The notes under the pieces are model-generated. The model was not told where the DNA came from, ran no database searches, and saw only the letters and a program-made list of their open reading frames with translations. The translations under genes were made by a program, and so were the position numbers. A stretch of DNA of 64,000 nucleotides, taken from NCBI GenBank assembly GCA_000442125.1, contig KE546980.1:1054001-1118000 (forward strand), read 5' to 3'. This document shows positions 1 through 64,000 of this stretch, piece after piece. The first letter of the stretch is position 1. Each line of letters opens with the position of its first letter. The DNA is from Opeltia flavorubescens. Lineage: Eukaryota; Ascomycota; Lecanoromycetes; Teloschistales; Teloschistaceae.

Positions 1-426
1 TTCCATGTTAATCCGATACCACGACTACGAACATCAAGAGGCGATCAATCAGAAAAGGGGTTAGAACGAAAGGGCGAAAATTTAACTTGGTTTGTAGCCA
101 GATAAAACTTGAACGAACATCACATCCAAAGGTCGCGTCTTGACTGGACGGCTCCCATTTCCGATCCTGACTTGGATCCGAGCGCTGATTGGATAATCTG
201 GGTATCTATGAAGCCACAGCTAATTAAGTAATACCTGTTGCATCTATCCTTGCCTTCTCTCCACCTTCCCTTCCTTACACATGTCGCGCAATCATCTACC
301 TGTATATTCAATTTCAATACCACCAACGCCAAATTATCGAGCAACAAGATCTTTACCCTTCATTTCTCCTGGGATATATGAGCATGAGTGCAGTCTCTCC
401 GGAATTACTCCATTCATAAACCCCTT
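1..426. other. 3' flank, no gene seen
   Basis: This stretch lies downstream of the minus-strand SAM/HMG/Zn2Cys6 gene and probably holds its 3' UTR. A 75-codon minus-strand frame at 120-347 has no recognisable motif, and I do not call it. Confidence 0.4.
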
Positions 427-3400
427 TCAACAGTGAGCATGATGTCGAGGGGCCCCTTCCATTTCGGTATCAGTCGGGAACAAGCTTCCCTGGGTCATTT
501 GAAACTGGTCCCAAGCGTCGAAATTTAAATCACCAAAGTGATCATAGTCGAATCCTAGATCACCGAAGCCTGGCTGGAAGTCTTGCCCCTCGATCCCCAT
601 CATCAAGCCCGGCTGGTGATAATGGTCCCCTGTGGTGGCCGGTCCCCCAGCTGCGAGCGTGTTGGTGTCCTCCTCTCTCTCTTCTCCGGCAATGCGGACG
701 TTCCCGAGGTCGCCACCGAATCTTTGTGTAGCACGGACTAGAAGCCGCGAGAGGGTGATCCAGGAGGCGTGCGCGGGGGTGCTGGATGTGCCCATGGCGT
801 GAAGCCAGTTGATTGCTTTCTTGGCATCAGTCAAGACATTAGGGCCTTTGACAGGCGCATTCTCTGACAAAAGCGTGACCTCTTGGATAAGGACCGCCGC
901 AGCGCGCTTGAGGTGGTGGAAGCCCATCCACCATAAAGGACCTTGATAAATTGTTGCCGGATCCGGTTCATCAGGTACCAATGCAAGGATGCCCATGGCC
1001 GAAGCAACGCACTGACCTGCCGAGTCGATGTTGAAGGAGTCGGAATTGCTCGATTGGTCGGCGATACGGTCATCGATGCGACAGTGACAAGGCCGGTTGA
1101 TGATAACCCGGGTGCTATGGAAAAGCATGCCGACAGCGGCACGAACAGGATCTACCTCAGACATGGTATGGGTAGGCTCGAAGTCGAAGCGCTCAGGAAG
1201 GTTGTCATTCCATTCGTCGAGCTTCCGATTGAGTCCTCGCATGGCCAACTGAACATCTGACCACTCAGAATGTCTTATGTGGGAGCTGTACAATTTCGAC
1301 ACTGCCGAATTGGCTATGGAGCTTAGTTCTACGTGACGGAGGAAGAAGTTTGGATCTCCTTTGACAGCTGGGGCCGACATGTGTGACCATGTTTGTCCAG
1401 CTGGAATGCCAGATTTGTCCCGTTGCCTTGAACTCCACGTCTCGTCACTGTCGTTATAAGTCGACTCCATTCGATGCTTATCTGGGTCGATCTTGCCGTC
1501 GGAGGGCGGAACAACGCTACAATCTATATCGCGGATCATGGAAGGACGGCCAGTGATAGTTGTTATCGTTCGTTCAAGCGACAGGACAGAATACCAAATG
1601 CTCAACCGAAGATCCCGCTGGCTATCGGCCATGTTCGGTGTTTTGTTTAGAAGGTGCATGCCTAATGCCTGTGCGCAACGAAGGGCAAGGCCGGCAACAT
1701 TCCAAGCTCTAGAACCCATCGTCAGGGCAAGAAACACTTAAGAAAAACCATGAAAACTTCGCTGAGGAGCTTGAAAGAGCAGCGTACTTACTTATTTACC
1801 TCGTACATCATAAGATAGTATAAAGCACCTAACCCGCACAACTGAACCTGCTCATACCTCGTAACTTGGAGGACATGAGCGTCGAGAACTGTGGCCTTCG
1901 CCTTCGCAAAGTTCAAGAGATGGTTTCTTTCATCTTGGGCCCACGGATCCTCGGTGGCATATGCATGAGAGGCCCCAATGGCAAGGACAAGGTGTAGTAT
2001 TGGCACGAATGCTGTTTCCGACACTCTGCTCGCCCTTGAAGGGGCGAAGAAGTCCTCGTAGCTTTCGAGGAATTCTACACGGCTGATGATGGGAAATGAT
2101 GGGTGCACGGTCGTGAAATATGCAACGACAAAGGAGTCCGCTCTGGCTTTCGATGGGAGCTCGTATGGCTCACAATGATCCCCAAAAGTTGGTGCACCAA
2201 GGGTATTGTTGTATGACCCAAGGGCAGCGCTAGGCTGCTTGCTATTAAAAATTTGAGAGTTCGGAACCGGAGCGTTTGAAGAGTGATCTTTGTCCCGAGG
2301 GTTATCTCTGTCGGATATATTCAGGCTATCCTGGAGACGATCAACCCAGTTGTCTGTAGCAGTCTGGCCAAGGAATGCATCAATTCGCCCGTCGCCTGTC
2401 TCAGCCTTGAAGGAATCTTCGTTGATGTTATCGGTTGAACCCATGGATCCCACATTGGAGATGTCCGATTCTCCAGCGCAAGACCCGTCGCTCTGGCTTG
2501 TTTGACTTCGGGACAACTTTCCTGGCTTCGAGGTCTGAGGGGACTAGAGACGCGTGAGCATAGAGCATAGCTCATTGAGTTGAGTACATTACTAATGATA
2601 ACAGCGTATCGACTTCGGTCTGATTGCTGCTCCTGAGGCGGGGCTTCATCTTTCGCATAGTGTCCTCCCATGTGTTCAATTTGTCAAGCACAGCTTCGAG
2701 TAAGCTTATGACGTATTAGCGAATATGCTCATACCCCCAAATTTCAGGTTTACCGTTTTTCCTGATCGCGAATCCCACCTTCATATACACATTCGGTGTT
2801 TGTTCTCTGACACCTTTCACATGTTGGGATAGCTCCATCACACTTGACCTTCTTCTTCCTACATGATTCGCATGCATGACTGAATACTTGCGCAGATTTA
2901 CCTCGTGTTGGCAGTGCTGCGGTGGAACAATGATCCCTGGGATTAGACCCTTGCTTTTCTTTTCGACCTGACACAGGTGAAGGGTTTGACTTTGTATCGG
3001 TTTGACTTGCGGCTGGATTTGGGGTGACATATCTTGGAACGGACTGAGACTGTGCATCTGGTGGTGACAGATGTTCCAACTTTGGATGTGGTGCGGCATC
3101 ATCTATACAACTCGCTGAAGTACTCGACGGGGCCATCCTTCTCTTTGATGGCTGGGGCGCATGAAATCTGGCAAGGTAGGCTTGGTAATCCCGGTAGTCA
3201 TCAGTGCTCTGATATCGCATTCGATCATATTTGTACTTCTCCCATGGCCCAGCAGCCTTTTGTCTCCACTGACTCCTGTCTATCTCTGACATTTTATCCC
3301 ATCTGTCTCCTGCAATCTTAGATTTCTCGACGAATGATAGAGGCTGATCCTTTAATTCCTCGCGTAGGGCATTCGAGAAGAGAACATAAGCTGTAGGAGG

Positions 3401-3739
3401 ACGCTGAGGGGCGTTAGGATCTGGCTTCGGATGGCGAGTGTACCGTCGCTTTCGGCCAGTTCCAGTTCCTTGTGACGCATCTGCCTTAGGCATCGATTTG
3501 CTCAAGAGCCTAGATGGCTGGTCCTCTAACACAACACCGAAGCTCAAAGAGTATGCGATTTGCTGCTGCAGACGTCTCCGATGGCCTCGCTGGACACCCA
3601 AGCTATCTAGGTCGTCCTCGGTGATATCCAAAATGGTCTCCCAAGATTCGAATCCCGCTTCCATAAAGCTCGGGTAGTATTGGCCCATGCCGAACGAGGT
3701 CAAGCGAGCCTCGAGGTCTGACATTGTACCCAAGCGCAA
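427..3739 (-). CDS. SAM + HMG-box + Zn2Cys6 + fungal_trans transcription factor
   Basis: Predicted nuclear transcription factor of about 1040 residues in four exons: 3739-2754, 2704-2593, 2534-1792 and 1708-427. All phases agree, and the third intron has a canonical GTAAGT donor and TCTAG acceptor. Domains in order: a SAM domain (about 7-68), an HMG box (about 107-178, beginning PDPNAPQRPPTAY), a zinc cluster with Cys at about 290, 293, 300, 307, 310 and 317 (C-x2-C-x6-C-x6-C-x2-C-x6-C), a short helical linker encoded by exon 2, and a fungal-specific transcription-factor domain across exons 3-4 (the AWNVAGLALRCAQALG core is made by the last splice). The N-terminus of exon 1 could be the first Met or the one five codons later (3724). 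One polypeptide therefore carries two different DNA-binding domains and an oligomerisation domain. Its target genes are unknown. Confidence 0.88.
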
Positions 3740-4824
3740 TTGGACCAGGCTGTATTAGGTTGTTTGATGAAGGTTTGATGCGATCAACAGTATTAGCGCA
3801 GTGGTAAGTCAACCCACTCGAGGGTGAGATTCACGAGCGGGCGACAACGTATATCTTGAAGAAGTCTTGATTACAGCTGCACTAGTTTTATGGGGTGCTG
3901 ACGGCTACTCCCATCGAGCTGGGACGATTGCGAAGGTTATCCTTACGGTGGTGGCTCGAAAAGAAGCGTAAGTTTGCGGCTCGAATCAAAAGATTGGAAA
4001 GAATGCAAGAGATCAGTGTCAATAGATGGCTAAATCACGAAAGGTTTGACGGAGAATTTCTAGGTTGGTACTGTATTGCTGTCTTGCTAAGCATCTTATT
4101 TTGGAACTGTCAAGATTCGATTCTGTATTCCTTGTCTCTGCATGATCGTCTAAAAAGGTTTGGGCCCCATTTGGACCCTGACGATGATGCTAGTACCCCG
4201 GGCTGCGATCCCCCGCTTCCGACAAGGTCGATCTACTATGCAGGGTCGAGGATAAGTCCTGTACGTGCAGTCGAATACAACAACTCTGTACTTAAGATGC
4301 GCGGTTGGCCTAAGGATACCAAAGATTGCTGCTATCAAAGCACGAATTCACCACTGCGACGGATCCCACATATCCCCCAGCCCTTAGCTCATTCGATCCT
4401 TAGTAATCCCTGCTCATGTTTCTTCTATCCCAACGTATTATTCCAGATGCAAGTTGTCGTGATAACATACGACACAAATTTCAATTGTACGTGAGTACTG
4501 AGTGTCTTAAATTGTGTATGTGTTTATTACGATGACAGCGCTGCTGGTGGAGGTTTGACCCCCCTGCAGGTCGAGACCGGGGATATTGTAGAAGTAATTC
4601 CCTTTTGGTTATGCATGACATTCGTTCCGCTGATCGACGTTGACTCTATTGCAGATTATTAAGGGTCCAACGTGCAGCAGCCGTTGGATATGCCTGCATG
4701 CTGTTTCAGGCATCATCGATCAGTCTTTCCAACGCCGGCGAACTTCCACTCAGATGTCAAATTCTAGACCAAAATAATTGTGGACTAGATTGGGTTTTGC
4801 GTATTGACAATTAGAAAAGATATA
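3740..4824. other. Intergenic, promoter of the SAM/HMG gene
   Basis: About 1.1 kb between the start of the SAM/HMG factor and the stop of the next minus-strand gene. A 199-codon plus-strand frame at 3895-4494 has irregular composition and no domain, so I leave it out. Confidence 0.4.
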
Positions 4825-6078
4825 TCATCTGTAGAAGAATGAGTCCGCGGCCCCCTCATGCGGACTTGCCATGTCCTCGCCACCGAATAGCCGGCCAGGA
4901 TTTGACTGACTGGTATGGTTCATGTTCGAATAGGAGAATCGATTTGCATCAGCTGTCGAACAGTTTGAGTACGGTTGAATGAAAGGCCCCAGCATCGGTT
5001 CTACCATAGCAACCGGTTCGAAACAGCTTCGGTTGGGCAACCCACCGTTAGTGAAATCTGTCGCAAGTGGACCGCTTGCTTTAAAAGATTGCAAGTTTTC
5101 TGCACTGAAGAATTGATAGAAAGGACTCGCAGTCAACGGACAGTGCGCTCCATTACCTGTCACGGGTAATCCCATTGTAAGATCCTTAACGTCCTCCCAG
5201 GCCTGGGGAATCCCGTTGTTGTTATTGTTGGCGACGCTTGGCCACAAGTACTGCCGTTCTTGAGGCGACATAGGATCAGAGGCTGCATCGGGCTCGGTAA
5301 GCTGGGACTCGACATCACCTATTTCAGGTTCAACTTCATCCCATGGATCGTCAGGCTCAAGTACGCCTAGTCTTTGTAATATCTGGTGGACCAGAGGCTG
5401 GCTGTTCTTGTTGGTTTCCAATGGCTCTGCCGACAGTCGCTCGTCGTTCTGATTCATTTGATGAAGACCCTGGACCCCAGCGATCAGCTGCGCCTGCTGT
5501 CGCTCCAGCATTTGGACGTATCTGAAATGGTCAGAGTAGTCGAGGTACAGTTGTGATATCCACTCTTACCCTTTCCGGTAGACAATCTTCTCGGAATGTT
5601 GATGTTTGGGATATGCGCAAATGGCATCATCAGACTTACACCGAGCACAAGGGGTATGACCGTTACACTGTATATTGTCAGCAAAGTGGCACGCAGTAAT
5701 ATGGTTGCTGCCGACCTTGCACTTCTTCAGCCGGCACCGCTGGCAGGCTCTGGTAACCCTCTGGCGAGTTCTTGCGCCAGAAGAAGACTCCCCCTCTGAA
5801 GGGTTAGTATGAACCATACTGGAATCGAAATGTTTTGTGGAGCAGTGACTATCTCCTTGAGCAAGTTGATCGAATATCGTGTTCTTTGGTGCTGTTGGCC
5901 TTGTTGCCACTTCGTTGACCTTTGTTGTAACACAGCATTGAAAAAGCACGTTCCGGGACAGCGGGCAGCGATCATATCGGCAAGCGCGATCGATTTCCAG
6001 GACATCCAAAACTGCCGGCATGATGGACGCCTGCCGGGGCGTTCTCCGCTGGCTGTTCAGGGTTTTCAGGGTCTCCAA
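4825..6078 (-). CDS. Small Zn2Cys6 transcription factor without a fungal_trans domain
   Basis: Predicted 385-residue regulator. Exons are 6078-5716, 5667-5570 and 5521-4825. The zinc cluster is assembled across the first intron: CQRC-RLKKCK from exon 1 is joined to CNGHTPCARC from exon 2, giving C-x2-C-x6-C-x5-C-x2-C-x6-C with one extra Cys inside the basic loop. A basic linker and a short coiled coil rich in Gln and Leu (starting VQMLERQQAQL) follow, as in Gal4-type dimerisers. The remaining C-terminus is acidic and Asn/Ser-rich, which suits activation, and I see no middle homology domain. The intron at 5668-5715 is 48 nt, stop-free, in frame, and has a weak GTCGGC donor, so the unspliced frame is also open. 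The start at 6078 is the first Met of the open frame and is uncertain. It is divergent from the Zn2Cys6 gene at 7010. Confidence 0.75.
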
Positions 6079-7009
6079 GAGCCTTGTCTAGATTCTCAAG
6101 TGGGGCGGTTGCCAGGTTGGGGCGATAAGGGTCCAATTCATGTTTCATGTCTTTTACGACGCCTCCACGTTGATATTCATCCCATTTCTCCAAGTTTTTC
6201 TCTGTCGTCGCTCACACGAAAGCATTCACGACAACTTTTGAACCTTTTCCAAATCCAATGCATCGCCAAATTTTCATTCCAAGAACTTGGGACACTCTGG
6301 ATTATCTCTCCTGCACAAAGGCCTTACCTTACTTCTCACGGCAGCATGAGTAAGAGGAGAATCCTACGATGTCCCAACGTTCTGACCAAATTCTACTGTC
6401 AGAGTTTCCTCTGGTTGGGTCCTAACTCTACGCGAGTTATACATCCCTGGATTTCATATGCGCCTAGCTTCCGTTGGCGAAAAGGGAAATCGCACTTAGC
6501 CGATGGGAAGATTTGTTCCGTACGCAGCCTAAAGCACATATCTTACCGGCTTGTATTATTTGTCACGTGACTCTGACCTTGATGGCGTTTTCAAGCTCTG
6601 ATAGGGCTGACCACCTTTCCGCATCCTCGGAATGCGATTTCGATCGGAGACACGTCCGATCTTGATATGAGTATTCCGTAGGTGGAGTTGTCCCCGTTGA
6701 TCAGAACGTTCTACAGCTGTCCTTCGCAAGTAATGTGACCCGTCCTGACGTCAATTGTTCGTTGAACACGATGGATCTTTGAGAATACAAGTATAGTTAT
6801 AATTCCATTTGTTTGAAGTTCGTATATTGGTAAAATCGGCCTTTTTTCTACTATAGAGGATATAACCCAGCGCCAGAAGTCGAACCTTTACGCACGCGAA
6901 CTCAACGCTTGGCTAAAGATATACAGCTCCAAATACAAACCTAAAACGAGGTTACTGGCTGGCAAGATATATGAGAAGCTTGCAGTAACTGCAATACAAT
7001 CAAGTTACC
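6079..7009. promoter_or_regulatory. Shared promoter between two divergent Zn2Cys6 genes
   Basis: About 930 bases between the start codons of two divergently oriented zinc-cluster regulators. It contains the inverted repeat listed separately at 6642-6661. The reading frames inside it look like noise. Confidence 0.55.
6642..6661. promoter_or_regulatory. Perfect 7-bp inverted repeat with CGG-N8-CCG
   Basis: GATCGGA and TCCGATC are separated by GACACG. The half-sites contain CGG and CCG in inverted orientation, the form bound by Zn2Cys6 homodimers of the Gal4 type. It lies about 350 bases from one zinc-cluster gene start and 560 from the other, so autoregulation or cross-regulation is possible. 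That role is inferred. Confidence 0.45.
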
Positions 7010-9260
7010 ATGCCCGAGGATATTTCGCTTGCGCAAACATCCAACTCCTCGACCACCGCCTCCACTGATGGCGCCAGTTCAACGAGTCCTCAACTATATT
7101 CTGCCAGCATTGATACTTCTGAAGATAACCCCTCGAAGCCTACAAGGCGAAGAACCTATGGTTCTGTCACTTTTAACGCATGCACCAACTGTAAGAAAGC
7201 TCGGTCTAAGGTAAGCATCCCGCCACTGTTCCTTCTATGAGTGAAGCTAAAATATGTCTTGAAATAGTGCGACGGACTTAAGCCAGCTTGTCAGAGATGC
7301 ATCAATCGCCAAAATCCAAAGGCTTGTCATTACGAGATGAACACTAAAGCAGCCAAACACCAGATGATGAGTGAGATTAAGCGCTTGCAGATGGAAAACA
7401 AGGATTTGGTACAACGTCATCGTGCGCTGGATATGAAGAATGAGTTGCTGGAGAGCGTCGTCCGGGCCTTGGAGAACGAAGACCAGACCGACGAAATAAT
7501 TCACCACCTGAAACGTGGCAAAAGTCTTCGGTCCATCGCGGAGCAGCTCCGCCGGCCAGCAACCGCAGATCTCAGGAATATCTCACCGGAATCGGAGCAA
7601 CAGCTTAACAAAGCCATTCACCAATATCGACAGCAATTGGTTGAAAGCGAAGACCCATGCTTCTGGACTAACGTAACCAATGATCCTGTATTGGTAGAGC
7701 ATTTGGTGACGCTATATCTCACATGGATTCATCCCTTGCACGTACTCTTAGACGAGGAGGAGTTCATTTCGAGTTTCCGCAGATGCGAAGATGTATATTG
7801 TTCGTCATCATTGGTAAATGCAATTTGTGCCATGGCTTGCCATGTGCTTCGGAGCGAATGGCGTGGGGATGATGGCGCTCACAGTGGTATCGAACACCTT
7901 CAAGCTAAATTCATGGATGAGGTTGAGCATCTTCAGAGACATGCCGATACCCCGAAACTAGTTGCTATTCAGACATGGGCGATTGTAAGTGAATGTAATG
8001 CCTAGCAAGTCCCGACATTGCTGACGGCATTACCTTCAGATGTCCTTAGTTGAGCTCGGCCGAGGCAATGGATTGATGGCTTCTGCTCATCTACGACAAG
8101 CAACAGAACTCCTGATGGCGAGGAGCGAGAACGAACAAGCGGACACATCGGCTGAAGTGGCCTCGTGGGGTGTGCTGACCCTGGCAACGTAGGTCAAGAC
8201 GGCATAAGAATAAAGGATTCAAGATTGAAATTTGATAGCACTTGGTCCGGACTGGTGTATCAGAAGCCTAATACGCCCGTCTCTTCCCATACAATTGTCT
8301 TCAAAGATGTGCCCATAGAAAGGGCAAAGCCTTTATCGCAAAGCCCTCAGCAGCATTCGCAGTCGGACAGCAACGCTACCCGCCCCGACCATACTCTGGT
8401 CGTTGCTTTCGAGCAAGCAAAGCTTTACCAGATCGTTCACCAACTCCTGCTCTCCTATTGTGGGAGCCGAGGTAAGGTCTACGGATCCCACATGGATGAG
8501 ATGTACGAAAAACTCACGAGCTGGAAAAGAGATATGCTTACCGAGACGCTTGAGGTCGAAGCATCGCATCCCCTTCTATTTCTCCAGTGAGTACAATCTT
8601 CCCGGAACTGATCACCGCGGGGCAGCTACTTAAATTTGACGTAGCATTCAATACCATGTAACAGTTATTCAGACCTTGCAACCGATGATCTACACAGAGA
8701 AAATTGACAAAAAGTCCGAAGATTATCTCACCCATACCATTCTCCACCACGCACAGATCGCGTTCAAGATTCTTGTACGATACTGTGAAAGATTTGAGCC
8801 TTATCATCAGTCTCCGATTCAGCTATTTTGTCTTGTTCATATCTGCGACGCGCTGGTCAGGTACAATTCAAACGACGGTGCAACATCCGAGGTCATTGAG
8901 TTTGCCCTACAAACTCTCGAAGAGGCTTCGATTGGGTATCCCATGGCTAAGATATTACGAGATTCATTCCGACAAGTCGTGTTTGAGCGTCACCTTGATC
9001 TACCTGACAAGATTGCGCAAGAACTTGACCAGGAATCTCCTTACCTCCCGCACGACATCCAAAATGCTTTCACCAGATCTACGTACCGACAACCTATTAC
9101 TCAGCTTCTTCTGGTGCTGGATGATTCGCTGGGGCGCGATTTTGTTTCGCTGCTCCAAGAACGGCACGAGCCTAACTCAGATGCGATGCAGCTCGACGAT
9201 GAAAGTAAGTTAGAGTCGATGCAGATCAAAGCAGTGCTTAATCACGAAGATACCAACTGA
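7010..9260 (+). CDS. Zn2Cys6 fungal-specific transcription factor
   Basis: Predicted 676-residue nuclear regulator in five exons: 7010-7210, 7268-7984, 8040-8188, 8239-8586 and 8645-9260, all in phase. The zinc cluster (Cys 58, 61, 68, 75, 78, 87) is split by intron 1 directly before the third Cys. A leucine-rich coiled coil follows (about 97-130), then the middle homology region beginning near LYLTWIHPLHVLLDEEEF, a layout common in regulators annotated as nirA-like. I would not assign a pathway. The C-terminal end is acidic and Gln-rich. The start at 7010 is the first ATG in frame and precedes a Ser/Thr-rich leader. It is divergent from the zinc-cluster gene at 4825-6078, which has an intron at the same position of its cluster. 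Confidence 0.88.
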
Positions 9261-9627
9261 ACAATCAATAATGAAGGGTCTATGAACTTGGATAAGAAGA
9301 TCTCATGCATTAAGAGGTGTTAAGGTGATACATGGATTGAAAGCTCAAGTGGAACAAAGGAAAGAATAAATAGAGTTCTTTAATCCGCCATATTCTGATG
9401 TGCATATGCACAGGCAGGCGGACTATGAAAGATGATACTATTACCAATCATTGCAATCCAAAGGATCGACACGTGCTTTTGGTGAACCCTCAAGTGCATA
9501 TGCTCACACCACCCAAATAAGGACATGGCCTCCATGCCTGATTACATAATCTTTTTGCACTGAAGAAGACTAAAGCAGACTTGACTCGTACATATCTACC
9601 CAAAATGTGTCTTTGTCTTTCACCTTC
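9261..9627. other. Short intergenic region
   Basis: It contains the 3' end of the zinc-cluster gene and the promoter of the Oms1-like gene. I see nothing else in it. Confidence 0.4.
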
Positions 9628-10909
9628 ATGCTGCATAGGACCACTGTGTCTGAAGTACGTATGGCCTGAAACATAATACTGTAGTCCTTGATGACTCGAA
9701 TTCGACCTGCATCCAATTCAGTTCATCCATACAGGTAATGTCACCCTGTTCATTGATCGGCAGACCTCATTTTCCTGTCACACCTCTGCAGGCAGCAGAA
9801 GATCAAATCTGAGCTTCTGATATAGGCCGATACCGTCGCAGAAAACCACGCCTCACCCTTCCTTGCCAAATCCATCAGCAACAAGTAGCGGTCGCAGAGC
9901 TCCTCGACCCGTGCTCATCGGTGTATTTCTAGCGGGCGTTGTCACCGCTTACGGCTTCTATGTCTACAGATCATACTCCCTCCCCGAAGGCGTCGACCTT
10001 TCAAATACCGACGTTTCTTATCGTTACAATGCGACCGCAAGCACATTCGACAAAGATGTGGACTTCACGGAACGATATTCCGGAATCACCAAGCTGAGGA
10101 GGGAAATGGTACAGCAGGCGCGTGGAAATGTCCTTGAAGCGGCTGTGGGCACAGGGCGTAACAGCGAATTCTACGATCTTGACGGCATAAAGAGCTTGAC
10201 CATGTTGGATCAGAGTCCAGAGATGATCGAGGTTGCAAGGGCCAAATGGCGGGAGACACATCAAGAAGACGGCACTTGTAGGCTCATCACTTCGTCGGCC
10301 TTAGACCCGTTACCTGCGGTGCCGAGATCGGATGACAAGATGAGAAACGAGGGATACGACACGATTATCGCTACGATGTCCTTATGCTCAACACCCTTGC
10401 CTTCACTTTTCCTCCGCAATTTGGCGACCGGCCTGTCCTATAACGAGACATCACCTACAAATTCAGTGTCAGTGGCTTCTGGTGACCGTGACGACCACGT
10501 GCCTGGCCGAATATTTCTTCTCGAACATGGCCAGTCATACTACTCATGGATCAACAAAATCTTAGATCGAACGGCACCAGCCCACGCCTTGAAACATGGT
10601 TGCTGGTGGAATCGGAACATTGGCCAGATTGCCAAGAATAGTGGACTGGAGATCATCAACATCCGTCGAAAGCACTTGGGGACAACATGGTGGCTTGAGC
10701 TAGGGTTGCCCGAGACAGCCAAAGGGAGAGGAAGGCAGCAATGGCTTGAAGACACGCGGCAGGAAATTGCAAAGAGGCGTATCGATTGGGAGAGAAATCA
10801 GGGGCAAACGGAAAAAGAGCTGAAGGAGCGTGATGAGGCGCGACGGCAGGAGGAAGATTTGGAGAAATGGAGGAGGAAACAACGGGATCAGATGAAAGAA
10901 AAGCCATGA
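9628..10909 (+). CDS. OMS1: Mitochondrial class I SAM-dependent methyltransferase, Oms1-like
   Basis: Predicted 364-residue inner-membrane methyltransferase of the Oms1 family, which in yeast is linked to respiratory assembly as a suppressor of oxa1 defects. The body has one transmembrane segment (PVLIGVFLAGVVTAYGF), a linker, and a methyltransferase fold with SAM motif I at NVLEAAVGTGRN and the acidic MLDQSPEMIEVA motif. The C-terminus is strongly charged. The open frame has no ATG before the transmembrane segment, so I propose a first exon at 9628-9654 (MLHRTTVSE), a 187-nt intron, and the main exon from 9842. This joins in phase and gives a mitochondrial-type leader. The body is secure; the first exon is inferred. 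Confidence 0.8.
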
Positions 10910-12250
10910 AGTTTTATAACCAAACGAATGGGCATCTTAGTCATGAGGCAACGATCGAATCTATTCTGCGACTCGCAAGTGAACATCGAACCCGGTAGCC
11001 AACTGTCAAAATATGGGTTGGAGCATTGATGTCTGGCTTGCTTTTCGTACCACGGTACTCCCAGCTGTGAAGGTGATCTGAGGCAGGGATAGCTATGGAT
11101 CTAAGCAAGCTGCCCCGCAGATCTTGCCGAACCAGCCATCAGCAGGAGCGTTCCGAGTTTGAAATGCAGCAGGCCGCCGGACTCGTTTGGGAAAGCGTGG
11201 GATGATAGGCTGTGATTGGACAGCGGAAGTTCTTCCGGAAGAAGTACTGCTATGTTCACCGCTCATGGAGAACATTTTACGTATACTCAACCCATGGATA
11301 CCACGAATGAATTGCATCTTCATCGATGTAAACAGAACCTATGCTCCACCCAAAGTTTCGCCTTCACTGTAGCTCGGATTAGGATGGCAAATTCGGCAAG
11401 CATGGTGGCAAAGTATTCAGTCAACGATGAAGTACGAGTAAGTCACATTTCGCATGGGCCTCTTCATCCCTGCTGGCAACGCGGTCGCATGCAGGGTCTA
11501 TTTACCATTCAACCCATCCCTACTTCTGAGTCTGGCTTCTAGGTTTTTAGCCACATCAATTTGCCGGGTCGAGCGCTTCAAGCCCTCTCCAATCCTATCT
11601 CGACCTAGTCTCCTCCAAGACCTGTCCGCTCATCCCGTTGGAAACCTTGTCTGTCCCCTTTTCGAGCTGCCACCTCAAGTTTCGCTTCTGTGTCTATCCT
11701 GAGACCCGTCTCATCTGTTTTTACTCCATCCTTCCAATACTTCTCTCTTCTTTTCGCCGACCTTCATCTGAGCCCAACTTTCCCTTTCCCCCAGCTCGCG
11801 ATAACAGGAACTCTTCGCGTTGAGGGTGTCTAGCATACGTACTTACAGCCAGCCTTGCAGATACTTACGCCGTCTGCTAAGCCGAGCCCCTCGTCTAGAG
11901 TATCACTGGTTGTTGCCTGCACTCACCCCACTGGCAAACAAAGACAAAATCCGTCAGCCTTTCATTCTGCACCTTACCCGACCGAGCTCAACTCCTCGCC
12001 CCCTGGAAACCAGTCACAATCCTCTGTCTCTCTTCCTGCAGCCTACATTCCAACAACGTCTTCCCTTGCCTTTTTCAGCCAATCATTGCCCCGCGTCACA
12101 CTACGAGTCGCATTCTTGCCTCTCTCATCACGGCAGCAACAAACTGCCCACCATCATTCCCCTTACATCCCATCACCACCGCAAACAGCCTGACCGACAA
12201 AGAACTTCGACCGCCAGCTTCAATGCTTTACTGAACGATATCAATCCAGC
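10910..12250. other. Intergenic, long pyrimidine-rich leader
   Basis: About 1.3 kb. The part from about 11450 to 12250 is rich in C and T on the plus strand with few purine runs, typical of the promoter and long 5' UTR of fungal regulatory genes. Long overlapping frames here (for example 11820-12653) follow from this composition and are not called. Confidence 0.45.
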
Positions 12251-13702
12251 ATGCCTTACAATACGCGGCGGAAATCACTGTCGTTGCCTTCTCTGGGCAT
12301 ACAACTCCCAAACGCTTCCCGCGCTCACCGCCCTTCCATCTCGAAAGCTGTCGCGGGCACAGATTCATCCCCACCACAACCACCGGCCAAAAAGGTCAAA
12401 CGCTCACATACATCTGATGATGCTTCACCAACCACAGCATCGCGCCCTCGATCATCTACATCCTCCTCAACAAAGTCGGTTTCTTTCGCTGTCGAAAGGC
12501 CCAAGAGTAGCGGCAGAACGGCATACGAGCACACACCTCCACCCTCGCCTGGCGCAACGAGTAGGACTAAGATCGATACGGATGGAATCAACGACGACAT
12601 TGTCACTGGGGTTATCGAACAGCTCGAGAAGACTGGCAATCGACCGCATTTGATAAAAGAGCTGTCCACCGTGCTCTCGTCCACTAATGATGCTGTACTA
12701 AGGTATGTAATTCCCATGCCAAAATTAGAGAAAATCAAGTCGCATGCTTATCAATCTCTGTCCTTTAGTTCTGCGAATCCTGTCGCTCTGCTTTCCTCTC
12801 GACTTGCAGCGTACCTTCGTCGCGACTGTTGGACGGCTCTCTCACCTTGCCCACTCGCCAAAGAGCTGATCCCGATTCACCCGCGCAAGGTCTTCTACTT
12901 CCTCACAACTCAACCCCGACAGGAAATCCGGGCCGACTCCTCAGATATTTTCTCTTCGACCATCATCACTTCCATCAACTCTGGTCCAAAAGGAGGCAAG
13001 CGCATCATCTCTCCCAGCCTGAGCAACGCCAGCGTCGATGAAGATGGCTCCGAAATGGCGGAGTTGCGCAGAAGAGAAGCGTTCAGTCCTAGCCCTGAAA
13101 TTGACTTGTCGGCTCCCGAGCTTGACGCTGTAACCCAAACTGACGATGACTTCCATACGCCACCCACGCCTGCAGGATCCACACTCTCTGGTCGATCAAG
13201 TTTGGCAAGAGATGGGTCAAGCGGCTCGGGATCCGAGAACATGAACCTTGCACATAATCATCGGGCGCAAAGTCCGCCCCTTGAAGGAGATGAAAAGGAA
13301 TTCACGCAGACTGCGAGCAATATGCGAATGCGCGGGATGAGTTTTGACGATCAAAGCGTCCGACAATCTACCGAAGCCGAAAACGAGCTTCCTACAGCCG
13401 TCGGAGAGATGGATCTTGACGAGACCGAGGATGAGGTAGCACATCGTAATCAAGAAGACGGCGCAACTCTTTTTGGCGGGCACGCGCAGTCGCAGGAGCT
13501 GGAAACGGGGATCATGAGCAGTCCGTTTGTCAAAGCGGCGCATACCCGTGTCTCAATGGAAAGGAGTGTCAAAGATGGCCCATCGGATGTGGTGATGAAG
13601 GAGCCCATCAGCATATTAGGAGATCAAGGATACGAATGGGCAATACGGGAGCCTGAGAGCATACAGCTGGAAGAATTGGACGAATTATTTGGAGAGATTT
13701 GA
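12251..13702 (+). CDS. GDS1-like winged-helix nuclear protein
   Basis: Predicted protein of 461 residues after removal of a 66-nt intron (12703-12768, GTATGT donor, TTTAG acceptor). Its core from about residue 115 (DIVTGVIEQLEKTGNRPHLI) through SSANPVALLSSRLAAYLRR is the winged-helix domain of the Gds1 family, whose yeast member is linked genetically to the mitochondrial biogenesis regulator NAM9. It is followed by the HPRKVFYFLTT segment and a long disordered acidic tail. The N-terminus is basic and Ser-rich with a likely nuclear signal (PPAKKVKRSH). The intron is a multiple of three and has no stop, so the unspliced frame is open and would add 22 residues inside the winged helix. Splicing restores the expected VLSSANPVALLSSRL sequence. 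Confidence 0.82.
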   Translation: MPYNTRRKSLSLPSLGIQLPNASRAHRPSISKAVAGTDSSPPQPPAKKVKRSHTSDDASPTTASRPRSSTSSSTKSVSFAVERPKSSGRTAYEHTPPPSPGATSRTKIDTDGINDDIVTGVIEQLEKTGNRPHLIKELSTVLSSTNDAVLRYVIPMPKLEKIKSHAYQSLSFSSANPVALLSSRLAAYLRRDCWTALSPCPLAKELIPIHPRKVFYFLTTQPRQEIRADSSDIFSSTIITSINSGPKGGKRIISPSLSNASVDEDGSEMAELRRREAFSPSPEIDLSAPELDAVTQTDDDFHTPPTPAGSTLSGRSSLARDGSSGSGSENMNLAHNHRAQSPPLEGDEKEFTQTASNMRMRGMSFDDQSVRQSTEAENELPTAVGEMDLDETEDEVAHRNQEDGATLFGGHAQSQELETGIMSSPFVKAAHTRVSMERSVKDGPSDVVMKEPISILGDQGYEWAIREPESIQLEELDELFGEI

Positions 13703-14429
13703 ACTAGAGCGACTAGGTTGAGGAGCAGGAAAGGAAAAATTGACTCCGCTTCTTGCTGTATATATAGTGAACAAATAGGGAAGACAGGCCAGGTGCTTCA
13801 TAAACAGAATGTATGACACAGTACCAAACTGGAGCAGATACCCCGTACGACAAACAGGCGCTCAAACTACCAAAACAATGCTCCAGATATTGTGTCTCGA
13901 TTTCCTCTGTACTTAAGCAACATCGGTTACCCAACCCTTTGGATCTTCGAGTAGCAAAAGACTGATACAGCACGTTCAACGGACAGTTGCATAGCTTAAG
14001 GCCTCATCTGTGACCCTGACGCTGCTGGTGCGGGGCGTTCCTGCGGAGTCAATGCCGAACATGTTTTGCGATGATTGTTACATCATGATCCACCCAAAGT
14101 GAAGCGACAAATGGTGGATTAGGCCTGATCTTTTGAGAACGACGCCCGAACCCAGCGTTTTCTGCCAGCAACAGGCGCCCGGTGGGCGGCAACGCTAGTG
14201 CCCAATCGGTCCTGGCAGCAAGCTCAAATGAGGCAGACTTTTTCCCACCATTCTTTCATCCTCCGTTTGCTTCAATTTTCGAACGCCATCTAACCGGCTA
14301 TATCCCAGCATACGAACTGGATATTGCCCCATCTTCTGTCCGGTCTCCGCTTTCTAAGGATCATTTCTGTTCGGAGTTTCCCGAACCTGACTACAGCCCC
14401 GTCACCACCAGGATAATTCTCTATCCACC
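13703..14429. other. Intergenic, promoter of the SR protein gene
   Basis: About 730 bases between two plus-strand genes. I see no RNA gene or repeat. The minus-strand frame at 13713-13979 is not supported. Confidence 0.4.
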
Positions 14430-16253
14430 ATGGCCGAGGTCTCATCAACCCGCCTCTATCTAGGCAATCTTCCTCGCGATGGTATGCAAATTCAATATCT
14501 GTAGCCTTGCCCGTGCGAGGGTTATCCAAGCACTCAACAATGGTTAATCTATTTGAGCTCGTTCTGGTCCTTTCTCATTGTGCCGTATTCCCACATTCTC
14601 CCCAGAATGGCGGTACATCTGGGATATCTTCCGTCAACGCCAAGGCGACACAACCCATTGAAGGAATATGCTGACCCAGGCGTTCTTCCCCTTCAGTCAC
14701 CAAAGAGGACATCCAGAACCACTTCAAGGAGGCTCCCGGTACCATTAACGAGGTCAAGCTTATGAATGGCTTTGGTTTCATCGAATACGAAGATGCTATA
14801 GACGCCCAGGATGTCGTTCCTAGTGAGTCTTGTTCTTTATTCATCTCCGACATTATTCCTCGTCACACTGACCATCTAGTAGGATATCGTGAGTTTCGCA
14901 ATGCCGCCACATATCAATCATTCTTTGCTTACACACCCTAAAGATGGCTCTGATCTCAATGGATCCCGCTTGACCGTCCAATTTGCTCGCGGTTCTCGTC
15001 AGCGCGATTTTCCCGGTCCTCCTGAGCGTCCTCATCCGCGTCCTCGCCGTACCGCCCATCGTATGCAGATTACTGGCCTCGCTGCGGAGACCAGTTGGCA
15101 GGTTAGCACTCCCTGATACCTTCCCTTGGTTCTTGACTATTTGGATCTCTGGATCTCTTCTTCCCAAATCTATCACCTGAGCTATGTGTGGGATATGGTA
15201 ACAATTTTGTCCTTCCGTCTGGCGCTTCGCAAATTCCACTGCCTCTTGTCTGTGTCTTTGGACGCGTGGGTCATTACCCATCTTTTCCTCACTGGTAATC
15301 GGTCCTGCACTGGGGTAACGCCAATTACGTGGTTCTTGATGAATGCCCTCCTGATCTTTCCCTGTACTATGCGTCACAATGCGGCTCTTTTGGTCTCCAT
15401 TCTTTCAAGGGCCTTGATGTTACACTTCACTTGGGGGCATTTCTGGCACTGGAAAGCTTCCTCGTGGGATGCTTCAAATCCTATTTTCTTTGCTATGGAC
15501 TGGCATTGACAATCCTGGACTCGGACTTACTTGGAACCCTAGGACCTGAAAGATTTCGCCCGCCGTTCTGGCCTTGATGTTGTCTACTCCGAGGTTGGCC
15601 GCGACCGCGATGGCAAAGGGTAAGCTAAACACTTTTCATGCTTACTTTGCCTGTCAGCTAACCGATTACAATACAGATTTGTCGAGTTCGAGACTGCTGC
15701 CGATTTGAAGGTTGCAGTCGAGAAACTTGATACCAATGATTTCAAAGGTGCTACTGTTCGCTGTGTTGCTGATGTTCGTACCAACCCCGATCAACGGCCT
15801 CACGCGCAGATAGACTGACACCTCATCCAGCCCCAAGATGAAATCCCACGCAACGATCGATACGGCCGTTCTCGCTCACCGCCCCCGGGGCGTCGTCCTT
15901 ACCCGACAGACGGATACTACGATAGCAGCCGTCGCCCCCCTCCACGCGATTACCCTCCTCGTCGCGATGACTATCGCCGCCGTAGTCCCCCGCCTCGCCA
16001 TGACGAGTACTATGGTCGCCACGATCGCGGCGCCTACCGTTCCCCACCTCCTATGCGCCACGGTCGGGGTCCACCTATCGAAGAGAGCTACCCACCTCCA
16101 CGCGGTGGCTACGAGCGAGATCCCTACGCTGCTCCAGCACCTCGACGTCCCTACGAAGATCCCTATGCAACAAATGGATATGGTCGGCCACGGGAACGAA
16201 GCCCGCCTCCGAGGCCTTATGGCGGATACGATGAGCGCTCACGTTATTGGTGA
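14430..16253 (+). CDS. srp2: SR-family splicing factor with two RRMs
   Basis: Predicted 312-residue nuclear pre-mRNA splicing factor resembling fission yeast Srp2. Exons: 14430-14481, 14697-14822, 14883-14888, 14944-15101, 15543-15619, 15677-15773 and 15831-16253; phase holds throughout. RRM1 starts TRLYLGNLPRD (RNP2) and has NGFGFIEYED (RNP1). RRM2 spans RMQITGLAAETSWQ-DLKDFARR to FVEFETAADLKVAVEKLD, and its SWQDLKDF motif is the signature of SR-protein pseudo-RRMs. The tail is rich in RS, RSP, RGG and PPPR. The third exon is only 6 bases (GATATC); it restores VVPRYHGSDL at the end of RRM1. A 441-nt intron separates the SWQ and DLKDF halves of RRM2, unusually long for this window and a plausible site of autoregulated splicing. 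Confidence 0.9.
14883..14888 (+). other. 6-nt microexon in the SR gene
   Basis: GATATC is flanked by an AG acceptor (CTAGTAG) and a GTGAGT donor, between introns of 60 and 55 nt. It supplies the end of an Arg codon, a Tyr codon and the start of a His codon, giving the RYHGSD continuation expected after VVP in fungal SR RRM1. An AG three bases earlier would give a 9-nt variant. Confidence 0.7.
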
Positions 16254-17670
16254 TTGCTCCTCCCCCTCCCTTGATCGTTGACTTTTTTGAGATTCTTGCC
16301 CGGACCGAGTACAGACGAGCGAGGGGTGAACGGTGCTTATTTCTTCAGAAAATTGATCCCCCTTTCCAACGATCCGTCCACACTTCAAATCAATATGGGA
16401 GACTCGAGAAAGTTGTGAGAGGGATTCCCTGCAGGCAAGAAGGGTTAAGGATTAATGGATTTGATAAACTCAAGGATGATACTCAGGCTTGCCAACGTGT
16501 TTTTCTATCTGGTCCTGTGGAACTTTACGGTGGTTTCTTTAGGGTCAAGGATGGCATCTGTGCGTGAGAGCGATTAAGTTGTCGTTTCTTGTGCTCGGAT
16601 TTGACCTTTGTAGAAAAGGTCAGATATGAAGGCGAGAGAAAAGTTTTCAATTTCCTTTCTTTCTTTGTAATTCAACTACGGACTAGGAAAAATTGAAATG
16701 AGAAATACATCGATGAAAATTGTTTTTTTCTTAGGAATTCTTGCAGGGTAATCCTGTGAGAAGATGTCACATCATGCATTGCTCCAATATTTACTCTGTT
16801 CCCAATCTATTCTTTGGTCTGGGAAGAGAAATCGGAATCTTTCTTGCCGTTATTTGGGTTTACACACTGGGGGCTAGTCAACGTATCAATTTGATTCAGG
16901 TCGATCAGCATAGACAAACTATAGTAAGTTGCCTCCATCTTCGAATTAACATTTCATCTCGGGTTTTTGTTGTCTTCGGTGAATTGTTGAAAATACCAAA
17001 TTCTTCTGACTGAAAGGATGGACGGTGTAAGACACGAGTCTCCAGAAGTGCACATGTTTGATCCATTTTTTTTTTTTTGGTTTCCTCTTTGGGGCTCAAG
17101 ATGTTTAGATTATTGTAGTACTCGTGCCCCCCCGACGAATGGTTTCAGGCAAAGGAGGTTGTTAAGGTAGAATTCATTTGTGCGTTGTGTCAAAGGTTGG
17201 GGCGGATTGCCATGTATATTTTTTTCCTTAATTGCATTAATATTCCGGTTTTTTAATACGTCCGGTCCTATCTCCCTTCTACACCTTTTCGGAGAATATC
17301 ATGGACAACCAGAAATGGATGGAGCGAATGTAAATGATAGACAAAATTTGCGAATGACGAGAAGGAGAAAAAAGAGGTTGTCCACATGATGGAACGGGAT
17401 AGACGGGAAAGAAAAAGGGAAAAGAACCTTTACCTACGATGAACAAGTCCGGTACAATTATTACTTTCCTAACAAACCAAGAACTGTATGGTACACCAAT
17501 GCTTGAATTTTTCCTATTATTGCCGCACAACAACGATTATCCGCCTGTACCACTGAGAACCTGGAACTTCCCAGCCCGATCACGAAAGCTGCCTACCATG
17601 TAAATTTATGCCTGTAATGCCCAATTTTCTGCTTCCTCATGCTCCATGGCTGTGCTCTTCGTCACACTCC
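16254..17670. other. Intergenic, 3' UTRs of convergent genes
   Basis: About 1.4 kb between the SR gene and the convergent FolB-domain gene. It has T-rich tracts near 16720, 17060 and 17220. The frames at 16741-17013 and 17180-17389 show no domain, and I see no RNA gene. Confidence 0.4.
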
Positions 17671-19516
17671 TCAGAAAGCCTCCCCTATACTGACATCATC
17701 CCTATGACTCCCCGCTCCTCCCTTCAACTCCCCATCCGTGTCGAAATATGAGTTTTCTGGCTTCTTCTCATACAGGGAGCTCGATTTCGACGGCTTGGGT
17801 GTTTCTTGATACGTACCCGGCATCCCCGGATTCAATGTAGCAGAAGGAGCGGTCGCTTCTTTATCCGCACCATCGACCGAGAACGGAGGCTGGACGCTTT
17901 CTTGCCCAGTCTTACTTGGTATGGTACCGAACATGCTGCTAGAATCCGAGACACGGATGGCTTTGGGGCTAGTCTCGTTCCGAGGAGGGCTGAGAGCTGC
18001 GATGGCACTTTCATAGTCGTATTGGCCGTTGAGGTAGGAATGCTGGCTTTCCGGGCTGGCTGGAGGTTGGATCTCCGGGCGCTGGCTCTTTGCGAAGTCG
18101 TGGGTCTTTGGCGGGGAAGCTTGTTCGACGGAACCGTCGACGTAGTAGGAGGCTGAATCTACGGACTGTGACACGGAGTGGGAGGTAGGCTTATGGCGGC
18201 TGGAAGAGAGGCTTATGCTTCTTGCAGCACTGGGGGTTGGCGTTTGCGATGGAAGGCTTCGAGGTGAAGTCATTGCGCTATCTGGGGTAGCTTTACGTCA
18301 GCTACCGACGATATTCAAGGCGATGACGACCCACCAATGTAACGCTCTGTCCCGTCTCTTTTCCGTGTCAGTTCTTGGTATTCCTCAGCTGACGGAACGA
18401 AACGTTCTGTTCCATCTACTTTTCGTTTCATGTCTTGGTATTGCTCGTTCGTCGGAGCTTGATGCATCGGAGGAAACATTCCTTTTGGGCTTGGTGTAGC
18501 GACATCTTTTGTTTGCGAATAAGCCCCTCTCGAACTTGGTGCCGAAACGTCTTTGGGTTGCGGATAGTTTCCTCTCGGACTTGGCGTAGAGACATCTTTT
18601 GTCTGAGCACGCTTGTATTGGTCCAATGTCATACGAGGTCTCGAGGTTTCCGATAACCGGTCACTCGAGTCAGGACGCGGTACATAAGGACCTTTGCGCC
18701 TTGTGATCTCCACTCCTGCTCCCTCAACAAATGTGAGGGCGCTTGGCTTCTCTACCGACACAGTGATCTCGTCGACGGGAAAGCTGTCCAGCGCAGTCTT
18801 GGCGATGCGTGCCGCTAGTGCTTCGAGCGTCTCGAATGAGGAGTATTCGACAACCTAAATCGGACTGTCAGCAGATCTGCTTATGTTGCGAAGTCCGAAT
18901 TCAGTCTCACCTCGCAGACCCTTTTTACTAGCGTCCTCCAATTCTCGCTTGACCCTTCCTTTGCTTCGAAGTTCCTGGGGTTGATTGCTGGAATGCGAAG
19001 GTCGACATTGACGCTTTGCTTCTCCAGTCGCTCATGCTTGTTGACGCCGATGATACAGGCTAGCTTCAAGCCTTTGATGGACCATGACCTTGTATCAACA
19101 TGGCGCACCTGTGGCACACCATTCTCCTCGTAACGTTCTTTCTTCCGAATAGAGTGAGTTATCTCCAAGCCACCTTCAACCCTGAGCAAGGCTTTTGGTG
19201 CCAATGCCTGCAGCTTGGTGTCCTCTCCTGGCCAGAAAGCAGCAAATGTAGTGAGGACGGTGATGAGATGTTGCAGATTGTTGAAGGCTTTACCATCCAG
19301 CTGATTGGTGATTTCCTTGCAAACCTGGCCATAACTGAAGCTGTCGTTGATGTCATCAGAGGTGCTAGCGCTTGTGGTATCTATCTTAAGTCGAACGTTT
19401 AAAACGATAGGTTGAACCTTACCCTCTCTACCCCAGGCATCAGGGCCTATGATGGCAGAGAGGTTGAGGTTGCGCAAATAAATGGTATCCAGCTGGCGAG
19501 GGTAGGGTTTGGACAT
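17671..19516 (-). CDS. Tandem FolB (dihydroneopterin aldolase-like) protein with disordered tail
   Basis: Predicted 578-residue protein; exons 19516-18911, 18854-18335 and 18281-17671 are in phase. Two consecutive FolB-like units are visible: the first begins DTIYLRNLNLSAIIGPDAWGR and contains SFSYGQVCKEITNQLDGKAFNNLQHL; the second begins SWSIKGLKLACIIGVNKHERLEKQ and ends with a VVEYSSFETLEALAARIAKTAL helix and an ITVSVEKPSAL strand. FolB aldolases act in folate synthesis, but the usual fungal enzyme is the trifunctional Fol1, and no HPPK or DHPS module follows here. Instead there is a Ser/Pro/Thr-rich tail with three short repeats of the TKDVSTPSPRG type and two of the EEYQELTRKRDGTERY type. 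The enzyme activity is unproven; a regulatory or moonlighting role is possible. Confidence 0.82.
18475..18610 (-). repeat. Short tandem protein repeats in the FolB tail
   Basis: Three diverged units of about 14-15 residues (KDVSTPSPRG, KDVSAPSSRG, KDVATPSPKG, each followed by a Tyr/Phe/Pro-containing spacer) lie side by side, so the DNA shows an imperfect tandem repeat of about 42-45 bases. Confidence 0.65.
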
Positions 19517-21112
19517 ATTCTACCAAGGTCAAGGTTGGGTTTCAGGTTTCTGTGAAAGTCGGAATTCAGCTGGCAGAGCGGAGGAGGAAGATATGATGGT
19601 TGCAGGACAAGCTAACCTGCATCGATCGGAATGATTGAGGCCGACGCACAACAGGTATGGGAAAAGCTGATTACGTCTGTTGGAGGAGGACCCGCGGAAT
19701 CTACCGGCTCGCACGAGAGAGTCAGGAGTAAGTGAGATTCCGAGCAGGGTTGCGTCATGATCATGATGGGGCCACAGGGCCTGCACGTCGCTTCTTTGCT
19801 CTCCAAAAGCCGAGCTCGCGACTTCTCGGCCTTATCGTATTGCAGGAGGATTTTCTACTCACGGAGTGACGGAATTCGGAGTTTGGCTCTAGCAGCACCC
19901 GCTAATTATGCGGCCCGCTTTGCCGAGCCTCTTTTAGTACAAGCGCCTTGCTTCTGCTTGCCAATCGTCCTGCATCAGATCGTTCTAAAACTATTGAAGT
20001 ATGCCTTTGGAATATGCAAGTAATTAGTTGCAGTGAGCTATCTTTGATACTGTGGTACCTCTACAACAGACCATATTCAGACGACTCAGGAAATGTCATC
20101 GAGTTCAGCAGTGACTGTTACCTTGTTGGAGCCTTGCCCCTGGTATGTCAGGGCTTATGGCTGACAGTCTGAGCCGCTCGTACAAGCGTGTCAGGAATCA
20201 GCCACAAAGAGTCGTGGTCTGACTGATTTACAGCGCTGAATTCACAAACTGGAAATGCATATGTACTTGACGAAAGATAGAAGTAGGCTATGATACCACA
20301 CTTAGCATTGAATTGCCACCTCACAGAACCTGAATTGGAATAATCAGGAGGATTCAAGGCCACAGTCGCAGCCCCTGGAGATCGACAGCGGCTGAGGAAT
20401 AGAGTTGTCCCAAAAGTATTGTTGGGGATCAAGATACTCAAAGCAAGCTTGATAGGATGAAACCGTATTCGTTTCCCTGAGATTTCAGATCCTTCCAAGA
20501 ACACCACCATCATATTGGATGGATACTTTATTTATTATGATACACAGATACACAAATTCCTCTCCAATCGTATCACCATCCTATGATGGAGTCCGTCCTC
20601 CAGTCTACACGAGAACTACGTTGTATGATTCGAGATGCTGTAATTCTTGCCATCATAGCATCCTACGTGAACAAGTCAGTACACGTGGTGTCAAACAGAC
20701 TGGTGCGCCGAATAGAGAATAATGTAGAAGATCAGACTGTTGAGCTTGAATTTTTGATATTTAAGATCATGGGAGATCAGAAGTTATCGTTTGAAGAAAG
20801 AAAGTCATCATGTATAATGAACGGGGTAAAATAGAAAAGAGTGACTGACCTTGGAAAACTTGAAACTCTTTACGTATACTGTGATTAATTAGAAATTTTG
20901 AATAAAAGAACTGCAATCATCCGTGGCTTGAGGGCATCGAGAATTTTTAAGATGGTGTGTTGGCGGTTAGGTATCTTATCACTTGGCGCCATCATCCTGT
21001 GGGCTCCCCACTTCCTACCTGCAGCTACCGAAATGCTTCTTGCTACCCAACTCAGCATTATTACACAATACATCGCGATTCAACTCAAACCTTTCAAGAA
21101 ACGTCCGTCATC
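19517..21112. other. Intergenic, divergent promoter of FolB and NTF2 genes
   Basis: About 1.6 kb. Several frames of 60-120 codons occur (for example 20148-20513 minus and 20583-20834 plus), but none shows a domain, a secretion signal or convincing splice sites. I call no gene here. Confidence 0.4.
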
Positions 21113-21864
21113 ATGGGAGGTATGTTCTGACTTCTATAGCACCTATTCCAAATATCTTATACACACTGCGCCAATCCAATCCCAAGCTCCAAGAATGGTT
21201 TGCTAATCTTCGTCCCCTAGACTTCCAAGCCGTAGCCGGTAAGCGCTTCCTATAGCCAGAAACAAAGACGAGGAGGGAGCAAAGCCTGTCCACTAGAATT
21301 CTTACTGAAAGAAACTTCACAGAGCAATTCACGCAATACTACTACACCACCTTCGATGAGAATCGGTCGAACCTCGCAGCGCTATACGTACGCTCCCCTG
21401 GCGCTTGATCTTCTAGAATATGTGGATTCAACTGATACGTGACCATTTTGACAGCGCGACCAATCTATGCTCACATTCGAAAGCAACGCCGTGCAGGGAA
21501 CATCAGGGATAGTGGAGAAACTAGTGGTGCGTCTCGCAACTCTTTACGCTGACGCTATTCTCCTAGATGAATTCTTCTGACGAGGTCCGTTCGGTCTAGT
21601 CATTACCCTTCCAAAAAATCAAACATCAAGTCGCAACTCTCGATGCCCAACCCTCAAGTGAGCAAGGCGGAATCATAGTCATGGTCACGGGAGCTCTACT
21701 GGTGCGCTCCTAAGTCCTATCCTTCACGAATCGCTCGTACTGACCGTTTAAAGGTGGATGAAGAAGAACGACCAATGAACTACACCCAAGTCTTCCAACT
21801 CCTACCCGACGGCAATGGAAGCTACTTCGTCTTCAACGACATGTTCAAATTGATATACGGATGA
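21113..21864 (+). CDS. NTF2: Nuclear transport factor 2 (NTF2)
   Basis: A six-exon gene with no long open frame: 21113-21119, 21221-21238, 21323-21387, 21455-21526, 21600-21701 and 21754-21864. The joined product is 124 residues, the normal NTF2 length. It starts MGDFQAVAEQFTQYYYTTFD, continues with LAALYRDQSMLTFESNAVQG, then IVEKLVSLPFQKIKHQVATL and IIVMVTGALLVDEE, and ends NDMFKLIYG. NTF2 forms a homodimer that binds Ran-GDP and FxFG nucleoporins and returns Ran to the nucleus. Identification rests on the match along the whole length to the family as I know it. The first coding exon is only seven bases and the second eighteen. Confidence 0.93.
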
Positions 21865-22422
21865 TGAGTGTTGTGGTGGATTGGGGGGCGTATGCGAAAA
21901 AAAAGAATTAGGCTAGAAAGAAATTCGAGGAACACACACATTTGCATAGGAGTAATTGTTGTTGTTTTTTTGTCTACTTCGGTTCTAGGCTGCTGAGATG
22001 GCATTGCATAGATGTGGTGTGAGGGATTGATGAAAATTCTACATTCTCAATTTTGAGATCTCATCTGTCTGAGACATTCTTGCATGTGGATACGAGGAGC
22101 CAGCCATTCTTCGATAACCATGTTTGTCTTTCTACCCTGAAAATCTACATTCGTAAGGTTTGTGAGCTTCTCTTTCTCTTTATCGATTCACTTTCAGTTT
22201 CCCGGATCTCTGAACCACTCCACACTAGTATATGCATACGGCTACTTTCAAAGAGGTCTTGGTACGGTAGTCATTCAAGCAAGTAATAGCTCACTTCTTT
22301 ACATATCCCTGCTATCGAAAAATTCTTCACATCCACTCCTAATCGCTCGAAAGCCGTAATATTACGGTATGATCCCTTTCTTTGCCACTTCTCACATCTG
22401 GATTTCTACTTTCCCACAACAA
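21865..22422. other. Intergenic, 3' UTRs of NTF2 and Pex14
   Basis: About 560 bases between convergent genes, AT-rich with T runs. I see no further feature. Confidence 0.4.
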
Positions 22423-23739
22423 TCAGCTCCCCGCATCCCCCGAACTCCCCTCCGCTCTCCCCGCAGCTGCCATCTGCCAAGCTGGAATAGCCGCTTTCCC
22501 ACCTCTCCCCAACCCCGGCGTACTCGATCCTTCCCTCTTGGGCACATTCACGCCCGGAGCCGGCGCCATCTTCTCGCCCATCTCCGCCCCTTCATACGAA
22601 GCCTTCCTCCTCGCGACCTTGCCACCAAATACAGCATCCCCCACGCCACTCCCTCTCCTCTCCTGCGAACTATCCTTCTCGCTGCCAAACAGTGGGGTTG
22701 GAGGATTCGACGATATCGTCCGTAGCTGCGAGGTGGAATGCGACGGCGATAATGAAGGCGGATTTAACGTCGAAGAAGATCCCGTAGTGATGTTATTGTT
22801 ACCTAACCGTGTCCCTAAAAGTTTCTTCAAACTCCTAACCTCCGCGCCCAATTCCTCCAACCGAGAATCACCCTGACTTTTCCACCCCTCCAACGCTTGC
22901 GGCACAAGACCCCTCAAAGCATGGACCTGATCAGCAATCATTCTACTTTCGACTTCACGCTTTTTGCTACTATCCTTGAATTCTTCAACCACGGCATTAA
23001 CTTCCTCGAGTGATTTATCCAACTTTGCAGTTCGTTCCTCTTCGCGTGTTTTTATCTCTGCGGTGTCGGCGGCTAGTTGGTCAATGAGAGCGAATGCGCG
23101 GGAGAAGGAGGCGTCGAGGGATGCTTTGTCGGATTCGAGCTGTGGGGGGGTTGGCGGTGAGATGAGGGGGAGGATGTAGCGGCGGGAGAGGGCATAGAGG
23201 GTGTAGCCGAGGGTGGAGGTTAGGGTTGCGACGATGAAGTAGTCGCGCCAGTCGCGGTGGGGAGGTCTGGGTCTTTCTTAGTCTTCATTTGGATGGAACA
23301 GGGGATGGATTGCATGGGGAATTACTCTATAGGTTGCGCCCAGGGAAGGCTAGGGTAGGGACCATAACCGTAACCATAAACACCAGGCTTCCTTATCATC
23401 TGTTGAGTCGGGTATCCATAGCTTTGTGGTGGTGGTGGAGGAGGAGGCGTGGTTGTTGACTGGGACGACGAGTCCCCAGCTCTAGCAAGGGCAACATCGA
23501 TTTCTTCTTGGGTAAGGTTCTTCGATTGTAGAAACGCTATCCTCTTGTCGAGTGGAGAGCCAATGACTGAAGGGTCTTGAAGGACTATCGAAGATATGTC
23601 AGACACTGTTTAAATCATATAGCTGCATTGCGATTGTGGACAAGACCGTACATGAAACCTGCCATGAATGTCAGTTCATCCCAAGCTTGGACAGTCTATG
23701 TTTGCGTACAGCAGATGCGATCAAATCTTCTCTGACCAT
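22423..23739 (-). CDS. PEX14: Peroxin 14, peroxisomal import docking protein
   Basis: Predicted 381-residue peroxisomal membrane protein. Exons: 23739-23710, 23658-23652, 23584-23326 and 23272-22423, all in phase. The conserved N-terminal Pex14 domain is built from four pieces: MVREDLIASA, then VS-F from a 7-nt microexon, then LQDPSVIGSPLDKRIAFLQSK. It is followed by NLTQEEIDVALAR, a Pro stretch, and the RDWRDYFIVATLTSTLGYTL transmembrane region. A coiled coil (about 165-250) and a Ser-rich tail follow. The N-terminal domain binds Pex5 and Pex13 in the docking complex. The first exon and microexon are inferred from splice signals and from recovery of the family motif; the rest is clear. Confidence 0.9.
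23652..23658 (-). other. 7-nt microexon in Pex14
   Basis: Read on the minus strand, GTTTCAT lies between a GGCAG acceptor (with an upstream ACTGAC branch-like site) and a GTACGG donor. The introns on either side are 51 and 67 nt. It encodes Val, Ser and the first base of Phe, exactly completing the SAVSFLQDPSV motif of Pex14. Confidence 0.72.
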
Positions 23740-24305
23740 TGCGAAAGCCTTTATGAAGTTCCGGTGGCTATGCAATAAGACCGCTTTCTACGGTACGGAG
23801 AAGCAACGAAGGGAAGAGATAATCTACATGGGTTGAAAACCGAAGGCTGGTACAGCCGAGGTCCGTTAGAGATGACAGACATGAGGCTGAGAGACGGGAG
23901 ATCGCCGTCTAGCTGCCCTTGCAGATCATTCCATCCCACTTTACCCCACATCATATTGAAGATTAAACCTGGACCAGCTCTAGTGACATTGGCATACGGA
24001 CAATCTTATATTATACACATCTATCTTTTCTGTGAACATAGAGGTTTTGGAAGTAGTCTGAGCATCGAGCGTGGCGGTGCAAGACTTGATTCCCGTTCGT
24101 AGTGATTACCGTTAAAAACTTTGTGGTGAAGAAGAGTGAGATTGGGAAATAAAGTCCCAAGAGTAGCATAACAAGAACACACTGAGCGCAAATTTCACTG
24201 AAGGACCTCCTATGCCCTGGAATCGATGGTTTGAGAGACCACCCTCTGATACAACCACACTTAAAGACATAAGGTCAAATCAACTGCAACGGTGGTAATC
24301 TTGCC
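23740..24305. other. Intergenic, divergent promoter
   Basis: About 570 bases between divergently transcribed Pex14 and the DUF1749 esterase. I see nothing else. Confidence 0.4.
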
Positions 24306-25282
24306 ATGTCTACAGCGAAGTGCCCTGGAATACTCCACAGATACGTATGAGCTGATGCACTATTCAGTAAAAGCAATGACTTATTGTGGAAAATCAGACC
24401 CCCCGCCTCGTCGCCTTCGAGCACACGCGCGCCGGCTCCTCGCCACAAAATACCCTCCTCTTCATCGGCGGCCTCAACGAGGGTTTCCTAACAACACCAT
24501 ACACCCAAACCCTCTCCGCCACCCTCCCTCCCTCCTATTCCCTCGTCGAAATCCTCCTCTCATCCAGCTACTCCGGCTGGGGCCACTCGTCAATAACGCA
24601 AGATGTCGAAGAAATGGCCCAATGCGTCGAATACTTCCAATCGTTACGTCCCGGTGGGAAAACAGTCTTGATGGGGAATTCGACAGGCTGCCAGGATGTG
24701 CTGCACTATATTTCGTCAGAAGGATCGAGGCCGATAGTCGAAGGGGGGATATTACAAGCACCCGTTAGCGATCGGGAGGCTATTCAGATGATCTATCCGC
24801 AGGAAGACTATCAGAGGTATAATGATATGGCGCAGGAGTGGGTCAAAGAGGGAAAAGAAGAAGAGATGCTGCCTAATGAGGTTACGCTTCCTATTCTAGG
24901 AGCGAGAGTCACGGCGAGGAGATGGCTGAGTCTTGCGTCGCCTGGTCCTGAACATAACGGTGAGGATGACATGTTCAGTAGTGACCTGGAACCGGCAAGA
25001 TTCCAGTCAACGTTCGGAGTTGCTGCGCGAAGAGGCGTGGCTGTAATGATTCTGTTCAGTGGTCATGACGGATTCGTGCCATCGACCGTCGATAAAGAAA
25101 TGTTGGTAGCAAAAATGGAGAACGCCTTCATAAACGCTGGAGGAAAGCTCGGCAGCGGTTCAGGGATCTTGCCGGGTGCATCTCACACTGTCAAAGAGCA
25201 AGGGAGTGTTCGTGAAGAACTCCACAAACGCGTAAAAGACTTTCTCGAGGATATAGAACAAGGAATAGTTGGCCACAAATGA
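24306..25282 (+). CDS. SidJ-like alpha/beta hydrolase (DUF1749)
   Basis: Predicted 307-residue hydrolase in two exons, 24306-24344 and 24398-25282. The first exon gives MSTAKCPGILHRY, joined in phase to TPRLVAFEH, which matches the usual N-terminus of this family. The nucleophile elbow is GNSTG within VLMGNSTGCQDVLHY; a late FSGHDGFVP segment and the GILPGASHTVKE segment are candidates for the acidic residue and catalytic His. The family includes Aspergillus SidJ, which hydrolyses the intracellular siderophore fusarinine, and a fission yeast member of unknown role. There is no signal peptide, so it should be cytosolic. No siderophore synthesis gene lies nearby, so the substrate is open. Confidence 0.85.
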
Positions 25283-25685
25283 TACACCGCATGAATCAAA
25301 GCGATTGAAATGTATTCAAAAACATAGTAGTCATGAGAAAATAAGAGTGATCTTACGTAAAGACTTTTGAGTACGTCGAAACGTTGATTGTTGATCATTG
25401 TCGAGGCCAATCAGCAAAACATAAGATATTTGATATTTGAAATTTGCATCCACGACTCATGTGGAGAAGCTATCGAGGACCGGAAAGAACAAGTATGGAA
25501 GGCCTTCAACAATGCGATAGCTAAAAGCTAGCAGATCCATCGCAACAATGCAATACCACCAATCCTGGTTGGCAGATACGAGGCATCTTCCGAGATGCCC
25601 GATGTAATGATACTCTATCAGCTGGAAAAGTCGATCCTCCCAAAAAGCGGTCAGCGTAAGCAGACTGATCATCTTACTCGATACA
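25283..25685. other. Intergenic between convergent genes
   Basis: This is 3' UTR space of the hydrolase and Nst1. A minus-strand frame at 25457-25777 overlaps the Nst1 end out of frame and is not called. Confidence 0.4.
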
Positions 25686-28600
25686 TCAGAAACCAGGGTT
25701 GTGTAAGCCGCCTGGCTGCTGAAAAGGTCGTAGTCCTCCGAACCCAGGGAAAGCGCTGCCTGCAATAGGACTGCCAATTTCTCCTGGTATTCCTCCTCGC
25801 GTGCTCATAGAAGTGTTTCGTCCGGACTCGAATTTGACGAAAGTACCCGCATCCCCTTGCGACTCAATAATAAAGGAGCCACCGCCATTTTGGTTGTTAC
25901 CCTCGGTATCACATATATCCAGCATCTCCTGAAGAGTGATGGTACCTTCATTTGCAGGCTTCATTAATTCGACCTGGCGCAAAATTGCATCGGCCGGGTG
26001 GAATCCCGTCCGGTGGCTGGAAGGTTGGCTAGCGGTGAGCTTGTTGCATGCTGTACATATGAGGAGCCGAATAGTGTATGGTCGCGACGTAATCGGCCGG
26101 TTGGCGCCGACGATTCCAAAGGCATTGTTGTTCGGCCACCCAGAACCTTCAAATAGGTCAGCCAGATCATCACAATATTCAGTCTCTAATGACTACCTGG
26201 TGCATGTGCCCACTGAGGGGAGCCAGCCATTGGTGGCGCACCAAAAGGCATATGCGGTGTACCCCATGTACTTCCGTTCCCACCTTGGCTGCCTCGTGGA
26301 AGATTGTCAGCCTTGGAAGCTGGAAGCATCTTGTCAGTATATCTACCCAAATTGAAGGGAAACGCACATACTTCCAATGGGATCCGTGAACATAGGACTG
26401 GCGCCAAATCCTTGTCTGTAAGGTCCGCCAAGGGCTACACTTCCACGCCTCGGATTATTGCCGGCTGATGTTAGGGGTATGTCAGTATCATCCAGTAAAG
26501 CACTGCTGCCAAGATGATTGGCGAGGTCGTCGACTTCAGGTCTCCGGGGCCGGTCCTTGTCACCTTGTTGCTGAGGGGTAACACTAGACGGGCGCTGTAT
26601 AGGGGCTGGTCGAGCAATCGGTGCTGTGATGCTTGGTGCATCCATCGTAGATCTCTCTAGCGAAGTAGAAGTCTGCCTTGAGTGAGACCTCGAATGAGAA
26701 GGCATTGTATCGCGAGACATCATGTACTGAGTATGACTGCCTGATTGACTCATTGGTGTTTGGCCTGGGATGCTTTGTGTTACAGGAATCTCCATCGAGC
26801 CAATTCGGGCAGATGCTGCTTGCCTGGGAGCGTTCATCCCTGGAGCGAATGGCAGCCCATTTGGAGGTATGAAGTGCCGCTGTTGAGGGCTTCCTATTGG
26901 AGGGTGGTTACCGAATGAGGGTTCTTGCATTGGTGCCCGCGAGGTCGCGCTGGGCATCATTGGACCAAAATTGGGAGGATAGCCATTCATACCCATAGGC
27001 GGCAGACCAGGTGGCTGAGTGATCAGGTTGGACGAATTGCCAGCAGAATGGAAAGGCGGAGTTTGGCGCGGCTGCTGTGGTAAAGCCTGTGATGGTTTGC
27101 CTGCACTCGAGCCTGAATTGCTTTGTGGTCCGCCTGGTAGGCCAGGCGATGTGGTTGAGCCTGCTGAGGGAGCTTGGGACGTCTTTGGAGACGAGAGATG
27201 AGGATCCTGAAAAGAAGCTTGGCGTACGCGGATAGGCGTTGGGGCTTTAGGAACAACAGGAATCGCAATAGGGAGATGAGGTGAGGCATGGCTGCTTCGT
27301 GTCTGTGCCGGAGGTCTCGTAGGCTTTGAGTTTGGGATTTCAGGCACTGGAACCGCGGTGGATGACTTCCTTGCTTGCTCGTTCTTCCTAGCCTGGTCAT
27401 TTGCATCTTTAGAAGCTTGAGCCTTGGTCTCCTTATCACGCTTCTCGGCAGCTTCTCTATCCTTCTTCTCTGCGGCCGCTTTCTCCTTGGCTTCTTTCTC
27501 CTCACGCTCTTTCTTCCTCGCTTCCTCTCGTTTCTTCTTCTCCCTCTCCTTCTGTTCACGTTGCTTACGTTCCTGTTCAGCTTGCTGCTCTTTTGCCTCT
27601 TGCAAACGTCGTTGCTTTTCCGCTTCTTTACGCAGCCTCTCTTCTTCTTGAGCTTTCTTCTCAGCTTCCTTCTTCTTGCGCTGTTCCTCCTTTTTCTGCC
27701 GTTGCTCCTCCAACTTCTTCTCTTCAATTTCACGGGCGGCAGCCTCCTCGGCAGCCTTCTTCGCTTCACGCTGTGCCCGCTCTTCTTCCTGTTTCAGCTT
27801 GAGCTGCCGTTTCTTGTCCTTCTTCTTTTGAGCCTCCTTAGCTTTTTTAGCTTCACGTTGAGTGTCCAGACGCGACTCTTCCTCAAGCTCCTCAATTAGC
27901 TTTTGCTGCCGCTCAGCAGCGACCTTTTCACGATACGCTGTCAAAACGCGTTGTTCGAACATACGTGCCGCAAAGATTTGAAACATTCTGCGCCCTTCCT
28001 CCATGCGTTGTTCTTCCGTCATGGTCTCCTGAAGAATCGTAAGCAAAAGCAAAGGTCTACCATAAGTGCTTTACCATTTCATCATCCTCGTATTCTTCAT
28101 CGTCCCCGCTTTCGTAGCTCTCCTCATCCTCATCCTCGTCCCCATCGTCATAGAAGACATCGTCTTCTACGGGCGGACCATGGTTATGCGATGGCATTGC
28201 TGGATGTGACAAACCTGCCGCAGCTGCGTACTGTGCGTCTTCCTCGCGTTGCATTCGACGTTCTGCAAGCTGTTCCATCATTTCGATGAACTTCTTCCCG
28301 TCATTCTTAAGAAGATCATCTGCGACAGTCAGAATACCACCTGAGAGATATCAGCGCCTTAGGTCAAGGTCTGCAGTCAAGCCTGAGGAGGCGCACCTTG
28401 CACGGTCAGACTATTGCCAAAGTTGAAGAAATCGTTCGCTGGCTGAGGTGCTAAAGGCTCCTCTTCAGGTTCCTCATCACTGTATTCCTCATCTTCGTCG
28501 TCATCGCTGAAGTCCTCTACCTCCTCTACTTCCTCACCTTCATTAGGTATTTCCGAGATCCGGCCTTTGGATGCTCGTTGATAATTCAAGGGGGGCGGAT

Positions 28601-29669
28601 TCCGACTAGGAGCGAACCGCGACATAGGGTGATGTATTCCAGGAGTAGGTAATATCGGTGTTCCATCGACGAGGCTGATTTGCTGATGATTGGCGTACTG
28701 CTCAAGCTCCTCATAGTATGCGTCATACAAGACTTCGAGCTCTTCTTCTATTGCTGTCCGCTTCCGCCCGCAGACTGTACAGCTGCATGAGTGCTTCTGC
28801 TGTTCTTTCATCTTCTTTAATACAGCCTCCTTCTCAACCTTAACGAGCGATCGCCGATCTTCCTCACCAAGTGATAGCCAGAACTCCTTTATCCTCTCCC
28901 TCTCTTCCTGCGTCGAAGTATTCCAAATCCGGTCTTTCGCGACGTGGTGAGCAGATCTACTGCCTGACATGGGCGGAGGCGGCGGAGGTGGTGGAGGGGC
29001 TCTGAAATGTGAAGCATGTGAGGTTGGATAAGGGGACGCGTATCTTTGCTGGGAAAAGGATTGGTCTTGACCTTTGGCCCTCTTCTTCGATTTTCTATTG
29101 TCAGACTGCCGGGGTATTGGAGGGTGCGATAAGAATCCACCAGGAGGAACACCAAAGGACCTCTCGTACAGGTGGCCATCATCGTCTGTATAATACAGAT
29201 CTTCCCCTTCGGCGGGCTCATACTGGTCTGCGTCATCGTAATCAGACGCTCCATAGTCGTATCCATTTATGGCTGCTGGCGGTTCATTTAACCCATAAGC
29301 AAAGTCTTTGTATGGTGGCTTCGCTGCCGATTGTGCTGCTCTGGACTCGGCAGCCAGCTGTTGCTCTGCCACAAGACGGGCAGCTTGTTTTTCCCGTCTC
29401 TTCTGCTTCTTACGATTGACAGTATGTGTTGGAGCGGTTGAGGACCCTGCCGAGACACCATTTGCAGAATGAATATCTTCATTGACTTGTGAAGCGGAAG
29501 AAGCTGCATTGCTGACGGCAGGAGGCTTGGTGGATTGATCAGATACCCCCGACAGCTGGGAGCTAGATTTATTATCTTTGACAGGTTCAATGTTCGACGG
29601 TGGTTTTGTAGTTGTAGATTTGGTGTCCTTCTTCGACCCCGCAGTTCGAGGACGTGCGTTGGAAGGCAT
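25686..29669 (-). CDS. NST1: Stress-response protein Nst1
   Basis: Predicted 1259-residue protein. Exons: 29669-28397, 28340-28075, 28028-26372, 26319-26197 and 26146-25686, all in phase. The order is typical of Nst1: a Ser-rich N-terminus with an [14 protein letters not shown] basic stretch, a Pro run, a cysteine pair (SCTVCGRKR), acidic blocks, the [29 protein letters not shown] segment completed by splicing, then a very long Lys/Glu/Arg coiled coil of about 200 residues, a Pro/Gln/Ser-rich region, and a C-terminal globular part with [16 protein letters not shown]. Yeast NST1 lowers salt tolerance and interacts with splicing and P-body components. The coiled coil explains long open frames on the other strand. 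Confidence 0.9.
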
Positions 29670-30370
29670 CTCTGCTATATGAACTGGAAGATCTCACAGT
29701 CTATAGAGAGATTGGGCGATGAGACTGTCCTGCCTTAAGTAGACCCCTTGTTCCCAAGATTTATAAAGCCAGTTGTGTCCGCTGGTCATGCTCAATTTTG
29801 TTGAATGCCAAGGATTACGGTCCTGGTAACGGTGTCGGGAAGCGTGCTTTTTCTATTTGCACTTGCAAGTCTTGTTGATCCAAATGTATTACACTGATCT
29901 TAAGGGTTTCACAAGTTGTTGAGATGCATCTGTAATATTGTGTCTATTTTCCGAACCCCCCGTTCGTCAGGTACAAGGAACCGCCTCATAAGGCTGAGTT
30001 ACGTATTGCCGACTTCAAGGTCCTCACCTCTTCCTCCCTGCCGAGCCTGCCCCCAAACATCAGACATCCCGACCCTACAAGTACGAATCCTACCGCCCTC
30101 GTGGACATAAACTTGTCCGTGTCTCTCGCTCTACCTACATAGCCAGAGCGGGACTTCCCGTGCTTCGACCTACCATAAACTTTGTCTTACTCAGATATTA
30201 CCAATGCGGACAACCAAGAATCATCCGAGCGTCTGACGAAATTATATCGTGACAGGCTTGAGGATCTCTTTGTTGCGAGCGTGCCATAGAAGCTGCTCCG
30301 GAACCGACTCCGAGACGAAGCACCTTGCCCTCATACTGGAGTCTCAATCCACCTTCCTCCATTGGTTACA
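29670..30370. other. Intergenic, divergent promoter of Nst1 and Rho2
   Basis: About 700 bases. Small frames at 29916-30110 and elsewhere have no supporting features. Confidence 0.4.
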
Positions 30371-31354
30371 ATGTCTCAGCAACAGGGACAAAATGTTATG
30401 CGAAGGTATGTAGGAACTCGCACTGGAGGCAAAGCATCACAAAGACCCGAACTATTCGATCGATTCGCTTCATCAGGATCGTCAACGCACCCTATCCCGG
30501 TCGAACGGCTTTCAAGGATGCCTATCCCAGCCCACCGTCGAGCGATTATACTTTTCCGAAGTAGCAACCCTTTGCGACTGGCCACTGACGCGAAGACCTC
30601 AACAGGAAGTTAGTCATCATTGGCGACGGCGCCTGCGGCAAGACGAGTCTGTTAAGTGTCTTCACATTAGGATACTTCCCAACAGTAAGGACCGCGAACG
30701 AGGTTTTTTATTCCTTTAGCAGCTGACCGGCAACAGCATTATGTACGCATTTCCTTCTGCCCCGGTGAACGATGCGATCGAGCATCATCCATTAATATTG
30801 TACACCCCCTCTTTAGGTACCCACCGTCTTCGAGAATTATGTCACAGACTGTCGAGTGGACGGCAAGTCCGTACAGCTCGCTTTGTGGGATACGGCAGGA
30901 CAAGAAGATTACGAACGACTACGACCTCTTGCATATTCAAAAGCACATGTCATATTAATAGGCTTCTCCGTCGATACGCCAGATTCTCTCGATAACGTGA
31001 AGCATAAGGTAAGCGAAGGCAAATTTCCTCTTTGGCTTTCCACCAAATCTAAACCGCTGCCAGTGGGTCGAAGAGGCCAACGAACGATGTCCCGGTGTGC
31101 CCATAATCCTTGTCGGACTCAAGAAAGATCTTCGAGAAGATCCGATGGCACAGGAAGAAATGAGAAAGAAATCTCTTCACTTTACAACCGATAACGAAGG
31201 AAGCAATGCCGCGCGTGAGATAGGAGCACGTAAATATCTGGAATGCTCGTCCTTAACAGGGGAAGGCGTGGACGATGTCTTCGAGGCAGCCACTAGAGCA
31301 GCCTTACTGACATTCGAAAAAGGCGAAGGAGGAGGTTGCTGTACCATCCTATAG
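30371..31354 (+). CDS. RHO2: Rho2-type small GTPase
   Basis: Predicted 200-residue Rho GTPase. Exons: 30371-30405, 30606-30684, 30737-30742, 30817-31008 and 31064-31354, in phase. Visible motifs: P-loop [11 protein letters not shown], switch I with [15 protein letters not shown] (the Thr is the Mg-binding residue), switch [18 protein letters not shown], the [10 protein letters not shown] base-binding element in the TKxD position, SSLTGEG, and a CaaX box CTIL preceded by a second Cys. The final Leu suggests geranylgeranylation. Sequence such as [19 protein letters not shown] and [23 protein letters not shown] points to Rho2, which acts at the plasma membrane upstream of cell-wall alpha-glucan synthesis through Pck2 in fission yeast, rather than Rho1 or Rho3. 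The third exon is six bases. Confidence 0.93.
30737..30742 (+). other. 6-nt microexon in Rho2
   Basis: CATTAT lies between a CAACAG acceptor, preceded by GCTGAC, and a GTACGC donor. It encodes His-Tyr in the switch I lead-in [13 protein letters not shown]. The neighbouring introns are 52 and 74 nt. Without it the effector loop would be two residues short. Confidence 0.78.
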
Positions 31355-31662
31355 GTTCACCGGAAGAAGTATCTTAAGCGGAAGGGCGTTGGTGATAACG
31401 GTGTTGCCGGGGGAGTTCTGGATCTCAGTTGCTCTGCATTGCCGGTGTCATCCCGAGGGTTCTTAGATGTTGCCTTTTTGATGCTGTATGCAAGCGCTTG
31501 TACCAAAAAACAAGGTGATAAAACCTAGTAAATAATTCCTGTACAGTCGGATCATCCGTTCCGACCAAGTCGATACGACGGTTCTTCCCTTTTCCGCTTT
31601 TGACCATAATTCTCTCAAAACAAATCTCACTCCGCGACCACCAGACGATATCTTTACCCCCC
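31355..31662. other. Intergenic between convergent genes
   Basis: About 310 bases of 3' UTR between Rho2 and the mL40 gene. I see nothing else. Confidence 0.4.
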
Positions 31663-32301
31663 TTACCTCCTCCACCCATGATCCCATCCACCCCTAGGCG
31701 GCCCCTCCACCTGCGCTCTCGCATACTCAATCGGCACCCCTCCATTCCCCACTATCTCGCCCTCCATCTTTAATCCCCCGAACAAACCCTTCCGCGTCGT
31801 TGCCTGGCGATACAATTTTCCTCCATCATCCAGCCCCACCCGCAACTCTTCGCAAGCAGCCCGCATCGCATTATACTGTCTCTCCAATTCCAACTCCTCT
31901 TTCCGCCGCTGTTTATGCAGGTGTAATTGTGCAGCGCGGTGGATGGTCCAGTGGCGGAGAGCACGGAGGCGGGAGAAGCGTAGGGGCCGGGGGGTTTTGG
32001 GATGGTGCAGGTGGTAGCGTATTAATGCTAGGGAGGGTTATGGAGTGTTAGTCGGAGTTCTTTGAGAAGATGAGGTATGGTGGAGAGGTGTGATGGGATG
32101 GAAAGGAGCGAAGGACGAAGGGGGATATTCACTTATTCTTTCATCGACCTGCTCTCGTTGTTGGCGGGCGAGGACAGGGGCAGAGGTACTGAACTTGGCG
32201 GATTGGGAGGGATGATTGACAGAGTTGGTGGGTAGCGCACGAGTACGGATAGGAATCTGGAGGGCAGAGGCTAGAGATTCGAGAACGGGAGAGAGCTTCA
32301 T
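31663..32301 (-). CDS. MRPL28: Mitochondrial large-subunit ribosomal protein mL40 (MRPL28)
   Basis: Predicted 177-residue mitoribosomal protein. Exons 32301-32133 and 32027-31663 join in phase. The N-terminus is Ser/Arg-rich and free of acidic residues before about residue 40, a mitochondrial presequence. The body has the RYHLHHPKTPRPLRFSRLR segment, a basic helix (LRHWTIHRAAQLHLHKQRRK) and the C-terminal PIEYARAQVEGPPRGGWDHGW signature that I associate with fungal L28/mL40. It is in the large subunit of the mitochondrial ribosome. The Met at 32301 gives the best leader; the frame stays open upstream, so an earlier start cannot be excluded. Confidence 0.8.
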
Positions 32302-32973
32302 GATGGTGGATGGGGTGCGAGCCCGAGGATTTTTGGGAGGTGAAGTTTGATGTCGTCTGGAGGATTTGCATAGATGCATGGCCTGCCTGATTCCTAAGAT
32401 TGCATAAGGGCATAAATATACTGCATAAAACCCACTTTCCACAATTGACAAACTCCGGCTTTTACAGACCATGATTTAATACAGTGAATTTGAAATGATA
32501 ATACCACTGCAACGATCACCGTTCCATGGCGAAAAACAGGAGAACTAATCCAGCTGATGACTGACGATATAAATACATAGACTATGCCTACAGGCCAAGA
32601 CGATGGTAAGTTTTGGTCTGCCATTGTTAATTTGGTTTCCATTTCAGGCAGTAGTTGGCTTCAAAATACGTTGTACTGGTAAATAGCGATTATTCCATAC
32701 TCATCCGGGGTACTTGCAGCATCAGCCGTGAAAAATGTTGGAATATGGTGTCATGAACACGTGTATTGCCCTTTATGCCTTGCTTTGATACATTTATCTT
32801 TATCGCTCACATATATCAGTCGTCATGAATAGATTTTTGTGGAGGGGGGAATTTGTAAGCAATAGTCTCTTGCTGGATGAGATTATCATTGCTCAATCTT
32901 ACTAGCCAACTTTCAAGGTTGCGGCATTCATTTTCGGCAGCGTTCTGATCTTCAATGACCGGTAAGGTTTCAT
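32302..32973. other. Intergenic
   Basis: About 670 bases between two minus-strand genes, AT-rich. I see no RNA gene or repeat. Confidence 0.4.
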
Positions 32974-33744
32974 TCAATATCTCATCTCTACATCTAGAGC
33001 AGTCAAGTTCAGAACAGCTCCATCCGCACTCTGATAATGCAGGTTGCCTCTACCACCATCTGTATAATTCTTCCCATAATATTCGATCAAATTAGGGTAA
33101 CGCTTCTTGGGCGGATTAGTATAGTAGACAGTCCCACCTGTCAAAATGCTCTTAGAGGACGAGATCTGCCATTGTCCAGGACCTGGAGGGGTAACATCTC
33201 TTCTTCGAATGCTCAGCGCATCATCACGCTTTGCAAACCAGCTACTTCCGTGAAAACCTAACGCTCGGATTCCGGTCGCCCCAATCCAAGCAGAAGTTCC
33301 ATCTTCAATATTGGGCGGTACCGACTGTGGTATACGAATATAACTCGCTCCTGCTGCCGGTATCTGCCCGAGCCCTGGAAGGAAGTAACTCCACACAAGG
33401 TGCCAGCGGCCTCCGGGGAAGGATGGTCCTACGTGGGTTGCAAGCACACGGCCATCGCACCCGCTTTGGAGGTTGTGAACAGGGTTCTCCTCGTTACGCC
33501 AGACGATGGCAACTTCAAGATCGTGCAGGTCGGAGAACTCGACTTCGCCGCGTGGACCCCGACGGAAGAGAGGAGCGCAACACTCGCCGGGAAGAAGGTC
33601 TTCGCATGTTTCGTCGTAGATAGGAGCGTTATGGCCGTCGGAGGCAGCGTTCACGATATTACGGATGACGACTGTGACTTCGAGGGACAGGGAAGAGCTG
33701 AGGAGGAGTAAGAGAAGAAAAAAGAGGGTCCTGCTCGGCTGCAT
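32974..33744 (-). CDS. Secreted protein of unknown function
   Basis: A single-exon frame of 256 residues. It has a clear signal peptide (long Leu/Ser hydrophobic core in residues 6-21). The mature part has a cluster of Cys residues (TCEDLLPGECCAPLF, plus SGCDGR), likely two disulfides, two N-glycosylation sequons near the end (NYT and NLT), and dibasic sites (KRD and RRRD) that a Kex2-type protease could cut. I recognise no catalytic motif. It could be a secreted effector-like or cell-wall protein. It lies next to the kinase/patatin/HeLo island, although the intervening gap is 1.4 kb. Confidence 0.7.
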   Translation of the reverse strand: MQPSRTLFFLLLLLLSSSLSLEVTVVIRNIVNAASDGHNAPIYDETCEDLLPGECCAPLFRRGPRGEVEFSDLHDLEVAIVWRNEENPVHNLQSGCDGRVLATHVGPSFPGGRWHLVWSYFLPGLGQIPAAGASYIRIPQSVPPNIEDGTSAWIGATGIRALGFHGSSWFAKRDDALSIRRRDVTPPGPGQWQISSSKSILTGGTVYYTNPPKKRYPNLIEYYGKNYTDGGRGNLHYQSADGAVLNLTALDVEMRY

Positions 33745-35157
33745 TGTAGAGACAGGGTTTGTGATGGTGTCGTACCACGAGAGTCGTAGTCTACTTTGAG
33801 GATATGAAGCATCATCTTGTGATGTTTAATCCTTGATGATTCCAGTGTCCTGAGGAATGCTCGGGTGAGCGCGTGTAGGAGCTGCCAGCATACACGCGAA
33901 TCCCTCATCAATTAGCGCAGAGAGATCTCATCCATCACGATAGTATTAGAGCTCACGCATGGAGTGAACGCGCCCTGTAGCTGCTACTCAAATGAGGTAT
34001 ACTACATTTGGACAGGCGAGATGGTGAATTCCCTGATGGAGAAGTTGCACGGAGCTGATCTCGCATCGAGGTAACAGACGGGATCCAACAAGTTATGATA
34101 CAGCCTTCTTCTTCTTGTTGATGACATGGTCACTTGCAATATCCGCCCATTCTTTCTCGGATAGTCTATTAATCAAGTCCTACGATTTTTACGCTGTTGA
34201 GTGTTATGCGGTAAAGAATCTGCAAGGGTTCTCTGTACCAGAACCGGGAAGGCGCATATCAAACTCGATGAGTGATTTACAGAAGATGTAGTAGAACTTC
34301 CTCTAATACTGGCTATCAGGTAGGTAATAAGCTTTATGCCAATAGACTTGGCTGAAGGTAAGCTTTTCCGGATAAGCGATCTTTATGCGTCCTTCGTGTC
34401 CAGCATGTTATATGCAAGTGGCTGGTCACTAACCGGGGTTCAACTTTTCGTTACACCAACCACAGCAAGAAGTATCTAAGCACTACTATTTGCTGAACTG
34501 AAAGCCTCTGAAATATTCTCGTGGTTTTTCTTTCTAAGATTGTTTTTGCAAGCTCAGGTGCGAAATAATTGAGATTCCATCACCCCGGTCAATGATAGAC
34601 CGCTTGCATATTACATGCTGGACATGAAGTACCAGCTGGATTGTTTCACTGTCCAAAATTATCCGATACTATTCGAGTACCCGTACTTCAAAGCCCTTTG
34701 ATATTATTTTCGAGTTTTTTGCGTCAACGGCCTCGCAGTGATACGGCGAAGACATCGGACCTTGAGCTACAGTCAAAGCTAAAAGGACGATGGCTGACGT
34801 CGAAATGATCTGCGCCAAGCGCTGTCACCGGCATTGGTCTGGATCTAGTATGGACGGTCTGGGTCCCCTGTTGACAAGGCTGATGGAATCGAGTCTTCTT
34901 GAAGGAGCTCTGACAACCACGAGCTGTCGCCACTCACACCACCGTCGCTTTACTCCTAATACTGTCGCGCGTTTTTCCTTTTTCTCTTTGGTCCTCGGAC
35001 TCATTTCAGAAAAGCTCTCTTGTCCGATTCCTTGTACATATCGCCATGGCGCAATATAATTAATACAGCTGCTTCCACCATTATACCTTCGCAAAATATA
35101 AGCTACTCTATAGCAATCGGGACCAATTACATCATACAATACTTACGGCCATGAGAT
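33745..35157. other. Intergenic
   Basis: About 1.4 kb between divergently oriented genes, low in coding signal and rather AT-rich. The frames at 34724-35139 run on both strands without motifs. I call nothing. Confidence 0.4.
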
Positions 35158-37729
35158 ATGAGCGAGCAGTCAAGCAGCCGCGAATATGTCGGCGATCCGA
35201 GCGCGCAGCCTCTCAACAGGAAGCAATCTGTAATGAGAAGGTACTTGGAATCTGGCATCGATTTTGAATGGCCTGAGGGCGTCGGAGAGCGAGACGGCAA
35301 CCATTGCAGGCTGAACAGGCCTGACATTCCCCTGGAATGGCTATCAAGAATATCCGACAAAAAAGCGAGCATCGACATCTACCGGGGTGGAGAACAGTAT
35401 GCGTTTAAGGAGGCATTTGCGGTGAAGACAATTCGGGGGAAGACAACCACAAAAGCGAAGGACCAGGCACGTAATGAGGTGGAGACTATGAAAGATCTTC
35501 GTTACCCACACGTCGCGGCTCTCTTGGGAAGCTTCACATATATGGATCGTTTGAGTATACTAATATTTCCTGCCGCACCTTGCGATCTACACGTATTCTT
35601 GAAAGTAATATCGAAGGAGATGGGCGACCTACGACGGGGACGGAGTCCTTTGCAACAAGAGCTGGCAAACCACAACCCAAGGGCAGGCACCCCGGATAGC
35701 CGAAGCTCTACGAGTAGTTTTTTAGAGAGGTCACGCTCTCCGAGATTCTCAACGCATTCACTTGGCGGTCCAAGCGCTGAGGTAGTGCACGAAAATTGGC
35801 CGCTCAAAATGCCTTTGCCGGCAAAGGTAGACAGTCTGCGCGGCTACTTCGTGTGTCTTTCGCAAGCCCTGAGCTATATACATGAGAGCGATGTTCGGCA
35901 TAAAGGTGAGAGAAAACAGCTCGTCACATGGGAGCAACGCTGATTGCAATGGGAAGATATCAAGCCAGCAAATATATTAATCGATGCATCCGGTTCTGTT
36001 GTTTTGACCGATTTTGGCATTTCACGGCGTTTCCCGAAGAAGGCTTCACATGTTACTAATGACAAATGGGAGTGGACTCTTAAATATGCCAGTCCGGAGA
36101 TCATGCAAGGCAAAAAAGTACTGCGAGATGTAAGCATTTCCATGCCACTGTTGCTGCTTTTCTCTCTGCATGTAGTGCTCGATACGAAGCTATCGTTCTC
36201 GATACATCGATTTGCCCTCGAAAGGCATGACATCACGTTGGAGTAGCTAAAAATTTGTCGACTATCCTTAATCAACTGCATTCCACAAGCAACGCTAACT
36301 CTCACAACAGGATCCTTCCGATGTCTTTTCACTCGGATGCGTTTTCCTCGAGATGGCGTCCCTAATCTTAGGGCGAGACCTGCAGACTATGCGCGACCAC
36401 TATTGTTCCACTGTCAATGACTCCAGCCTGAAGGATGCATACTACTACAATCTTGAAAGAGTATATGATTGGATACATTGTATTGCGAGGCCGCGGGAAT
36501 CCGAGCCCAGATCTGCTCCGGATTTGACAGGCGAGAGAATCATAGGCCAGGATTTTGTCCCAGATCTGCATTCAAGAATGGTAGAAGCATTGACCACGCT
36601 AAGTCTTATGCTAGACAAGGACCCTCACAAACGGCCAACCGCCAAAAGTCTCTGGGAGAAGTTTCAGCACGTCAGTGCACAGATATGTCGCGATTGCGAT
36701 CCAAGGTCCGAAGAGAAATGGACACCTAATTTGAGGCAGAAAGACGCAGCCGAATCAGGTACAAAAGCTCGACGACGATCGATGCACCGTATACGTGAAG
36801 AAGCCCTGGATAACTCAGGTCTGGAAGCCAGCGATGATCAACCGGAAAATGGAGATCTTCTGAATCCATACTATCGGCCCGATCGCAACAGCTCGATGGG
36901 TCGGAGGGCTTCTTCACCCAATACAGGACGCAACCAAAGCCGCACTAGAAGACAGTACAATTCTGCACCCGTCCATGTACGGCCACAAGGAGAAGAAGCT
37001 TTCAATCTGCACAGCTTGACTGGCCCTACTATGCCGGCTGCAGAAGGGAGCGAGATGAGACGGACGTCGTCGGCAACAGAAAACCGTAGGATCAGCATTC
37101 AGGAAACACCATCAGGATCCAGATCCATGTCACCCAAGAAGCGACGACCGATTTCCGAGAGTCGCTTCCAGCCCGGCGTTGCACAAGCTCCTGACACGAG
37201 CATGCTTCCACCGCCTGTCCCTTCATCTAAACGAGATCAAGTTCAACAGCCTTCACCTCCGTTCAAACACGAACATGCGCCGGCCACGCAAAGTTCTTTT
37301 GGATCCTCCCACTCGCTTGCGTCCAAGAAGCCGGCTTCAAAGCCCGAAGATATCGGCATGCAAGAGAAGGCTAGCCAGAACAGGCACAATGCACATCAGA
37401 ACCTGGAGCAACTAGACTCGTCGACGCAAATAATAATCTATGACCTCGCAAAGAAGAAAGCTTACGTCGGAGCTTACGCTCAAGTTGAAGGTAATACTAG
37501 CGATTCCTGAATCAATATTGATCTAATATCTGCAGATCAAATACCTGGTAAAGACTATATATCTCGACCTTTACCACGGTTTGGTCAAAAAATCCAGATC
37601 GGAGAGAAAGGCTCCCCCATCGCCTTTGTTGACCTGGGGTCTTTGGGCACATGGACAAACGCCAGACGTATGGCGGGCGTCTTTCCTACCCTCTACGTGC
37701 TCAACTTCGCTCACCAGTCTCTCGGCTAA
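35158..37729 (+). CDS. Serine/threonine protein kinase with long disordered linker and C-terminal domain
   Basis: Predicted 764-residue kinase; exons 35158-35905, 35957-36129, 36311-37490 and 37536-37729 keep phase. The kinase fold shows the ATP-binding Lys in FAVKTI, an alpha-C Glu in ARNEVETMKDLRYPHV, a catalytic loop HKDIKPANIL (completed by splicing), DFG in LTDFGISRR, and SPE in place of APE in KYASPEIM. The glycine-rich loop is not canonical. An insert rich in Ser and Arg sits between the lobes. After the kinase (to about 520) comes a basic Ser-rich linker, then a small conserved-looking C-terminal unit (IIIYDLAKKKAYVGAY, then IAFVDLGSLGTWTNARRM). It is probably active. I do not recognise the subfamily. 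It is convergent with the patatin gene. Confidence 0.78.
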
Positions 37730-38204
37730 GTACTTGACTTTGTCTTCGGACACATTCATCTGACCGTCGCCCTTCCCTTCAACCTCTACATCCATTCTGA
37801 CTCATTATGGTTCCTCGGCGCTTGTTGTTGGGAGTCCATGACAGGATTCTTGACCAGCTTCTGTCCCAATAGCCTCGAGATTAAATCTCTTGATCTTGTC
37901 TGATCATACAGGTCCAGTGATTTAGGTTATAGTGACGAATGGTATCTCGCACTTTGGGACCTGGTAGTGCTTACCTTCCAACCCTTCAGCAAGCTTCTCG
38001 TCACCGACCTTCGGTCATTGCAGAGCTATGACACGACCTCGTCTCAAAGCTCTCATCGCAATACCCACAACAAGCACAGCTTGCTGCATCTTTGTTACCA
38101 ATGGTCAATATCGGGCGCCCGAAAGTGTCCTGAGCGTGACCAAGCGAACCTCAGTCATGGCTCGGTATTTCTTCACTTTGGAGTCCACGCACAGTGTAAG
38201 TACT
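37730..38204. other. Intergenic between convergent genes
   Basis: About 475 bases. A plus-strand frame (about 37967-38263) and an overlapping one from 38028 run into the end of the patatin gene. They have no motif and I do not call them. Confidence 0.35.
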
Positions 38205-39920
38205 TCATTCGCTATTCGTTCTCCCCTGGTCGAGCAAAGTCTGTATTTCTTGGAAATTCTTAGCATCGGGCGGTGCTTTTCCATGGACTGCTTGTAGATG
38301 ATCCATCAATTCATTTCGATTTGAGAAGCGCAGTGACTGATATTCGCAATTAGGTATCGGGCAGCGGTATCTCGTCCCTGCCGCAAACATCTCCCATCGC
38401 ATCGTCTGGGCTCGGAGCAGCCTTGCACGGACTAGAATATCCGCACAGTCGTTGATCTGCATCCTTACCTCTGGAGACTCGAGGTATCGATTTGTGGCTC
38501 TCTCGATACGTGCGCGTGTAGTCTCTCCGCTCTCAATCGGCTTCCATTCGTCAAGTCGTACATCTTGGAGACCGCCTTGTACATCCCAGCGATAATATTC
38601 GAAACGGTCCTTCTCCTGGGCCTGAAGAATCTTACGATGTACCAGATCCGAGATATCGTTGAGATCTTTTTGCAACGCATGTTTTGCCTTTGTGGTATTG
38701 CCTTTTGCATTGCCGGTTCCAAGGCTGAGGAGCAATTCGATTGACTCGTGAGCTTTGTTGTATAAGCTCACCTCCTTGTACATCTCTAGACTTGGGTTGT
38801 TTATATTGACCGCCGCATCATAGTATTTATACTCAAATAATCTTGTTGATTTGAAATATGAAGGCGCAGCTGATGTTGCTCTGGCAACTTGCCAGATGTC
38901 GAAATTGGGAGTTTCGTTAGGATTCCTTGGATAGACAAAAGGCTCCGAAGTCCGATGGTTATGTTGGTAAGACCGGAACACGTACGGATATGAGATCTTC
39001 TCAGTTAGATCCCACCTGTTGGAACAGACAATCGTCCGACATCTGACTGTGTCCGATTTGAATTTGCCTTCTTGTTCATTAGCACTTGGCTGCGCCGGCC
39101 GTAGCGTTGTCCTAAACAAATCCTCGAGTGCATCACGCCTGGTAGAGCTGTTATATTTATTCAATGATCGCTTCAGACGTGAGGGTGGTTTCTCAAAGAC
39201 TCTGGCTGACAGGCCTTTGTACGTGTCTAAACATTCATCTACAGTCATGCGTAACCGCCCCAGCATGATTGCTATCAAACCGCCTGTACTCGACCCGCCA
39301 ACATAGTCGAAGTAATGGCAAGGCCTGTACGTATTCTGTAATTCCTTCATCATCGGATCGCTGTGAAGGGAGGTTAAATCGATTAAAGGTGAGAAGGCGC
39401 TGGAGTCGGCTCGTGGGTCCATCTCTTTCTCGAAGACGGTAATCTTGTCCATTAAGCGCTTCAAAAGCAGCAAAGAGGAGTAACCGCGCACTCCACCACC
39501 GTCGAGACTCAGTATATATTTCCTCGCCCAGGGACTGTCCTCGTCCACCGTGGCTATAGAAGGGTCGACCGTGACCACGTATTCATCGTCCATCTCCTCT
39601 GTCGTGAGCTCTGTCGTCTCCTCGGTTGATGTAAAAGTCGATTCTCGCGAGCCGCTGGCTCCGATGGATGCTGTCGCGGCATCATAGGACTGCGCGAGAC
39701 TCTTGGCCCAGGAAACGTTCTTCGGCGGTGAGCCTACAGGGCTAGCACTCGTCGGGGAAACAGAGGGTGATATCATAATAGAGGAATTATTTGCGCTTGC
39801 AGAATCAGTATGTGATGATCTGGACGACATTGACTGGGAGTATACCAAGATCAGACCAGCAGCATATTTCATAATAGACACAAAGAATACAGAAAGATAA
39901 CTGCTCTCAGCACAATTCAT
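38205..39920 (-). CDS. Patatin-like phospholipase with C-terminal C2H2-like finger
   Basis: A single-exon frame of 571 residues. The patatin domain runs from about 133 to 400: oxyanion motif DGGGVRG at 140-146, nucleophile elbow GGSSTGG with Ser 211, and the second catalytic residue Asp 368 in YYDAAVNINNPS, where most patatins have DGG or DGA. The region after it is helical. The end carries C-x4-C-x15-H-x4-H (Cys 520 and 525, His 541 and 546), a C2H2-like zinc finger. Patatins release fatty acids from membrane lipids, and in several fungi they act in heterokaryon incompatibility and NLR-linked cell death. Residues 1-30 are hydrophobic and may be upstream of the true start; Met 31 (39830) is an alternative. 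It is divergent from the HeLo-pseudokinase gene. Confidence 0.85.
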   Translation of the reverse strand: MNCAESSYLSVFFVSIMKYAAGLILVYSQSMSSRSSHTDSASANNSSIMISPSVSPTSASPVGSPPKNVSWAKSLAQSYDAATASIGASGSRESTFTSTEETTELTTEEMDDEYVVTVDPSIATVDEDSPWARKYILSLDGGGVRGYSSLLLLKRLMDKITVFEKEMDPRADSSAFSPLIDLTSLHSDPMMKELQNTYRPCHYFDYVGGSSTGGLIAIMLGRLRMTVDECLDTYKGLSARVFEKPPSRLKRSLNKYNSSTRRDALEDLFRTTLRPAQPSANEQEGKFKSDTVRCRTIVCSNRWDLTEKISYPYVFRSYQHNHRTSEPFVYPRNPNETPNFDIWQVARATSAAPSYFKSTRLFEYKYYDAAVNINNPSLEMYKEVSLYNKAHESIELLLSLGTGNAKGNTTKAKHALQKDLNDISDLVHRKILQAQEKDRFEYYRWDVQGGLQDVRLDEWKPIESGETTRARIERATNRYLESPEVRMQINDCADILVRARLLRAQTMRWEMFAAGTRYRCPIPNCEYQSLRFSNRNELMDHLQAVHGKAPPDAKNFQEIQTLLDQGRTNSE

Positions 39921-40627
39921 AAAGGACTATAAAGCTATGCATAGAGCAAGGCAGAGGGCTCTATTCACAGTGTCAGGGCTGTTGGACTCGATCCTCCACG
40001 GGCGAAGTGCCTGCTGACCCGTATGGTCCTTTTCGAGGGATCTCGCTATTCAGCCTCATGCCGAGAGCCGCTGGTGGTGGAGGCGGATCTGACCAGATGT
40101 GGTTTAGCACCATCCATCTCGAAACTCAGTCATCGAGGCTGAGCCAAATCCAGTGATCCAGAATACACGAGGAGAACCGTGAGTCTTTCGCTGCTGAGAA
40201 TTGCCACGGGACGAGCCTGGCGGGCCTTGAAACGCCACATGTTATGCTTATACGGCCGGGAGTCCCCAGGCTTTACGTAGGCGGATTCGTCGCCAGGCGA
40301 CGTCTACCTGAGGTTTCTCTACCATCGCGTATTCTTGCGACACTATCGAAGGCTGAGGTTTGGTTATCTCGACAAGGCTACAGTTGATCTGGAATCATAT
40401 ATACTTGCTGGCGACAAGATTCCTCGTCGCCTCTCATACGTCTCCTCAACTCGAAATAGTCTCCACTTCTAATTGCCACTACATACCTAGCAAGCATCTA
40501 TAATGTGATATTGACATCGACGTTCGCAGCTATAATACCCTGTCATCAACTCTGAGTCACCGAGACATTACCGGCGAGTCATACATCTCGAAAGACACCT
40601 AACGTTTGCCGAATCTAATCAGAAACC
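39921..40627. promoter_or_regulatory. Shared promoter of patatin and HeLo genes
   Basis: About 700 bases between divergent start codons. It carries four copies of GTCGCC in alternating orientation: the palindrome at 40288-40302 and a second inverted pair at 40410-40431. Co-regulation of the two genes is inferred. Confidence 0.5.
40288..40302. promoter_or_regulatory. Palindrome CGTCGCC-A-GGCGACG
   Basis: A perfect 7-bp inverted repeat around one central base, within the divergent promoter. The same GGCGAC/GTCGCC hexamers reappear as an inverted pair with a 10-base spacer at 40410-40431. Candidate binding site for a dimeric regulator. Confidence 0.4.
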
Positions 40628-42872
40628 ATGGACCCTGTCNGTGTCTCCATCGGAGCTGTCTCCCTCACGATACAGCTGCTGGACGGCTGTGTAAAAGGTA
40701 TCGCTTCTAATTCATTCTCAAGCTTCTGTCCATTTGTTTTGCCTCTGCAACTCAAAAATCACAATCTATTTGTGTTTTTGCTGGAAGTGTAGTAATAAGC
40801 CACAACGTAGTCATACGGCATATCCTCTCTTCTGACGTATATTGACTTTTTTCACGATTGGAATGCTGCATTGAAAATTCGGTGATTTCAACTTACTGCC
40901 GTATTTCACCGAATTTTAATACAACCAATGGAACGAGGCTGGATGCCTCGCTCCATGTAGCTAATAATGGATATGTATGTTCACAACTGGTTTCTCCCTT
41001 TCGATACATCGCACAAATACGATCATGCTTTTCTTTACAAAGGTCATATTCATGATACTTACCGTGCCTATAGGCTACCAGTATTTTATTGCTGCGGCAG
41101 GTATGCCCGCTACTTGTCGATACTTAAGGACGCGACTGCAAATAGAATACCTCCGTCTTTCAAATTGGCGTGAAGTAGCAGGACTCATAGAGTACCAGGA
41201 AGGTCAAGATATACCAGACAGCTTAAAGACCGACAGATTGGTATTGGTCGCGATACTGAGTGAGATCCGTGCAATGATGGATGACTTCGCAAATATCAAT
41301 GGCGAGTACAAGGACCAGTTGCGCCCTGATGAAAGCCATGCCGCCAAGAAGGATGCCGAGGACATTGACCTAGTTGAAGAATTCTCGAATATTACCCTGG
41401 AGTATGAAAAGAAGGCTGTGCAAAGAAAGTACATTCGTGGCACGAATCATATGATCAAGCACATGCGTATGGCTAAGGAACTAGTCAAGAACCCCAAGAG
41501 GCTCGTCTGGGTGGCATTCGATGAGCAAGTCTTTGTCAAGCTACTAGGCCGGTTGACCGAGCTCAATGACTACTTGCAGGAACTTCTCCGTGGGCACGAA
41601 GCACGGAAGCTCGAGCAGGTCACCGAGAAGACTTACATGGAAATGGTTCAAGTTCGCTCCTCTGTGGATGAGCTCAAGCATCTCGTGACAGCGGCCATGC
41701 TACTGGAAGACCGCGGCCACTCCACAACAAGCGAACTCAGACGACGTAACGATCAAGTCTTAGCGAGACTCGCAAACTTCAAGTCCCTCAACGCCGCTAA
41801 CGAAGCACCCAGTGGCCAAAAGCCTCCGGACTACGAGAGCGTGATCTCCGCCACCCATCTCAACTACTCGCAAGTATACTACGAAGAAGATACCTCATCC
41901 CCATCATCTAGAGCCCGAGCTGAAGGCAAGTTCTACCCCGGCGACGGCACCCACAGCCAAGTCTGGATAGAATGGAAATCCTACAAGGAGAAATGGGATT
42001 CCAAACTCGACAAATACGTCCCACAAAAGGACAACATCCGCCGCGTCCGCGAACTCGTCGCTCTCCTGCAATCCACAAAACCCAATGAATTCTGCTCTCC
42101 TCGCTGCCTGGGCTACTTCGACGATCGCGACGACGCCCTGCACAGCGAGCACGAAAGCCGTTTCGGTCTCGTGTTTGAAAAACCTGCTGCGGATCTCAAA
42201 CCCGTCTCCCTGCATGATTTGCTAAAAGCACCTACTCCCTCACTGACTGAGCGGATTGCTCTAGCCCATAAAATCTCCGTCTGTGTACTCTATCTTCATG
42301 CTGTCAATTGGCTGCATAAATCCCTTCGGAGCGATAGTATCATATTCTTCCCCCCCACCCGCTCCTTCTCGCAGCCCTACCTCACAGGCTACGAATATGC
42401 ACGCGCGGACCGCCCGGGGGAAACCACAACAGGAGGCGACGTAGACGAGTGGACGGAGTTATACATGCACCCTGACTACCAAGGTCCCGGCACCAAGGGC
42501 CTCTATAGAAAAACATTCGATATCTACAGCCTTGGGATCATACTACTGGAGATTGCGTACTGGCAGCCTGTTGAAGAGATTTTGAAATTGGATATGGAAA
42601 GTGAGGATATTTTTGGGGATATCAAGGAGATTCGGGAGGGGTTGTTGAAGAAGGAGGAGGAGGAGGATGATGGGGAAGAAGAGGGTGTTCTGGAGGGGGT
42701 GAAGGTCAGGCTGGGGGAGAGGTTTGAGAGTGCGGCGAGGGGGTGTTTGCTGGGGAGGGAGGCGTTTGGGGTTGGGGAGGAGGAGAGTGAGGTTGATGTG
42801 GGGACGGGGGCGAGGTTGCAGAGGGGGTTTATGAGGGTTGTTACGGATGGGTTGGAGGGGATTAGTGTTTAG
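40628..42872 (+). CDS. HeLo-domain pseudokinase (MLKL-like layout)
   Basis: Predicted 622-residue protein; exons 40628-40697 and 41074-42872 join as VK-GYQYF. The N-terminal 205 residues match the HeLo/prion-inhibition family: a hydrophobic first helix (VSIGAVSLTIQLLDGCV), then YQYFIAAAG, RLQIEYLRLSNWREVAG, and a helical bundle. HeLo domains, as in HET-S, permeabilise the plasma membrane on activation. After a linker, a kinase-like domain (about 345-550) has HKS (438-440) in the HRD position with no catalytic Asp, TGY (461-463) where DFG should be, MHPD for APE, and the structural FDIYSLGIILLE helix. It therefore looks catalytically dead. The C-terminus is Glu-rich. Codon 5 contains an undetermined base (40640). 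The call of a cell-death effector is family-based inference. Confidence 0.83.
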
Positions 42873-43988
42873 GTAACGCTTTTTGTTACGAATGTATATG
42901 AGTAAATGAGTTGTATATAGCGTTGGGAATCTTGATTCGTTGTTCTTCTACGGATTCAATTGGTGTAGATTTCGATTGGAGCGAGGATAACAAGGCGTAA
43001 GTCTGTCTTGTTCTGAATTTTATATACTTCTCCTCAAAGTGTCGTTAAGGTTCAATGATATTCCATCTCATTGATATTCTCAACACTTAATTTGGCCTGC
43101 AGAAATGTCACTTCTCAAATCCAACATCTGTCTATCAAGGCACACCTCATTCCTGCACCGCCTTTGACAATGGGAAACTTCCCAGAACGGTCTACCCACG
43201 GACGAACTCCTGCAATTTGCTAAGTCCTTCCAAGTCTTATCAAGTCAAGATCCAAGAGACTAGCAAGAACCCTCCTTCCCCATAAAAAAAACTTATCTCA
43301 TCCCCCATCCTCCGGAATAAGCCTGGCAAATTGAACCTAGCAATGCTTACCCTTGAAAATTNAATGCCATGGCCACAGACAACCAAGATCAAAGTAATTA
43401 ATAAGTCACATCACAAAACTACATAGATTGATTACTTTTTTCTTTCAAACTAGGGGGAGATTACAACTAGTCTAGAGGGGATATAAATCAAAGAATTTTT
43501 TTTTCAGATTTTTTGTTTCGGTTATATGTATAGATGGCTTTTTATAACATAGAACCTCGGGGGAAGGATGTTGTTAAATGAATGTGTGTGCATAATTTCT
43601 ATTTACTAGTAAGTCAAGAAATCTATATATGGAGAATAATGACGAAATCGCTAATGCGGCTGAGTAACCACTGCTTGGCGAAACGCGCTTGTGTGATTGG
43701 CCAAAATAAACAAGAAAATAGAAAATCTACAAATGCTTGAAATGAAGCCTTCCTAAGCACTTTATACGAATATTGACAGATATACTAAGCTCAGTGCATA
43801 AAATTCTGGTCGTCGTCCGTCCGCTTTAAAGCCGTGTAAGCAAATTTGACAATAAAGCTTTGGTAGACAGTCCTAAGTTCCGTAAGCACTTTTCTTGATT
43901 CCTCGATGACTCAATGAGGAGTATCATGCTGGGATGAAACTGACCAAGATTCCCTTTCAATGCTCTCGCCTGTTCCACTCCCCTCCTC
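42873..43988. other. Intergenic
   Basis: About 1.1 kb, AT-rich with A and T runs and one undetermined base (43362). I see no gene or repeat. Confidence 0.4.
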
Positions 43989-44495
43989 CTAAGCCTCGAA
44001 AGCAATCCCACGCTTCGTCGGCTGTCCAGCCACCGGGAAAGCACACCTACAGCCCTTTCGCGCGTCATTAAACGAGGTCCCGATTTTCCCGCAGACGCAT
44101 CCATTGTTACCAATCGAGTATTTTCCGTTTCCATACTTGAAACTGAAATACGGGTCGCCGACATCGGCACTTATCGCCTCGACCGTGAGCACATACTGCA
44201 GGAAATTTTCCTTGATGACGGCAGGAGTGCCACATGTTGGTGGATTATAAACGCCAAGGATCTTGCAGGTATTATCCATGATGCGCAGCGAGTAGCCACC
44301 GCTCGTAGTCCCTTGTAGGCCGAGACTTGTAAGATCGACGGTCATGCCGAAGGTGTAGTAGCCGTCGCCCTGATTCATGCAGAGAGCGGTCTCTGTTTCT
44401 TGGCCAGCGCTTTTGCTGCCGGCGGCGAGATCACACTCTGCGACTGCCATGCAGAACAGCGCAGCGAGATTGAGGATTGATGCTAGCTGAACCAT
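43989..44495 (-). CDS. Small secreted cysteine-rich protein
   Basis: A single-exon frame of 168 residues with a strong signal peptide (cleavage expected near AVAE-CDL). The mature part has eight Cys in the order single, single, single, single, then GCVCG and GCRCAF, an even number that suggests four disulfides. A KR near the C-terminus is a possible Kex2 site. The size, secretion and cysteine content fit an effector candidate or hydrophobin-independent surface protein; it is not a hydrophobin, because the CC pairs are lacking. I recognise no family. Confidence 0.75.
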   Translation of the reverse strand: MVQLASILNLAALFCMAVAECDLAAGSKSAGQETETALCMNQGDGYYTFGMTVDLTSLGLQGTTSGGYSLRIMDNTCKILGVYNPPTCGTPAVIKENFLQYVLTVEAISADVGDPYFSFKYGNGKYSIGNNGCVCGKIGTSFNDARKGCRCAFPVAGQPTKRGIAFEA

Positions 44496-45802
44496 CGTGA
44501 AGTAGAAGTTTGAGGCTAATAATTGGTCGTATGAAAGTCAAGTTTGCTTGGAGGGTTCGTCGTCAGTATGGCGTTCAATTCTGGGAGAAAGGAGGATAGT
44601 GAGAGACAAATCCATCCAGGAAAGATGTCTTATATAGCTTTCGTCTTCATTCCATTGCTCGCGAACTGGCCATGATCGAGCCGTAGGCAAGTCTTGATCG
44701 TAAGACATCTGTAGCTTGAAACTTCAACGGCGCATGTGTATTGATGATGGGCAACACACTTCTTAATGACGAAGGTATGTTTCGATCAGAAAACACACGG
44801 CACAGCGATGTGGGGTGTTTCTCAATTTGCTGTGATGTCGCGTTCAACCGAGTTGCCTCGTATGATTCGTGCAATATGGCAATGTGCTAGGACACATATA
44901 CGAGTCGCAGTATGACATTCCATCATAGGGAGGCGGTGTCGAAATCATCAGTGGTGATCGGCGAAATGAGGTCCGTTTGCAAAGACCCTGACCCGCCTCG
45001 ATTTCGAGGGGAACACATGGATTGTGCAGCATGATAAAACGCCCGGTTATTGTTGCCTATTCATGAGTATAAAGGTAAGGGTTTCGTGGAGAAAACCTGA
45101 TTTGTACACACTCTAAAGTGGAAGCATTTGGCCGATGGTCTTTTGGCCCGATATGATAAGGCTCAGCTACAGATCAATACTGCTTCGAGTGAAATCTATA
45201 ACCTGACAAAACTGAGCCGTACGGACTGGAGGGTGCCAACAATGAAGCAGTGCATAATCTACGCCTCCATGTAAAGTAGATCCAAAGTCATCCATTCAAC
45301 AGGAGTTGTTCGATCTTTGGCGAGGTGTGTATCCAAAACATTGGCTGGAGGCTCGTAGCCAGTGACGTATACACATGCAAGGCATGAAACACAAGGAAGT
45401 TCTAGAAAAAGGCTTAGCGATCGGGTGGGCTTCGGCAGACATGACGGAAGCGTTAAACTCAATGTAGTTCTTAGCAGGTTTTTCCATGTTCAAGGTCAAG
45501 AGGGCGGCAAGAACGCTCCTGCCTCAAAAAGACTAAATGCACTGTCATTTAACGCATATAAAAGAGCTAGACTGGAGTCGCTGAACCTATGTACACCTTG
45601 ATAGAAACCTACATTTCGTGCAAGAAGCTATGTATATCAAATAAATTCCAATTGATCCATTGATTACAAATTTCATTGAATTTCTCTTCTTATTTCCAAC
45701 GACGCCGCGAAGGCATACATGTGTATGACAAGCCTTCGTAATATAGTAGTTCCTCATTCATATCTCTCTCCTCTCCTCCTTTTCTAACCCACATGATTTA
45801 TT
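44496..45802. other. Intergenic
   Basis: About 1.3 kb upstream of the secreted protein and downstream of the sugar transporter. Only short frames occur, and none is supported. Confidence 0.4.
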
Positions 45803-47802
45803 TCAAACCTTCTCCTCATGCGCCCACCCCCCTTCCTCGTTCGCCCTCGCCATACTCGCCAACCTCCTCTTCACAACCTCCGGATCCGCCGTCTCAGAAA
45901 GCACAGAGCTATTCCTCCTAACCTCCCTCTCCTCATGCTCCACATACCTAAGCGGCCGCTTCTCACTCACCGCATCCTTATCAAAACACACGAAAACCCT
46001 ACCCTCATCCCTGAAAAAGCGGTCGATATCTTCCAATGTCCGATCCGCTGTCTCCGGGTAGAAGAGATATACGATCGGGACGAAAGAAGCGTTGAAGATG
46101 GTCCAGATGATGTAGAATTTCCAGTGTAGGGTTCGGATGCCGATGGGTGTTATTTCTACGACCATGAAATTGAATATCCAATTCGTCGCAGTGCCTAAGG
46201 CTGCGCCTTTTGTCCTCATGCTTAGGGAGTTGATTTCAGTGGGGTAGAGCCAGGGGACGCCTTGCCAACCGATGCCGAAGAAGATGTAGTAGAGGAAGAA
46301 GAAGGCGATGGAGGCGGAGGCGACTTGCTTGCTGCCACTGTAGCCGGGGAGTTCGTTGTAGCGGATTAAGACGGTGATCATGAGGTAGCAGAAGCATTGG
46401 CCGGCTGAGGCATGTGTCAGTGCGATGGAATGATTCCTGGAATAAGTAGGGGTTTGTTGGTTGAGGAGGGTGTTTTGGAGGGAGGTTTACGCACCTGCTG
46501 CGTACATCATCATCTTCCTTCGACCCCAGCGCTCTACGTTTGGGATTCCGATCAGGGAGAAAAGGAGGTAGGAGACGCTGTTGCAGGCTGCTAAAAGCCT
46601 TGCGAGGCTGTTTCCTAGTCCGACGCTTTCGGTAAGTACAGTGGGAAGATAGTAGCTAGTAACGTTGATGCCTGGATATTGTTTAGCAACAGATCAGCTC
46701 GGACGTTGAGTGAGGCGGCTCACCAGCCAGCTGCTGCATTGCTTGAGTCCCGGCGCCTAGAAGCAGCCGTCGTATGATGTGTGTGTTACCAGCGCCGGTC
46801 TTGCCTTTGAGAAGATCCATCCAACTCATCCCATTTTCCCGTTCAAATTGTGCGGCCCACTGGATCTCTGGAAAAAGTCAGTTCATATTTGGGATGCCTT
46901 CCATCGTCGAAAGACTCGATATCATAGCGGGACACACCTTTACTCTCTGTGACGACCCACGGATCATCAACGGTAGTGGCCTCGAGATCCGCAATGATCT
47001 GTTCCGCGCGAGTGATCTCGCCATGCGCAATTAGCCACCTACGAAAGTCAGAATCTGAGCAGCACTCGCTAGCCATCAAGGATCTCACCGAGGACTTTCC
47101 GGCAGCCATGGAACGGTTCCCCAGAGTATGAAGATGAAAATGAATTGAAGTACGAGCGGCATCCTCCAGCTGACAGGCCCCCCAACGAACGAAAACCCAT
47201 AGGTTACCCAATTGCTCAAGCTGAAGCCGGCAATATTACAAATCATCTCAATGACAACAAGTTTGCCTCTCCATGCAGCTTTGGAGGTCTCGGCTTGCCA
47301 TACTGGTGCAGTAGCTGTGTTCAGCCCGTTCCCGATGCCAGCGATGATTCGGCCAACAATCATCTGAGCAACGCTGAAGGCGGTGATTTGTAGAATCGCG
47401 CCAACTGCCATGACAGTCGTCCCAAGAATTACAGTCTTCTTTCGACCAAGCCTTTCACCCAGAGAGAAAGCTCCAATGGCACCGAAGAAACAGCCGACGT
47501 CGTAAATGGCAGTGACGGTGCCAAGTAAAGAGGTGTGTTCATCTCCATCCAGATTGAGGGTGTCTAGGTAGTTTTGGGTCACAACAACACCGCCTATCGA
47601 GACCGTTAGTGTACTTTCCGACTTCAAAATCCCAGCTTGCTGACCAAAGACACCCTGATCGTAGCCAAACAGGGTCATGTCCGTCGAGCATGCGACGGAT
47701 ACCTGTGAGACCAAGCTCAGTAATCCCAATTTAGCGACCGTTTGGATCAACACCCACCCAAAAGGTGAGCCATCCACCTGTCAATCCAAAGTAAGGCGCC
47801 AT
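45803..47802 (-). CDS. MFS sugar transporter
   Basis: Predicted 543-residue 12-helix hexose-type transporter of the plasma membrane. Exons: 47802-47758, 47702-47645, 47593-47089, 47038-46938, 46867-46724, 46671-46495 and 46404-45803, all in phase. It starts MAPYFGLTGGWLTFW and continues with TDMTLFGYDQGVFGGVVVTQ in helix 1. Family signatures: LGERLGRKKT after helix 2, GRIIAGIGNGLNTATAPVWQAE, the PESPR motif at the end of helix 6, and PWLYPTEINSLSMRTKGAA in helix 10. The C-terminal tail is acidic and hydrophilic. The second intron (47644-47594, 51 nt) is a multiple of three, stop-free, and has a weak GTCAGC donor. The substrate cannot be told from sequence alone. Confidence 0.88.
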
Positions 47803-48762
47803 GTTATATGGTTCTCGAGCTTGTCAATGGACAATCCACTGGTACGGCTGGGTCCAGTCTCTTGCCCTCCAGACCTCGCAGGCTTGACGTCTTATATACA
47901 TTTTGAGGGGTATCAGCACTGCGATATTATTGTTCGAAACGGGCCGTTAGGGTATTCCTGGCATATGTGAGATGTGATTCAACGTCATAGGCGTTGTAGA
48001 GGAGCCGTTGCTCATTTCCCCGCTTTCATCATATGTATCGTCAGGCAAATGGCCAATCAGGTGATCCAATTCGATTTTAGCATTCTGGGCTTGCGATTTT
48101 AGCCACAGTGATCTAAACCATTTCCTTTTCAAGCCAGTGGGACTTCCCGATCCTTTCTCCATGGTAGTTCATGGGGCTGTTGGAGACGACGATTTAAATC
48201 CCCAGGCGGAAATCCTTTTCATGTGCCCCGACAACGATCCCAGCCTGTGTAGAAATTTGGCAACGATACTGAATTGAAGGACCACCTCAGATCGGATCGC
48301 TTCGTATCAGCATCCTGGGCTCTGCATTATCAGGATAGTCTATCCATTGCGAATCGGACGCCACATTCATTGGATAGAAAATCGAGCATGACCGCATATA
48401 CATCGTAGATACCCTTGTCCTCTTGTAAGGCTCAAAAGAATTCTTCCTTGTGAGAATCAATATAATTCGCGCGTCTAGCGCAGGAGAAAATATACCGCCG
48501 CGCTGTAGATGCAGCTGGTAATAATTATCCTAGACACGGGAAATATCAGCCTTGTCGCTAGTATCCAGTCCATCCAGACTTTTTCGCGATTGTCTCCGAG
48601 ACATCGAGGGCGTCGAAATACCAAGACCAATCATCTATACCACCGGAGAATTTTTACTGCGGTCGATGACTCTCCTTGGAACTTTAGATCCGACTCAGTT
48701 GGCGGTTTCTTTATCCGCGAGCGTATCTCGTTTTCAGGCCTGAGTCCTAGAGGCCACATTTT
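47803..48762. other. Intergenic
   Basis: About 960 bases holding the transporter promoter and the 3' end of the phosphatase gene. Frames at 47947-48162 and 48509-48781 are not supported. Confidence 0.4.
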
Positions 48763-50439
48763 CTATGATTGGAAACACTGATTCCATTTCCCACCGCCGG
48801 CAGCAAAGCTGAGACTTTCAACGAACCGGGAGAGTGTACATCTACCCAAAGCATCTCCGCCACAAGTCTCGAGAGGCATGACTCTACCGTTGACGATAAT
48901 TCTTACGAGCTCCTCTTCGACACTTTGACACTTCATCTTCTCAAAGTAGGCCCGACCAGCAAATGGAACAGTCCACGCTGCGGAATATCCCTTCGTCTGC
49001 TGTGTACTCTGTATAGACGTGTTCGACAAAGGTAGCGTAGCGTTATAGAGACCCAAGGCACTGAAGATGGCAGTCATCTCATTGTCATGGCTTACATCAA
49101 CATACAAGGCATGGCCAAGCGGGAACGTTTCGTCACTACCATCCAGCGTGTGATTGACGGTAGTGTGATCATTAACAGGTTTGCCAGTCATACGAGAGAT
49201 CAGTTCATTCACGAAGCCGACACCTTGTGTTGGCCCAAGAGGATTGCCGGGTCCGAAACCATAGTACTTTCCTAAGGACTGGTAATAGTCGTAGTAATGC
49301 CATTCTTCTTCCGTGAATAGAGAGCAAAATGGTGAGATCATACCGATAGGGGAGGCGACTGTAGCGAATGGGCAAAAATCCATTAGATTGATCGTATCGA
49401 TAGCTGTAAGATTAGCTGATACGAGATCAGCGTTCAGACGGTTGGTTATTGATGGCAAAAATGTCGCGAGGAACGTCGACTGGGCTTTGAAACCAATTGA
49501 GTTGTAGGTTTCATCACTTTGGAATGCCGTACAGAGGCCATGATTGAGACTGTAGGAATTGTCAGCAGGAACGGATAGCAAGCTTAGTACAGGAAAACCC
49601 TACGTGTTATTGAAGCCATTTCCCTCGGGTATTTCGAGTATGGGATAAGGATATTTTGTGTCCAATTCTTTCTTGGAATTCTTTGCTTGATGAATGCCTT
49701 GAGAGAAGTTCTGCGCCGACATAACAACACGCGGCTGGCCAGAAGACCTCACGAACGGCGTGCTTTCTTGGAAAAGTTTCTCATATCGATTGTAGAACGC
49801 AATACCAGAATTGACCATTTGTTGCTCGCCAAATGTGGTTAATTGGTCGGCACCAAGATTATACACGAGCGTATTCAAAAAGGCATATTTACCCAGAAAT
49901 CGGTCGACGCTAGTTTTCAACTTGTAGATAGTATTGTTGTACATTTTGGTCTTGGATGATGTAGGGTCTCGAGCCCCGTGTCTAGTGAGTATCTGTGCAA
50001 ACGTAATTGTACATGTGTCCGGCACATCGTCGGAGCTATCCGATGGAATAGGAAAGAAGGGCGAGTATTGACCCAGGTAATGGGATATCCGCGGCTCGCA
50101 TTGATAGCCTTTGTCAGGTGTGTCCACGCATCTCGGAGGGCGTAGTAAACTCTGAGACCTTCTGCAAGCCTTCAGTAAAGACGAAATCGATTTCTCAAAC
50201 TGTAAAACTTACGCATAGATGAAGAAGAATGCGAATATGACCAAACAGAGCATCGGGACAATCCAGGAATAACGAGTAAGGAAAACAGACAATGACGTCC
50301 TCCAATTACGATACCTGCTTTTTCGAAGACGGCCATTTTGCTCAGCAGAAGGGTTCAATAAGTAAGCTGCCTCATCTGGATCTTGGGGATGATGCGCTTC
50401 CATGTCCTTTCGGGCACGGAGTACGCCACCCAATGACAT
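48763..50439 (-). CDS. Membrane-anchored histidine acid phosphatase (phytase-like)
   Basis: Predicted 523-residue type II membrane protein. Exons 50439-50213, 50161-49604 and 49549-48763 join in phase. A short basic cytoplasmic head is followed by one transmembrane segment (WIVPMLCLVIFAFFFIYA). The outer domain starts YQCEPRISHYLGQYSPFF, as in fungal phytases, and has the catalytic RHGARDP (RHGxRxP) and the proton-donor HD in VDVSHDNEMTAIFSALGLYN. Several N-glycosylation sequons and an even spread of Cys fit secretion-pathway processing. It hydrolyses phosphomonoesters, possibly phytate, outside the cell or in the vacuole lumen. Most fungal phytases have a cleaved signal peptide instead of an anchor. 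A later Met (codon 13) could also start the protein. Confidence 0.87.
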
Positions 50440-50821
50440 GCAGGTATGGATCTATGCGTATGAATTACTCATTGCCGCTATAACAGCATGCTTTTAGAAA
50501 GGGCAAACGGAATATTTTACACTCCACCTTCAGACGTAGCTATATTAGTCTGAAAGGAAGATTTAATACTGACGCGGGGATCCGCCAAGTGATGATTCGC
50601 TAGACGATATCCTATACAGCTTACATAACTACACCGGAAGCTCATAAACTGCACCGGAAGCTCAGCTAATCTACGCTTGACATTCCGCCAATGTAGCTAA
50701 TTTTGTCAAATGCTGCAGGCCGCAGCCTTAAGCAGATATACGAATTGCTTGCTTCAATTGAATTGTGATATCGCTAATCGATCACCTGATGGTCATGAAT
50801 CATACCAATACGCCTCTATCA
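50440..50821. other. Intergenic with a short tandem repeat
   Basis: About 380 bases holding the promoter of the phosphatase gene. Two 18-base copies, 20 bases apart, lie at 50627-50644 and 50647-50664. Confidence 0.4.
50627..50664. repeat. Two-copy tandem repeat, period 20
   Basis: AACTACACCGGAAGCTCA and AACTGCACCGGAAGCTCA differ at one base. This is a small local duplication in the phosphatase promoter region. Confidence 0.7.
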
Positions 50822-52348
50822 TCACCTAGCCGACGTTCTCCTCCCATTTCCGTCATAGTCCAAAACCCTCCGATGTAAATGATCCTGGGCAAGCCTGTAT
50901 TTCGAGTAGAACGAAAGGGTATCTTTGAGGAAAAGGAACAGGCATCCACCGACAACACTACGTCCAAATCGACTCTGAAGAAAGCCGAGGGGACGACGAT
51001 CCCACATGCTCGGAGGTGTCCTCCATGTTCGCGGGAGGAAGATAGAGATCAAGCCACCCATACCCGCAGCAACGGCTGGGAAAGCCAGGGCACCGATCAT
51101 CGTGTGTACAATCGCGCTGACGAGCGGAACCAATCGGACCACCCTATGTTGCTCTGCAGGTAAACCGGCGTCGCGGTTTCCCTGATCGGGTCTTGCATCT
51201 TGAGCCTGACCTTGGCCTTGTACTGGCTGCTGGTCAAGACCTTGTCCCTCACCAGCAGCAGCTTCCTCCGCCGGCCCCTCCATTACAGGCACTTGCTCTT
51301 GTTCACCCTCGAAAGGGACCTCTTCTTCTTCGACGATCTCAAGCTCCACACCTAGTTCGAAGTTCATACCACCACCTTCTCTGTTTTCTGGAGGTGCCTG
51401 TTCTTGTCCTTCTTCGTTGGCGTTAGTTCCGTCCTCGCCTCCTCTTGGTTGTATCTGGCGTGTCCACTGCTTTTCCCTTTCCTGGAATAACTTTTTTCGA
51501 AGTCCGCGATAGGCAGCTCGTAGATAAGGCAGGGCGACTAGAGTCATTGCAGCGCTGGGTGGCCATAGACGTCTAGGCTGTCCAGTTGGTCGGTTGGCAG
51601 CAAAGTAAAGGATGGGCAAAACCGGTAGTAATGGATCAGCAAGAGTCGTGCTTGACATCATCAAAATCCCTGGTATACTGGCGAGTCCTAGGATGGTATT
51701 GGAACTTGGCATCCGACCGTTGCGAACACCCAACAGAATTTCCGCATCACGGGTACCCAGTAGTAGATAGACTGTGCTGGCGCCATGTAATACACATGCA
51801 GCGCCCATACCAGACACAAGGGAAACAAGGATTCCCGGCCAGAACAATCTCCCTGCCGTATCTTGTAGATTTTGATGCCATTCGACTACACGACTTCGTG
51901 GCCGTGCTATCACAATCTCTGCCTTGCACTGTGGACATTCAATTTTTTGAGGTCGACTTGTTCCGTTTTGCGGCGAAGACTCTTTATCTGCTATCCAATC
52001 AAGCAGGCACGACTCATGCGCGGTCAAGGCACAAGGGCATGGTGAGCGCCATTCTGTACTAGTGGGATTATCTTCGGTCTCATCGGAGAAGCATATCCAG
52101 CACTTTTTAGGTTCCGTAGCTGATGATGAGGTGTGTGAACGCTGAAGTGGCCTATTTGAGTCCTCCTTCGCTTGACTTGCTTCTTGTGGTACCTCTTCAG
52201 AACTAGGTGTGTTGAGAATAACGGTTTGCGAATCTTCAGAGTAAGTAGAATGGGATGGGCTTGATCGTCCTAGCCGTGACGAGGCTGAGTGAGAGGATTC
52301 AGCTGTCTGTGATGGCTGCTGACGNGATGCCGGTGGTTGGGAAGCCAT
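50822..52348 (-). CDS. RING-CH (MARCH-like) membrane E3 ubiquitin ligase
   Basis: A single-exon frame of 508 residues. After a Ser-rich disordered leader comes a RING-CH finger: CWICF, CPC, HESCLLDWI, CPQCK, the C4HC3 pattern of the MARCH/Doa10 class. Downstream are four or more hydrophobic segments (for example FWPGILVSLVSGMGAACVL, and LVSAIVHTMIGALAFPAVAAGMGGLISIFL), split by a long acidic, Glu/Gln-rich loop. It should ubiquitinate membrane substrates in the ER or endosomal system. Codon 8 contains an undetermined base (52325). Its promoter is shared with the divergent Tfc6 gene. Confidence 0.87.
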   Translation of the reverse strand: MASQPPAXRQQPSQTAESSHSASSRLGRSSPSHSTYSEDSQTVILNTPSSEEVPQEASQAKEDSNRPLQRSHTSSSATEPKKCWICFSDETEDNPTSTEWRSPCPCALTAHESCLLDWIADKESSPQNGTSRPQKIECPQCKAEIVIARPRSRVVEWHQNLQDTAGRLFWPGILVSLVSGMGAACVLHGASTVYLLLGTRDAEILLGVRNGRMPSSNTILGLASIPGILMMSSTTLADPLLPVLPILYFAANRPTGQPRRLWPPSAAMTLVALPYLRAAYRGLRKKLFQEREKQWTRQIQPRGGEDGTNANEEGQEQAPPENREGGGMNFELGVELEIVEEEEVPFEGEQEQVPVMEGPAEEAAAGEGQGLDQQPVQGQGQAQDARPDQGNRDAGLPAEQHRVVRLVPLVSAIVHTMIGALAFPAVAAGMGGLISIFLPRTWRTPPSMWDRRPLGFLQSRFGRSVVGGCLFLFLKDTLSFYSKYRLAQDHLHRRVLDYDGNGRRTSAR

Positions 52349-52673
52349 CTAAGAGTGATTTTCAAAATATGTGGAATGTATTCAATGTAGAGCAGTGGAA
52401 ACAGGGAAGGGTTTTAAAGACAACAGTCCTTTATGGTAGGCAAACATGAGCAGCCACGAGGCGGCTTTCCCGTCATCCAATGATCGGCTTTCTTAGCTTC
52501 ATCACGTGTCACTGTCATGCATTCAAAGTTGAGCCAATCATTTAATCTTATCTAATCTATATCTTACTCAGTTCAGCATTTATTCAAAACTTACGACGTT
52601 TTCTTACACTTTAACCACATACTCCCTTCACCAGGTGTTTCTCCTTCTGACAGTGAAGCATGAGTTTTACACC
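52349..52673. promoter_or_regulatory. Compact divergent promoter
   Basis: About 325 bases between the RING-CH and Tfc6 start codons. No longer motif stands out. Confidence 0.4.
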
Positions 52674-54998
52674 ATGAGTGATTCAGCGCCTATCAGAAGG
52701 TCCGGAAGGCAACGTCAACCGAACAAAAGATATGCTGCTAATGATATCACAAACCTTGATATCCTAAGCTCTGCCTCAGAGGAAGAATTTCAAGCATGGC
52801 AAAAGCTCGTAGAAAGTGACAATGATGACGAATTTGACGCTGCTCAGGCTGTCGAAGAGACCAATGATCCTGAAGAAGATGTGTTATCCGCATCTGCAGC
52901 GTCAGATGGCTCAGGAATAGCTACTCCTCATGCGGACTTCGATGACGCCGAATCTGACGGCAGCGAAGACCCCAAACGTACCCATGAACATGGGGATATT
53001 CGAATCACAGACCGGCTGTTGAAGAAAACTGCTTACCCTTACCGAAGACGGAATAAATCCCAAGCAGGTACTCACAGCAGAGGAGTCGGTGAATCTCTGA
53101 CTGCGTTTGGCAGAAACGCCAGATATGATTATCTGTACTCCCTTGTTGGGAACGCACCGCAAGATCTCTTGCATATGAGAAAATCTCAAGACCAGTGGGT
53201 AGAAGACATAGCTGTTCCCAGGAGACCGAACGCGAATGGCTCCAAAGGTATGCGCCATTTCTTTTCTCATACGGATGAAACACGTCATTTTGAAGCTACG
53301 GAGGGATGGGACTGGTACTATGATCATGGAGGACGGCAGCGTTTTGCGGAGGTACAGCAAAGTCATCTTCTAAGTCCAGAGGAAGGCGTCAAATACATAC
53401 CGCAGCCAGCTCATACGCAGAGGACCATTTTCATGGGTCCTTACGGTAGACAATCTCGATATGAACTTCCTTTTCTCCAATCTATGAGTCTAGATCATGC
53501 CTGGAAGAATGCTCCCCCGCCGAACAGGTCGGAAAACGTTGATCCTACACCGCGAGAGACCCGCAAGCGCAGAGACGGATGGATGATGAACGTCGGCACC
53601 GGCGTCCGCTGTCTAGAGTGGGCTCCAAACCACTCGGGAGATACACAGTACTTAGCAATATCAACCCTCCAACCCAAAGACCTTTCGCAAACCGGTCGCT
53701 TGAAATCCAGTCCCGCCTTCACTGCCCACTCTTTCCCTTCTTCCATCCAAATATGGTCCTTCTCTTCATCTGAAGCAGCAGACAGTCAGAGCCTTCTTGA
53801 CCCAGACCGTCCACCTTGTCTAAGAATGGTAATATGCTTCGACTGGGGCGACGCAAAGCACATCAGATGGTGCCCCATGCCTCGAAACTTCCGATCCCAA
53901 GATCACGAACAGGGAGAAGCTCCAATCGGCCTCCTCGCAGCCGTCTTCACCGACGGAAACGTCCGAGTCCTGGATATCCACCTCTCTGAGCTCTCTGAAC
54001 AGGAAGAACCAATCTACCAACACCTCACGACCGCAGCCTTCACCGCCAAACCCCCCTCCACACTCTGCACATGCGTAACCTGGCTCTCTCCAACCCACCT
54101 CGCCGTCGGCTGCGCAAACGGCTTTCTAGTAATCTGGTCCATCTATCCTTTTCCCCCTCCTCCCTCCTCATCATCCCCTCCACCAACACCAAAATCATCA
54201 TCAACCCCACACCCTCCCCCCCTCCTCAACCTCCCCCTCCACACAACCTACATCCTCACCCTCAGCACCGCCTACCCCCTCTCCCCAACCCTCCTCGCCA
54301 CATCCTCCGCCTCAGGCCACTTACGACTAACATCCCTCCTCTCCCCCCAAACATCCTACGTCCTCTCCCCACGCATGCGCCACGCCCCCTCCGTCCTCAC
54401 CTTCTCGGAACCCTGCGCTTCGTTCCTGACCGCCGACGACAACGACAGCATGCGCGCGTGGCCGGTGCGTAGGTTCTTCGCGCCCATAAATATCGCGAGA
54501 TTGCCCGCGCCGGGGCTGTGTATTGCGGAGGGGAAGTGCCATAGTTGTGTGCTGGTGGGTGGGGCGGATGGGACGGTTTGTGCGGTGAATCCGTTGAGGA
54601 AGTTGCTGTTTCCGAGGAGTACGGGGGTTTTTCTGCCGGTTTGGAAGGGGGAGGTTGCGAAGGCGAAGGTAGGGAGGGGAAATGGAATGGAGGGAGAAAA
54701 GGCTAGAGGAGAGGGGGATGAACAAGTAGACGAACACGCGGAGAGAGTAGAGGACCAAGTAGAGGGCGGAATGAAAGTCCGCATCACAGAAGGCTACAAA
54801 CTCCGAGAAGCAAATATGACGCAAGGCCTGAAAGGAACGGGGAAAGCAGTGCATGGCATAGTGATTTCTACCATTTGGGAAGAGGAGGGTCAAATCCGAG
54901 CTGTAGCTTGGGGGAGGGAGGTCAAGGTTGGAGGGTGGGTGGCGGTGGGGATGGGAAGTGGGCTGGTGAGGGTGGAGGATTTGGCGATTCCTTGTTGA
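52674..54998 (+). CDS. TFC6: TFIIIC subunit Tfc6-like WD40 protein
   Basis: A single-exon gene. The Met at 52674 gives MSDSAPIRRSGRQRQPNKRY and 774 residues; an upstream in-frame Met at 52635 adds 13 unlikely residues. The N-terminus has a basic RRSGRQRQPNKRY stretch typical of chromatin proteins and an acidic region. From about residue 250 there are WD40-like blades: the VRCLEWAPNHSGDTQYLAIST segment, the IRWCPMPRN and GLLAAVFTDGNVRVLDIHL segments, CTCVTWLSPTHLAVGCANGFLVIWSI, then a Pro-rich loop, and LRLTSLLSP. TFIIIC Tfc6 and Tfc3 recognise the B-box of tRNA genes for RNA polymerase III. It shows a sharp strand-composition switch between the C-rich part (54130-54400) and the G-rich part (54500-54780). 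Confidence 0.83.
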   Translation: MSDSAPIRRSGRQRQPNKRYAANDITNLDILSSASEEEFQAWQKLVESDNDDEFDAAQAVEETNDPEEDVLSASAASDGSGIATPHADFDDAESDGSEDPKRTHEHGDIRITDRLLKKTAYPYRRRNKSQAGTHSRGVGESLTAFGRNARYDYLYSLVGNAPQDLLHMRKSQDQWVEDIAVPRRPNANGSKGMRHFFSHTDETRHFEATEGWDWYYDHGGRQRFAEVQQSHLLSPEEGVKYIPQPAHTQRTIFMGPYGRQSRYELPFLQSMSLDHAWKNAPPPNRSENVDPTPRETRKRRDGWMMNVGTGVRCLEWAPNHSGDTQYLAISTLQPKDLSQTGRLKSSPAFTAHSFPSSIQIWSFSSSEAADSQSLLDPDRPPCLRMVICFDWGDAKHIRWCPMPRNFRSQDHEQGEAPIGLLAAVFTDGNVRVLDIHLSELSEQEEPIYQHLTTAAFTAKPPSTLCTCVTWLSPTHLAVGCANGFLVIWSIYPFPPPPSSSSPPPTPKSSSTPHPPPLLNLPLHTTYILTLSTAYPLSPTLLATSSASGHLRLTSLLSPQTSYVLSPRMRHAPSVLTFSEPCASFLTADDNDSMRAWPVRRFFAPINIARLPAPGLCIAEGKCHSCVLVGGADGTVCAVNPLRKLLFPRSTGVFLPVWKGEVAKAKVGRGNGMEGEKARGEGDEQVDEHAERVEDQVEGGMKVRITEGYKLREANMTQGLKGTGKAVHGIVISTIWEEEGQIRAVAWGREVKVGGWVAVGMGSGLVRVEDLAIPC

Positions 54999-55585
54999 TG
55001 AGGTGGTGGGAGGGTTTTGGGTTGGGAAGGAGGCAGGAGGTGGGGATGTAGGATGTAAGAACGGTATCGAGGAAAAATTAGGAGTGGTAGATTAATTGAA
55101 CACAATGATATGTTCAAAGAAGAGTAAGCCCTCATGATGAAAGCCCCTTGAAGCATTCGGCCCTGATCAGAGGTTGTCCAGCACGAATGAGAAGCAAACA
55201 GAACCAAGCTTTGATCACTGGTCTATTCTGCATTCCTGATTGGTGGATAGTGAAGCAGTGGGTGAGAATCTCCAATTCCATGTGTTATATATTGAGTAGT
55301 AAAGGCTTCAACCCAAATCTCTTCAAGTATCCGCGATGGTTCAGAGGGCACCTAGCGCCAAAAATTCGAGGGAGAACTATCATCTTTCGACTTCCGACCC
55401 ACTCTCCATTTCCTAAGGTCTGGTAAGTATATCCTACCAATATGGTTGGAACTCGAAATGTCGTTGATGCTGATGCAAGCCACGTCTGAAAATGGAGCAA
55501 GCAGGTACTGCCAGGAGAAACTTGATNTAACTTGTTTGCTGGTTCCCAGCCCAACCTCATGGTAATTGCTGAATATCAGACATGA
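54999..55585. other. Intergenic between convergent genes
   Basis: About 590 bases with one undetermined base (55525). A minus-strand frame at 55285-55560 has no motif. Confidence 0.4.
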
Positions 55586-57872
55586 CTAATATCCCGTTGA
55601 TGCCTCCTCTTCATTCCAAACCTCTTCGTTATGATAAATTTGACCAGGAAAAAAACTTAGATTAAACCTGCGAATCAAGAAGTCCAATATCTTCCTGGTC
55701 ATAGGAGACGCATTGACTCTGCGACTGCCGATGCGCCACCGATTATTCCAGAGATATCGTCCCAGAGGAGCCTCTATCTGTAACCTCACCATTCTGACCG
55801 TGTATAATGGAACAAACCACTCTGAGGGTTTTGGTTCTCGTTTGGGTTGGAAGCCGGTAAGACCTTTCCCACGAATTTTCCATGCTTTTGCTTTATCTTT
55901 GCACATACTCTTCAGAATCGGCGCCCTGATGGTGTGATACAGCTTTGCAAAGCTACTTGCCAGCCAGTTGAGGTTGAAGGTCACGATATATGTCGTGAAT
56001 GCAATAGCAATGGCGAACCAAACAAGGGGAAGACGTGAGTAGGTATCGTTAATACTCCATAGAGACTGCATTAGATAAGTGAGTGTAAAGTGTCTCATGT
56101 AATGCGGCACTACTCACGGTTGAGAAAGCCAAGGGTAGGAAAAAGATCGTCACATATGTTAATAGTCTCACATCTTGGCTCAACAGGCCTGCTTGACGGC
56201 TCTCGATCACCGCGCTAGCGTTGAAAAGCTGGCTTCGTTACTTTCCGAGAATAGAAATTACATTTGAATTCGAGCATACGTACGCCGTCCCTTCGCAGGA
56301 TGACCTCGGCGAGCATTGTTTTCTGAAGCTGACAGCTCAGTGATAGCTTCGTGCATTGTACTTCGATGCCCGATATCTCATTTCGCAAAGATACAGGTAC
56401 GTCCATGTCGTCCACTCGATACATTTCGAGCCATTCATCCCGGAACCCCTGCCACGCCCTGACGTTACCTTCGATGACCCTAATATATTTGCTCAGATCC
56501 TTTATCGCTCTGAAGTAACGGCGAGATTTTGAGAAATTAGAGTCCTCGAACAGATCTTGGTCTGATTCATTTGGCGTAGAGTTGACTCCTAAATGATTTT
56601 CGAGTGCCGTGGTCAAATACTCCCAGTTCGTGGCGGCGGTCGTAATCCATCTGGCCAGGGTGTGGAATATAACATGTGTTGAGTTAAAAGAATATACAAT
56701 AGATGTTTTGTATTTTGGGTCAGAGTAAAACTCTAATATAGTCCACGGCCCATCATCGGTAAGCAGGCTGCCATAGCGATTGGTGACGGCCAGAATCTAG
56801 GAGTCTATTAATTACCACAACACTTCAGAGGCATGAAAATCATACAGATCGTGTATCTTTCCGCGGAGATATTTTGGAAATCAAGTTTCCTTGATAGAAT
56901 GTCATGTTGAAGACGCAAGAGCTCTTAGGTATATCGAGCGAGTGGTAGACAGACTGGAATGAGAAATCGTTCTCAGCAAAAAGCTTTGAAGGCAAGGAGA
57001 TTCCTCTCGATGTAATCAGCAGCCCCTTCATCTCTTGAGGGAGTCCTGTACACATTCTTTTCACCATGAGATTTATCTATAGCCGCGAACAGGAAGAACT
57101 AGGGCTACTCACATATGTCTGCACCACTTTGCGGAGAAATGTCCTTCATGTACTACTAATTCGGCATCGATATCGAGAGTCCTTTCTCTTTCAGCTGCAA
57201 GGGAGGATTCTGGGGTTTCAAAAAAGTCATGAAGGAGCCGACCTTTCCTCCATTTATACGAAACGCAGAGACCACCAGAAAGGGAATGGTCCGTAATGAT
57301 CATTGATGCTACGTGAATTGTTTCCAGATATCTCGCTAGGCTTTGGATGGAACATCTTGCCTCTATTACTGGAAGGCGCGTCAACACGGGTTTTGAAAAC
57401 GTCCAAGGCAATCGTCCGTCGTAAGGTACATCCCATATTTGGCCAATGAGATTGCGATCGGAGTCTGTAAGCTCATAAATACCTTCACCATGATCATGGT
57501 TGATATGACCTTTTGCAACAGCAGAGCCTCGGGCTTCATCGTAAGTGAATACTTTAGGCCCCCACCCAGATGAATAATCTATCTTTCTGGATACAAATTC
57601 CCAATTTCCCACGAAGGGAAGCGGAATTGTGGTTGCTAATACGCAATATAAATCTGCCGCTCAGGCTAGAATGAAGGTGACTAACCTTCGAGGAGGATCA
57701 ACTCCTCATATGGATCAATTTTCGGCCATTCGTGGCCTTGGCGGCTCCTGTCATGACTTGCTCTTATGACCTGCAAAGCGTCCTCTTGCCGCTCTAGCCT
57801 CTTGTCGATGCTCAACAGAGTCGAAGCGATTTTGTTTAGCACAGACACAGTGTCTGCCTGAGAGTCTTCCAT
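55586..57872 (-). CDS. CorA-like divalent-metal transporter lacking GMN
   Basis: Predicted 674-residue protein rebuilt from six exons: 57872-57686, 57635-57113, 57056-56846, 56796-56284, 56228-56118 and 56065-55586. All phases agree. The N-terminus is a short coiled coil. A soluble domain follows, with VTNRYGSLLTDDGPW and a helix ending in LRRD-GLFNASAVIESRQA. Then comes a first transmembrane segment (LLTYVTIFFLPLAFST), the loop SLWSINDTYS, and a second segment (LPLVWFAIAIAFTTYIVTF). In CorA Mg channels the loop carries GMN; here the aligned residues are SIN, so ion selectivity or function may have changed. Such divergent CorA-like proteins are common in Pezizomycotina and have no assigned role. 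The acceptor used for exon 3 (GAAAAG) is the least certain. Confidence 0.75.
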
Positions 57873-58847
57873 TTTTGGTTGTTGAGATGGTCACTGAGGA
57901 TGTCGGTCGTTGCTGGAGGAGAACAAGCGTGAGAACAGAAACATGTATCGGAGATGATGTAGTGATATGTTGAACAATGTTGGAATTTCTTGTTCTGGGC
58001 ATCGAGACTCCAGCGTGAAGGATAGCGAATTGATCGACATCCATACGCAGTGTCACCAAGTCATTGGGCACTCTCCAGCCTTGTAAAATGTTCAAGCGTT
58101 TCGCGAGGCGTTCTTGTGGACTTCTGCCAATAGAAGGTGTCAGTCCATCACCACCAAGATAATTGAGCAATGCAGCTTTCCGTAGCTAGTGAGGAGAAAT
58201 TGACATCCGGCGCTTAGGCGTTCTGCGAATATCGCCAGTCGTAGCTTGCCGCCCTAGCATTCTTGGCCTCGAAGATTAGGAATATCACAAATTGCAATTG
58301 GAAGAAGATGTATTGCATTGAGGCTTGAAATAGAGAACATTCAGGACGACAAATGAAAGTAGAAGCATGGTGAGAAGAGTAAGAACGTTCGACGACAGGA
58401 CTCAAAAGGTGTGCAGAGAAGTGCGAGGTGCAGCATGAGAAAGGTACACAGCATCATTAGCGCGGGCAACGTGATGAGAAATGCTGTGAATGGTCAGAAG
58501 ACATTTCGAGACACCGTATACAGAAAATGACAAGTCGAGGAAACGGTTGCAGAGATATCGACCTACCGTGATGATTGACTCACCCATTTTTGACGATCCA
58601 TAGGAATTTGATACATGAACACATACGCAAACAACCTCTTGCAGAATCACTTGTGAAGATTGCGTAACCGCTCTTGATTTTTCTTGTTCGACAGGTAAAC
58701 GTGTACGATGAGAATCACAAAACATCGGGGTATCCAAAACCAACCAATTCTCCGATCGGACCAGGTCGCACAAGCAGCGCTTTTCCCCAGACACCCACGC
58801 TCAATCGTCTCAACCAAACCATCAGATGCAAACGAAAAATCACCACC
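57873..58847. other. Intergenic
   Basis: About 975 bases upstream of the CorA-like gene and downstream of the large membrane-protein gene. A frame at 57751-58170 overlaps the first exon of the CorA-like gene and is not called. Confidence 0.4.
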
Positions 58848-61800
58848 TCACAGATACTCATCATCCATCATACTCAAATCCGGCCCCCACTCCGGCCTCG
58901 GAATCCTCTCATCCCTACTAACCGGCTGTCTTTCCTTCCCTGCCACAGTCCCAGTCCCAGCACCCCCAAACCCCGCCACCCACCCAAACACCCCAGCCCA
59001 GAACCTAACAAGGTCAAAAACAAACGGCATACCCAATTTCCTCCACGTAATTTTCGCTAGCACAAACGGCGGCTCCGGAGCATTGATATCCACGCCATAC
59101 CCAACCATTCTTGTTGCGAATGCTTTACGACAGTAGCGGTCTCGAGCCCATAGTTCACCGATCCATAAGAGCCAGAGGATCAGGGCTGTGAGGCCCCACC
59201 AGGTGAGACGGGGTCGCCGGCTGTTTTCTCGCCAACGCCAGAGACGGGGTATGGGTATTGAGAGGCGGGCGAGGTCGATGTCGTATTCGTATGCTTGAGC
59301 GCCGGGAGGGGAAGTCCGGGAAAGTGCTCCAGGGCAACCGCAGCGTTCACAAGGCGAGTAGAGGTCGAGAGAATCGCCTGCTCCGGAACTTCCTTCACCT
59401 TGGTCGCGCTTGGAGAGGTTTTGTTGAGGACGGTTCGGTTGCCGTGTCAGTGCCTTGGAACGACCTGGAGAAGCCGGCGCGGAGACTGCACGTTCAAGGG
59501 ATGCTAGGTCTTTTCTAGTCTCACGCAGAGACGGAACGAGGTTGCTTAATCGTGATAGCTGACGAGTGTAGGCCTGAAGACTTGTGAGGCGTGGCCGATC
59601 AGACCGGTCTGGGTCGATGGACTGATCGTCTTCGCCATCTTCAAGGTCTTCCTCAGCAGGAGCAGAGTTTTCTTGAGGAGCGGAAGGGGCATTGGTCTCA
59701 AGGGGCATTGGGGACGGTTGAAGGATCGAAGCAATATCGGTGTCGTCAACAACCAGCTCCTCTAAAGAATGGATGGTGGAGTCACCAAGAAGGAGAGTAG
59801 GGTCTTCGTCAGGTTCGGTGGATGAAAACCGTCTCTCACCAGTCTGAACCTTTGACTTGGCAGCCGCGATGATAGATCCTAACGCAGACCTTGGAAGTCG
59901 AGGTGCCGTCTTCTTTAGCTCTTCATCTGGTATTTTAGGGCGTGTGGTGTGAGGACTAAGTTTCCGTATCAGATCGCCTGATGCAATCTTTTGGGAATCA
60001 CTACGTAGAACCTTGCTTTCGCTATCATCAGTATCGGGCGTGGGCATTGGCGGCCCTCGACCACCTGTTGGTAGCGGCGTGTCGATCCAAGCACCTGTCA
60101 CCATTGGAGTCTTCAAGTATGCATTAGCTTTTGGAGGCTGCGGGGTCTTATATTCGTCCTTCTTTGAGTCTGGTGGTGGCTGCTCGACCCTGCCGTCAGA
60201 CTCTCTCTCATGGTCGGACCGCTCATGATCAGCCCTCACCTCAATATCTGGTCTGGAAGGACTGGGACTCGCGCTTGTCGCTCGTGCTAGCTTTCGTAGG
60301 AGGTCATGAGAGTCTTGTCGGCTGTATTGTGGCCTCTGTAATGTAGATCTTTGGACTTCTTCATCGTCAACGCTTTCGTCATTTGCTCGAGATCCACTAG
60401 AATCGCTCCTGTATATGACGACAGGCGTATCTGGGACGGGTTGGCCGTTCGTCAAGGGATCGACTGCCTTAGTTGGGGTTTGAGATGGAGTTTGCAACTC
60501 ATTAGTCGCAGGCTGCCGCGAATTAGACACAGCATCCTGTCGTCTATCCTGATCCTGATGAATCACTCCATTGATACCTTGGCTAGACTCTTGTAATTGA
60601 CCATAGGATCTCCGCCGAAGCTGCTCTGCCGGACTTTTCTCTCGAAGCTCGCCCAGTCGACTGGTCGTCACGGCTCGTTTTGCGACAGTGCTTATCTCCT
60701 GTTCTAGAATCTTATCGAGAGTTGAATTTCTAAGGCGTATCGGAGGACTGTCGGAGACCTGTAACGATCTGCCAGTGAACTCTTCGTCTTGAAGTTCCCA
60801 ATCAAGGACTCTATCGCGAGATTTCGATCTTAAGGCTGATGTTGTGGGCGTTGAACCTGGTGATGATGGTGCTTGGGAGGATACATCGTCACCTGACGGT
60901 AGCGGTATCTCTGCTGCAGCCGCGGCGAGCTTGTTACCAACACTCCGATCCGCCAAGGTACTCGAGACCGGGTCGTCCAGCACCCTTCGCTTTGGAACAT
61001 CTCCTGTCAGTCTACCACTCTTACTGTTGATGCGACTCAGCCAATCCTTTCCTGGGCGCGCCTTTCTGCCCCACTGCTTTGGCACATTGAATGATGGGTC
61101 TGAAGCTCGACTGCTGATGCTGCCTCCAAGCGAACTGCCTACAGAGTCACTACCCTCGTTGTTGCGCTTCAGATTCTCAACTGTGAGACCACCTCTTTTC
61201 CCAACTAGCGCTTTACGGAATATCTGTGGTTCGCTCTTTACCGCACCATTCATCCGCCGTAAGTCTTTTGCATGTTGCGAATCTTCTTGGATTTGAAAAT
61301 CCCCATGTGCGCTTCCCGGCGTTGATGAAACAGTGTCGCCTTCTTCATTGCCCAACCTTTCGTAGATATCCCGAAAAGTAGGATTCAAAGGCTTCCGCTC
61401 CTCCGGCGGTGTCGCTCGTCGTGATGCCTTCAGTGATATCGGCGACTCCTCCCCATCCAGTGATCCAAACTCCATGCGATCTTGAGGCTGAACCTCATGA
61501 GAATGAGAAGGGCTGTCCTCATATTCGGCCATCTCTTCGATTGACTCTTCGTGCGCGAGATTCTCCTCGTCGACGATCCGCTGATAAGCTTCAGCCAAGC
61601 CTCGAGGCGGGGATGAGGCCGATGAAGCGGGAGATACTATGGAATTTTGTCGTCCTCGAGCAGGACTTGGCGTCTTGAATCGAGGTTCGCTATTCGTATC
61701 CTGCGCCTTGTCGGGGGATTTGGGAACCGAACGCGGAGTACGTGCTTGTCGCGCCTTTACAGGTGTCTTATCTTTAGATCGATTGGCCGACCCGGTGGAA

Positions 61801-62096
61801 AAGGGACGTTTGTTTTCATCTGACTTCCGAGGAGTAGGGGCGTAGGTAGATGCTAGAGACCTGCCAGTATTGAAAGCTTGCCGCGGTTGAGTACGTGATG
61901 TTGGGCGCGAAGCCGCTTTCTTAGGACTGGGGCTAGGAGATTGGACATTGGATGTGTTGAGAAGGCTCTCCGTCTCAAAGATGGGCGCTTGCTGTGACAA
62001 TGGATATCGACGTGACGGAGGTTGTTGTGGATCGCGTCTCGTATTGAGTGGTGGCTTACGCTTCCTTTCTTCATTTTCAGAGCGCTGGGATGCCAT
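58848..62096 (-). CDS. Large Ser/Pro-rich membrane protein, function unknown
   Basis: A single-exon frame of 1082 residues. About 900 N-terminal residues are disordered and rich in Ser, Pro, Arg and Asp, with many SP/TP sites (CDK-type) and short conserved-looking islands: RGLAEAYQRIVDEENLA near 165, NPTFRDIYERLGNEEGD, and QWGRKARPGKDWLSRI. A helical segment (about 860-900, LSRLSNLVPSLRETRKDLASLER) precedes a cysteine cluster (CERCGCPG). One or two transmembrane segments follow (LTWWGLTALILWLLWIGELWA, then FDLVRFWAGVFGWVAGFG). Many phosphosites plus a C-terminal anchor would suit a nuclear-envelope or spindle-pole-body protein, but that is inference; I do not recognise the family. Confidence 0.75.
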   Translation of the reverse strand: MASQRSENEERKRKPPLNTRRDPQQPPSRRYPLSQQAPIFETESLLNTSNVQSPSPSPKKAASRPTSRTQPRQAFNTGRSLASTYAPTPRKSDENKRPFSTGSANRSKDKTPVKARQARTPRSVPKSPDKAQDTNSEPRFKTPSPARGRQNSIVSPASSASSPPRGLAEAYQRIVDEENLAHEESIEEMAEYEDSPSHSHEVQPQDRMEFGSLDGEESPISLKASRRATPPEERKPLNPTFRDIYERLGNEEGDTVSSTPGSAHGDFQIQEDSQHAKDLRRMNGAVKSEPQIFRKALVGKRGGLTVENLKRNNEGSDSVGSSLGGSISSRASDPSFNVPKQWGRKARPGKDWLSRINSKSGRLTGDVPKRRVLDDPVSSTLADRSVGNKLAAAAAEIPLPSGDDVSSQAPSSPGSTPTTSALRSKSRDRVLDWELQDEEFTGRSLQVSDSPPIRLRNSTLDKILEQEISTVAKRAVTTSRLGELREKSPAEQLRRRSYGQLQESSQGINGVIHQDQDRRQDAVSNSRQPATNELQTPSQTPTKAVDPLTNGQPVPDTPVVIYRSDSSGSRANDESVDDEEVQRSTLQRPQYSRQDSHDLLRKLARATSASPSPSRPDIEVRADHERSDHERESDGRVEQPPPDSKKDEYKTPQPPKANAYLKTPMVTGAWIDTPLPTGGRGPPMPTPDTDDSESKVLRSDSQKIASGDLIRKLSPHTTRPKIPDEELKKTAPRLPRSALGSIIAAAKSKVQTGERRFSSTEPDEDPTLLLGDSTIHSLEELVVDDTDIASILQPSPMPLETNAPSAPQENSAPAEEDLEDGEDDQSIDPDRSDRPRLTSLQAYTRQLSRLSNLVPSLRETRKDLASLERAVSAPASPGRSKALTRQPNRPQQNLSKRDQGEGSSGAGDSLDLYSPCERCGCPGALSRTSPPGAQAYEYDIDLARLSIPIPRLWRWRENSRRPRLTWWGLTALILWLLWIGELWARDRYCRKAFATRMVGYGVDINAPEPPFVLAKITWRKLGMPFVFDLVRFWAGVFGWVAGFGGAGTGTVAGKERQPVSRDERIPRPEWGPDLSMMDDEYL

Positions 62097-62610
62097 AATT
62101 TCGCGTCCAGCAGTGATTTAAGCCTTTACATCATGCTGTAATGATACTGCTATATTTGCAGCCAGCGCGAAGTGAATGAACTGGTACATAGATCTGACCG
62201 TATCGACACAATCTGAGCCTAGCCTTTTTAGGAATGCGCCATTCGCGTCATCGTTCCTCACGTTTCTCCAACCCAATACTTAAGAGTCCCAACTTTTTAT
62301 TTACCACTGTAGAATCTTCGTCTCGTCATTCATCAATGAATTGAGCTTTGATCCACTCGTTGGATACTCTCAGCCTTGGCAATTACTAATACTACGTGAA
62401 TTTATTGACCTATCTGGTCAAGCAATGATATTTTTCCCTAGCACTTTACGGCACCCTCATTTCTCAAAATCCTCCTGACGTATCTAGCTTGAATCTATTC
62501 TGTCTCGGTTTCAGTATCGAATGCAAAGATGTCCTGAAGTCTTGTTTTTTTGAGAACCAAGCTTGCCGATTTCGTCCACAGTTGAAAGGCTCTAGGCACT
62601 TTGGTATAAT
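62097..62610. other. Intergenic promoter of the large membrane-protein gene
   Basis: About 510 bases of ordinary composition that end at a sharp change into AT-rich DNA. Confidence 0.4.
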
Positions 62611-64000
62611 TATGACTATATAAGATACTAAGTTTCTAAACTGCTAACTAGATATAATAATATAGCGCTAAGCTACTAGGCTTATAATATATTATATAGT
62701 AAACGCAATAGTTACCTCTAACAAAAAAATACTTTTACCTTAAAAGATATTATAGAACGAATAAATAAATACCTTATTCTTCGGATATCTTATTCTATAA
62801 TATAAATACCGGACACGCTACTCTACTAGTACTAGATATTAGATATCTTATTCTACTATACTATTAGTATAGTATTTTATTTTATTACTATAGTATTATA
62901 TTACTACCGTATATCTAGCGGTAGATTTCTATCGATTATCTATTTATTATATTTTATACTAAGATTTTAATAGCGTACTAGATATTAAATAAATATACTA
63001 CTACCTCGACGGCGTTAATTATATTATTAAAGTAGTTATTTAGGTTACCGGTTTACTTATTTATCGATAGTAAAAATTAGAATTTCTAAATTCTAGCGAT
63101 TATATAAGTCGCTAATAGGTAGCTATATAGATTCGAGGTAGGTAATAGATATTATAGGGTATAACTAGCTTATTAAAGCTAGAAATTATAATTTATAAAC
63201 AAATTAATTAACGCGTTTAATAACTTTAAATAGCCTAGTAAACTATTATTTAATCTTATAATTTCTATTCTTTAATTCTAGTATAATATAGTCTTTATAT
63301 AAATAAAAACTAATCTAATTATCAATTTAGAAGAATATTAATAAATATTTAATATTATACTACCGCTTTATTATTATTGCTATTAGTATTATAATATTTT
63401 TAATATTTATATAAATAAATAAATACGGTATAGAATTAATAAATACAATAGGGTATATATATCTAGAATAATTTAAGTAAAAGTATTTATTACTTATTAA
63501 AACGGTAGCAGCCGTTATAAAAATAGGTTAAATAATAGATAAAGCCGATTTGGTTTTTATAATAGGAATAGGATATTCTATAATAAAAAGCTAACTATTT
63601 AAAAATAAAATTAAAAGGTTAATATTTATTCGAATAAAATTAAATACTTCTTTAATCTTTCGTTTATATAATATCTATATTAATATAAAACCGATAATCC
63701 TATTTATACTATTATTTAAGGTAGTAGAAAGCTATACTAGTATAGTTAACTATTATTAATAATTATTAAATATCGCTAGAAGGTATTATAGGGCGATTTC
63801 AATAGTTTAATTAATTTATTTAGATATATTATCTACTAAAGGATACTATATTATAGTAAATATAAACCTAATATTAAGTCGTTTTAGAATTATAGACTAT
63901 AATTACCTAATAAACTTTAGATTTCTATCGGAAATAATAGCTTATAAAATTCCCTAATTAATAAAATATAGATAATCTATTAACGTAATAGTCTATTACG
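62611..64000. mobile_element. RIP-degraded repeat fossil, family not identifiable
   Basis: A block of very AT-rich sequence running off the window edge. TA is very common, while CA and TG are almost absent and CG is still present: the footprint of repeat-induced point mutation acting on CA sites. No open frame of note remains. It is most likely an old transposable element copy, heavily damaged and incomplete at the window edge. I cannot name its family from what is left. Confidence 0.75.

Follow-up and report, generated by a model that had tools for sequence, protein, structure and literature searches.

Do three adjacent genes of Opeltia flavorubescens, encoding an active-type protein kinase, a patatin-like phospholipase and a HeLo-pseudokinase protein, form a single inherited system, and would such a system kill cells? 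The genes lie within a stretch of 64,000 nucleotides (contig KE546980.1, positions 1,054,001 to 1,118,000), here called the window. We see an even chance that the trio is one inherited regulated-cell-death or membrane-attack module of lichen-forming Lecanoromycetes, organized in a manner similar to RIPK3 and MLKL but lacking its own NLR gene. A preliminary description, made from the sequence, had placed the three genes side by side and assigned their domains to known cell-death classes. Both statements were confirmed, the former by spliced gene models and Pfam matches. The coordinates are listed in Table 1.

Table 1. Features of the kinase–patatin–HeLo locus (positions in the window).
Feature	Position	Strand	Details
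Ser/Thr protein kinase, active-type	35158..37729	+	764 aa; Pkinase E 2.5e-32 (Pfam, spliced model)
Kinase exons	35158-35905, 35957-36129, 36311-37490, 37536-37729	+	
Conserved C-terminal domain of the kinase	37427..37729	+	residues ~680-764; intron 37491-37535 inside; homologue alignment
Patatin-like phospholipase	38208..39830	-	541 aa, single exon; Patatin E 9.6e-21 (Pfam)
C2H2 zinc finger, patatin C terminus	38283..38363	-	homologue residue counts
Divergent intergenic region, possible shared promoter	39831..40627	.	797 bp; position only
HeLo domain and pseudokinase protein	40628..42872	+	622 aa; HeLo E 1.7e-34, DUF7580 E 1.7e-10 (Pfam)
HeLo-pseudokinase exons	40628-40698, 41075-42872	+	
HKS for HRD, catalytic Asp lost	42315..42323	+	homologue alignment
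GYE for DFG, as GFE in MLKL	42387..42395	+	homologue alignment; aligned with MLKL GFE
Thr-Thr-Thr, pseudokinase activation loop	42423..42431	+	homologue alignment; candidate phosphorylation site

Layout and genomic context of the locus

The patatin and HeLo genes are divergent, as expected from the head-to-head arrangement reported earlier, and their start codons as chosen here lie 797 bp apart; the kinase and patatin genes are convergent. The splice sites of the gene models were consistent with those of relatives. The patatin start might instead be at 39776, since three of six compared patatins (the window's own listed protein among the three) start 18 residues further in. The 376 bp intron of the HeLo gene holds a 12 bp perfect inverted repeat. 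We considered a transposon at this site and rejected it, because the intron sequence was found once in the genome and thus gave no sign of a repeated element.

No match to NACHT, NB-ARC or HET was found within the window, in agreement with the previously noted absence of an NLR gene. On the same contig, the nearest NACHT and HET matches lie ~220 kb and ~234 kb past the window end, respectively, and NB-ARC had no match anywhere on the contig. The description of the trio as sitting between conserved housekeeping blocks holds in part. Of nine further window ORFs scanned, six matched Pfam families (NST1, DUF1749, two sugar transporter pieces, a histidine phosphatase and a RING-variant domain) and three matched none at E 0.01. 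The two scanned ORFs that adjoin the trio (32974-33750 and 43989-44537, minus strand) gave no significant hit in Pfam.

A six-frame search of the whole genome gave 9 patatin, 10 HeLo and 13 DUF7580 matches, with two of the HeLo matches (both in C10) probably representing one gene. By coordinates, the window pair was the only patatin–HeLo pair lying together in the genome; assuming ~10,000 genes, chance alone would yield fewer than 0.02 such neighbouring pairs. Two other proteins in the genome have both HeLo and DUF7580 matches. Among the ORFs of at least 150 aa in a 6 kb stretch around the HeLo-pseudokinase copies on C8 and C22, no patatin was seen. An ORF beside the C22 copy appeared HET-like by eye, with no Pfam match at E 0.01.

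The kinase

The kinase protein comprises a kinase domain with an insert, a long variable linker and a small C-terminal domain. Residues K90 and E107 and the HKD, DFG and SPE motifs are kept among the homologues listed; among those with a residue at the site, the Lys is present in 117/117, the catalytic Asp in 115/116 and the DFG motif in 117/117. The C-terminal domain matched no Pfam family and was beta-rich in the predicted model of the kinase, which is of low overall confidence (mean pLDDT 48) and was left out of the fold search.

The PDB matches of the kinase were led by GCN2, NEK7, CDKL3 and CDK2, with no sign of RIPK kinship (in both respects, among the best 60 of 1543 and of 299 matches). 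In a PDB profile search at 1e-10, NEK7 and CDK types were on top; at 1e-20 there was no match. Several PADLOC models matched the kinase, among them mad6 (3.4e-35) and PD-T4-6, and mad6 also matched the HeLo protein (1.8e-5), all of which was taken as general kinase likeness.

The C terminus of the window kinase reads IQIG, resembling the RHIM core, and a loose RHIM pattern caught 40 of the 120 listed kinase homologues (VEIG in 8, IEIG in 7 and IQIG in 1). A RHIM was nevertheless rejected, since the strict core [IV]Q[IV]GxxN occurred in 0/120 and the IQIG stretch lies inside a conserved, probably folded domain. The strict pattern was also found in none of the 120 listed HeLo homologues and none of the 120 listed patatin homologues. 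At the C terminus of the HeLo protein, which is the pseudokinase, RHIM was the sole amyloid-type pattern scanned.

The HeLo-pseudokinase protein

The HeLo domain occupies residues 8-227 (Pfam). The N-terminal helix was similar across the seven spliced relatives compared, and the HeLo half of the predicted model was of low confidence. A scan of viral contigs for HeLo relatives gave 61 pattern matches, 0 of which were confirmed.

The substitutions at the HRD and DFG positions (Table 1) bear out the label of pseudokinase. Among the matches listed, the HRD Asp position is occupied by G, S or A in all 119 homologues with a residue there, and the DFG position has Gly in 119/119, Tyr or Phe in 119/119 and Glu in 105/119, so that neither the catalytic Asp nor that of the DFG motif is present in any of the 119. 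Three consecutive Ser/Thr residues are found in the activation loop of 108 of these 119 listed homologues. Judging from the alignment, the Thr-Thr-Thr run of the window protein is a candidate phosphosite, which may be phosphorylated. The preliminary description had left the role of sensor to either the kinase or the pseudokinase. Intact catalytic residues in the kinase beside a uniformly dead pseudokinase make the former more plausible as the upstream part.

MLKL has the motif GFE in place of DFG (PMC5104457, in the portion consulted), and the HeLo domain is related to the four-helix bundle of MLKL (PMC12881547, likewise in part). A profile of 40 relatives of the HeLo protein matched the MLKL pseudokinase (4m68, E 1.3e-5; 4btf, E 2.8e-5), with GYE placed on GFE, at a level equal to that for LIMK1 (1.2e-5 against 1.3e-5 for MLKL). 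A single-sequence search put MAPKAPK2 first, and the highest scores in the fold comparison were for MerTK, MET/RON and BRAF, MLKL not being among the best 50 listed matches of the Foldseek or VIA fold searches. The pseudokinase thus far shows a weak sequence likeness to MLKL.

The patatin-like phospholipase

The active-site residues of the patatin are intact. Among the 120 homologues listed, the catalytic Ser181 (GxSxG) is present in 117, Asp338 in 114 and each residue of the oxyanion loop DGGG in 114-116. The two Cys and two His of the C2H2 finger were found in 120/120 listed homologues, with a Pfam match at E 0.11 only, under the family cut-off. Patatin was the one Pfam family above its cut-off in this protein, with no NB-ARC or TPR fusion.

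Conservation of the trio in relatives

The nearest relatives are lichen fungi of the Teloschistaceae. Joint retention in relatives, which had been proposed as a check on the preliminary description, was largely observed. Among the matches listed, the locus tags, which show gene order but not strand, fit the contiguous order HeLo–patatin–kinase in 19 of 21 named genomes with at least two trio genes, counting trio genes only; adjacency was not shown in the other two. The linked genomes span Teloschistales and Lecanorales. Complete consecutive triples occurred in eight named genomes, with the patatin always central (among the matches listed). Among the 120 listed matches per search, with contigs recognized by their length, 32 contigs hold all three genes and 54 HeLo, 54 patatin and 50 kinase contigs are partnerless; for listed contigs of at least 60 kb, the partnerless fractions were 8/29, 15/35 and 9/32, respectively.

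A linkage of this kind might also reflect ordinary conserved synteny, three unrelated genes having stayed side by side in an ancient segment of the Lecanoromycete chromosome that is seldom broken. Most of the named linked genomes belong, we presume, to Teloschistaceae or their close kin, a group in which synteny should extend over long distances. The distances of the linked proteins were strongly correlated (Mantel r = 0.92, 0.85 and 0.86, with 0/2000 permutations each), as is also expected from a shared species history. However, the same contiguous order is also found in Lecanorales, where identity to the window proteins is 43-58%: Puttea has a consecutive triple, the HeLo and kinase tags of Letharia are two apart, and the patatin and kinase tags of Stereocaulon are consecutive. 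Wetmoreana brouardii has a second HeLo–patatin pair with consecutive tags, and all three genes of the trio are of signalling or cell-death classes. We regard synteny of unrelated genes as unlikely, though not strongly so.

Proposed mechanism and significance

If the trio is a cell-death module, the active kinase would sense or relay a signal from some trigger, possibly by way of the conserved domain at its C terminus, and would phosphorylate the Thr-Thr-Thr activation loop of the HeLo pseudokinase. In the manner of RIPK3 acting on MLKL, phosphorylation of the loop would free the N-terminal HeLo helix for insertion into the plasma membrane. A second membrane effector would be the patatin, either cutting lipids at the same time or preparing the membrane for attack, and death of the cell would be the outcome. 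A more specific form of this proposal is an NLR-free, necroptosis-like lichen cassette of a dedicated kinase, a HeLo pseudokinase executioner and a patatin arm, in which a convergent or very old RIPK3–MLKL logic is kept as a cluster; this we put forward tentatively, as a possibility worth entertaining.

The same genes could instead make up a non-killing lipid-signalling or stress unit, in which kinase and pseudokinase control a membrane-remodelling patatin and the HeLo domain is a membrane anchor only. Such a unit would fit the strong conservation, as expected of a maintained physiological role, and the numbers of patatin, HeLo and DUF7580 matches in the genome; to our knowledge, few genes of these families have a tested function. 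Against this, HeLo-type domains are described as death-inducing and membrane-targeting (in the consulted portions of PMC12881547 and PMC10197012), and the N-terminal HeLo helix is alike in the relatives compared, making the lipid-signalling unit improbable. Least probable is the incompatibility role suggested earlier, in which alleles or partners of the trio would set self against non-self: although known incompatibility systems make use of patatin and HeLo domains and het-S adjoins its NLR partner gene nwd2 (PMC12881547 and PMC10197012, same portions), the orthologues are 75-86% identical in the nearest genus, the catalytic residues are conserved, no NLR or HET match lies within the window, and an incompatibility locus that evolves fast would hardly be expected to persist across two orders.

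The HeLo-pseudokinase architecture is already known. We know of no settled mechanism for the activation of fungal HeLo proteins with kinase-like domains, and searches of open-licence papers found no report of the kinase–patatin–HeLo-pseudokinase trio. For HeLo-pseudokinase signalling, the cluster points to a candidate for the activating kinase and to a putative phosphosite, and its three genes are few enough to be tested together in laboratory yeast. The cell-death module, if real, would add fungi to the organisms with death signalling from kinase to pseudokinase and would be a candidate immune module for lichens, in which contact with partner and microbes is permanent. A 2025 review calls, in the portion consulted, for work on the extent of the likeness between fungal HeLo proteins and necroptosis (PMC12881547).

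Comparison with known systems

With the RIPK3–MLKL system of animals, the trio shares an active-type Ser/Thr kinase found together with an executioner-type protein of four-helix/HeLo and pseudokinase domains, the G-[F/Y]-E motif in place of DFG, and Ser/Thr residues in the activation loop. It differs in that its kinase has neither RIPK signs nor a RHIM pattern and in that its genes are clustered, with a patatin included; phosphorylation and pore formation in the trio are what we infer from the genes. Fungal HELL proteins with a kinase or pseudokinase domain have the same kind of architecture (PMC12881547, in part), whereas the HeLo protein described here is retained in a trio whose other members are a patatin and an active-type kinase.

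As in NWD2/HET-S of Podospora, the HeLo protein is encoded next to a likely activator. In the trio, however, the candidate activator is a kinase and not an NLR, with the nearest NACHT match far outside the window, and the C-terminal part of the HeLo protein is a pseudokinase, in the place of the prion-forming domain of HET-S. The parallel previously drawn with the Neurospora patatin proved to be loose. PLP-1/SEC-9 likewise involves a patatin-type phospholipase with a role in cell death (putative in the trio), but the plp-1 patatin belongs to an NLR protein in which it is joined to NB-ARC and TPR (PMC12881547, as far as consulted), and the window patatin stands alone with its C2H2 finger.

The nearest PDB chains of the patatin were chains named 'Patatin', followed by a CBASS phospholipase and CapV (9kh7 and 8zr9), the likeness to these bacterial CBASS effectors being limited to the catalytic domain. 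The PADLOC 'Effector, Phospholipase' models, which we take to be CBASS models, matched the patatin at 5.5e-26.

The Three-Gene Locus

The genome comprises 34.4 Mb in 23 contigs, with the window at bases 1,054,001–1,118,000 of contig 16. The preliminary description had proposed an island of three signalling-type genes, and this island is a real, conserved trio. Splicing-based gene models place the kinase and patatin genes tail to tail, and confirm the proposed head-to-head arrangement of the patatin and HeLo-pseudokinase genes in the window. The HeLo gene intron is 376 bp long, compared to 51, 181 and 45 bp for the kinase introns; it contains a 12-bp perfect inverted repeat, and its sequence is single-copy in the genome. 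One unresolved base (40640) falls in HeLo exon 1. At the window end, the GC content drops to 32%, then 13–26%, with a (CA+TG)/(AC+GT) ratio of 0.04–0.23, a mark of strong repeat-induced point mutation.

Features of the locus (splicing-based gene models) and further HeLo–DUF7580 proteins in stretches L031 and L032, read around copies on other contigs
Feature	Position	Strand	Exons
Kinase gene	35158–37729	+	four
Kinase C-terminal domain	37427–37729	+	
Patatin gene	38208–39830	−	one
HeLo-pseudokinase gene	40628–42872	+	two
HeLo gene intron	40699–41074	+	
Unresolved single bases (N)	40640, 43362, 52325, 55527		
Low GC	62501–64000		
Low (CA+TG)/(AC+GT)	62751 onward		
HeLo–DUF7580 protein	L032 1395–3125		
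HeLo–DUF7580 protein	L031 1066–4890		

Linkage in Related Fungi

Among the best 120 of 334 HeLo, 900 patatin and 1033 kinase matches, 29, 32 and 21, respectively, carried locus tags from named genomes, and 21 tag prefixes were common to two or three lists. Joint presence in relatives, proposed earlier as a check, was largely borne out: among these matches, the tags fit a contiguous order in 19 of the 21 genomes. All three tags were consecutive, with patatin in the middle, in eight (Gyalolechia ehrenbergii, Blastenia crenularia, cf. Caloplaca sp. 3, Wetmoreana brouardii, Villophora microphyllina, Ikaeria aurantiellina, Letrouitia transgressa and Puttea exsequens). HeLo and patatin tags were consecutive in five genomes, patatin and kinase tags in three (including Stereocaulon virgatum), and HeLo and kinase tags lay two apart in three (including Letharia lupina). 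The two misfits, on different contigs, were Xanthomendoza sp. 2 (patatin 006187, kinase 007096) and Alectoria sarmentosa (HeLo 006753, patatin 000388); in a second Alectoria assembly, HeLo protein P0042 and kinase P0262 are on a same-sized contig. Wetmoreana has an additional HeLo–patatin pair with consecutive tags.

Taking equal size in bp as the same contig, the 120 listed matches per gene had 47 (HeLo–patatin), 51 (HeLo–kinase) and 51 (patatin–kinase) contigs in common, 32 of them with all three genes. Jittered contig sizes gave 0.15 HeLo–patatin coincidences on average (119 of 120 HeLo rows). One contig size, 53644 bp, exposes a weak point of size matching: its patatin and kinase clusters carry the name Fulgogasparrea, its HeLo cluster that of Wetmoreana sp. 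5. Partners were present on 66/120 HeLo, 66/120 patatin and 70/120 kinase contigs among these matches (21/29, 20/35 and 23/32 for contigs of at least 60 kb); unpaired contigs may reflect fragmentation, clustering, matches beyond those listed, or real absence.

Pairwise protein distances of linked genes were correlated (r = 0.92, 0.85 and 0.86 for the three pairings), and nearest neighbours were the same in 31/47, 31/51 and 33/51 cases. Shared species history alone could explain both observations; for the linkage itself, we consider ordinary synteny a serious but less likely explanation.

The top named relatives among the matches listed were from Gyalolechia ehrenbergii, a lichen fungus of the Teloschistaceae (identity 83% for the HeLo protein, 86% for patatin, 75% for the kinase). 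The remaining names are presumably Lecanoromycetes too, a placement confirmed for all four looked up. Protein cluster P0244 (source “lgn”) matches the window kinase with 100% identity across 61% of its length; another sequence collection therefore includes this species or a twin.

Catalytic Residues

Residues were counted by aligning each window protein with its own 120 listed homologues. Where the position was present, the kinase β3 lysine was kept in 117/117, the catalytic aspartate in 115/116 and DFG in 117/117. Patatin kept its serine in 117/120 and aspartate in 114/120, and all four C2H2 ligands in 120/120. In the kinase domain of the HeLo protein, the catalytic aspartate is replaced by G, S or A and the DFG aspartate by glycine (each 119/119 homologues with the residue), with glutamate third in 105; the β3 lysine is kept in 117/120, and 108/119 have a run of three Ser/Thr in the activation loop. 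HeLo residues 2–23 are gaps in 90 to 106 of the 120 rows, and many homologues seem to be unspliced predictions. Seven longer relatives have a common N terminus, approximately MVDPxGxxxGAxSLxxQLLDGC with small changes.

At the C terminus of the kinase, about 85 residues form a conserved domain (consensus in relatives LPR..Q.IEIG...IA.VDLG.LG....RR..G.FP.LYVLN), for which no Pfam family was found. This domain is a candidate for the sensing part.

Predicted Function and Genome Background

A cell-death function is our best guess for the trio, predicted from its parts; of the elements of the first reading, strict incompatibility has the weakest support. The claim that no NLR gene is present holds for the window: NACHT, NB-ARC and HET domains were searched for in the whole genome, and none lies within these 64 kb. 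Elsewhere there are NLR-like matches, and a distant NLR could act on the trio. The six-frame search, exon by exon, gave lower bounds of at least 22 NACHT (18 above the cut-off), 4 NB-ARC, 88 HET, 9 patatin, 10 HeLo and 13 DUF7580 matches. Judged from match coordinates across the whole genome, patatin and HeLo genes adjoin only at the window locus. Two further proteins combine HeLo and DUF7580 matches. The reading frame on contig C8 spans 1274 aa, including a long additional C-terminal region, and visual inspection showed no GFE-like motif in it; the protein on contig C22 reads GFE.
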